The notes under the pieces were generated by a model. It worked only from the letters and a program-made list of their open reading frames with translations. It was not told the DNA's origin and made no database searches. This document shows positions 1-37,901 of a DNA stretch of 37,901 bases, in pieces. Position 1 is the stretch's first letter. Each line of letters begins with the position of its first letter. Source of the DNA: Gemmatimonadota bacterium (lineage in GTDB: Bacteria; Gemmatimonadota; Gemmatimonadetes; Gemmatimonadales; Gemmatimonadaceae); NCBI GenBank assembly GCA_031127085.1, contig JARIEY010000010.1, positions 1 through 37,901 of the forward strand, given 5' to 3'. Position numbers and translations under genes: made by a program.

Positions 1-1355
1 GGGATATCGTTCCGCTCAGGCGTCTCCACACGGCCACCGCCAGAGATCCTTTCTGGATCATAGCCGTCATTGCGCAGTGCGTAGAACCATACGGCTTCCA
101 CGCGCCTCGCGAACTCGGACGCGGGCTTTCGAAAGACGATCACGGCTGTCTTAACACCGGCGTACGGCTTGAACACTCCTGCAGGCAAGCTGACGACCGC
201 TAGGAGATCAAAATCCTCCACCAGCTTCTTTCGCAGCTCCACGTGCGCACCAGTCGAACCGAACAGCAGTCCTTCCGGCACGACGACCGCGCAACGCCCG
301 CCTGGGGCAAGATGCTGCATCACCAACGAAAGGAACAGCAGTTCGCTCTTCTTGCTGTTCGTCGGAAGATCGGAGCGAATGGACTCCTTGGGCAACTGGC
401 CCGCAAACGGCGGGTTCGCCAAGATGACGTTGTAGCGGCGGCGCAGATCGTCCTCAGTCAGTCCGCCCATGTCGGACAGAGAATTCGCACGCTTGAGTTT
501 TGCATGTCGAATGCCGTGCAGCACAAGGTTCATCATGCTGATGCGCACCATCTGGCGCGACACATCTGTTCCGTATACTGAGGCTTCGAGCAAACTCCAG
601 TCTGGGATCTTCTCACCTGCGCCCTTGCGATACGTTTGAAGGCGCGGGATCTCCAACTTGATGTCAGCTAGTGACTTCCCCTTCTTCTCGAGCCAGTCCT
701 CGCCGTAGATGGGGTACTCGCTGACGTGGTCGGAATACTTAGCCAACAGGTAATCTACAGCGTCGATCAGGAAGCCGGCCGTGCCCATAGCGGGATCGTA
801 CAGCGAGTCACCGATATCAGGGTCCACCATCTCAACCATAAACGCGCGGATTTGGCGCGGAGTGCGAAACTGCCCGTTGAGCGCGCTAGAGCCAAGATGC
901 ACAAGCAGGTACTCGAAGATGTCGCCCTTTACATCAGGCCCGAGCTTGCGAAACTCGAATCCATCTAGCTCGTCGATGACCTGCTTGAGCACGTTGGGAT
1001 CAACAATCTCGAGGACCGCGTCGCGGAAGTACTCGGCCACTTCGGGCTCATCTTTGGCGAGCGAGGCCATGTACGGAAAGACTTCATCACGAATGAAGTC
1101 GCGCAGTTCGTTACCGCTCTTGAAACGCCACTGGTTCCAGCGGTAGCGCTCCGATTGCGCAGGATACAACCGTGCGACATTGCCACCGGTGCCGCCAAGG
1201 CGAACCCGCAGTTCACGGTCAGACTCCTCTTCATCCAACAACTTCAGGAAGATGAGATAGGAAATCTGCTCGATGTAGGTAACCGGATTCGTCACACCGC
1301 CCGCCCAGAGAATGTCGGTGATGTGATCGAGCTTCCGTCGCAGCTGTTGGTTCAT
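1..1355 (-). CDS. hsdM: Type I restriction-modification DNA methylase subunit HsdM (3' end cut by window edge)
   Basis: Minus-strand frame with no stop from the ATG at 1355 to the left edge (about 451 residues), so the C-terminus is missing. The N-terminal helical HsdM domain (residues about 1-140) is followed by GQFRTPRQI (161-169), the SAM-binding motif I DPAMGTAGFL (187-196) and the adenine-methylase motif IV NPPF (314-317). In this family HsdM makes N6-methyladenine at the site chosen by HsdS, protecting host DNA from HsdR. It starts 26 nt after the hsdR stop codon, so the two are almost certainly one transcript in the order hsdR-hsdM. No hsdS is seen; it may lie beyond the left edge. All catalytic motifs visible here are intact, so nothing suggests decay. 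Confidence 0.93.
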   Translation of the reverse strand, partial: MNQQLRRKLDHITDILWAGGVTNPVTYIEQISYLIFLKLLDEEESDRELRVRLGGTGGNVARLYPAQSERYRWNQWRFKSGNELRDFIRDEVFPYMASLAKDEPEVAEYFRDAVLEIVDPNVLKQVIDELDGFEFRKLGPDVKGDIFEYLLVHLGSSALNGQFRTPRQIRAFMVEMVDPDIGDSLYDPAMGTAGFLIDAVDYLLAKYSDHVSEYPIYGEDWLEKKGKSLADIKLEIPRLQTYRKGAGEKIPDWSLLEASVYGTDVSRQMVRISMMNLVLHGIRHAKLKRANSLSDMGGLTEDDLRRRYNVILANPPFAGQLPKESIRSDLPTNSKKSELLFLSLVMQHLAPGGRCAVVVPEGLLFGSTGAHVELRKKLVEDFDLLAVVSLPAGVFKPYAGVKTAVIVFRKPASEFARRVEAVWFYALRNDGYDPERISGGGRVETPERNDI

Positions 1356-1381
1356 TATGCGTTCCTAGTGTCGCCTGGCCG

Positions 1382-3640
1382 TCACGCAACCAAGACGGTT
1401 TGATTGATCTCTTCCATCACGGTGCGCAGCCCCTGCTCACCGAAGAGCTCGATGCCGATGTTCGCTGCGTTCAATATCGAGAGTGGCGGGGCAAACAGGT
1501 CGTCAAGCGAAACCCTCCCCTTCACCAGGCCGCGGTTCTTTAGCAAGGCGAGGTATTGCGCCTGATCAGGCGAGAGGTTCTTGGCGACAAGCCAAGCTCG
1601 GAAGTTCTCCTCCACCCTCTCCGGCCGGCTCTTGATCTTGAGCATGCCAAGCGCGGCACGGATGAAGTCCACGAGATTTCCACCCGGGTTCCGATAAGCT
1701 CGGCGCAGATTGTCTTCATTGAAGTAGCGCTGCGGCTGGTTCAAGCGCCGCGCAAGCTGCGTCTCCTCATCTTCCGTCAGCGCGTCGCCAGCCTTGACCT
1801 TGGCGATGATGGGATCGGCTTCCGCTCCCAGCTGGACGGTGGCTTCCCAATCGGTGACGTAGTCGCGCTTATCAATGCGCTCACCATCTGGACCAACTTC
1901 GATGTAGTGGACGGCATCGAGCCACTCATCTTCAAGGCCGAGCTCAATCAGCTCGCGCGGCGTCTTGGCGCCAGGCTGCTTGGGTCCGGGTGCGTAGCCG
2001 CCACCCCCACCCGAAAACACGTCGGCATCGGAGTCGTTGAAATGCTCGTGATTACGAAAGAAGTCATAAATGACGAACTTCTGTTTGCCAATGTGCGGGG
2101 CCGTTCGCGTGCCGCGTCCACGCATTTGTTGGTACAAAATCGGGCTGCGCACTCGGCGGCACATCACGAGGTGCAGCACTTCGCGGCAGTCAAACCCAGT
2201 GTCGAGCATTCCTACGCTAACCGCGACCATGGGCAAGTCTTCCTGCTTAAAGCGGCGGATCAGATCGTCCGCGTTTGCCACATCGGAGGTAATGACCTCG
2301 GCGTAGCGGCCCCTATGCTCTGGGTGAAGTTCGTTTAGGTACTGCGTCAGCCGCGCCGCGTGGTGCTTTGTGATAGCGAACACCACCGACTTACCTGGGC
2401 CGTTCTTCTGGCCAGGGGCGAGTTCACGGAAATTCTGCCAAGCTAGCCGGTCGAACTCTTCCACCATCAGACGGTTGCTGGCCTCGTTGGTCCAGTTTCG
2501 CTCGAACTCCGCAGGGTCGTAGTGCTTCTCCTCGTAATCGGCACCTTCAGACACAAGCGTGGTGATGCCCGTCGCGAACTTGTACGGCACCAAGAAGCCT
2601 TCCTTGAAAGCTTCTTGAATCGGATACGAGTAGTCCGGCGCGTCGTCCTTGCAGTGATAGAACTGAAAGGTGTTGCGTTCCACGTAGATGGCCGGCGTAG
2701 CAGTAAGGCCGATATGCAGAGCATCGAAGTGCGACAGCGCTGCTTGCCACGAGCCGTAGATCGACCGGTGGCATTCATCCATCACGACCACGTCGAAGTA
2801 GCCGCTAGTGAACTCGGGATAGCGACTAATCATGGTCTGCAGCAGGCAGACGGTGACCTGTTTCTCCTGTCGGATCATTCCCGGCTTCAGCCAGTAGCTG
2901 GAGTAGCCGGGCAACAGATCCTGAATGGCCTCGATAGCCTGCTTGGCAAGCTGCTCGCGGTCGACTAGGAACAACACACGCTCGGCTTGTCCGGCCTGCA
3001 CGAGGCGCTGGAGATAGAGCGCGATCATGTCTGTCTTGCCGCTGCCGGTGGGCAGTTCGATCAGAAAGCGACGCTTGCCGAGCTCTACTGCGCGGTCGAG
3101 CGCCTGCATAGCTTCTTTCTGATACGGCCGTAGCAAGCGCGTCTCGCCCTGGCGAGCGTACGTGCTTGGAATCGGCACGGTTGCCAGCGGCTTGCGCTCG
3201 GCACGCATGTGTACCAAGCGTTCCAGGTCACGGCGAGAGAAGAACGAGCTGACGATGCGCGCGTCGTCGTTCTGGTAGTCCCAGAAGTAGATCAGCTCGC
3301 CATTGGTAAGAAAGATGAACGGAGCGCCGATCATCTTGGCGTACGGCAGCGCCTGCTGTTTGGCGATGTACGGCTGAATCGCCTGCTTCTTCGCCTCGAT
3401 AATTGCCAGCGGACGACCACGCTGGTCCAGGAGTACGTAATCGGCACGACCGGTGGGAATACTGTCGCCATCGGAGGTGCGCACCGTGTTCGGCTGCGCG
3501 CCGGCTTCCGCCACGCGATAGCCACCGGAGACTTTCACCTCGGTGAGCACAGCTGACTTGTCGGCGGGATTCCAGCCGGCTGCTCGTAACTGATCGTCGA
3601 TCAGGATGCGTGCGTCAGTTTCGTTGTTCTGGGTGCTCAA
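1382..3640 (-). CDS. hsdR: Type I restriction endonuclease / translocase subunit HsdR
   Basis: Motor and nuclease subunit of a type I restriction system. Numbered from the chosen start, it has a PD-(D/E)XK nuclease domain (GRAD with Asp67, then EAK at 92-94) and a superfamily 2 helicase core: Walker A LPTGSGKT (about 197-204), DECH box (288-291), motif III LTATP (312-316) and a motif VI-like QMRGRGTR. All key residues are present. The frame is open up to a TTG at 3766 with no Shine-Dalgarno. I prefer the TTG at 3640 because GGAG (3651-3648) lies 7 nt upstream and the family usually begins shortly before the NETDARILID region. The longer form would add 42 residues. It lies downstream of, and in the same direction as, the CARF/sigma-54 regulator gene, and is followed by hsdM. 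Confidence 0.92.
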   Translation of the reverse strand: MSTQNNETDARILIDDQLRAAGWNPADKSAVLTEVKVSGGYRVAEAGAQPNTVRTSDGDSIPTGRADYVLLDQRGRPLAIIEAKKQAIQPYIAKQQALPYAKMIGAPFIFLTNGELIYFWDYQNDDARIVSSFFSRRDLERLVHMRAERKPLATVPIPSTYARQGETRLLRPYQKEAMQALDRAVELGKRRFLIELPTGSGKTDMIALYLQRLVQAGQAERVLFLVDREQLAKQAIEAIQDLLPGYSSYWLKPGMIRQEKQVTVCLLQTMISRYPEFTSGYFDVVVMDECHRSIYGSWQAALSHFDALHIGLTATPAIYVERNTFQFYHCKDDAPDYSYPIQEAFKEGFLVPYKFATGITTLVSEGADYEEKHYDPAEFERNWTNEASNRLMVEEFDRLAWQNFRELAPGQKNGPGKSVVFAITKHHAARLTQYLNELHPEHRGRYAEVITSDVANADDLIRRFKQEDLPMVAVSVGMLDTGFDCREVLHLVMCRRVRSPILYQQMRGRGTRTAPHIGKQKFVIYDFFRNHEHFNDSDADVFSGGGGGYAPGPKQPGAKTPRELIELGLEDEWLDAVHYIEVGPDGERIDKRDYVTDWEATVQLGAEADPIIAKVKAGDALTEDEETQLARRLNQPQRYFNEDNLRRAYRNPGGNLVDFIRAALGMLKIKSRPERVEENFRAWLVAKNLSPDQAQYLALLKNRGLVKGRVSLDDLFAPPLSILNAANIGIELFGEQGLRTVMEEINQTVLVA

Positions 3641-3804
3641 GTTCGGACTCCGTTGCAGTATCTCTGTCTGAAGAGAACCGACATAGTGCACAAGCTGTGC
3701 CAGCTGGTCACTTGATTCCCGCAGAAGCCAGTATGCGGCGAGACTGATGGGTACATGAGCACCCAAGCCGAGGAATCCGGCCCTCTTGCTGAATGACCTT
3801 GCCG

Positions 3805-5310
3805 CTAGAGATTGACCTCGTACTTGGCCAGCCAGTTGCTGAGCGTCTGATAGCTGGGCAGACCGACCAGCTCCGAGGCCTTCGTCTTGTTGCCGTGCGC
3901 TTCGTCCATCGCTCGCCCGAGGTAGTGCTGCGCCACCTCCTTCAAGAGGTCGGGCAGGCTGAGGCCGCCGCCCAGGGGGCGCCTAAGGACATCGTGCTTC
4001 GCCGACGGGATTGTAGGAAGAAGCGCCTCCCGAACGTCCTCGGATGATATTGCGGCGGAGTCGCTCCAAATGGCGGCGCGGCGAAGGGTGTTCAGGAGTT
4101 CGCGGACGTTGCCGGGCCAGGGATGCGATAGAAGAAGATTTCTTGCGCCAGAGGAAAGTTTCTTCTCTTTGAAACCCGGCTCAGCCTGTGCTTCCACATT
4201 TACCTGCCCGAGCAGGTAATCAATGAGGAGGCCTAGATCACCCGGGCGCTCACGGAGCGGGGGAAGCCTCAATACAGCGACGGCGAGCCTATAGAAAAGA
4301 TCCTCTCGGAAACGACCGGACGCGATCTCGTCAGTCAGCGTGCGATTGGTGGCCGCGACGATCCTCACATCAACAGCAGTGGGCTTGCTGGAGCCGAGGC
4401 GGACAACCTCGCCTTCCTGAACCGCGCGCAACAGCTTCACTTGTGCGGGACCCGGCAACTCGCCCAGCTCGTCTAGAAAGAGCGTGCCACCGTCTGCCAC
4501 CTCAAAATGTCCTTTGCGTTGCTGTGTAGCTCCCGTAAACGCCCCCTTTTCGTGGCCGAACAGCTCTGACTCCACGAGGTCTGCTGGGATTGCCCCGCAG
4601 TTTACTGCGACGAAGGGGCGTTCCCTACGCGGACTGGCGCGGTGGATGGCGCGCGCGAGCATCTCCTTTCCTGTGCCGGACTCGCCCTCGATTAGGACCG
4701 GAACTGATCGAATAGCAACGCGCCGGGCGCGCTGAATCAGCCGATCCATTACGCGGCTTTTGTGGATGATGTCGGCGAACTCTGGGGCTTCTGGAGGCTC
4801 GCCCCCGCTCGCCTCGCGCAGACGCTCGTCTGGTTCTCGCAGTAGGTCGGGCAGGAACTCGGCAGACAGATCGAAGGGCACTGAAGCAGTTCGCACGCCG
4901 TGATCGCGCGACGATTCGATCAACTCGGCGGGGAATCGTGTCTTCCCCAGGATGATCCACACCGCGGCCATCGCTGGCGTGCCTGGGCTCAGATGAAGCG
5001 CGAGCGACGTCGCGCGTCGCTGCTCGCCAAGGGCGCGCTCGATGCCGCGAACGGCCGCTTCGTAGATCTCGCCGAACTGTGTCGGCCCGGAGAGTTTCTC
5101 CGAGTGCACTTCAACTCGCGCTGAGGACCGCCCGCGCAGCCACTTCAGATATGGCTGCACGAGTTGGTCATCGTAGTTAGAGAGCAAGAAGACTTCGTCG
5201 AAGGGCCGCCCCTCGAGGGCCTGCGCGATCGGCCCCAGCCCCACAAGCTCACCCTCAGTGGGGGCCCGGAGGTCCGTCTTCCCGATCCATGCCACGAGAA
5301 CTTTGCGCAT
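3805..5310 (-). CDS. Sigma-54-dependent activator with N-terminal CARF/RtcR-like sensor domain
   Basis: About 501 residues in three parts. Residues 1-160 form a Rossmann-like domain with GKTDLRA near the N-terminus and LSPGTPAM at 107-114. This matches the CARF-type loop of the form TGGTK-x-M, found in CRISPR ring-nucleotide sensors and in RtcR. Residues about 180-415 are the AAA+ domain of bacterial enhancer-binding proteins: Walker A GESGTGKE (209-216), the sigma-54 contact loop GAFTGA (256-261) and Walker B TLFLDE (276-281). The C-terminus (about 450-500) is a Fis-type helix-turn-helix. It should remodel sigma-54 RNA polymerase when the sensor binds its ligand, which in this superfamily is a cyclic oligonucleotide or RNA end; the ligand here is unknown. 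ATG 5310 is preferred over a TTG five codons upstream. The next gene on the same strand is hsdR; a nuclease-like gene is divergent. Confidence 0.88.
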   Translation of the reverse strand: MRKVLVAWIGKTDLRAPTEGELVGLGPIAQALEGRPFDEVFLLSNYDDQLVQPYLKWLRGRSSARVEVHSEKLSGPTQFGEIYEAAVRGIERALGEQRRATSLALHLSPGTPAMAAVWIILGKTRFPAELIESSRDHGVRTASVPFDLSAEFLPDLLREPDERLREASGGEPPEAPEFADIIHKSRVMDRLIQRARRVAIRSVPVLIEGESGTGKEMLARAIHRASPRRERPFVAVNCGAIPADLVESELFGHEKGAFTGATQQRKGHFEVADGGTLFLDELGELPGPAQVKLLRAVQEGEVVRLGSSKPTAVDVRIVAATNRTLTDEIASGRFREDLFYRLAVAVLRLPPLRERPGDLGLLIDYLLGQVNVEAQAEPGFKEKKLSSGARNLLLSHPWPGNVRELLNTLRRAAIWSDSAAISSEDVREALLPTIPSAKHDVLRRPLGGGLSLPDLLKEVAQHYLGRAMDEAHGNKTKASELVGLPSYQTLSNWLAKYEVNL

Positions 5311-5315
5311 AGACG

Positions 5316-5333
5316 AAGAATGCAAGTTTTCTT
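5316..5333. promoter_or_regulatory. Imperfect inverted repeat next to the regulator start codon
   Basis: AAGAA and TTCTT flank an 8-nt spacer, 6 nt upstream of the regulator ATG at 5310. A similar arrangement, sharing the 10-mer AATGCAAGTT, overlaps the start codon of the integrase gene at 8554-8571. It could be an operator used at both places. The evidence is similarity alone. Confidence 0.25.
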
Positions 5334-5348
5334 ACCATCGCACAAGGA

Positions 5349-5364
5349 GCGTTGTATCCAACGC
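5349..5364. promoter_or_regulatory. Candidate enhancer (upstream activating sequence) for the sigma-54 activator
   Basis: Perfect 6-bp inverted repeat GCGTTG-TATC-CAACGC. It lies about 83-98 nt upstream of the start predicted from the -24/-12 promoter at 5421-5436, a typical distance for enhancer-binding protein sites. It is 39 nt upstream of the activator's own start codon, so it could also mediate autoregulation. Assignment is by position and symmetry only. Confidence 0.5.
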
Positions 5365-5420
5365 GACGTACTGGCATGTGAACCTGTCGCTTCACGGGGC
5401 TTTGGCGGCCGCAGCAGCGC

Positions 5421-5436
5421 TGGCACGATTGCTGCA
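5421..5436 (+). promoter_or_regulatory. Sigma-54 (-24/-12) promoter of the nuclease-like gene
   Basis: TGGCACGATTGCTGCA matches the sigma-54 consensus TGGCACG-N4-TTGCA at all but one position (CTGC for TTGC), with the exact GG-to-GC spacing. The predicted start is near 5447, immediately before the ATG codons at 5450 and 5459. The divergent neighbour encodes a GAFTGA-containing sigma-54 activator, which strongly supports the call. Confidence 0.8.
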
Positions 5437-5449
5437 AATGCAGGCCGGT

Positions 5450-7138
5450 ATGACGAACATGATTCACACGCAGCCCCTCGCGGTCTCCCTCCTGTTCTCC
5501 ACCGACGAAGTGGCTATCGATCTTCGAGACCGCCGCCCCGACAGCCTCGGGCTCTTCGGCGAACTCGACACGGACGCCCGGGAGCAGTTCGCGCACGACG
5601 CGTGGACGATTGGCCTGCGGGCACTCGCGAACGCTCACGCAGCGGCTCAAGAGTCCAAACTCAAGGACGTCGGTGCAGCACTCCTAGGCGACATTGACCG
5701 TCAACTCAACATTCATGTTGAAAAGCAACACAACACGATCAGTACGGTGCTTGGACGCTACTTCGACCCTGCTGATGGTCAGGTTACACAGCGGCTTTCG
5801 GCCTTCGTCGACGACGAGGGCGTGCTGGCGCGCCTCCTCGAGAGATTCCTCGGTCCGCAGAACAGCGTGCTCGCCGAAGCGCTGGCGAGACAGGTTGGCG
5901 AGACCAGCCCGCTCTTCAAGAAGCTGAGCCCCACCGACAGTACGGGACTGGTCAAGGTACTCGAGACTCAGCTTCGCGCGGTCATGGACGAAGGCCACAC
6001 TGAACTCGTGCGCGCACTCGACCCACTCGCTGAAGATGGAGCGGTCGCACGGTTCCTCAAGAGTCTGCGCGATGAACTAAGGGGCGCCGACGAGGATCGC
6101 CAAGAGCAGCTCTCAACAGCGCTCGCCGCGCTGGACGCGAACGACGAGAACTCACTCCTCAGCCGCCTCGTTCGCGAAACGCACCATGCACGCCAAGACG
6201 TGCTTGCAGCCGTGAACCCTGACGCGCCATCGTCTCCGATGGCGCTCCTGAAGGCGAGCCTGTCCAGGCTTCTCGAGGAGCAGTCGATGGCACACCTCGA
6301 CCTGGTCAGGCGACAGGAGGAGAGACAGGTACAGTTCGAAAAGGAAGTCCGCGAGGCACTCACCCGCATCGAAACGAAGCGTCTGCATGACCAGAAGACC
6401 ACCCGCGGCGGTCTCGATTTCGAGGACGCGGTCGTGGCATACGTACGCGCCGCAACGCAGGGTGCGCCGTGCGTCTTCGACGCCACGGGGGCGACGGCCG
6501 GCATCGGTCGAAGCAAGAAGGGCGATGCCATTGTGCGGTTCACCGACGAAAGTGCGTTCGCCGGCGCAGGAGTCGTGTTTGAGGCCAAGCGCGAGGAAGG
6601 TTATACGGTGCAGAAAGCCCTCGATGAACTCGACGCGGCCAGGAAGAACCGCAACGCATCGGCGGGCGTCTTCGTCATGGCGCGCTCACACGCCAGTGAC
6701 GTGTTCCCGCGGTTCGCGCGCTACGGCAACAATGTCTTCGTCGTATGGGACGATCAGGACGCGAACACCGACGCTTACCTCCACGCGGCGATTCTACTGG
6801 GAATCGGGCTCATTACCCGCACGAAGGCGGCGGGCGATGAGGGTGATATCACGGCGCTGCGGGACGTCGAGTCGCGCATCGAATCCGAACTGACGAGACT
6901 CGAGAAGATGGAGAAACACAGCGACTCGATCCGGAAGAACGTCGACGGAATCAGCGACGAAATCCGCAAGGCGCAGAAGGCGCTCGACTTGCTTCTGCGG
7001 AAGGCGCAGAGCACGCTTCTCGCGCTCAACGTCGAGCTCAAGGACGAGGCTGCGGAGGCTGCGAGTCCTCTCTGCCTACCGGCGGGATCGCTCGAGCGTG
7101 CCGTGGTGTCACTTTCAGGCGACGGCGAAGCGGCGTGA
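5450..7138 (+). CDS. Coiled-coil protein with C-terminal PD-(D/E)XK-type nuclease domain
   Basis: About 562 residues; no specific family name is known to me. The first 300 residues are helical and rich in Glu, Leu and Arg. A domain at about 315-470 has the PD-(D/E)XK pattern: GLDFED (near 322), GRSKKGD ending at Asp359, and FEAK with Glu378 and Lys380. This layout is seen in RmuC-like and other coiled-coil DNA nucleases. A predicted coiled coil follows (about 475-545). No signal peptide is seen, so it should be cytoplasmic. The frame is open upstream to 5258, but the sigma-54 promoter at 5421-5436 sets transcription near 5447, so ATG 5450 or 5459 must be used; neither has a clear Shine-Dalgarno, and the leader would be very short. 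It is divergent from the CARF-type activator and probably its target. The substrate is unknown. Confidence 0.8.
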   Translation: MTNMIHTQPLAVSLLFSTDEVAIDLRDRRPDSLGLFGELDTDAREQFAHDAWTIGLRALANAHAAAQESKLKDVGAALLGDIDRQLNIHVEKQHNTISTVLGRYFDPADGQVTQRLSAFVDDEGVLARLLERFLGPQNSVLAEALARQVGETSPLFKKLSPTDSTGLVKVLETQLRAVMDEGHTELVRALDPLAEDGAVARFLKSLRDELRGADEDRQEQLSTALAALDANDENSLLSRLVRETHHARQDVLAAVNPDAPSSPMALLKASLSRLLEEQSMAHLDLVRRQEERQVQFEKEVREALTRIETKRLHDQKTTRGGLDFEDAVVAYVRAATQGAPCVFDATGATAGIGRSKKGDAIVRFTDESAFAGAGVVFEAKREEGYTVQKALDELDAARKNRNASAGVFVMARSHASDVFPRFARYGNNVFVVWDDQDANTDAYLHAAILLGIGLITRTKAAGDEGDITALRDVESRIESELTRLEKMEKHSDSIRKNVDGISDEIRKAQKALDLLLRKAQSTLLALNVELKDEAAEAASPLCLPAGSLERAVVSLSGDGEAA

Positions 7139-7168
7139 GAACTATCCACTAAGAGGCGCGCCATCGTT

Positions 7169-7552
7169 CAAGACCTAGGACCTCTTTCCGGCAGTCCCCC
7201 GGATCGCCGCCGCCACTACCGCCAACGCGGAGTTCACAACCAGTTTCTCATTCCGAGTGTGCCACTCGGCCAGGATAGCATACTGCTCCGGCGTTGAGGG
7301 TACCCCTGCGGCTCCTGCCACACCGAGATGGATAATCGGCCCACTGAGATAGTACGCCTGGGCGTCACGCGGGGCTGTTCAGACAGAGTCCCGAAAGAGA
7401 ACTCGCCAAGCGGCAGCGGTGAGCTCCCCCCGATGAAGCAGGCAGCCGGGATGGTCCGAGGAGATAGCGGCCTCGGTGAGATTCGAACGTGCGGCTTCGG
7501 AGCATCTGCCGAGGAGGTCCTGCCGTACAGAAGGCGAGTAGGGCCTGCGCAT
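7169..7552 (-). pseudogene. Probable decayed small gene, interrupted by an in-frame TGA
   Basis: A minus-strand frame reads 57 residues from ATG 7552, meets TGA at 7381-7379, then continues in the same frame for 69 more residues to TGA at 7171-7169. Both halves have protein-like composition; the second contains SGPIIHLGVAGAAG and AILAEWHTRNEKL. I do not recognise the family. It lies downstream of, and in the same direction as, the XRE-like gene, and the frame is continuous with that gene's stop. It ends convergently 30 nt from the nuclease-like gene. An antisense plus-strand frame of 117 codons (7328-7681) also exists and cannot be fully excluded. The TGA could be a true stop of a 57-aa gene, a mutation or a sequencing error. 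Confidence 0.35.
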
Positions 7553-7603
7553 TCTGGCCGAACCCGTTCGCGACGTGATCGTGCCCAGTCCTTCTATATG
7601 TGG

Positions 7604-8284
7604 CTACGCCTCAGCCCCGACCAACAGGCCGGCCAGCTCGACAAGACGCTGCGCGATTACTCCGCCACCCCATTCCGATAGATGCAGCCCCTCACCCTGC
7701 GTGCGCAGCTCTGGGTGATCAGTGGCATGGGTAATCAGCTGCCACATCAAGACGAACGCATCGTTCTCCGTGATTCCGACGTGGGAAGAGCAGAGCGCAA
7801 CGATCTCTTCGACCACCCGAGCGATGCCTTCGGCGCGCTCTAGCTCCGTGGGAGCACTCTCAAGAACCCTGTGCAGCACGCGCACTCTCGCGCGGAGGCA
7901 GATGGCCCGTATCGCCTCCTCGGTCTCGGAAACGCGCTCGTCAGTCGCGCTTTCAACGTCCGCAATTGTCCGCGACAAAGCGCGAAGCCGCTCGAACATC
8001 GCGCGGGGCGGGCGCGACTTCCCATTGAGCCAACGCCAAGTGGTCGACGAGTTCAGCGATTCTATTCCCAGGCGCTCAGAGAGCTCCTGTGCGAACTCGG
8101 CGGCCGAGAGCGGCCGTTTAGCGCCAATGGCGGAACCCAGTTGCCTCCGAAGCGCTTCGATTTCAGCGACGAACGGATCCGAGGGCGACTTGCGCTGCAG
8201 ATCGGGACCGTCGGCACCATCAGGCCCGCCAGAGTTGGTCGGGTCGAGCGGGTCTTCCTGCGGAATGGACGGATGCTCTGACAG
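7604..8284 (-). CDS. XRE-like helix-turn-helix regulator with a non-ATG start
   Basis: The frame is open from a stop at 8303-8305 down to TAG at 7606-7604. It contains no ATG before residue 96, far inside the protein. The part upstream of that ATG is clearly protein: an acidic, proline-rich N-terminus, then AAEFAQELSERLGIESLNSS and TTWRWLNGKSRPP. These look like a Cro/CI-type helix-turn-helix with a Trp-containing recognition helix, followed by a helical C-terminal domain of about 130 residues. I propose CTG 8284, because AGGTG lies 7 nt upstream; other rare starts are possible. It is divergent from the integrase gene across an AT-rich leader with repeated motifs, which suggests it regulates the module. 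No known family beyond the HTH was recognised. Confidence 0.55.
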   Translation of the reverse strand: MSEHPSIPQEDPLDPTNSGGPDGADGPDLQRKSPSDPFVAEIEALRRQLGSAIGAKRPLSAAEFAQELSERLGIESLNSSTTWRWLNGKSRPPRAMFERLRALSRTIADVESATDERVSETEEAIRAICLRARVRVLHRVLESAPTELERAEGIARVVEEIVALCSSHVGITENDAFVLMWQLITHATDHPELRTQGEGLHLSEWGGGVIAQRLVELAGLLVGAEA

Positions 8285-8404
8285 GGGAACGCACCTGCGT
8301 GGTTAGTTGGGGCCGGACTCCGGAGCTGACGATCGAGTCGAGAAGCGATACTGGAATCTCCGAAGGCTCAGCTGAAAACGCAACGGCCGCAACTCCGTGA
8401 CATT

Positions 8405-8565
8405 TGCATGTTGAAGGCCATTCAATAGAAGGAATGGCAATATTGCAATAGGCACACTTAGAGATCTTGCATTATGGCGACAACTGTTGCATTTTATGGG
8501 CAAGGGCATTGCATTTTCCACCAGACTATGCATTTCTTCATGGAGGCTGAACCAAGAAAATGCAA
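8405..8565. repeat. Iterated TGCAT motifs in the AT-rich leader of the integrase gene
   Basis: TGCA(T/A) occurs at 8405, 8444, 8468, 8488, 8510, 8529 and 8561. The four central copies extend to TTGCATTATGG, TTGCATTTTATGG, TTGCATTTTCC and ATGCATTTC, with spacings of 20, 22 and 19 nt, about two helical turns. Serial transposase-binding sites in Tn7/Tn5053-type ends look like this, and so do operator arrays. The segment is visibly richer in A+T than its flanks. No terminal inverted repeat or target duplication could be fixed, so an exact transposon end is not claimed. Confidence 0.5.
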
Positions 8566-10368
8566 GTTCTAGATCCGAAACCGACTAGGATGGCAGTCGA
8601 AGCGGCAAAGGCGACTTCCGCCCTGCTTCAGGGGGCAATGGCCAGTGCGCTTGGGGCGAAGCTCCGGTCACAGGACGAAATCTCTCGGCTGAAGCTGCTG
8701 AATAGGGCGCTCGGAAAGCCGCGCGACAGCGACTGCTTCGCGCGCCTCATTAGCGACGCCTCCAAGGCAGCCAGCGACCTGGACGCTCGTCTCCGCAGGT
8801 CAAAGGGGGCAGCGGGCGGCGCTGCCGTGTCCTTGGCACCGAAACCGCCGATTCCCCCTGCGCCTACCGTAGGCACTTCCGTCCCCGCCGCGACTGCCGA
8901 GAAACCCGCTCGCTGCCCTATCCTGCGCGCCGACACCACAACGACCCATGCGATGATCAGAGCGGCCGTGGTCATCGTCGTCTTGAACGGCTCAAGGTCA
9001 CGGCGCGAGGCCGCCGCTGAACTGCGGGCTTTGGCGTCCGGCAAATCGTCGGCCCTCACGATGGCGTTGCCGCAGGGATGTGTGCACGAGGTAGTTCGCA
9101 AGTACAGGAACATCACAGCCTCGACGGTCGGACGCTGGGTCGCGGGTACGAGCGAAGCGGAGACGCGTGCTGCCGCTAGCGGGACGGTCGCGGCACCGCT
9201 TAGCGATACGCTCAGGCACGGCAATGCCACTCGCGAGACTGCGCGCCCTCCGGTTGCTGACCACCTCTGGCAGTTGCACAGGCAGTTCCCGCAGCTCTCA
9301 ATCGCCAAGCTCGGCGAGATGCTGCGTGAGGATGGGAAATCCAAGCTGGGTTCGCGCCAACTGCAGAACATCGTTCGCGAACACTTCGGCGCGAAGTGGC
9401 TACTGCTCACATACGGTGGAGATGCTACCGAGAAGGAACTACTCTCGCTTCGGCTCGCTTGGGAGACGCCGCACTCTAACGACGTCTGGATCATGGACCA
9501 TTCATACCTGCGCGTGCAACCCGGCGAGGAGGCGCGCGAGAAGATCCCGTTTTGGTACCTGGACGACGATCGCCGTGTGAAGCAGGAAATACTGATGGCC
9601 ACCGTCATCATGGACGCGTGCTCACGGATGATCATCGGAAAGCGCATCTGGCCCTTCGCGCCGACGCACCGCGAGAACATGCTCGTGCTGTTCGAGGCCC
9701 TCCGACGCTTTGGCAAGCCTAGGATTCTCTATACGGATAACGGCGCCGACCTTATCTGCGAGGAGATGCGTGAGGTCCTGATCCTGCTCGGCATTGAGCT
9801 TCGCACAACGCTGCCGGGCGAACCGCAAGGACGTGGGAAGCTCGAGCGCTGGTTCCGCACCATGAAGGAAGAGCTGCTTCCGATGCTTCCGGGCTTCATA
9901 TCGCCGGTGAAGCCAAAGACGTGGCGACCCGAGGATCTGCTCACCCGGTCGGCGCTTGAGCAACGACTCGAGCAGTACTGCGACGATTACAACGCCCGAG
10001 TCCACTCCTCCACAAAGGAGGCGCCCGCAGCGCGGTACCAGACGCGGCAGTCGATTGCCGGTAGCGCCGCAGTCCCGCTTGAGCAGATGCTGACGCTCCT
10101 CCCGTACGCGGATGTCCAAAGATCCGTCGACGGGGTGAAACACGCAGGAGTGACATGGTCAGGAGAGGCGCTGCTGCAGGTTCTGCGCGATACGTCAGTT
10201 CGTCTGTATTTCGACCCATACGAGAAGTCGATCCGTCACCTCGTCGTGTTCTCGGGTGAAATGGCGCATTACCTCGGAGTGCTCACACCACACGATCCCG
10301 TGGCGCGCTTCATGAAGGCTGACGCGCGCATCACGGCGCGACGCAACCGCCCGCGGCTCGCTAGCTAG
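8560..10368 (+). CDS. TniA/TnsB-like DDE integrase (Mu-type transposase)
   Basis: 602 residues, close to the usual TniA length. The N-terminal half carries DNA-binding segments, including a helix-turn-helix-like stretch around TASTVGRWV. The RNase H-like catalytic core follows with an intact triad: Asp313 in IMDHSYL, Asp393 in YTDNGAD and Glu429 in GKLERW, giving exact D-35-E spacing. A Mu-type C-terminal domain completes it. Such proteins cut and join transposon ends. It starts at ATG 8560 after the repeated-motif leader and is followed 6 nt later by the TniB-like gene. No TniQ or resolvase gene follows, unlike Tn5053. All catalytic residues are kept although the partner ATPase is degenerate. 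Confidence 0.9.
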   Translation: MQVLDPKPTRMAVEAAKATSALLQGAMASALGAKLRSQDEISRLKLLNRALGKPRDSDCFARLISDASKAASDLDARLRRSKGAAGGAAVSLAPKPPIPPAPTVGTSVPAATAEKPARCPILRADTTTTHAMIRAAVVIVVLNGSRSRREAAAELRALASGKSSALTMALPQGCVHEVVRKYRNITASTVGRWVAGTSEAETRAAASGTVAAPLSDTLRHGNATRETARPPVADHLWQLHRQFPQLSIAKLGEMLREDGKSKLGSRQLQNIVREHFGAKWLLLTYGGDATEKELLSLRLAWETPHSNDVWIMDHSYLRVQPGEEAREKIPFWYLDDDRRVKQEILMATVIMDACSRMIIGKRIWPFAPTHRENMLVLFEALRRFGKPRILYTDNGADLICEEMREVLILLGIELRTTLPGEPQGRGKLERWFRTMKEELLPMLPGFISPVKPKTWRPEDLLTRSALEQRLEQYCDDYNARVHSSTKEAPAARYQTRQSIAGSAAVPLEQMLTLLPYADVQRSVDGVKHAGVTWSGEALLQVLRDTSVRLYFDPYEKSIRHLVVFSGEMAHYLGVLTPHDPVARFMKADARITARRNRPRLAS

Positions 10369-10374
10369 GTCATT

Positions 10375-11525
10375 ATGCCGACACCGCATCCTGTCCTGCT
10401 GCCGCCATCGACTTTGCCGCGACTGAGCCTGGCTCGGCCGAAGGCGTCGCTGGCCATCCGCCGCTCCATCGACTTCCAAGGTTTCGATACGGCCCTCGAC
10501 GTCCCCGGTACCACACAGCGGCCGATTCTTCCGGTTGAGCTACAGCCCGCTGGGGTCGCTGCGTGGCGTATTCCGTCGCAGACTACCGAGGTTGAGGCAG
10601 CGTTCTGTCGCGCCCTTGAAGTCGGAGCGCACGCGCTCTGCTATCAGACCGATCTCGGCGTCGGGCTGTCGACGCTTCTGCAGAGAATGACCGCAGTCTT
10701 CAACGCCATTCAAACGCGTCGCGCCGATGCGCCATGCGTGTGCAGTATCTCTCACTCCCAGCAGGGCAGACGGCGGCGAGCCGGCTTCTCGACGCCATAT
10801 CGGCCGCCGTTGGGTATCCGCTCTCCTTCAGCGACCTAAGGTATCGAAGCTCATATCGGATGCTCGCGGGACTGTGCGAACATCTCCGTCGTACCCGGGT
10901 GGTTGGCGTGATTGTGGATCACATCCATCGTGCGAACGGCGACTCTCTCGACAAGTTGGTGGAGTTCGCCGAGTTTCTCGATCAGGATCAACGAACATCT
11001 GACGGGGGAGTGCCGGAACGGGCAGAACCGCCCGTGACGCTGATCTTTGCAGGCAGCGCGGAGCCAGAGTTCCTTCAGACTCGATCACCATCGCTTGCGT
11101 CGCTGATAGGAGGGTGCTCTGCGATGATGGCTCCGTTGTCTTCGCCAGATGAGGTGAAACAGGCCATCGAGCAGGGCTTCTCGTTGCGCGATCCGCGCTG
11201 GAGCGACGCGGCGCCTAGCCTGTTCGGCACTATACACGAAGAGACTCGCGGCCTGAACACACACCTTCGAACGCTGATGCAGGACGCGGCGCGGCGAGCT
11301 TCGAAGCGGGACATCTCAAGCATCGAATCGGCGCTTGGAGACGCAATCAGGGCGCGCACGGCATTCCCGGATGCAACCGAGGAGGATGCCGGCACTGCGG
11401 ACCGGCGGCTGAGACCTGAAGCGAAACCGCTGCCCCCAAACCGTCGCGCCTCGAAAGGGCGCGAGAACGCCGCCAAGGCCAGTCAGGTTCTGAAGCAACG
11501 TGGCCTGACAAAACGCCCACGGTGA
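10375..11525 (+). pseudogene. TniB/TnsC-like AAA ATPase, split by a -1 frameshift and with degenerate ATP motifs
   Basis: Transposition partner ATPase by position and pattern. The first frame (10375-10839) encodes the N-terminus and a Walker A region reading TDLGVGLST, where the usual lysine is leucine. Homology-like sequence then moves to the -1 frame near 10725-10735 and resumes as RVQYLSLPAGQ, continuing to 11525. The Walker B-like VIVDHIHRA has His where Glu is usual, and the sensor-like IFAGS lacks the typical Asn. One missing base would explain the shift. No A-rich slippery site is seen, so programmed slippage is unlikely. Initiation at ATG 10734 is possible but has no visible Shine-Dalgarno. 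Its stop overlaps the start of the next gene (GTGA). It may be a real pseudogene, a sequencing error, or a non-hydrolysing adaptor. Confidence 0.65.
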
Positions 11526-13411
11526 AACGCTCCAAGCAAGGACATCACGAGGTCACGAGCGGGAAGGCGCATGCCGTTCACCCAGTATATCGAGTCGTCT
11601 TGCCGCAAATGGTAGCGAAAGCGACGAGAGAGCTCGGGCTCCCTGCGCTGCCGAGGCAGATCAGGGCGCTGAATGCCGCGGCGATTACTGGACTCCCAGC
11701 CACCTTCGACCGGCTCTTCAGTCACTACCTCCCGAAGTTTGCGGAAGCTGGACTGATCCGGCGGTGGAAACTCGAAGGAAGGCGGACGAGCTTCTACGCG
11801 CCGAAGAACTGGCATGGTGCGCTGCCTCCCAAACTTCCATACTCGATGGCCGCTCAGTTCCTCGAAGCAGCGCGGCAATTCCACCGTGACAATCCCGCCA
11901 CTCCCTTCACGTCTCGCGACATCACCGCGCGACTCGCATCGGACGTGCGAGGCGCAGGTTTTGTGGCCTCCGGGATCGGCGCGCTTGCGACCCAGGGAAG
12001 GCTGGTCCGCGTCGGCAAAACCGGATGCGACCGCCTCTACTTCGAACCCCGCGCGTACCGCGCGCTTTCAACGCGTGCGCGGAGCCGCGTTGTGCGGAAC
12101 TACGCGACCGCCCTCCTCGCCGGACACGTCACGACGACGCTTGCGGCCGCGGTCGCCTCGTTGGTGCGCGCGCTCGAGCAACAGCGTTTTGCCAGCGCTT
12201 TGCCATCGGACCTCGCGGCGCTACGGGGCCGCCCGTTTGAGAAAGCAGAGATCCTTGCTGCGGTCAACACGAGCATTTCTCCCAGTGCACTGAACGCAGG
12301 CAATCTGTCGGCCGCCATCGGCAGCGCGACATCGACGTTCCGGACTACATCGGACGTGTCGCTGCGCTGCGTTGGATCGATTGGTACGCGGCACTTCTAC
12401 GCATTTTCCAAGGCGTCACACTCGCCATACGTGGACCTTCGGATCGCAGAGTATCAGCTGTCGAGGCTTCTCGAGTCCGCAGAACTGCGGATCCTCCGTG
12501 GAATCGCCGGGACCGGGATCTCGGACTCAGGCGTCCGGGTTCCAGCTGTTGTCGCGGCCGCACGCTTCGCGGAGTTCGCGGCCCGCGTCCAATGGCGGAG
12601 AGAGGTTCTCGGTCAAATGGACGCTCGATCCCTTCTGACTTCAAACGAGGCCGAGCAACATCGGGCGTTGATCGCGAGTGCAGGCGACGTTGAGCATGAG
12701 CTCGCGGCAGCCGTGCGAGCCTCCGGCGGCGATGGCATTCAGCTCACGTGCGACGTTCCTGATATTCCTGACGACGGAGCAGTCGTGCCCACTCTGACCG
12801 TCGAGGCTGCAGCGGTGACCGCTGGCCTTCCGCGCGGAAAGTCCCAACGCGAGCTGAGTGGCCGGCTGGCGCGCCGGCTGGGGGCTGTTGAACGCACCGT
12901 TCCATCCCGCGTCGCCCTGGCACCCGAGACGCGCCGCAAGGGCGGACGGGCGCGAGTGTATCTTCGTCGCTCTCGCGTTCTTTGCTACCTTCTCCGAAAG
13001 GCAGGCGGGCCAAACTGGGTGGCCATCGGTGCCTATGCCGAGGAGGTCCTCGGCGACCTGAGTGAAGCCGACGTCTTCGCGTGGCTTCTGATGAACGGCA
13101 ATGAGCACGACGCGATGGTCGCCGCCGCCTGCCTGGCAATCCTCGACAGCATGGGTGCGCGCGAGGCCCTCGCGAGGTTCCTTGAAGCCGAGCGCCGTCA
13201 GACTCGGCGGGCGAGCGCGGCGATGGAGTTTGCCGTGATCGGCCTTGCCCGGAAGCCGCTGCTCCCGCGTGCGACAGGACTCGAACTGGTCCATCGGGAC
13301 CTCGTACGGGTCCTTAGTCGCGATTCCGACCGGCGGATTGCGCGACTGGCGTTATGGACGCTGCGATCGTGGGAGCAGGAGGTCGGTGAGCGCGAGCTGC
13401 TGACCCTATAG
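11522..13411 (+). CDS. Large protein of unknown family, third gene of the TniA/TniB-like module
   Basis: 629 residues from GTG 11522, which overlaps the previous stop (GTGA), so translation is probably coupled. I do not recognise the family. Residues about 30-100 resemble a winged-helix segment (PATFDRLFSHYLPKFAEAG, then GLIRRWKLEGRRTSFYAP). Residues 110-185 give a second one (FTSRDITARLAS, then LVRVGKTGCDRLYF). The remainder is helical; the last 180 residues have alternating helices suggestive of HEAT-like repeats. Cysteines are few and not paired, so it is not a zinc-finger TniQ. By position it occupies the place of the target-selection subunit. A DNA-binding role is inferred from the winged-helix look and high Arg content. 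A hairpin follows 54 nt downstream. Confidence 0.6.
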   Translation: MKRSKQGHHEVTSGKAHAVHPVYRVVLPQMVAKATRELGLPALPRQIRALNAAAITGLPATFDRLFSHYLPKFAEAGLIRRWKLEGRRTSFYAPKNWHGALPPKLPYSMAAQFLEAARQFHRDNPATPFTSRDITARLASDVRGAGFVASGIGALATQGRLVRVGKTGCDRLYFEPRAYRALSTRARSRVVRNYATALLAGHVTTTLAAAVASLVRALEQQRFASALPSDLAALRGRPFEKAEILAAVNTSISPSALNAGNLSAAIGSATSTFRTTSDVSLRCVGSIGTRHFYAFSKASHSPYVDLRIAEYQLSRLLESAELRILRGIAGTGISDSGVRVPAVVAAARFAEFAARVQWRREVLGQMDARSLLTSNEAEQHRALIASAGDVEHELAAAVRASGGDGIQLTCDVPDIPDDGAVVPTLTVEAAAVTAGLPRGKSQRELSGRLARRLGAVERTVPSRVALAPETRRKGGRARVYLRRSRVLCYLLRKAGGPNWVAIGAYAEEVLGDLSEADVFAWLLMNGNEHDAMVAAACLAILDSMGAREALARFLEAERRQTRRASAAMEFAVIGLARKPLLPRATGLELVHRDLVRVLSRDSDRRIARLALWTLRSWEQEVGERELLTL

Positions 13412-13464
13412 CGAGAGATGGATCGGGTGTGCGAAAGCGCTGCGCTCGCGCGCGCTTGGTGAAG

Positions 13465-13489
13465 CGGGGTGGCGATATTCGCCACCCCG
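13465..13489 (+). terminator. Hairpin after the 629-aa gene
   Basis: Perfect 10-bp stem CGGGGTGGCG / CGCCACCCCG with a 5-nt loop ATATT, 54 nt after the stop codon. It is followed by TTACTCGTT, only a weak T-run. It is probably the terminator of the integrase module. Confidence 0.6.
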
Positions 13490-13751
13490 TTACTCGTTGA
13501 CTCCACCGGTACGGCGCCCCCGCGGTTCACATCTCGCTCGCTGCGCACGCCTAGCAGCGGAAGCCGCGTGCATGAAAATGCGAACGATATGCGCCGTAGC
13601 AATTCATGCTGAAACGGCATCACCGGCCTGACGTCACCGTTGCGTTTTGCGTTGCGTTTCCCCAGCGCGCACTGCTAGCTGATGATGCACTTTCGCCTTC
13701 GCGGTGGACGCCGCGCACGAATGCGCGCACGCATATCGCTCGCATGCGAAA

Positions 13752-13784
13752 CGATGGGCGGCCTCCGTCGGAAGCCGCCCATCG
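13752..13784 (-). terminator. Hairpin after pilC
   Basis: Perfect 11-bp stem CGATGGGCGGC / GCCGCCCATCG with an 11-nt loop whose ends could pair further, 90 nt downstream of the pilC stop on the minus strand. It is followed on that strand by a short T-run. It likely ends the pil operon and marks the border with the accessory island. Confidence 0.65.
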
Positions 13785-13873
13785 AGAACTCGTTGTCACA
13801 CCGTCAGTTAGGCACGTGTTGCGTTATGCAGTGCGCGCAGCGTCTGGAATCGGCCGCGCCCAACAAACCCCTC

Positions 13874-15070
13874 CTACTGCACCGCGTTGATCATATCGAA
13901 AATCGGCAGGTAGCACGCCACCACCATGCCGCCGACCACGAGGCCGAGGAAGACGATCATGATCGGCTCCATCGCGGAGAGCAGCGCGCTGACGGCAGCG
14001 TCCACTTCTTCGTCATAAAAGTCGGCGATCTTGCTGAGCATTTCGTCCAGGCCGCCGGTCTGCTCACCCACGGCGATCATCGAAATCACCATTGGCGGAA
14101 AGACGTTGCTCTTGGCGAGCGGCGCTGAAATGGTGTCACCGCCGGCGATCGACGCGCGCGACTGCATGATGGCGTCGTGAATCACGCGGTTACCGGCGGT
14201 CTTGGCCGTGATTTCAAGGCCGTCGAGGATGCTGACGCCCGAGCTGATGAGCGTGCCAAGCGTACGGGTGAAGCGCGACACGGCCGACTTGCGCAGCACG
14301 TCGCCCAGAATGGGCATCTGCAGCATCAGCTTGTCGAGCACCAGCTTGCCGCTGGGCGTGGCGTAGTAGCGCTGGATCGCGATGACGCCGCCGTACCCGG
14401 CGCCGCCGATGAGCCACCAGTACGCCTTGAGCGCCTGCGACATCCCGACGACGATGCGCGTCGGCAGCGGCAGCGTGAGTCCCACCGACTCGAACATCGA
14501 CTGGAAGACGGGAATGACGAAGATGAGCAGCACCACCACGGCGATCACGGCCACGCTCATGATCACGCCAGGGTAGATCATCGCGCCCTTCACCTTGCGC
14601 ACCAGGGCGTCGTTCTTTTCCATGAACGTCGCCAAGCGCATCAGGATGGTGTCGAGAATACCGCCGGCCTCGCCGGCCGCCACCATGTTGACGTACAGGT
14701 CGCTGAACGCCTTGGGATGCTTGGCCAGCGCGTCGGCCACCGTGTGGCCCGACTCGACGTCGAACACGACCTGCCGCGTCACGGCCGACAGCGCCTTGTT
14801 CTCGGTCTGCTTGCTGAGAATGTCGAGCGCCTGCACCAGCGGCAGGCCGGAGTTGATCATCGTGGAGAACTGACGGGTGAAGATCACGATGTCGCGCATC
14901 GCGATCGACCCGGCGGTCTTCTGCTTCGCCTTCGCCTGCTCCTCGATCTTGACGACGTTCATGCGCTTTTGGCGCAGCTGCGTCATCACATCGTCCTTGG
15001 TCGCGGCTTCGAGCGTCCCGGTCTTCAGGTCGCCCTTGGCGTCGCGTGCGGTATACTGGAAAGACGGCAT
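13874..15070 (-). CDS. pilC: Type IV pilus inner-membrane platform protein PilC
   Basis: 398 residues, the usual length. It has two copies of the T2SSF/GspF domain (about 70-195 and 270-395) separated by membrane segments near 170-190 and 220-240, and a third membrane segment at the C-terminus (IMIVFLGLVVGGMVVACYL). PilC is the platform on which the PilB and PilT motors act to extend or retract the pilus. The start FQYTARDAKGD is typical of the family. It is the last gene of pilB-pilT-pilC, 56 nt after pilT, with a terminator hairpin downstream. Confidence 0.95.
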   Translation of the reverse strand: MPSFQYTARDAKGDLKTGTLEAATKDDVMTQLRQKRMNVVKIEEQAKAKQKTAGSIAMRDIVIFTRQFSTMINSGLPLVQALDILSKQTENKALSAVTRQVVFDVESGHTVADALAKHPKAFSDLYVNMVAAGEAGGILDTILMRLATFMEKNDALVRKVKGAMIYPGVIMSVAVIAVVVLLIFVIPVFQSMFESVGLTLPLPTRIVVGMSQALKAYWWLIGGAGYGGVIAIQRYYATPSGKLVLDKLMLQMPILGDVLRKSAVSRFTRTLGTLISSGVSILDGLEITAKTAGNRVIHDAIMQSRASIAGGDTISAPLAKSNVFPPMVISMIAVGEQTGGLDEMLSKIADFYDEEVDAAVSALLSAMEPIMIVFLGLVVGGMVVACYLPIFDMINAVQ

Positions 15071-15126
15071 GCGTGCTCGTTACCCGGTGCGGCGTGAAAA
15101 GGCCCTACTGAATGACGGCCCAGCCC

Positions 15127-16317
15127 CTACCGGCGCAACCCGCCACCCGGCTGCGTCCCCTGCCGGCTCTGCGGCACTTCCTTGGTGCCGGTGTCGCCTT
15201 CGACGGGACTCTTGCCGATCAGCCGCATGAACTCGTTGGGGTCGCTGGAGACGCGCAGGCACTCCTCCTCCGACACGTCGCGCGTCATGTAGAGCTGGTA
15301 CAGCGCGTCGTTCATCGTCTGCATGCCGAACTTCTTGCCCGACTGCATGGACGAGTAGATCTGGTGAATCTTGTCGTCGCGGATGAGCGCGCGGATCGCC
15401 GGCGTCACCACGAGAATCTCGGCCGCCATCGCGCGTCCCTTGCCGCTCTTCTTGGGCAGCAGGGTCTGCGTGATGATCCCCTCGAGCACAAACGCCAACT
15501 GCGCGCGCACCTGCGACTGCTGATGGCTGGGGAAGACGTCGATGATACGGTTGATCGCCTCGGCCGCCGAGTTGGTGTGCAGCGTGGCGAAGGCCAAGTG
15601 GCCCGTCTCGGCGATGGTGAGCGCCGCCTGGATCGTCTCCAGGTCGCGCATTTCGCCGATGAGGATGACGTCGGGGTCCTGCCGCAGCGCGTACTTGAGC
15701 GAGTTCTGGAACGACTTGGTGTCGGTGCCGACCTCGCGCTGGTTGACGATGCACCCCTGATGCCGGTGGATGAACTCGATGGGGTCTTCGACGGTGATGA
15801 TGTGCCCGTGCCGCTCGCGGTTGATCTTGTCAATCATCGCCGCCAGCGTGGTCGATTTTCCGGAACCGGTGGGGCCCGTCACCAGCACAAGGCCGCGCGG
15901 CTTCTCGGCCATGCGCGCGATGACCGGCGGCAGCTTGAGGTCGTCGAACGTCTTGATGGAGAACGGGATTTGCCGCATCACGATGGAGACGCAGCCGCGC
16001 TGCTTGAAGACGTTGCCGCGGAAGCGCGCCAGGTTCTGGATGCCGAACGAGAAGTCGAGCTCGTCGTCCATTTCAAAGCGCTTCTTCTGGTTCTCGGTGA
16101 GCACCGAGTAGGCCAGCTGCAGCGTGTCCTTGGGGTTCAGCACGTACTCGATGCGCGAGTTCGTGATCTCGCCGTCGATGCGCATCTTGGCGCGCTCACC
16201 GGCGGTGATGTGCAAATCGGACGCCCCACGCTCGATCATCTCCTCGAGCAGGACGCGCAGGTTGACGCCCTGTTGCTGGGGCGCTGCGGATGGGGCGGCG
16301 GGGGGAGCGCCAGTCAT
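15127..16317 (-). CDS. pilT: Type IV pilus retraction ATPase PilT
   Basis: 396 residues. It has the PilT N-terminal PAS-like domain (GASDLHITAGERAKMRIDG), Walker A GPTGSGKSTTLA near residue 140, the Asp box around TVEDPIEF, Walker B ILIGEMRD and the His-box sequence HLAFATLHTNSA. It is a hexameric cytoplasmic ATPase that drives pilus retraction, twitching and DNA uptake. It lies 43 nt after pilB and 56 nt before pilC in one operon. A proline/glutamine-rich lead (residues 4-16) precedes the conserved domain, and a flexible tail follows it. All ATPase motifs are intact. Confidence 0.95.
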   Translation of the reverse strand: MTGAPPAAPSAAPQQQGVNLRVLLEEMIERGASDLHITAGERAKMRIDGEITNSRIEYVLNPKDTLQLAYSVLTENQKKRFEMDDELDFSFGIQNLARFRGNVFKQRGCVSIVMRQIPFSIKTFDDLKLPPVIARMAEKPRGLVLVTGPTGSGKSTTLAAMIDKINRERHGHIITVEDPIEFIHRHQGCIVNQREVGTDTKSFQNSLKYALRQDPDVILIGEMRDLETIQAALTIAETGHLAFATLHTNSAAEAINRIIDVFPSHQQSQVRAQLAFVLEGIITQTLLPKKSGKGRAMAAEILVVTPAIRALIRDDKIHQIYSSMQSGKKFGMQTMNDALYQLYMTRDVSEEECLRVSSDPNEFMRLIGKSPVEGDTGTKEVPQSRQGTQPGGGLRR

Positions 16318-16360
16318 GGTCAGTTCCGGGTCATTGGTATTCGGCGCCGCGCACCAGGCG

Positions 16361-18190
16361 TCAGGCGCTGGTTTCGCGGAGCACTTGTTCGAGCGGCACG
16401 ACGCCCTTCAGGACCTTGAGCCAGCCGTCCATGCGGAGCGTCAGCATCCCGTCCTCGATGCCGCCTTCCCTGATTTCGGCCGCGCCGACGTTCTGCAGGA
16501 TGAGGCGGCGCAGGCGCGGGGTCATGAACATCACCTCGTACAGGCCCTGACGTCCCTTCATGCCGTTGCCGCCGCACGCGTCGCAGCCCTTGCCGCGCCA
16601 GCACGGCACCGACGCGATCTTCGTGTCGAGCGTCAAATCGGTGAGGAACGGCGCGGCGTCCTTGGAGGCATTCCGCACGGCGTCGCGCAGGGCCTCCGCG
16701 GTGAACCGCAGGTCGCGGTACGTGGTGTCGCGCGTGATCTTGGCGGTCTGCATCTCCTCGTCGCTCATGATGTAGTGCTCCTTGCAGCTGCCGCAGACGC
16801 GGCGCACGAGGCGCTGAGCGAGAATGAGGTTGAGCGCCGAGCTCACATTGAACGGTTCGAGCCCCATATCGAGCAGACGGGTGACCGTCTCGGGGGCCGA
16901 GTTGGTGTGCAGCGTAGAGAGCACCAAGTGGCCGGTGAGCGCCGCCTTGATGGCGATGCCGCCGGTCTCGAGATCGCGGATCTCGCCCACCATGATGATG
17001 TTGGGGTCCTGCCGCAGGAACGCCTTGAGCGCCGCGGCGAAGGTCATCCCGATTTCATTGCGCACAAGCACCTGATTGATGCCGAAGATGTTGTACTCCA
17101 CCGGATCTTCGGCCGTCATGATGTTCGTGTCGATGCTGTTCACCTTAGACAGCGCCGAGTAGAGCGTGGTCGTCTTGCCCGAGCCCGTGGGGCCGGTGAC
17201 GAGCACCATCCCGTACGGGTTGCTGACCGCTTCCATCAGCTCGCGCTCGGCGCGCGGTTCGATGCCGAACTTCTCGAGGTCGAGCGTCAGGTTGCCCTTG
17301 TCGAGAATACGGAGCACGACCTTTTCGCCGAAAATCGTGGGCAACGTCGACACGCGGTAGTCGATGACCTTCTTGCCCATCTTCAGCTTGATGCGCCCGT
17401 CCTGCGGGACGCGCCGTTCGGCGATATTGAGCGCCGACATGATCTTGAAGCGCGAAATCAGCGCCGCCTGCATCTTCTTGGGCGGCTTCATGATTTCCTG
17501 CAGCGCGCCGTCGATGCGGTAGCGCACGCGCAGTTCGTGCTCGAAGCACTCAAAGTGGATGTCGGAGGCGCCGCGCTTCACCGCGTCGGTGAGGATGGCA
17601 TTGAGCAGCTTCACCACCGGCGCGTCGTCGACCAACTGCGCCTGCCCGGCGGCGGCTTCCTCGTCCGACGAGTCCACCACCTCGACGTCGGCTTCGGCGT
17701 CCAGTCCCTCGATCTCCTCGAGGAGCGCACCCATCTGCACGTCGGTGGACTCGTAGTGCTTCTCGATGGCGTTCTTGAGCGTGAACTCGCCCGCGATGAC
17801 CGGGAAGATGTCGTAGCGCGTGATGAACTTGAGATCGTCCACCACCCCCATGTTCGTGGGGTCGGCCATCGCCACCGTCAGCGTGCGCCCGTCACGCTTG
17901 AGCGGGAGCACGAGGTGCTTCACCGCAAGGTCGGCCGGGACCAGCTTCACGATGCGCGGATCGACCTCGAACTTGGAGAGGTCCACCGCCGGCATCTTGT
18001 ACTGCCGAGCCAGCACCTTGGTCAGTTCGAGTTCAGGGACGAACCCCAGTTTGACGAGGTTGTAGCCGACGCGCGTCCCGCTCTGTTTCTGTTCGGCGAG
18101 CGCCTTCTCCAACTGCTCCTTGGTGATGATGCCCTCGCGCAGGAGGAGATCACCCAGACGTTCGGAACCGGTGGATGCAGGATTAGCCAT
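16361..18190 (-). CDS. pilB: Type IV pilus assembly ATPase PilB
   Basis: About 609 residues from ATG 18190. The frame extends to 18259, but the extra residues do not look like protein and the family starts near GSERLGDLLLREGIITKEQL. An N-terminal MshEN-type domain, a low-complexity acidic linker (SSDEEAAAG), then the T2SSE ATPase domain follow: Walker A GPTGSGKTTTLY, TAEDPVEY, Walker B IIMVGEIRD and the LVLSTLHTNSA His box. The GspE/PilB zinc site is present as CGSC and, further on, CDAC. It powers pilus extension. It is first in the pilB-pilT-pilC run and follows the comEA-like gene by about 100 nt. Confidence 0.94.
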   Translation of the reverse strand: MANPASTGSERLGDLLLREGIITKEQLEKALAEQKQSGTRVGYNLVKLGFVPELELTKVLARQYKMPAVDLSKFEVDPRIVKLVPADLAVKHLVLPLKRDGRTLTVAMADPTNMGVVDDLKFITRYDIFPVIAGEFTLKNAIEKHYESTDVQMGALLEEIEGLDAEADVEVVDSSDEEAAAGQAQLVDDAPVVKLLNAILTDAVKRGASDIHFECFEHELRVRYRIDGALQEIMKPPKKMQAALISRFKIMSALNIAERRVPQDGRIKLKMGKKVIDYRVSTLPTIFGEKVVLRILDKGNLTLDLEKFGIEPRAERELMEAVSNPYGMVLVTGPTGSGKTTTLYSALSKVNSIDTNIMTAEDPVEYNIFGINQVLVRNEIGMTFAAALKAFLRQDPNIIMVGEIRDLETGGIAIKAALTGHLVLSTLHTNSAPETVTRLLDMGLEPFNVSSALNLILAQRLVRRVCGSCKEHYIMSDEEMQTAKITRDTTYRDLRFTAEALRDAVRNASKDAAPFLTDLTLDTKIASVPCWRGKGCDACGGNGMKGRQGLYEVMFMTPRLRRLILQNVGAAEIREGGIEDGMLTLRMDGWLKVLKGVVPLEQVLRETSA

Positions 18191-18294
18191 TGCCGAAGAG
18201 CGGACGGGAGACGGAAGACGGCGGACGGCAGTTGAAAACCTGACGTCGCCGGTCGGCATCTAATGAGTGAAGGTCGTTCGCGGGCGGGGGGGTG

Positions 18295-18864
18295 TCAAGG
18301 CACCGCCACGCGCCGCCGCCCCTTCCCTTCGGCCGTGGGGGCGCCCTCGCGGGGAACCCCGGAAAAGACCGCACGCTCGCCGAGCGCCCTGACCATGGCG
18401 GGTCCGATTCCGCGCACCCGCTGCAGCCCGTCCATCGACCCAAAGGGCCCAAACGAGTCGCGGTTGGCGACGATGCGGGCGGCGAGGGCCGGACCGATGC
18501 GCGGGAGCGACTCAATGGCGGCAACCCCGGCACGGTCGAGGTCTACCTGCCCTGGCGGGCCGGCTCCGTACGACGCGAGGGGAGGAAGCGCCCGTGGCGG
18601 CGGCGCGGGCGGCCGCACGGAAGGCGGTGCCTCGGCCCGCTTCTTTTTCGCGTTGCGGCGCTTCAGCGCGGCACGGCCAGAGTCGCGGCTGGGCGAGCTG
18701 GCCACGGCGGAGTCGACCCGAGCAATCTGCGCGGCCAGCTCTGCAGGGGAGCCGGCCAGCACGCGATCACCGCCCCGCACCGCCCGCCAGGCGTTCACGC
18801 CCACGCCCAGCGCGGCCACCGCGGCGAAGAAGAGGAGGGCTTGGCGCTCGGCAGGAGTCGGCAT
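18295..18864 (-). CDS. ComEA-like helix-hairpin-helix DNA-binding protein
   Basis: 189 residues. A single membrane segment near the N-terminus (LLFFAAVAALGVGVNAW, residues 10-26) anchors it with the rest outside. A basic, proline-rich linker follows, then the ComEA helix-hairpin-helix pair: VDLDRAGVAAIESLPRIGPA, then RDSFGPFGSMDGLQRVRGIG. In transformable bacteria ComEA binds incoming double-stranded DNA in the periplasm. It lies directly upstream of pilB on the same strand, so a role in DNA uptake with the pilus is the natural reading. No comEC is in the window. A role in a general secretion pathway cannot be excluded. Confidence 0.8.
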   Translation of the reverse strand: MPTPAERQALLFFAAVAALGVGVNAWRAVRGGDRVLAGSPAELAAQIARVDSAVASSPSRDSGRAALKRRNAKKKRAEAPPSVRPPAPPPRALPPLASYGAGPPGQVDLDRAGVAAIESLPRIGPALAARIVANRDSFGPFGSMDGLQRVRGIGPAMVRALGERAVFSGVPREGAPTAEGKGRRRVAVP

Positions 18865-18942
18865 GCCGAAGCTTGGGCCGGGGAGCCGGCCGGAGCTTCA
18901 CCATTCGTTTTCGGGTGTGGCCGAAACAGTGCAGATGACTTC

Positions 18943-19084
18943 AACCACAAAGCCGCAGAGGGCACGAAGGGTCACGAAGGTACTTTAGGGGGAGCGACCG
19001 TGCGTCGCGCAGGCCGTTCCCCCAGGTTCCTTCACGGCCCTTCGTGCCCTTCCAGCCTTGGTGGTTGCAGTTTGGTGGTTGCAG
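18943..19084. repeat. Palindromic intergenic element, copy A
   Basis: Imperfect palindrome between the glutaminyl cyclase and comEA-like genes. The left arm AACCACAAAG, then GGGCACGAAGGG and TAGGGGGA, is matched in reverse order by TTCCCCCA, CCCTTCGTGCCC and CCTTGGTGGTT. The outermost TTGGTGGTTGCAG is repeated at 19058-19070 and 19072-19084. The central part (18992-19005) is identical over 14 nt to 29348-29361, in the leader of the four-helix-bundle gene. A second copy is at 37369-37530. Confidence 0.8.
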
Positions 19085-19104
19085 TAACGCCGCCAGTCGT
19101 TCCG

Positions 19105-20085
19105 CTACCGCAGCAGCGCCAGCGCCACGTCACCAACGACCTTGAGCGACTGCGCCGAGACTTTGTCCATCGTGTCCTGCAGCGTGTGATGGTACGAGTT
19201 CCCCGGGCCGTAATCGAGGTCAATCACATCGATGACCTTGAGCCCGACGTCGAGCAGCGGGATGTGGTCGTCGGTGATAGGCCCCGCCGAGCGCCGAACG
19301 AAGATGTCGCCGCGTCCCATCGACTCGGCCTTGGCCCAGACGCGCTGCACCACCTCGGGGGCACGCTGCACGGAGTTGTCCTCGACGGCGATGCGCAGGT
19401 CGGCATCGCCAATCATATCGAAGAGCACGCCGAAGACGGGGTTGTACGCCGGGTCGGGGAGATGCTTGGCGAAGTAGGTGGAGCCGAGCAGCACGTCCAC
19501 GAGCGGCGGCCCAAAGCTGCCGTAGTCTTCGCCATCGACGAAGAGCAGATCGACGCCGAGCGTTACCGGCTTCTGCTGCAGCGCATCGGCGAGCGCGACG
19601 AAGAGCCCCACGCCCGACGCCCCATCGTTGGCGCCGTCGATGGGCGTCGCCTGATTGGCCGGATCCGGTTCCATATCCGCAGTGGGACGCGTGTCCCAGT
19701 GCGTGAGATAGAGCACCCGCTCCTTGGCCGCGGGGTTGAACCGGGCAATGATGTTGCGGAGCGGAAGCACACGCCCGTCCTTGGTGGTGTGCGACCACGT
19801 CTGCTCCACGACGGTGGCCCCGCGCTGCTTCATCTGCGCCACAATCCAGTCGCCAGCCTTGCGGTGCCCCTCGCTTCCGGGCACGCGAGGTCCAAACGCC
19901 ACCTGCGCCGCCGTGTATTTGAGCGCCGCTTCGCCATCGAACTCGGTGGTGACCACGGGCACGGGCGGTGGTGCATCGGGCTTCTGCGTGCAGCCACCGA
20001 GCATCCCGACGACGAGGGCCAACGTGCCGCTCGCGCCTGCCATCCATCGCCTGCCCGCGCCCGCCTTCCCTCTGCCGTCTCTCAC
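19105..20085 (-). CDS. Glutaminyl-peptide cyclotransferase-like M28-family lipoprotein
   Basis: 326 residues from GTG 20085, with GGGGGA a few nt upstream. A basic start and hydrophobic segment lead to a lipobox, VGMLGGC (Cys32). The M28/glutaminyl cyclase fold shows HWDTRP, GANDGASG, DGEDYG, FDMIGD and TDDHIPLL, and ends with YHHTLQDT. These order and spacing features are those of bacterial glutaminyl cyclases, which turn the N-terminal Gln of secreted proteins into pyroglutamate, rather than of aminopeptidases, although an M28 peptidase is possible. The start overlaps the sprA stop (GTGA), implying coupled translation. In Bacteroidota, glutaminyl cyclase acts on type IX secretion cargo, which fits this pairing. 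Confidence 0.8.
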   Translation of the reverse strand: MRDGRGKAGAGRRWMAGASGTLALVVGMLGGCTQKPDAPPPVPVVTTEFDGEAALKYTAAQVAFGPRVPGSEGHRKAGDWIVAQMKQRGATVVEQTWSHTTKDGRVLPLRNIIARFNPAAKERVLYLTHWDTRPTADMEPDPANQATPIDGANDGASGVGLFVALADALQQKPVTLGVDLLFVDGEDYGSFGPPLVDVLLGSTYFAKHLPDPAYNPVFGVLFDMIGDADLRIAVEDNSVQRAPEVVQRVWAKAESMGRGDIFVRRSAGPITDDHIPLLDVGLKVIDVIDLDYGPGNSYHHTLQDTMDKVSAQSLKVVGDVALALLR

Positions 20086-23000
20086 CTGATTTCCCCCGCG
20101 AAGAACGACACCTGCAGCACCGCCGTGAAGACGATCTGCGAAAAGCGTCGATTCAAGTTGTTATCGAACGTAATGATGCGCGCGCCATTCACGGAGAACG
20201 TGAGATTCTCCGCGACATCGGCGTCGGCGTTGATATTGAGCGCTTCACGGCCGTTGTCGGCCAGACGGCTGCGCTTGCCGGCCGCCCCCTGGTTCTGCAC
20301 CCACGACTGCGCGCTGGACTGCTGGTAGCTCACGCGCGTGCGCAGGTCGTTCTTCAGGTTCCAGCGTGCCGGCATCTTGATGCCGCGCGACACGTCGGCA
20401 TTGAGGTCGCGCGAGCGCGATTCGGCGATGCTCCCGGGGAGCGAGTCGAGCCGATGCGTGGCGCCGAGGCCGAACGACGTCATCAGTCCGGTGCCCACGT
20501 TCCAGGTGACGCTGCCGTTCACCGGATAGCTCGTGACGCGGCTCACGCGCACGTCCGACGCCGCTCCTTCGAGTTCACTGGGCACCACGCTCGACTGGCG
20601 CGTGTTGAGATAGCGCACGCTGCCGCCGAGGTTGGTGATGACGCGGCTGAGGAGGCGCGGGCGCAGCGTCAGCCGCAGCGACAGGTCAGGGAGCGTGAGC
20701 TGCTCCCCGTCGATGACCGTCTGCGTGTTGTCGAAGCGGCGCGTCCAGTTGCGTGAGTTCACGCGCTGCATCCGCGTGGTCAGCGACAGGCCCAGCGGCA
20801 TACGCAGGCCGGTGCTCACCGTGACCTGCGCGTTGCTGCCGGCGCTGGTGGCGTTCAATCCGTTCTGCGCGCGGAAATGATCGATGCCGCCCCATCCCAT
20901 CTGGTATCCTGCCCCAGGCGTGAACGGGGCGCCGTCGAACGCCGACACCAGCGACCGGCTTGCCTGGATGTCCACGGGCTGCAGGATCTGCACGAGCGCC
21001 GGCGTGATGACCGAATCGCGCAAATAGGCGCGCAGCGCGGCGGGGAGATCGATGTTGGCCCCAAGCGTGATGGTCTGCGTGTTGTTGACGCGCCGCGGCA
21101 GATGGTAGCCGCCGGTGGTGTCGGCGTCGCGCACGAGTGTGCGCGAGCTCGGGTCGCGCTGCATCGTGTATGCGCTCGACAGGTCGATGCGCGGACGCAT
21201 CCAGAACGCGACGGTGGGGGTGAAGCCAAGCGCCGCGTTCATCTGCCGCTCGCGCTCGAGCCCGACGTCCATTCCGAGGAGCCGGCTGCGCTCAGAGGTG
21301 GCGACGATGGCCGTGGGCGAACTATCGCCGTACTGCCGCAGGTCTCGCGTGGACGTGAAATCCCAGCGCGCATTGAGCGCGTCGAAGGGGCGCAGTTCCA
21401 CGCCGGCGACATTGCGCCAGACGTGCGTCTGGCCGCGCACCAGGCGGCCGGTGTCGGCGAGCGCGTCGGCCGGTTTGAGGAAGGCCAGGCGTTCGTCCTC
21501 GGCGCGCGCCAGCGCACTGCTGAAGCGCACGCTCGACGGATTCAACCGCACCTGCGCGTTGCGCAGCGCCTGCACCCATTCGGCGTTCTGCAGCCAGATG
21601 GGGAGCGCGCCAATGGCGCCATCCATCCACGCGGGCATCGGCCGCAGTCGCGCCTGCGACGCCAGGTTGTAATCGAGCCCGGCGTTGAAGTTGCGGTTCT
21701 TTCCTTCCTGATACTCCGATCGCGTGGTGGCCGAGCCGTAGTTGGCCGTGGCACCGAGGTTGTTGACGAGCGGAGCCAACCAGCTGTCGCGCATCGGCGC
21801 AGTGCGACGCAGCGCGATGCCGACGCTTGTCGCGCCGCTCTTGGGCGTGCGCAGACCGCGGATACCGTCGCCGCGCAGGTCGGAGCGTGACACGAAGAGC
21901 GGATTGTTGGCGCCGCTGGAGTGGTTCACCGTGAGCGGGATGGCATACCCGAGTCCGGCCGGCAGCAGCTTGTCGAGGCGCAGCGACGTGCCGATGTCGA
22001 ACTGGTTGTCGGAGACATACGTCGCCGTCTCATTCAGCTGCCGGAAGTTGGCGTCTCGATGGCTGAATCCGGCGCGGAAGGTGCCAACGTCGCCGGCCGT
22101 CACGCTGAGACCGACCTGCGCGGCATAGCCGGGTGTGTTGTCCACGTGCGTGAGCCGCATATCGTCGATCCACAGCTCCAGCGTGTCGCTGGGCAGGACG
22201 CGCGTTGCGCCGAGGCCGCCCGAATCGATGCGCACCATCCCGACCGCGAGATCCTGCACGGCAGCCAGGTTGGGCGCACTGACGTTGGGATCGACCGTGT
22301 ACACCATATAGCCGCCCGAACAGGCCGCGTAGCGGTTGATGTTCACGCCGGCGGGCAGGCCGCTGCGCGCGATGAGCACCGAGTCGGCCCCGTGACAGGC
22401 AATGGAATCCGGACTGCTCTGGAGGAACGCGTTCTGCAGTTGCGCGCGCAACGCAAAGAACTTGTTGAAGTCGACGCGAACCTCGGGGAGCCAGGCCGCC
22501 TGTCCGGCGCCGGCGCCGACCGGCGTGCGATAGAGATAGAAGTTGTCGGCGTCGCGTCCAAGCCGGACGAAGAAGTTCATCTCGCCGTCCTGCCCCCAGC
22601 CATTGCCGCGCCCGCGCGCCCAGACACGGAGTTCGCGGTACTGCATGAAGTTCCTGCTCCCTTCGGCGAAGCGCTGGTACGCCTCGGCGCGCTGGAACGG
22701 CTGCAGCTGCTGCGCGGTGAGGCGCATCGAGCGTTCGTTGATCTGGACGCGCTGGTTCTCGAGCCCTGTGATGATCTGATCGGGCGCGTCGTTCACACCG
22801 GGCGGCGAGTCGTAGATGAGGCCGCTTGTCGAGTCGCGGTCCATCGTGCCGATGGTCGAGGCCTGCACCCCGCCGTTGCCGGTGCGGTCGCCGGCGATGC
22901 CGGCGAGCGTGCGATCGGCGCGCTTCAGCCACGAAGCGCCAGTAAGCCGGAACTGGGCGAGCGGCAGCTGCGTGAAGGCCTCGTCGCGCTGCCCCGCCCC

Positions 23001-26000
23001 GCTCACCACCGTCATCCGCAGCGCCCGCACCCGCCGGATACTCGGACCGCCGGCAATGGTGTCGTACGGGGCATCGAACGGCAGCCGAACAAAGACCCAG
23101 CAGAGCGTGTTGTTCTCCGCACCGCCGCCGGTGCTGTCGGCCTGCGTCACCTCGCACTTGCCCACACGGGTGAACGCCTTGGGGTCTGACAGATCCACGA
23201 CATAGCGCAGCAACCGTTCGCTCTCGCGCTGGGCCGACACGAAGTTCAGCGTGTTGTCGACATCAATGTCGTGCTCGTCCAGCCGCCCATTGCGCACGGT
23301 GCAGTTGGTCTTGGCATCGCCGAGCCGGTTGAGCTTCACGTCGCCGCGCTGGCAGATGGGATAGTTGCGCAGCGTTCCCGACGAGTCGGGCGACGTGTAC
23401 ACGAGACTCGGCACGACATCACCCGGCAAGCCGTTGTCGTCACGTTCCTGATTGAAGGCGCGCGAGAAGGCGTCGCGCTCAGAGCGCAGCGAGTCGAGGC
23501 CAACGACCGTGCGTCCGCTGTAGAGCGAGTCGGTGGTGGCGCCGTTGCGCGACACGACGAGGCGCGTGGGGGCGATGGCGACCGCGTTCTCCGAGACGTC
23601 GCCGAAGTCGAGCACGAGCGTGGGATTTCGCTGCCGGTGCGCGGCCGTGGTGTCGATGAGCGTCCAGAACTGGATGTTCTCGATGCGCGAGAGATCGGTC
23701 CCCGAGGCATTGAGCACCGTGCGCACCGAGCGCCAGCGCCGGCCCAACGGGGCGTTGCCCACCTGCCACTGGTAGCGACGCGTGGCGTCGTTGTACGCGC
23801 CGCCCACGCTGAGCGGGTAGAGCGTGAGCCAGAGCATCTGTTCCGGCTGCTGCAGCCCCGAACCGATGATGTTCACCAGCGGATCGATCTGCTGCAGTGT
23901 GAACGTCACGGTCTGACCGGCAGCGCTGAGTCCGTTGTTCTGCCAGGCCAGGGTCGCGGCGCGCGACAGGTCGAGGGCCGAGGCGCCGCCGAGGCGTGAC
24001 GCCAGCAGGCGACCAAGTGCGGGCTGGGAGCTGTTGAGCCAAGCCGGATCGGAGAGGTTCACCAGCGTGCCCCCTTCGCCTTCGAAGCTCTCGAGGTAGG
24101 CCTGCCCTGCGCTGTTCGCCTGCGGCCGGCTGGTGGCGACCTCGGCGTCCAGATGCACGCGCGAGGGGGCCGTCGTCTGCACGAACGGGAGTTTCTGCAG
24201 GGCGCGCGAGAGCGGCGCCGCGTTGAAGTCGAAGGTCCCGCTCACGCCGGCGAGCAGCGACGACTGCGGCTCGTAGCCCAGCGGCGGACGCGTGAAGGTC
24301 GTGCGCTGGTTCTGCGCGATGGCCATCACGTTGATCTCGCCCACGTCGAGCGGGAACTGCGAGGCAAAGCCGAGAATGGACTTCGGCGCCGAGGCGAAGA
24401 GCGGATTCTCCTCGAAGCGCGCGGTGACTTGGCGCGCCACCGGGAAGAGCGTGTCGGGGCGCAGGAAGGTGACGCGTCCCAGGTCGTAGTCGACGCGGTA
24501 GTCGGTGTCGCGCTGCAGCAGGCGCCCATCGAGCGTGAGCCGCTCGGAGTTTGGGCGAATCTGCGTGGCGCCCAACATCAGCGAGCCCGCGTCGCCTCCG
24601 CCCTCGGCGTCGTAGCGCAGGCGAATGCGAAACGTCGACTGCGGATGCTGGGTGGAATACAGGTACTCCCCCGGCGTGGTGTAAATCGCCTCGCTCGACG
24701 GATTGCCCGCCGGCTGCGCGAGGCCGGAGCGCGAGAACGGCCGGAGCGACGGGAAGATGAGGAAGTTGTCGCGCAGGATCTTGGTGCCGGCGGCGCCTCC
24801 CACCGTGACGTTCGGGTCGCCGGTGCGCGGGAAGAGCCGGTTGTCGACGTCGAACGTGGCGTTGTTTCCTGACTGCGAGAGTCCGAAGAGCTGCAACCAG
24901 GTCTCGGACGTCCCGGCGAGCGGCTTTTCCTGGTCGCCCGAGGTGCCGGTGACAATGCGCGCGGTGACCGTGTGGCGGCGCACGTCTTCGCCACCCACGC
25001 GGTAGACGGCGCGGATCTCGCGATCGAAGGCCGCGTCGGTGGGACGGACCTGCGGATCCCAGAGCAGCGACGCGAACTGGTCGCGGTCGGTGTACTCGAA
25101 GTCCGGCGTGCCGCCGGTGGAGGCGATGGTCGTGTCGCGCCCGTTGATGCGCACCGTGTAGGCAACGACGAGCCGCTCGTTGTTCAGGTTGAGCGGGCGG
25201 ACGAGCGCGACCCAGAGGAGCGACGGATCCGTGTAGTAGTCCACACTCTCGCGCAGCAGCTCGTAGATCTGGCCGCGCCGCGAAGCCGGATCACCCAGCA
25301 GTTTGAACTGCGGGCCGTTGGGGTTCGGGGGCTGTCCGCCAATGAGGAGGCGGTACAGGTAGATGCGCGACGGCCGCACGGAATCCGGAAGCGACGCCGC
25401 CAGGCGCTGCAGCTGCGTGCCGTTCAGCAGATCGATATTCGGGAAGTCGCGGAAACGGCGCGGGTCGACGGTGAAGAAGAAGCGCCGGGGCTCGATCTGG
25501 TAGTCTTCGAGTTCGCGGTCCAGCGACTGCACGGTACGATCGCCCACGGTGAAGACGCGGTCCTTGGTGACGTTTCCCTTCTGTTGGGCGACGATCGTGC
25601 GAAAGCGCATCGGCCCCAGCTGGCCCACGGCCTGAAGGCCGTAGTTACCGCTGGGAATGCCGCCGGTGATGAAGCGCGAGGCCGGCGGCTGGAAGGTGAC
25701 GTTGCCGACTTCGAGCTTCTGAATCAGCTCGTCCGTCTTGCCCTGGTAGTAGACCTGGATGTTGTTGGAGGCGTCGAACTCGCGCTTGCTGTCGTAGTCG
25801 ACATTCAGGTGCACGCGGTCGGCGACCACGCCGCCGGTGCGCACGTCAAACTGAAAGTCGAACAGCGGTTGAAACGTGCCCTTGCACTGCGACGCCAGCG
25901 AGAAGAACTCGCTGCTGATGCAGCGTTCATTCTTGGTGCGGTTGACCTTGCTTTCGAGGCGTCCGTTCAGGGCCAGACCGAGGTCCGCGTACTGCCCAAA

Positions 26001-26405
26001 GAGGTCAGCCGCCTGCTGGCGCAGCGAGGTATCGGGGGCCGCCGCCACGGTGGCGCTCGCGACCGGCAGCGTGGGGCGCAGTGAGGCGCGCACGGAGGAG
26101 CGCCACTGTTCTTCGAGGCGCCGCGCCGCGCGCGCCTGCACGGCGGCCGCCGCGCGCCGCCCCAGCGAGTCCGCGCCAGGCCGTTCGCGAGAGAGGCTGC
26201 CCCCCGGCGCCAGCGGCGGCGGGGCGACCCACGTCAGGTGGAAGGGGGTGAGGACCGACGGCTCGCCCCGCCCAGCCAGCGCGCCCGGTGACTGGGCCGC
26301 CAGCGGTACGGCAATCGAGCAGGCGGCAAGTAGGCGGAGTGCGCGCACCAAAGGGGTTAGGCGGGGTATGAAGACGGCGAATGCCTGACGGTCGACCGTC
26401 AGCAT
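20082..26405 (-). CDS. sprA: Type IX secretion outer-membrane translocon protein SprA (Sov)
   Basis: 2107 residues, within the range of SprA proteins (about 2000-2500). A signal peptide (LLAACSIAVPLAAQS) is followed by SprA-typical blocks: the N-terminal region with LNGTQLQRLAAS, the DNFLIFPSLRPF segment, the YRVDYDLGRVTFL motif, and long beta-rich regions ending in a barrel (last residues QVSFFAGEIR). In Bacteroidota SprA forms the very large outer-membrane channel of the type IX secretion and gliding machinery. Other T9SS genes are not in the window. Start ATG 26405 places a signal peptide at the N-terminus. It is divergent from lptF across 141 nt and overlaps the downstream glutaminyl cyclase gene by 4 nt. 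Confidence 0.9.
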   Translation of the reverse strand: MLTVDRQAFAVFIPRLTPLVRALRLLAACSIAVPLAAQSPGALAGRGEPSVLTPFHLTWVAPPPLAPGGSLSRERPGADSLGRRAAAAVQARAARRLEEQWRSSVRASLRPTLPVASATVAAAPDTSLRQQAADLFGQYADLGLALNGRLESKVNRTKNERCISSEFFSLASQCKGTFQPLFDFQFDVRTGGVVADRVHLNVDYDSKREFDASNNIQVYYQGKTDELIQKLEVGNVTFQPPASRFITGGIPSGNYGLQAVGQLGPMRFRTIVAQQKGNVTKDRVFTVGDRTVQSLDRELEDYQIEPRRFFFTVDPRRFRDFPNIDLLNGTQLQRLAASLPDSVRPSRIYLYRLLIGGQPPNPNGPQFKLLGDPASRRGQIYELLRESVDYYTDPSLLWVALVRPLNLNNERLVVAYTVRINGRDTTIASTGGTPDFEYTDRDQFASLLWDPQVRPTDAAFDREIRAVYRVGGEDVRRHTVTARIVTGTSGDQEKPLAGTSETWLQLFGLSQSGNNATFDVDNRLFPRTGDPNVTVGGAAGTKILRDNFLIFPSLRPFSRSGLAQPAGNPSSEAIYTTPGEYLYSTQHPQSTFRIRLRYDAEGGGDAGSLMLGATQIRPNSERLTLDGRLLQRDTDYRVDYDLGRVTFLRPDTLFPVARQVTARFEENPLFASAPKSILGFASQFPLDVGEINVMAIAQNQRTTFTRPPLGYEPQSSLLAGVSGTFDFNAAPLSRALQKLPFVQTTAPSRVHLDAEVATSRPQANSAGQAYLESFEGEGGTLVNLSDPAWLNSSQPALGRLLASRLGGASALDLSRAATLAWQNNGLSAAGQTVTFTLQQIDPLVNIIGSGLQQPEQMLWLTLYPLSVGGAYNDATRRYQWQVGNAPLGRRWRSVRTVLNASGTDLSRIENIQFWTLIDTTAAHRQRNPTLVLDFGDVSENAVAIAPTRLVVSRNGATTDSLYSGRTVVGLDSLRSERDAFSRAFNQERDDNGLPGDVVPSLVYTSPDSSGTLRNYPICQRGDVKLNRLGDAKTNCTVRNGRLDEHDIDVDNTLNFVSAQRESERLLRYVVDLSDPKAFTRVGKCEVTQADSTGGGAENNTLCWVFVRLPFDAPYDTIAGGPSIRRVRALRMTVVSGAGQRDEAFTQLPLAQFRLTGASWLKRADRTLAGIAGDRTGNGGVQASTIGTMDRDSTSGLIYDSPPGVNDAPDQIITGLENQRVQINERSMRLTAQQLQPFQRAEAYQRFAEGSRNFMQYRELRVWARGRGNGWGQDGEMNFFVRLGRDADNFYLYRTPVGAGAGQAAWLPEVRVDFNKFFALRAQLQNAFLQSSPDSIACHGADSVLIARSGLPAGVNINRYAACSGGYMVYTVDPNVSAPNLAAVQDLAVGMVRIDSGGLGATRVLPSDTLELWIDDMRLTHVDNTPGYAAQVGLSVTAGDVGTFRAGFSHRDANFRQLNETATYVSDNQFDIGTSLRLDKLLPAGLGYAIPLTVNHSSGANNPLFVSRSDLRGDGIRGLRTPKSGATSVGIALRRTAPMRDSWLAPLVNNLGATANYGSATTRSEYQEGKNRNFNAGLDYNLASQARLRPMPAWMDGAIGALPIWLQNAEWVQALRNAQVRLNPSSVRFSSALARAEDERLAFLKPADALADTGRLVRGQTHVWRNVAGVELRPFDALNARWDFTSTRDLRQYGDSSPTAIVATSERSRLLGMDVGLERERQMNAALGFTPTVAFWMRPRIDLSSAYTMQRDPSSRTLVRDADTTGGYHLPRRVNNTQTITLGANIDLPAALRAYLRDSVITPALVQILQPVDIQASRSLVSAFDGAPFTPGAGYQMGWGGIDHFRAQNGLNATSAGSNAQVTVSTGLRMPLGLSLTTRMQRVNSRNWTRRFDNTQTVIDGEQLTLPDLSLRLTLRPRLLSRVITNLGGSVRYLNTRQSSVVPSELEGAASDVRVSRVTSYPVNGSVTWNVGTGLMTSFGLGATHRLDSLPGSIAESRSRDLNADVSRGIKMPARWNLKNDLRTRVSYQQSSAQSWVQNQGAAGKRSRLADNGREALNINADADVAENLTFSVNGARIITFDNNLNRRFSQIVFTAVLQVSFFAGEIR

Positions 26406-26546
26406 CGCCAGTAGCCACAGTGTCCCCTGACATCCATAGACCTTGCATCTGAGCGGTCGCCGAGTGGAATATACGGACGGTCCGACACCCTACAACCCTC
26501 GGCGTGACGGGCAGTTCCGCCCTTCCTGCGCCCCAGGGCCGACTCG

Positions 26547-28151
26547 TTGAAGATCACTTCCAAGTACATCTTGAAGGAGCACGTCGGCCCGCTCGTGTTC
26601 GCCCTGTCGGCGCTCACGTCGCTGCTGCTGCTCAACTATGTCGCCAAGAAGTTCGGCGACCTGGTGGGCAAGGGGCTGCCGGTTCGGGCGATCGTCGAGT
26701 TCTTCGCACTCTCGATCCCGTTCACGGTGGCGATGACGCTGCCGATGGCCATTCTCGTGGCCACGCTGCACGCCTTCAGCCGGCTGGCGTCCGAAAACGA
26801 GATCACGGCATACAAGGCGAGCGGCGTGTCGATGCACCGCCTGGTGGCGCCGGTGCTGATGGCCGCACTCGGCTTCACGATTTTCATGATCTGGTTCAAT
26901 GACCAGGTGCTGCCGCGCGCCAACCACCGGCTGGCCACGCTGACGAGCGATATCTCGCGAAAGAAGCCAACGGTGGCGTTCAAGGAACAGATCATCAACG
27001 AGGTGTCGCCCAGCCGGCTGTATTTGCGCGCCGGGCGCATTGACCGCACCACGAGCATGATGCGCGAGGTCACGATTTACGATCTCTCGCTGCCACAGAA
27101 GCGCCGCACGATCCACGCCGACAGCGGCCTGCTGGAGCTCTCGCAGGATCAGGTCGACCTGCTGTTGACGCTCTACAGCGGATCGATGGCCGAGGTCTCC
27201 ACGCAGGAACCCGCGCGGCTGCAGCGCAACTTCTTCCGCACCGATTTCATCAAGGTGCGCGGGGTGGGCAACCAGTTTGAGAGCGAGTCGCCCGACAGCA
27301 TGTACAAGAGCGACCGCGAGATGACCATCTGCGAGTTGCAGGGGCGCGTGGAGAAGGCTGCGGTGACGCGCGACAGCGCCTGGCGCACCCTGTACAAGTA
27401 CGACAAGAAGACCGCGGCAAAGCTGCAGCCCGATGCGCTGCGCCCTGGACTTGGCGCGTATTACTGCCGGTTGATGGCCGCGTTGCATATCAAGACGGCG
27501 GCAGCGGCCGTGGTGGCGCAGACCCCGAGTGCGCAGCAGCCCGCGCAGCAGCCCGCGCAGCAGCCCGCGCAGCAGCCCGCGCAGCAGGGCGCCGATCCGC
27601 GCGCACCGCACCCGGGGCCTCCGCCGCAGGTACTGTCGGCGCCGCCGCCTGAGCCGCAGCCGCATCGCCCTGGCCTGCCCCCCTCGGCCGGGGTGGTGGC
27701 CGAGAGCGAGAACCTCTCACCGAGCTCGCTGGCCGTCATCGTCGAAGGGACCAAGATCCAGTTCGGCAACGCCGCCAACGTGGTGGATGGTCATTCGGTG
27801 GAAATCGAGAAGAAGTTCGCGATCGCCGTCGCCTGCTTTGTGTTCGTGTTGCTCGGCGCGCCCATCGCACTGCGTTTTCCGCGCGGTGGCGTGGGCATGA
27901 CGATCGGCGTGTCGCTTGCCGTGTTCGGCCTGTACTACGTCGGACTCATCGTCGGCGAAACGATGGCCGATCGCGACTACGTGACGCCGTTCTGGGGGAT
28001 GTGGGCCGCCAACGTCATACTCGGCAGCATTGGGCTCGTGCTCACGGCCCGGCTCGGGCGCGAGGGGACGACCAACCGCGGCAGCGAAACCACGGAACTG
28101 CTCGACCGCGCGCGCCGCCGCGTGGTGCGCCTCGTTCGCCGGAGGCGCTGA
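26547..28151 (+). CDS. lptF: LPS export permease LptF (YjgP/YjgQ family)
   Basis: 534 residues, longer than the usual 360-400. Start TTG 26547 gives KITSKYILKEHVGPLVFAL, the typical family beginning; AGGG lies about 9 nt upstream. Three N-terminal membrane segments (to about residue 125), a periplasmic jellyroll domain and three C-terminal membrane segments (from about 425) fit LptF/LptG. Between the jellyroll and the last membrane segments lies a low-complexity insert of about 60 residues (AQQP repeats and Pro-rich sequence) encoded by a 12-bp tandem repeat. It forms the inner-membrane ABC exporter with LptG and LptB to move LPS to the outer membrane. Its TGA overlaps the lptG start (TGATG). 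Confidence 0.88.
   Translation: MKITSKYILKEHVGPLVFALSALTSLLLLNYVAKKFGDLVGKGLPVRAIVEFFALSIPFTVAMTLPMAILVATLHAFSRLASENEITAYKASGVSMHRLVAPVLMAALGFTIFMIWFNDQVLPRANHRLATLTSDISRKKPTVAFKEQIINEVSPSRLYLRAGRIDRTTSMMREVTIYDLSLPQKRRTIHADSGLLELSQDQVDLLLTLYSGSMAEVSTQEPARLQRNFFRTDFIKVRGVGNQFESESPDSMYKSDREMTICELQGRVEKAAVTRDSAWRTLYKYDKKTAAKLQPDALRPGLGAYYCRLMAALHIKTAAAAVVAQTPSAQQPAQQPAQQPAQQPAQQGADPRAPHPGPPPQVLSAPPPEPQPHRPGLPPSAGVVAESENLSPSSLAVIVEGTKIQFGNAANVVDGHSVEIEKKFAIAVACFVFVLLGAPIALRFPRGGVGMTIGVSLAVFGLYYVGLIVGETMADRDYVTPFWGMWAANVILGSIGLVLTARLGREGTTNRGSETTELLDRARRRVVRLVRRRR
27534..27587 (+). repeat. 12-bp coding tandem repeat in lptF
   Basis: Four perfect copies of CAGCAGCCCGCG plus a partial fifth, encoding repeated Gln-Gln-Pro-Ala. 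The array length is a multiple of three, so copy changes keep the frame. It falls in the extra-long linker of LptF. Confidence 0.95.
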
Positions 28152-29236
28152 TGCGGGTGCTCAAACCGCTCGACCGGTACGTCCTGACGGAATGGGTGAA
28201 GATCTTCTCCGGCACCGCGCTCGGCTTCCCCCTGCTCGTCATCGTCATCGATCTCACCGAAAAGCTCGACAAGTACCTCAATCGCAGCCTGACGCCGCAG
28301 GACATCGCGCTGGCGTACCTGTACGGCATTCCCGACACGATGTTCCTCGTGATGCCGGCCGCCGTGCTCTTTGCGACGGTCTTCTCGGTCGGCGCCTTCA
28401 CGCGCCATTCGGAGATCACGGCGGCCAAGGCCAGCGGCATCAGCTTCTACCGGTTCATCGCCCCGATGGCGATCGGGGCGCTGCTCGCGACCGGCATCGG
28501 ACTCGGCATAGGCGCCGTGTCGCCGTACACCAATGCGCGCCGCGTCGAGCTGCTCAAGGAACGGCAGTTCAGCAATCGCTCGTCGCGCTTCAACTTTACC
28601 TACGCCTCTGAAGGCGGCCGCGTCTACACGATTGCGGGAGCCGACGTCGAGAAGCGCACGCTCGATCAGGTGGTGGTGGAGCGCAAAGGGAAGGACGCGT
28701 CGTACCCGACCTATTTCGTGACGGCGCGATCGGGCAAGTACGACGAGCGCCGCAAGCGGTGGACGCTGCAGAGCGGGGTGATGCACATCCTCCCCACCGA
28801 CTCGATGAACATCACGGTGGCGTTCGACTCACTGCGTGACCGCCGGATGACCGAGGAGCCGCGCGCGCTGATGGCCAGCTCCAAGGTGCCCGACGAAATG
28901 ACCTACGCCGAGCTGGGCACGTTCATTGACGCGCTGGAGCGGTCGGGGAGTGAGGTCGGCGCGCTCAAGGTCGGCCGGATGCTGAAGATCGCGATTCCGG
29001 CGACGTGCGTGATCATCATGCTCTTCGGCGCACCGCTCGCCACGAGCACGCAGCGCGGGGGCACGGCGTTCGGCGTGGGCATCAGCCTCGGCACGACGGT
29101 GATCTTCCTGATGCTCGTGCAACTCACGCAGGCCATCGGCTCCAAGGGGCTCGTGCCGCCGAATCTGGCGGCCTGGCTGCCGGGAATAGTGTTCGGGACT
29201 ATCGGGGTGGGGTTGTTAGCGAGAGTAAGGACGTAG
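28151..29236 (+). CDS. lptG: LPS export permease LptG (YjgP/YjgQ family)
   Basis: 361 residues, normal family length. ATG 28151 overlaps the lptF TGA and gives MRVLKPLDRYVLTEWVKIF, typical of LptG; a longer in-frame upstream extension only covers the end of lptF in another frame. Membrane segments lie at about 15-35, 60-80 and 100-125, with three more after residue 275; the periplasmic beta-jellyroll lies between. It partners LptF in the LptB2FG complex at the inner membrane. Its TAG stop (29234-29236) is followed immediately by the 11-bp repeat array. Confidence 0.92.
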   Translation: MRVLKPLDRYVLTEWVKIFSGTALGFPLLVIVIDLTEKLDKYLNRSLTPQDIALAYLYGIPDTMFLVMPAAVLFATVFSVGAFTRHSEITAAKASGISFYRFIAPMAIGALLATGIGLGIGAVSPYTNARRVELLKERQFSNRSSRFNFTYASEGGRVYTIAGADVEKRTLDQVVVERKGKDASYPTYFVTARSGKYDERRKRWTLQSGVMHILPTDSMNITVAFDSLRDRRMTEEPRALMASSKVPDEMTYAELGTFIDALERSGSEVGALKVGRMLKIAIPATCVIIMLFGAPLATSTQRGGTAFGVGISLGTTVIFLMLVQLTQAIGSKGLVPPNLAAWLPGIVFGTIGVGLLARVRT

Positions 29237-29291
29237 AGAGACAACAGAGAGACAACAGAGAGACAACAGAAAAACAACAGAAAAACAACAG
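29237..29291. repeat. Left 11-bp repeat array of the four-helix-bundle cassette
   Basis: Three copies of AGAGACAACAG and two of AAAAACAACAG in perfect head-to-tail register, starting at the base after the lptG stop codon. The inverse complement of the same unit forms the right array at 29778-29821. Confidence 0.95.
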
Positions 29292-29363
29292 ATGGCAACC
29301 TTTGGGTTGCGATCGCATCCGATTGGTGACGCACGGGGGCTCGGGGAGAGCGACCGTGCGTTT

Positions 29364-29741
29364 ATGCATCAGTACGAACAGTTGGCGGTTTGGCGGCGCT
29401 CGATGGCGTTGGCTGCCGCGTTGCAGGGCGAGGCGCGGATCGTCAAGGCGATCATTGATCGCTCCGCCTGGAACCAGATTACGCGGGCGGCCACGAGCGT
29501 GCCGGCGAATATCGCGGAGGGAGCCATGCGCTCGAGTCCGCGGGACTTTGCGAACTTTCTTTCCATCGCCATCGGATCGGCGGCCGAGCTCCACGCGCTG
29601 CTGTTGATCGCCGCCGAGAGCGGCCTCATCGCCGCCGCCCGTGCCAGAGCCGACGCCGACGAAGCGCTGCAGCTGCGTCGCATGCTCGTCAGCCTCCGCG
29701 CCCGCATCACCGGCGCCCGCCGCCCCCCAAGCACCGGGTAG
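29364..29741 (+). CDS. Four-helix-bundle protein (23S rRNA intervening-sequence/bAvd-like family)
   Basis: 125 residues from ATG 29364. The frame also opens at 29292, but MHQYEQLAVWRRSMALAAAL is the normal family start. Conserved features are the LxVW beginning, the segment ATSVPANIAEGAMRSSPRDF, then FLSIAIGSAAELHALL. This family was found in 23S rRNA intervening sequences and is structurally like the Avd protein of diversity-generating retroelements. Its function outside those settings is unknown; nucleic-acid binding is assumed from basic surfaces in the family. No rRNA or reverse transcriptase gene is nearby. The gene is framed by inverted 11-bp repeat arrays and has an 8-bp inverted repeat (29329-29336 / 29354-29361) just before the start. 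Confidence 0.88.
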   Translation: MHQYEQLAVWRRSMALAAALQGEARIVKAIIDRSAWNQITRAATSVPANIAEGAMRSSPRDFANFLSIAIGSAAELHALLLIAAESGLIAAARARADADEALQLRRMLVSLRARITGARRPPSTG

Positions 29742-29749
29742 ACAGCAGA

Positions 29750-29777
29750 ACCCCGAGAGCCTCTCGGCCCCCGGGGT
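29750..29777 (+). terminator. Hairpin after the four-helix-bundle gene
   Basis: ACCCCG (29750-29755) pairs with CGGGGT (29772-29777), with a further GAG/CTC-rich inner stem. It lies 8 nt after the stop codon and is followed by TCTGTTGT. It may terminate transcription; the T-run is weak. Confidence 0.4.
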
Positions 29778-29821
29778 CTGTTGTCCCTCTGTTGTCTATC
29801 TGTTGTTTCTCTGTTGTTTAT
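29778..29821. repeat. Right 11-bp repeat array of the four-helix-bundle cassette
   Basis: Four 11-nt units with core CTGTTGT followed by CCCT, CTAT, TTCT and TTAT. They are the reverse complement of the left array unit. The array ends one base before the stop codon (29825-29823) of the convergent TonB receptor gene. Confidence 0.95.
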
Positions 29822-29822
29822 C

Positions 29823-32800
29823 TCAGAACGCGTATCGGACGCTCAACTGCATCCGATAGTTCGAACTGATGTTCTGATCATTCGTCATCGTATACGTCGG
29901 CGAGAACGTGAACTTCGGACGAGCCGCCGTTCCCGCGGCGCCAACCATCGAACCGGTTTCCTTGGTCGAGTAGTTGAGCGGGCCGGTGATGGCCGAGTTC
30001 GAGCTGGCCGAGCGGACCTTGCCCCAATCCTTGTTGATCAGGTTGGCCAGGTTGAAGACGTCGAGCTGCACCGTCACGTTGTTCAGCGCCGGGGCGTGCA
30101 TCGCATTCGACAGCCCGAGCTTGCCGATGCTCTGGCGCAGCGTGAGGTTGACGAAGTTGCGGAACGGTTCGCGGCAGCTGTGACGATCCATGATCTTGCC
30201 GCGCTGGTCGTTCAGGCAGTCGTTGCCGGCGATGAACTTCTCGAACGCCGCCGCCTGCACTTCCGGCGTGTTCGCGCCGCTCTGGACGAAGATGATCTCG
30301 TTCTGATCGGTGACGTTCTTCGGGATGTAGAGCAGGTCGTTGCCGATGCCGTCGCCGTTCACGTCACCGGAGCTCGAGCCGCCGATCAGGTAGTGGAAGG
30401 GCATGCCCGACTCGCCGATGTAGATGAGCGAGAGGTCCGTGCCGGTCTTCTGGAACGTGTACGACCCGTTCGCGACGACGCGGTGCGGCTGCTCGAACAT
30501 CGACTTCGTGAGCTTGGTCGACTCCTGCGGATCGTAGCCCGCCGAGCGGCCAAAGCGGTACTGCGAGAAGGCCGTCGACGACCCGAGGCTCTGCACGTCC
30601 ATCACCTTCGAGAACGTGTAGAAGACCGAGCCTTCCCAGTTGTTGCGCCAGCGGCGCTGCAGGCCGGCGGTGAGCTGGTAGCTGTAATCCTTGTTCTGGT
30701 TCGAGACGTCGAGCACCGTGGAGCGGCCCGCGAACTTGAGGTTCGGGGTCAGCGGCGCCGTACCGTACATCAGGCGGCCGTGCGGGTCGGTGCCGAGCGG
30801 GGCGCCCAGGGCGATGTTCTGGTAGAAGAGCGAGTTGAGCGCCTTCGTGTACATGCCCTCGAGCGTCAGGACGATGCCGTCCATCAACTCACGGTCGTAG
30901 CCCACGTTCGCACGCAGGTTCTGCGGGAACTTGAGGTCCTTGTTCAACAGGTCGACTTCGGCCGTGGCCGACAGCGCCGCCGTCGCGCCCGTCGCGCAGG
31001 CCTGCGGCGGGTTGGCGATGTTCGCGGCCGTCATCGTCGGCGCGGCCGTCGTGTTGCACGTCAGCAGCGCGACGCCGGAGAGACCGGAGTTCTGGAACGA
31101 GTTCGACAGCCAGACGTACGCCGGACGGCCGGCGAAGACGCCCGCGCCGCCGCGGAGCTGGTTCTTCTGGTCGCCCGTGACGTCCCAGTTGAAGCCGACA
31201 CGCGGCGAAATCGTCGTGTTGCCGGTCGGGATGTCCGCCGTGTTGCGCCCGAACTGCGTCACGATCGTCGGGTTTGTGGGCGGCTTGTCGCTGAAGCTCG
31301 GAATGTCTGCACGCACGCCGGCGGTGACCGTCAGGCGCGGCGTTACGTTGAACTCGTCCTGCAGGTAGAAGCCAAGCAGGCTCGCGTTGAAGCGCACGGC
31401 GCCGTCGGTGCCGGCGGGAAGCGGCACGCCGACGATGTACTGATTGGTCTTGCCCGCGGCGAAGTCGTCGAGCGAGTTGAAGTTCCACACGCCGAAGATC
31501 GACTGCGCGAACAGGTTGCGGACCTTGTAGGTCGAGTAGGTCGCGCCAACCGTGAAGCGATGCGTGCCCACCGGGATCTGGAGGTTATCCGTGATCTCGA
31601 GGATGTCCTGGTCGAGCTCGTTGCCGTGGCTGAAGCGCTCAGCGCCGGCGACGATGTCGAAGCCCGTGGTGGAACGCGCCTGGAAGTGCGGCACGCCGCC
31701 GACTTCGGGCGAGCGACGATCACGAATCGTCGTCAGGCCGGCGAAGATTTCATTGTACCAGCCGTTCGAGAAGGCCGAACGCAGCTGAGCCACCGTGGCG
31801 CCCTTGTCGGACTTGAAGGCGTACTTCTGGGCGAGCAGCGGGAACGTCGTGCCCGTGAACGAGCGGCTGAATACGTCGTCCTGCGCCTTGCCGTAGTTGT
31901 GGCGCAGCACGAGCGACGAGTTGAACGGCAGTCCCTGAATGTCGAAACGGACGAACAGGTTGGTCAGCGGGTTCTCATTGGTGCGCGAGCCGCCCGTCGA
32001 GGTCGGCAGGCCCCACTGCGTGGCGATCGCGTTGAAGCGGTCGATGTCGGCGTTCGTCGGCAGGTTCGTGGCGCCGGCCAGGCCGACGTACGGGCCCGAG
32101 GCGGGCGCGATCTGCTGCTGCACTTCCGGATTGATGAAGAAGTGGAGCTTGTCCTTAATGATCGGGCCGCCCAGCGAGAAGCCGGTCTGCGTCTGGCGGA
32201 ACTCATTGAGGTACGGCTGCGAGCGCGTGATTTCCTGATCGCGGAAGTACCAGTAGGCCGAGCCCTTCCAGTCATTCGTTCCGCTCTTCGTGACCGCGTT
32301 GATGAGCGCGCCGGCGAAGTTGCCGTAGCGTACGTCGTACGGGGAGAGGAGCACCTGGTACTGCTTCACCGACTCGAGGCCGATGGACTTGCCGCGCGCC
32401 TGGCCGCCGGGCTGGCCGGTGGAGCCAAGGCCGAACATGTCGGATTCGGTGGAGCCGTCGATCTGGATGCTGTTATAGCGGTTGTTCGCACCGCCGCCCG
32501 AGAGGCCGGGGCCGGAGTTCGAAACCTGCGGCGTAAGCGCCACGAAGTCCGTGAAGTTGCGGCCGAGGGACGGCAGGCGAACGAGCGCCGAGTCCGACAC
32601 CGTCGTGCCCGTGCCCGCCTTGGACGGCGCGATCACCGGATCGATTTCCGTGCTCACCGTCACCGCGGCCAGCGTCGTGGCGGCCTGCGAGATCTGCACG
32701 TCCACGCGCGCCACCTGACCCAGCGAAACGGTCACGTTCTCGCGGGTCACCGGCGTGAAGCCGATGCGACGCACAACGACGCTGTAGCCCGAGCCAACTT

Positions 32801-33029
32801 CGAGGCCGGGGACGCGATAGCGGCCGTCGGCATTGGTCATCGCGCCACGCGTACCGCCCGTGGTGCGGAGCCGCACCTGGACCTGCGCGCCTTCCACCGG
32901 GGCGCCGGAGCCGTCGGTCACGCGGCCGGCGACGGCGCCGGTGGTGACCTGGGCAAGCGCCGAGGCGGCCGTCAGCAGCAGCATCGCGACTGCGGCGCCG
33001 AGACGAGCTCTCAGACGAATAAGGTTCAT
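29823..33029 (-). CDS. TonB-dependent receptor with carboxypeptidase-regulatory-like N-terminal domain (Oar-like)
   Basis: About 1068 residues from ATG 33029. The frame extends to 33128, but only this start yields a signal peptide (LGAAVAMLLLTAASALA). Residues about 25-110 are a carboxypeptidase-D-like beta sandwich (AVAGRVTDGSGAPVEGAQVQ, then TNADGRYRVPGL). A plug domain follows (around RNFTDFVALTPQVSN and IQIDGSTESDM), then a long 22-strand-type barrel ending RMQLSVRYAF with the C-terminal Phe typical of outer-membrane proteins. Such proteins import large or scarce substrates using TonB energy, or act as Oar-type adhesins; the substrate is unknown. It is convergent with the four-helix-bundle cassette. 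Confidence 0.9.
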   Translation of the reverse strand: MNLIRLRARLGAAVAMLLLTAASALAQVTTGAVAGRVTDGSGAPVEGAQVQVRLRTTGGTRGAMTNADGRYRVPGLEVGSGYSVVVRRIGFTPVTRENVTVSLGQVARVDVQISQAATTLAAVTVSTEIDPVIAPSKAGTGTTVSDSALVRLPSLGRNFTDFVALTPQVSNSGPGLSGGGANNRYNSIQIDGSTESDMFGLGSTGQPGGQARGKSIGLESVKQYQVLLSPYDVRYGNFAGALINAVTKSGTNDWKGSAYWYFRDQEITRSQPYLNEFRQTQTGFSLGGPIIKDKLHFFINPEVQQQIAPASGPYVGLAGATNLPTNADIDRFNAIATQWGLPTSTGGSRTNENPLTNLFVRFDIQGLPFNSSLVLRHNYGKAQDDVFSRSFTGTTFPLLAQKYAFKSDKGATVAQLRSAFSNGWYNEIFAGLTTIRDRRSPEVGGVPHFQARSTTGFDIVAGAERFSHGNELDQDILEITDNLQIPVGTHRFTVGATYSTYKVRNLFAQSIFGVWNFNSLDDFAAGKTNQYIVGVPLPAGTDGAVRFNASLLGFYLQDEFNVTPRLTVTAGVRADIPSFSDKPPTNPTIVTQFGRNTADIPTGNTTISPRVGFNWDVTGDQKNQLRGGAGVFAGRPAYVWLSNSFQNSGLSGVALLTCNTTAAPTMTAANIANPPQACATGATAALSATAEVDLLNKDLKFPQNLRANVGYDRELMDGIVLTLEGMYTKALNSLFYQNIALGAPLGTDPHGRLMYGTAPLTPNLKFAGRSTVLDVSNQNKDYSYQLTAGLQRRWRNNWEGSVFYTFSKVMDVQSLGSSTAFSQYRFGRSAGYDPQESTKLTKSMFEQPHRVVANGSYTFQKTGTDLSLIYIGESGMPFHYLIGGSSSGDVNGDGIGNDLLYIPKNVTDQNEIIFVQSGANTPEVQAAAFEKFIAGNDCLNDQRGKIMDRHSCREPFRNFVNLTLRQSIGKLGLSNAMHAPALNNVTVQLDVFNLANLINKDWGKVRSASSNSAITGPLNYSTKETGSMVGAAGTAARPKFTFSPTYTMTNDQNISSNYRMQLSVRYAF

Positions 33030-33134
33030 AAGCTTTTGGGTTCCCTTGAAGGAATGGGTGGGTATGCACCCGCCGCCCCTGTCGGGGCGAGGCTGAGCAT
33101 CCGTGAAAGATGGGGCATCCACGGGCACGGGTCA

Positions 33135-33170
33135 ACGCGCCAGAGTGTCACGTTTACGCATCTGGCGCGT
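33135..33170. promoter_or_regulatory. 10-bp inverted repeat upstream of the TonB receptor gene
   Basis: ACGCGCCAGA (33135-33144) and TCTGGCGCGT (33161-33170) are perfect complements separated by 16 nt, about 105-140 nt upstream of the receptor start. It could be an operator or a leader hairpin. A second short hairpin, GCCCC-TGTC-GGGGC, lies nearer the gene at about 33075-33088. Confidence 0.4.
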
Positions 33171-33216
33171 CCTAAAGAAATCACCTGTTTTTGGGCCCCT
33201 GCCTTCGGGGCGGCAA

Positions 33217-33248
33217 TCTCCCCCGGCCGGCTAGGGGGCGGGGGGAGA
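33217..33248 (-). terminator. Candidate hairpin after the first APC permease
   Basis: TCTCCCCC (33217-33224) and GGGGGAGA (33241-33248) can form an 8-bp stem about 30 nt downstream of the permease stop on the minus strand. No clear T-run follows, so this is only a candidate. Confidence 0.3.
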
Positions 33249-33279
33249 CCGCGTTTCGAGCCCGCGCTCGGAGCCCGCG

Positions 33280-34638
33280 CTAGGCGGCCGTGCGCCGACC
33301 CACGGTGAGGTAGTACACGGGGACGCCGGCCAGCAGCACCCCGAACACCCCGACCGTCATCCAGCGACTCGCCGGATTCAGGAACCCGTTGGCCAGCAAG
33401 TAGATAACCGATCCCACGAAGAGCAGCGGGACAACGGGATACCCCGGGACGCGGAACGACGGGGCGTAGCCCGGCGTCTTCCGCAGCTTGAAGATCGCCG
33501 CCACGGCCAACGCATAAAATGGCAGGAACGCGGTCACGAACGCATCGGCCAGCTGTTCAAAGCTGCGCAACAGCACGAAAATGGCCCCCAACCCGGCGGT
33601 CAGGGCAATGGCCACCCACGGCGTCTCGAACTTGGGGTGCACCTTGGCGACGGCGGGGAAAAACAGCTTGTCGTCGGCCATCGCGAAAAAGATGCGCGGC
33701 GTCGTGAACAACGAGGCGTTGAGCGTGCCGAACGTGGAGAGCATCACGGTGACCGCCACGAACACGACGCCCGCCGGCCCGATGAGCCGCTGCGCGACAT
33801 CCGCCGCAACGAGCTTGGAGGTACGGATCTCCTCGATCGGCATCACCGCGAGATACGCGACATTGGCGAGCAAATAGATGGCAATCACCAGCAGGGTGCC
33901 GCCGATCAACGCCCGCGGAAGGACGCGTTGCGGATCCTTGACCTCGCCGGCGGCATAGCTGAGATCGGCCCAGCCGTCAAAGGCCCAGAGTGTGGAAACG
34001 AGTGCGAGCCCGAACGCCGTCGTCGTGATCCCCTCGGTGGGGAAGGCCGGCGTGAAGTGCCCGCCGGTCTGCGGCAGCCCGATGGCAAAGGCGATACCGA
34101 CGATGAACAACAGTCCACCGTATTTGGCGATGACGGTCAGATTGGTCACGGCCGCGCCGAGTCGGACCCCGACAATATTGAAGGCGCCAGTCACCAGAAT
34201 CGCGATCGCCGCACCAATGCGCACCTGCATCACGTGTTCGCTGGCCACGGGATCGATGCCGAGCACGCGATGCAGATACTCGCTGAACGTGATGGCGATG
34301 GCACCGAGCGACGCGGCGCGGATCATTACCAGCTGACCCCAACCCAGCAGGAAGGCGGCGAGCCGCCCCCAGCCGTCGCGCACGAACACATAGATGCCGC
34401 CGGTCTGGGGCAGCGCGCTCGCCACCTCGGCGAGCGTCAGCGCGCCACACAAGGCAAAAATCCCGCCCACCACCCATACCGAGAGCATGGGGAGCGGACC
34501 GGGAAGCTTGTCGGCGATGCCGGCGGGCGAGCGGAAGATGCCGGAGCCGATGGTGGAACCGATGACCACCGAGACGGCGGTCCAGAGTCCCAGACGGCGC
34601 TGCAGCGCCGGGGCGACGGGGGGCGTGGGTGCGGGCAT
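33280..34638 (-). CDS. APC-family amino acid permease
   Basis: 452 residues from ATG 34638; the frame is open further upstream but the added residues are not protein-like. About 12 membrane segments. The family signature in the first helix is clear (LGLWTAVSVVIGSTIGSGIF), followed by a helix-3 segment with LPQTGGIYVFVRDGWG, as in LAT/amino acid exchangers and basic amino acid permeases. It is an inner-membrane secondary transporter; the substrate cannot be told from sequence. The second APC gene at 36027-37340 has the same architecture but low similarity outside the motifs. It is divergent from the ctaB pair. Confidence 0.88.
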   Translation of the reverse strand: MPAPTPPVAPALQRRLGLWTAVSVVIGSTIGSGIFRSPAGIADKLPGPLPMLSVWVVGGIFALCGALTLAEVASALPQTGGIYVFVRDGWGRLAAFLLGWGQLVMIRAASLGAIAITFSEYLHRVLGIDPVASEHVMQVRIGAAIAILVTGAFNIVGVRLGAAVTNLTVIAKYGGLLFIVGIAFAIGLPQTGGHFTPAFPTEGITTTAFGLALVSTLWAFDGWADLSYAAGEVKDPQRVLPRALIGGTLLVIAIYLLANVAYLAVMPIEEIRTSKLVAADVAQRLIGPAGVVFVAVTVMLSTFGTLNASLFTTPRIFFAMADDKLFFPAVAKVHPKFETPWVAIALTAGLGAIFVLLRSFEQLADAFVTAFLPFYALAVAAIFKLRKTPGYAPSFRVPGYPVVPLLFVGSVIYLLANGFLNPASRWMTVGVFGVLLAGVPVYYLTVGRRTAA

Positions 34639-34798
34639 CGCGCTAGTGTAGCGATCACGCCGCGCGAATGCGAGAGGGGCGAGCGAACGGGCGGGGCGTT
34701 GAAATGCCGAGGCGGGAGGGCGATTCTTCCCTGCGTGGCACGCACCGGTCGGTGCGCCGCCCGTATTGTGCCGGCATCCTGCCCTTCGTCCCCACGCC

Positions 34799-35056
34799 GT
34801 GTCCGTCGCCCTGACTCCGTTGCTCTGGCTGGCCCTCGCCCTCGTCGTCGTGAGCCAGATCAAGATCCTGCAGTCGACGGTGCGCGCGATGCGCGGCGCC
34901 GACGCGGCCTCGGCGCGCCGCAGTATTGAGTGGGCCTACGCGATTGTGCCGGCGGTAGCGCTCGTGATTGCGCTGGCCGCCACCGTGCAGGCGGCACGCC
35001 AACACGGCGTGCGTCAGGAGATGGAAGCGCGCGCCAATCAGGTGGCCCCGCAGTGA
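34799..35056 (+). CDS. Small two-helix membrane protein upstream of ctaB
   Basis: About 85 residues from GTG 34799; a TTG 11 codons upstream is the alternative and neither has a clear Shine-Dalgarno. Membrane segments lie at about 6-22 (LLWLALALVVVSQI) and 48-68 (WAYAIVPAVALVIALAATV), with a basic loop between them and a charged tail. The stop overlaps the ctaB start (GTGA), so the two are translationally coupled. I do not recognise the family. By position it may be an accessory factor of heme or cytochrome oxidase assembly. Confidence 0.65.
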   Translation: MSVALTPLLWLALALVVVSQIKILQSTVRAMRGADAASARRSIEWAYAIVPAVALVIALAATVQAARQHGVRQEMEARANQVAPQ

Positions 35057-35946
35057 CCGCCCCCGCCGTGGCACGCGAGCCATCGCTCGCCCGTGACCTG
35101 ATTGCGCTCACCAAACCGCGCATCATCTCGCTGCTGCTCCTCACCACACTGGCCCCGATGTTCGTGGCCGGCACCCCGTCGTGGTCGGTCATCCTCTGGA
35201 CCGGGATCGGCGGCTACCTGATGGCCGGTGGCGCGAACGCCGTGAACATGTACCTGGACCAGGACATCGATCACAAGATGGCGCGCACCAAGCTGCGCCC
35301 CATCCCGAGCGGCCGGCTCTCGGCGCGCGCCGTCATCGCATTTGGCATCGCCATCGCGACGGCCGCGACCTGGCTGCTGGGCCACTTCGTGAACGTGCTG
35401 ACCGCGGCGCTCGCGCTGGCGGGGTTCTACTTCTACGTCTTCGTTTACACGCGCTGGCTCAAGCGCACCACTCCGCAGAACATCGTACTCGGCGGCGCGG
35501 CGGGCGCGTTTCCGCCCCTCGTGGGCTGGGCGGCGGTGACGGGACGCGTGGACCTGGCATCGATCTACCTGTTCCTGATCATCTTCTACTGGACACCCCC
35601 GCATTTCTGGGCGCTCGCGCTGCTCAAACAGCACGACTACGGCAAGGCGGGTGTGCCGATGGCCCCGAATATCTGGGGCGAGCACGAGACCATCGACCAG
35701 ATGCTCTGGTACACGGTGCTGCTCATCGCGCTCTCGGTGCTCCCCGTCACCTTCGGCGTCTTTGGACTTCCGTATCTGCTCGCCGCGCTCGTACTTGGCG
35801 GCATCCTGCTGCGCGGCGTCTGGCGCATTCGCGTGCTCGCCGCACGCGGCGAGAGCTGGATTCCGGTGGCGTGGAAGGTCTACAAGTACTCACTGCTGTA
35901 TCTGGCGCTGCTGTTCGTCGCGATGGCGGTGGACCGGCACCTCTAA
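35053..35946 (+). CDS. ctaB: Protoheme IX farnesyltransferase (heme O synthase)
   Basis: 297 residues from GTG 35053, which overlaps the preceding stop. It is a UbiA-superfamily membrane prenyltransferase with about nine membrane segments. The first Asp-rich motif is NMYLDQDIDHKMARTKLRP, and WTPPHFWALALL with the following charged loop forms the second conserved region. It adds a farnesyl group to protoheme, giving heme O for terminal oxidases. The opening ALTKPRIISLLLLTTLAPM is the family norm. No oxidase subunit genes are in the window. The short direct repeat at 35951-35995 follows directly. Confidence 0.95.
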   Translation: MTAPAVAREPSLARDLIALTKPRIISLLLLTTLAPMFVAGTPSWSVILWTGIGGYLMAGGANAVNMYLDQDIDHKMARTKLRPIPSGRLSARAVIAFGIAIATAATWLLGHFVNVLTAALALAGFYFYVFVYTRWLKRTTPQNIVLGGAAGAFPPLVGWAAVTGRVDLASIYLFLIIFYWTPPHFWALALLKQHDYGKAGVPMAPNIWGEHETIDQMLWYTVLLIALSVLPVTFGVFGLPYLLAALVLGGILLRGVWRIRVLAARGESWIPVAWKVYKYSLLYLALLFVAMAVDRHL

Positions 35947-35950
35947 GGGC

Positions 35951-35995
35951 GATTCAGGATCGGGAATCCGGACTGCGATTGAGGATCGGGAATCC
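35951..35995. repeat. 19-nt direct repeat pair after ctaB
   Basis: GATTCAGGATCGGGAATCC (35951-35969) and GATTGAGGATCGGGAATCC (35977-35995) differ at one base and are 26 nt apart. Each can fold weakly (GGAT...ATCC). A third partial GATT start follows at about 36003. The pair fills the gap between convergent ctaB and the APC permease gene. Confidence 0.8.
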
Positions 35996-36026
35996 TGATT
36001 TCGATTTGCGATGGACCAACGAACAG

Positions 36027-37340
36027 CTACGGATTCTTCCGCGCGGCGAACCAGACTGCCGCACCAAGCGCCAGCAGCGCGGTGCCGAAGAGTGACATCC
36101 GGAACTCGCTGACGTACGCGCTGACGATGCCGACCACGCCGGCGAGCACGAAGAAGGCGGGGAGCCACGGGTAGCCGAGCGCGCGATACGGGCGCGCCGC
36201 GCCGGGGCGAAGCGCCCGCAAACGGAAGACGCTGGCAGCGCCCAGCGCAAAGAAGATCCAGTCTGCGAACACGACGCCACCGAGCAGCGTGCCGATGTTG
36301 CCGCGCGTGGCGAGCAGCAGCGCGAGCGACCACCCGCCGAGCATCACGAGCGCCACCCACGGGGAACCAAAGCGCGCGTGCACGCGCCCGGCGGCCTGCA
36401 GCAGCGGGACGTCGGCGCCGAGGGCGAAGACCACCCGCGCGTTGGTGAGCAACGCGACATTCACGAAGCCCAGAATGGACAGCATCGCCGCCACGGTAAT
36501 GGCCGTCGCGGCGGCGGCTCCTCCCACGCGCATCGCGGTGTCGGCGGCAGGGGCGGCACTGGCGGCGAGCCCGTCGCGCCCGAGGGCCGCGAGATAGGTG
36601 CCGGTGACGCCGAGGTAGACGGCAATCACGATGCCGATGCCGATGGCGAGCGCGCGCGGAATGTTGCGTGCCGGGTCACGAATCTCGCCGGCAATCATAT
36701 TCATCTGCTGCCACCCGCCAATGGTGAAGAGCACCGCGACGAAGGCAGACGCGAAGCCCTGCAGCAGGGGCGGCGCGACCGGCGAGGCCACTACAGCGAT
36801 CGCAGGGGCTGGTGCGCCGAGCGCGAAGACGAGTCCGCCGACGATGAGTCCGGCCAGCGCGGCGATCTTGGCCACGGTCAGCACGTTCTGCACGGCAACG
36901 CCGGGACGAATGCCGAGCACGTTCGTGATGGTCAGCGCAACGATGGTGATCGCCGCCACACCCACCGGACCGCCGACCGCGTCGAGCGCCACGAACTTGG
37001 CGAGGTAGCCAGCGAAGCCCATCGCGACGGCGGCGATGGCCCCGCTCGAGATGAGCCCGACGTTCATCCACGCCGAGAGGAAGGCGGGGAGCGCGCCGAA
37101 CGCCTCGCGAATGTAGACGTAGGCGCCACCCGCCTCAGGGAGCATGGCGCCGAGCTCGGCGTATGTGAGTGCGCCGGCCAGCGCGACCAGGCCGCCCAGC
37201 GTCCAGACGAAGACCACCCATCCCGCAGATGGGAGCGCGGCCGCGGTGGCCGCGGGCGTGAAGAAGATCCCCGACCCAATGATGCCGCCCACGACGATGA
37301 GCGCGGCGGAGAAGAGGCCCAACTCGCGTTTCAGTGCCAT
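36027..37340 (-). CDS. APC-family amino acid permease
   Basis: 437 residues with about 12 membrane segments. The first helix carries the APC signature (LGLFSAALIVVGGIIGSGIF), and LPEAGGAYVYIREAFG marks the following conserved loop-helix. These are features of LAT/YfnA-type amino acid permeases. It resembles the permease at 33280-34638 in layout only. ATG 37340 is the natural start because the signature lies where the family places it. It is convergent with ctaB and is preceded by palindromic element copy B. The substrate is not predictable. Confidence 0.88.
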   Translation of the reverse strand: MALKRELGLFSAALIVVGGIIGSGIFFTPAATAAALPSAGWVVFVWTLGGLVALAGALTYAELGAMLPEAGGAYVYIREAFGALPAFLSAWMNVGLISSGAIAAVAMGFAGYLAKFVALDAVGGPVGVAAITIVALTITNVLGIRPGVAVQNVLTVAKIAALAGLIVGGLVFALGAPAPAIAVVASPVAPPLLQGFASAFVAVLFTIGGWQQMNMIAGEIRDPARNIPRALAIGIGIVIAVYLGVTGTYLAALGRDGLAASAAPAADTAMRVGGAAAATAITVAAMLSILGFVNVALLTNARVVFALGADVPLLQAAGRVHARFGSPWVALVMLGGWSLALLLATRGNIGTLLGGVVFADWIFFALGAASVFRLRALRPGAARPYRALGYPWLPAFFVLAGVVGIVSAYVSEFRMSLFGTALLALGAAVWFAARKNP

Positions 37341-37368
37341 AGGCGGGAAAGGTGCGGCGCGGCAGGGG

Positions 37369-37530
37369 CAACTGCTACCACAACGGCCTCCACAACTGCT
37401 ACCACAAAGGCTCTAAGGGCACGAAGGGGCGCGAAGAAAACCCTTGGGGGAACACACCGCGCGGCGCGGCGCAGTTCCCCCAGGTCGTCCTTCGTGCGCC
37501 TTCGTGCCCTTCACACTTCGTGGTCGCAGC
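37369..37530. repeat. Palindromic intergenic element, copy B
   Basis: Same design as the copy at 18943-19084. The left arm ACCACAAAGG, then AAGGGCACGAAGG and GGGGGAAC, is mirrored by GTTCCCCC, CCTTCGTGCCCTT and CTTCGTGGT. CAACTGCTACCACAA is duplicated at 37369-37383 and 37393-37407. The right arm aligns closely with copy A from TTCCCCCAGGT through CCTTCGTGCCCTTC to GTGGT. It lies between the M24 peptidase and APC permease genes. Confidence 0.8.
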
Positions 37531-37541
37531 ACGAATCGCCG

Positions 37542-37901
37542 TTAGACGATCAGCAAATCCACCTGCGGCTCGCTCGGCGTGATCACCAGGGTCTGCCCCG
37601 ACACGTACGCATTGACCTCGGTGCGCATGCCAATCTCGCCGGCAATGTAGATGCCAGGCTCAATGGAGAAGCCGCAGCCGTCGAGCAGCACGCGTTCTTC
37701 GCGCGTCTCGAGATTGTCGAGATGCGCCCCCGAACCGTGCAGGCCGCTTTCATCGATGCTGTGGCCCGTGCGATGCGTGAAGTACTGGCCGAAACCGCGG
37801 TCGACGATCACTTGGCGCGACGCGTCGTCGGCCTCGCCCCCGCGAACCGCGGCGCCCGAGGCGATGCGATCGCGCAGCAGCGCGATGGCCGCATCGCGTG
37901 C
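37542..37901 (-). CDS. M24-family metallopeptidase (Xaa-Pro aminopeptidase type), C-terminal part
   Basis: The C-terminal 119 residues are visible; the N-terminal part lies beyond the right edge. Pita-bread fold motifs are present: GQYFTHRTGHSID with the conserved His, GSGAHLDN, then FSIEPGIY with the metal-binding Glu, and RTEVNAYV with the last Glu. Peptidases of this family remove N-terminal residues before proline using two metal ions in the cytoplasm. The last residues (PSEPQVDLLIV) match the usual end. An exact subfamily cannot be set from this part. Confidence 0.88.
   Translation of the reverse strand, partial: ARDAAIALLRDRIASGAAVRGGEADDASRQVIVDRGFGQYFTHRTGHSIDESGLHGSGAHLDNLETREERVLLDGCGFSIEPGIYIAGEIGMRTEVNAYVSGQTLVITPSEPQVDLLIV

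Follow-up and report, generated by a model that had tools for sequence, protein, structure and literature searches.

The question raised by this locus is which genes are served by a CARF-type σ54 activator from which a nuclease-like gene diverges, and in response to which signal. The window, that is, the whole stretch of 37,901 nucleotides analysed here (contig JARIEY010000010.1, from a Gemmatimonadota bacterium), had been read in the initial annotation as holding a signal-gated defence or repair circuit. The conserved parts described below are in keeping with such a circuit, and of its two proposed purposes defence is favoured over RNA repair by a type I restriction-modification (R-M) operon at the locus.

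The activator, the nuclease-like protein and the restriction operon

The genes and protein domains of the locus are as follows.

3..1355, minus strand: hsdM, type I R-M modification subunit, running off the contig
1382..3640, minus strand: hsdR, type I R-M restriction subunit (Pfam ResIII, EcoEI_R_C, HSDR_N)
3805..5310, minus strand: CARF-AAA+-HTH σ54 activator of RtcR_PspF2 type, P0001 (PADLOC PDLC01995, Pfam)
3820..3942, minus strand: Fis-type helix-turn-helix (HTH_8, 18.9 bits, under the cut-off of 22)
4273..4770, minus strand: AAA+ σ54 interaction domain with GAFTGA loop (Pfam Sigma54_activat, 236 bits, residues 181-346)
4861..5310, minus strand: CARF sensor domain, about residues 1-150 (AF2 and Foldseek)
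5450..7138, plus strand: PD-(D/E)XK nuclease-like protein P0002, 562 aa (DUF2130, Mrr_cat, catalytic residues)
6410..6748, plus strand: nuclease core, residues 321-433, with D359, E378 and K380 invariant in 8 of 8 aligned proteins

The listed reading frame of the activator covers 3805-5325 on the minus strand, and its start is best placed at ATG 5310. The protein matched PDLC01995 over its full length (665 bits; residues 3-499 of 501 against profile positions 2-480 of 481). A CARF/RtcR-type N-terminus had been proposed, and this match and a structural comparison both agree with it. When an AF2 model of the domain (pTM 0.69, mean pLDDT 67.6, best blocks 70-87) was searched with Foldseek, the best match was the Csm6 structure 6tug (E 1.8e-4); ranks 1-12 were all CARF proteins (Csm6, Can2, Cdn1, ring nuclease, Cad1), with unrelated Rossmann proteins from rank 13. 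The CARF profile had 0 matches among PDB sequences. The LSPGTPAM loop, the GAFTGA loop and the Fis helix-turn-helix named at the outset were all located, the last under its cut-off, together with the Walker A and B motifs (GESGTGK, LFLDE); variants GAFTDA or GSFTGA occur in 8 of 10 members of the clade described below. Against the NCBI RtcR model NF038308 the activator scored 347 bits, far short of the cut-off of 650, and it is flanked by hsdR/hsdM on one side and by the nuclease gene on the other. It is therefore not RtcR.

The reading frame of P0002 opens at 5258, but conservation begins at ATG 5450. In Pfam the protein scored marginally, just over the cut-off with DUF2130 (27.4 bits, cut-off 26.7) and under it with Mrr_cat (14.5 bits, cut-off 21); one archaeal relative scored 27.6 bits with Mrr_cat, above the cut-off. 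The core alignment of eight includes two archaeal proteins at 24 and 27% identity, and the PD-(D/E)XK residues are intact in every row, as expected of the nuclease-like gene first described. A structure model built from six relatives had a pLDDT of 40.9 and was left out of fold searches; its low-confidence helices suggest that P0002 probably has long helical, coiled-coil parts at both its N- and C-terminal ends, by which it would differ from Mrr/DUF2130 nucleases that share its core motif. None of the PADLOC profiles matched P0002, the RmuC profile of Pfam did not match at E 0.1, and a PDB sequence search with the nuclease gave 0 matches. Phage records gave no match, and among viral contigs 205 pattern stretches were found and 0 confirmed; in plasmid records the nuclease had 2 distant archaeal matches. 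One archaeal relative adjoins methyltransferase and helicase genes, and no σ54 activator is annotated near the two archaeal relatives in the stretches shown.

Downstream of the activator on the same strand lie hsdR and then hsdM (Pfam, PADLOC), a part of the locus absent from the initial annotation. The listed frame of hsdR opens at 3766; we placed its start at TTG 3640, which has the RBS-like AACGGAG and aligns with the start of the HsdR of locus L081. The gap to the activator is 38 bp with the listed frame or 164 bp with the preferred start. HsdM matched HsdM_N (71 bits) and N6_Mtase (158 bits) in Pfam and MTase_I (412 bits) in PADLOC. The adjacent hsdR and hsdM identify a type I R-M system, of which the visible part has no hsdS, the contig ending inside hsdM. 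With the two other HsdR proteins compared, HsdR shares no more than 30 and 33% identity. The R-M part therefore seems to be exchangeable, and it may simply lie next to the pair without being its partner.

The −24/−12 sites and the candidate enhancers

The regulatory elements considered are listed here.

3687..3703, minus strand: candidate −24/−12 site of the hsd operon, CTGGCACAGCTTGTGCA, 11 of 13 consensus positions
5322..5335, strand not assigned: dyad 1, GCAAGTTTTCTTAC, proposed activator binding site, at the same position in related spacers
5342..5355, strand not assigned: dyad 2, ACAAGGAGCGTTGT, proposed activator binding site, recurring in related spacers
5349..5364, strand not assigned: inverted repeat GCGTTG-TATC-CAACGC
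5420..5436, plus strand: −24/−12 promoter of the nuclease gene, CTGGCACGATTGCTGCA, 12 of 13 scored consensus positions
5447, plus strand: predicted transcript start of the nuclease gene, 12 nt past the C of the −12 element

The near-perfect site of the initial annotation (5421-5436) was recovered at 5420-5436. It is of the TGGCAC-N5-TTGC type with a GG-GC spacing of 10, kept in relatives. TGGC-N-CG-N5-TGC stands upstream of the nuclease gene in all 10 clade loci, in spacers that have otherwise diverged, and always 29-32 bases ahead of the nuclease ATG. A σ54 transcript is expected to begin 12 nt past the C of the −12 element. By this rule ATG 5450 lies 3 nt past the predicted start, so that the gene does open at its predicted transcript start, as had been noticed; throughout the 10 clade loci the predicted leader is 2-5 nt long and the start codon is ATG. 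The nuclease mRNA is thus predicted to be nearly leaderless.

The perfect inverted repeat that had been suggested as an enhancer is present exactly where reported, at 5349-5364. It is absent from nine related spacers and was ruled out in that role; the two other dyads, spaced 20 bp apart, recur in these nine spacers instead. With a strict pattern, 6 of the 10 spacers show both dyads, 2 show a single dyad and 2 show neither.

In all, 29 loci were scanned for such sites. Twenty-seven hold an activator (the window, L002-L006, L078-L093 and L096-L100, counting L089, a poor family member with 230 bits and a very long branch); L094 and L095 are nuclease pieces without one and served as background only. 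Sites scoring at least 11 numbered 25 in the 14,040 strand-bases flanking the 27 CARF activators, where 0.26 were expected, and 17 in the other 927,258 strand-bases. At least one flanking site was found for 23 of the 27 activators, the remaining 4 having no score-11 site on either side, and 15 of the 16 score-12 sites adjoin an activator. Outside the clade, a score-11 site lies downstream of the activator in 11 of 17 CARF-activator loci, and the promoter here therefore looks rewired to the divergent nuclease. At L088 and L093 a divergent site is present, but no nuclease was recognised.

Within the 10 clade loci a score-11 site on the hsd side is found in the window only, where 0.0024 such sites would be expected per 130 bp of one strand. 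This second site suggests that the activator also boosts the hsd operon. At hsdR of L004 a site scoring 10 was attributed to chance.

Relatives and origin of the locus

The divergent pair, sought in other genomes together with its promoter, was found in 8 further genomes at 71-78% identity, and type I hsdR stands behind the activator in 9 of 9 pair loci. The pair also occurs in a Corallococcus record (L005). In the activator tree the loci with the divergent nuclease form one group (support 92/96, short of the level at which the tree tool itself counts a branch as firm; 90% of bootstrap trees), which adjoins activators with an operon-side site. At L087 the nuclease has a relative of 30% identity, whose gene follows a divergent member of the activator family, with sites on both sides.

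GC3 is 0.71-0.75 in the island, with hsdM at 0.71, against 0.88-0.91 in four other ORFs. The contig is native to the genus, and the locus was apparently acquired from another phylum.

At E 1e-100, searches for the RtcR_PspF2 family had matches in 188 of 195 and in 380 of 395 genomes, since the AAA+ part picks up any σ54 activator. Only matches covering the CARF part were kept, at least 15 in the 195-genome set and at least 4 in the 395-genome set among the matches listed; the best 7 and the best 3 candidates per genome were scored, so that CARF activators may be missed. Seven plasmid records carried a CARF relative, of which 5 were followed and two from Vibrio (26-28% identity) dropped.

RpoN was found in 94 of 99 genomes of the family to which the window belongs, including 72 of 72 good ones, and in all 5 genomes that carry L002-L006. 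The window's own genome matched neither of two RpoN profiles in an assembly that is 81.67% complete. The Cas10 palm-domain profile, which is not fully specific (the control E. coli also matched), exceeded its cut-off in 2 of 9 pair genomes and fell below it in one more, with no match in the window's own genome. Type III CRISPR is therefore not a general partner, and Cas10 was rejected as a general source of the ligand.

Proposed working of the locus and its alternatives

CARF σ54 activators beside R-M systems were noticed in 2014 (PMC4012209) and taken further in 2024 (PMC11090510), with ligands and target promoters given there as predicted rather than measured. The general idea of CARF-NtrC/σ54 activation of R-M is thus already published, and the initial view that no described system has this exact pair holds for the partner and the wiring only, which appear undescribed within the literature searched: no CARF activator with a divergent coiled-coil nuclease was described there, the 2020 CARF classification and most subscription papers being outside its scope. 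RtcR of E. coli and Salmonella has the same CARF-AAA+-HTH architecture, acts through σ54 and is gated by the ligand of its N-terminal domain (PMC7790460), but it targets rtcBA (RNA ligase and cyclase), whereas the activator here is paired with a nuclease gene. The RtcR relatives of Makarova et al. (2014, PMC4012209), which we infer to be the PDLC01995 family, share the R-M association; their downstream genes were predicted to be activated, whereas here the conserved promoter faces the divergent gene. RtcR-linked type II CoCoNuTs (Bell et al. 2024, PMC11090510) likewise have an RtcR homologue followed directly by type I R-M, a coiled-coil nuclease theme and a proposed staged defence. Nearly all of their genes, those of McrBC type included, are co-directional with the activator; the nuclease gene of the window, in contrast, is divergent and has its own promoter. 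No McrB-type GTPase or McrC-type nuclease was found among the window proteins scanned (8 in Pfam, 7 in PADLOC), the contig ending inside hsdM, before their expected place. ShdA of Shield also combines a coiled coil with a nuclease-type domain in Pseudomonas type I R-M operons, but it is anchored in the membrane and its domain is of the RmuC type (PMC10270631).

The locus probably serves defence and was acquired horizontally; it would combine a standing arm, the type I R-M system, with an inducible arm running from the CARF activator through σ54 to the nuclease. The activator would be made together with, or just ahead of, the R-M operon, and its CARF domain would sense an infection-linked nucleotide ligand, the likeliest, by analogy with RtcR, being RNA ends that bear a 2',3'-cyclic phosphate. 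Binding of the ligand may release the AAA+ ring; judging from the conserved anatomy, the ring would then bind the two dyads in the spacer and open σ54 RNA polymerase at the −24/−12 site. The nearly leaderless mRNA would yield a second, emergency effector that may attack DNA once first-line restriction fails, while the hsd operon of this window might be boosted through its own site.

Under σ54 control the basal level of a gene is very low, which would suit a toxic product, and the nuclease may instead be an abortive-infection toxin, which upon induction would cut the DNA or RNA of the host. This is a possible but lesser reading. Mrr-type PD-(D/E)XK restriction enzymes, on the other hand, act on modified or foreign DNA. 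Also in favour of a toxin, suicide after failed restriction was proposed for RtcR-linked CoCoNuTs (PMC11090510), and ShdA, an RmuC-domain protein, changes the organisation of host chromosomal DNA (PMC10270631). It is unlikely that, as in the relatives, the main targets of the activator are the restriction operon and its own gene, with the nuclease a captured neighbour and its site incidental. The published R-M association (PMC4012209), the downstream sites outside the clade and the site before hsdR point that way; the divergent site kept 29-32 bases ahead of the nuclease in every clade locus, the hsd-side site confined to the window and the separate pairing at L087 argue against it.

Coiled-coil PD-(D/E)XK proteins include RmuC, and the protein might repair host nucleic acid in an RNA- or DNA-damage circuit like RtcR-RtcBA, RtcR being the closest studied activator and a sensor of broken tRNAs (PMC7790460). 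With hsdR adjacent in all nine loci, horizontal spread, island composition and an archaeal relative beside methyltransferase and helicase genes, we regard repair as quite improbable. That the locus is silent here for want of σ54, as the two unmatched RpoN profiles might suggest, is very improbable given the incomplete assembly, the occurrence of RpoN across the family, the open coding frames read and the intact promoter.

Within the favoured defence reading, we would offer only as a speculation, with little expectation that it holds, that breakage of RNA must be sensed before the second nuclease is made at all, its σ54 mRNA, predicted to be almost leaderless and to start with ATG, being translatable despite infection-damaged ribosomes, tRNAs or initiation. 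If true, this two-stage restriction locus would hold a last-resort effector built for production in a failing cell. The clade, which combines a single activator and a single effector gene with a conserved promoter and two candidate enhancer dyads, is a compact test case that could reveal whether the sensing of broken RNA leads bacteria to induce a second nuclease. The comparison of the 27 loci points to a promoter moving between the restriction operon and the divergent nuclease, that is, to rewiring within a family of defence regulators.

Promoter between the divergent activator and nuclease genes

5310 (ATG) to 3805, minus strand: CARF-AAA+-HTH sigma-54 activator, followed on the same strand by type I hsdR and hsdM
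Behind hsdR, minus strand: hsdM, cut by the contig end
5450-7138, plus strand: P0002, nuclease-like protein of 562 aa, divergent from the activator
Window, plus strand: nuclease promoter site, 12 of 13 scored positions
Before hsdR in the window, minus strand: CTGGCACAGCTTGTGCA, 11 of 13 scored positions (0.0024 expected in 130 bp)

The initial annotation had placed a -24/-12 promoter ahead of the nuclease gene, and comparison bore this out. In ten loci that group together in the activator tree (the divergent clade, window included), a 17-base site on the nuclease side of the activator has the invariant core TGGC-N-CG-N5-TGC, and the nuclease ATG, the start codon in all ten, lies 29-32 bases after its first base; the spacer stretch preceding the site aligns poorly. 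17-mers were then scored against the sigma-54 -24/-12 consensus, YTGGCACGNNNNTTGCW, with GG and GC obligatory and 13 positions scored. In the 14,040 strand-bases flanking 27 CARF activators, 25 sites scored at least 11 (0.26 expected), against 17 in the remaining 927,258 strand-bases, and 15 scored 12, against 1 elsewhere; owing to the kinship of the loci these counts are not independent, and no probability is claimed. At least one site of score 11 or more flanked 23 of the 27 activators, and none flanked those of L085, L086, L089 and L099. The side of these sites varies by lineage (13 divergent, 12 downstream): among the 17 loci that do not belong to the clade, 11 carry a site on the downstream side, and L087, L088 and L093 carry one on the divergent side. 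Both sides of the activator carry sites in the window, and likewise in L087.

At L087 (genome G445), a divergent activator (457 bits) is flanked by type I restriction-modification (R-M) genes and, across from them, by the gene for a 577-aa relative of P0002. L093 (G102) has a CARF activator from the window's own family and a strong divergent site, CTGGCACGCCGTCTGCT; around it no nuclease or R-M gene was recognised with the profiles used, and the adjacent 159-aa ORF (7117-7596) had no Pfam match. At L092, a CARF activator has a -24/-12 site at its stop; immediately after this gene comes a 1369-aa ORF (3202-7311, minus strand) that matches N6-methylase, type I specificity and AAA_16 families.

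The -12 C usually lies 12 nt from +1, and by this rule the nuclease mRNA is predicted to have a leader of 2-5 nt in all ten loci. Alternatively, the nuclease gene may also be transcribed from another promoter ahead of this one, or its translation may begin at a start codon after this ATG.

The segment that separates the activator start from the promoter contains two imperfect dyads (pattern ACAAG-N4-CTTRY), which precede the predicted transcript start by about 98 and 118 bp. Their separation of 20 bp is about two DNA turns, as expected of tandem activator sites. By the strict pattern both were found at six of the ten clade loci, one at L078 and L079, and none at L080 and L082, where degraded forms were seen by eye. 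Since the dyads are close to the activator's own start, autoregulation through them is possible. The inverted repeat at 5349-5364, previously proposed as the enhancer, is present and overlaps the second dyad, but it is private to the window.

Domain make-up of the two proteins

The activator matches the PADLOC model RtcR_PspF2--CARF_AAA_HTH over its whole length with 665 bits; its match to RtcR proper, the activator of rtcBA, is far weaker (210 bits in PADLOC; 347 bits in NCBIfam, where the cut-off is 650). Residues 1-172 were modelled from six relatives (pTM 0.69, mean pLDDT 67.6, residues 143-172 below 50). The model has the Rossmann order as well as a hairpin formed by strands 5 and 6, both of them CARF traits according to Makarova et al. 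2014 (PMC4012209). The best PDB matches were CARF proteins (Csm6 6tug, E 1.8e-4; Can2; Cdn1; a ring nuclease; Cad1), the first unrelated Rossmann protein standing at rank 13, which supports the CARF/RtcR-type N-terminus first proposed from sequence. A GAFTDA loop, unusual among sigma-54 activators, replaces GAFTGA in five of the ten clade activators (L004, L005, L006, L080, L082), and by our own reading of the spacers seven of the ten start with GTG.

For P0002, a PD-(D/E)XK fold is predicted from motif and profile only: the DUF2130 match reaches 27.4 bits (cut-off 26.7), and the Mrr_cat match is under its cut-off. In a low-confidence model, long helical parts, probably coiled coils, appear to flank the core. 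In an alignment of eight rows, among them the relative from L087 at 30% identity and two proteins from archaea at 24 and 27%, G358-D359, E378, K380 and the neighbours E325, N400 and R401 are invariant. The active site therefore looks intact, in keeping with the nuclease-like assignment made earlier. The archaeal relative from Methanomethylovorans is annotated as a restriction endonuclease, and its gene comes after methyltransferase and helicase genes.

Recurrence and transfer of the pair

A scan of 84,980 species genomes for P0002 gave 89 pattern matches and five confirmed loci, all of them full length (best segments 75-78% identity) and in records named as myxobacteria. A profile search of 195 Corallococcus-phylum genomes found matches in nine: five full-length copies (L005 and L006, already confirmed in the scan, and three new ones at 71-78% identity), a diverged copy scoring 217 bits, and three fragments. 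None beyond the window's own was found in 298 sampled genomes of its phylum. The full pair stands at nine loci, window included, so that the expected recurrence in other genomes was confirmed, and hsdR lies directly behind the activator in all nine. At L002, hsdM was not recognised though hsdR is there (1495-4359; 954 aa, shorter than at other myxobacterial loci); a YhcG/DUF1016 PD-(D/E)XK gene (335-1498) follows instead. L079 keeps activator and promoter, its nuclease gene being a mere piece with an inner stop.

In the tree of the 27 activators the ten divergent loci form one group, with support of 92/96, just short of the tree tool's mark for a firm branch, and in 90% of bootstrap trees. L081 and other activators with operon-side sites neighbour it, and the window groups with L002, L003 and L078 (99/97).

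GC3 is 0.71-0.75 for hsdM, hsdR, activator and nuclease versus 0.88-0.91 for four other long contig ORFs. Of these four, the ORF at 16361-18259, which by eye encodes a PilB-type ATPase, shows 88-96% identity within the same genus, which argues against contamination as the source of the island. Since the contig is thus native and the island lower in GC3, the defence genes look like a transfer into it. Compared with hsdR of L081 and of L078, that of the window has only 30 and 33% identity, respectively; it seems that the restriction operon was replaced and the pairing of activator and nuclease kept, which speaks for these two genes as the unit. Adjoining the defence genes is a transposition-type module (8560-13411, plus strand), which comprises a DDE transposase of 602 aa (rve; TnsB_V-K matched weakly, at 36 bits), an AAA-type ORF that by eye seems to be divided between two frames (10375-10839 and 10734-11525), and a protein of 629 aa with no family match.

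Proposed mechanism and known systems

Beyond the observed domain make-up, conserved pair and conserved, enriched promoter, a mechanism can be proposed in which a CARF ligand would gate the activator, which would bind the dyads and work through sigma-54, the nuclease acting as a putative defence effector. As to the ligand, RtcR, the closest activator that has been studied, responds to broken tRNAs (PMC7790460); Kotta-Loizou et al. 2022 report that oligoadenylates are not the signal of RtcR, and a Cas10 palm match was over cut-off in only two of the nine genomes carrying the pair. On these grounds RNA ends are favoured, without proof, over cyclic oligoadenylate; against this preference, Csm6, the top structural hit, itself senses oligoadenylates.

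RtcR-like CARF-NtrC proteins without an Rtc link are described, in the part of Makarova et al. 2014 (PMC4012209) concerned, as often R-M-associated and as likely sigma-54 activators of downstream genes. Bell et al. 2024 (PMC11090510), in the section consulted, place RtcR homologues before type I R-M genes and CoCoNuTs, with the idea of staged defence. Among the five plasmid relatives followed up, three have type I R-M genes behind the activator and two a VWA/phosphatase/kinase/AAA operon. Shield ShdA, as outlined in PMC10270631, joins a coiled coil to a nuclease-type domain, as P0002 probably does, and occurs in type I R-M loci. In the literature searched we found no description of a divergent PD-(D/E)XK partner served by a -24/-12 site of its own, of the apparent promoter rewiring or of the predicted near-leaderless start. 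At L082 (15412-17001) and L096 (19783-21492), which come from two distant hosts (a member of the Corallococcus phylum and, on a plasmid, Azotobacter), the CARF activator and then the hsd genes are followed by a gene for an AAA_15/AAA_21 ATPase, perhaps a recurrent third part of the locus.
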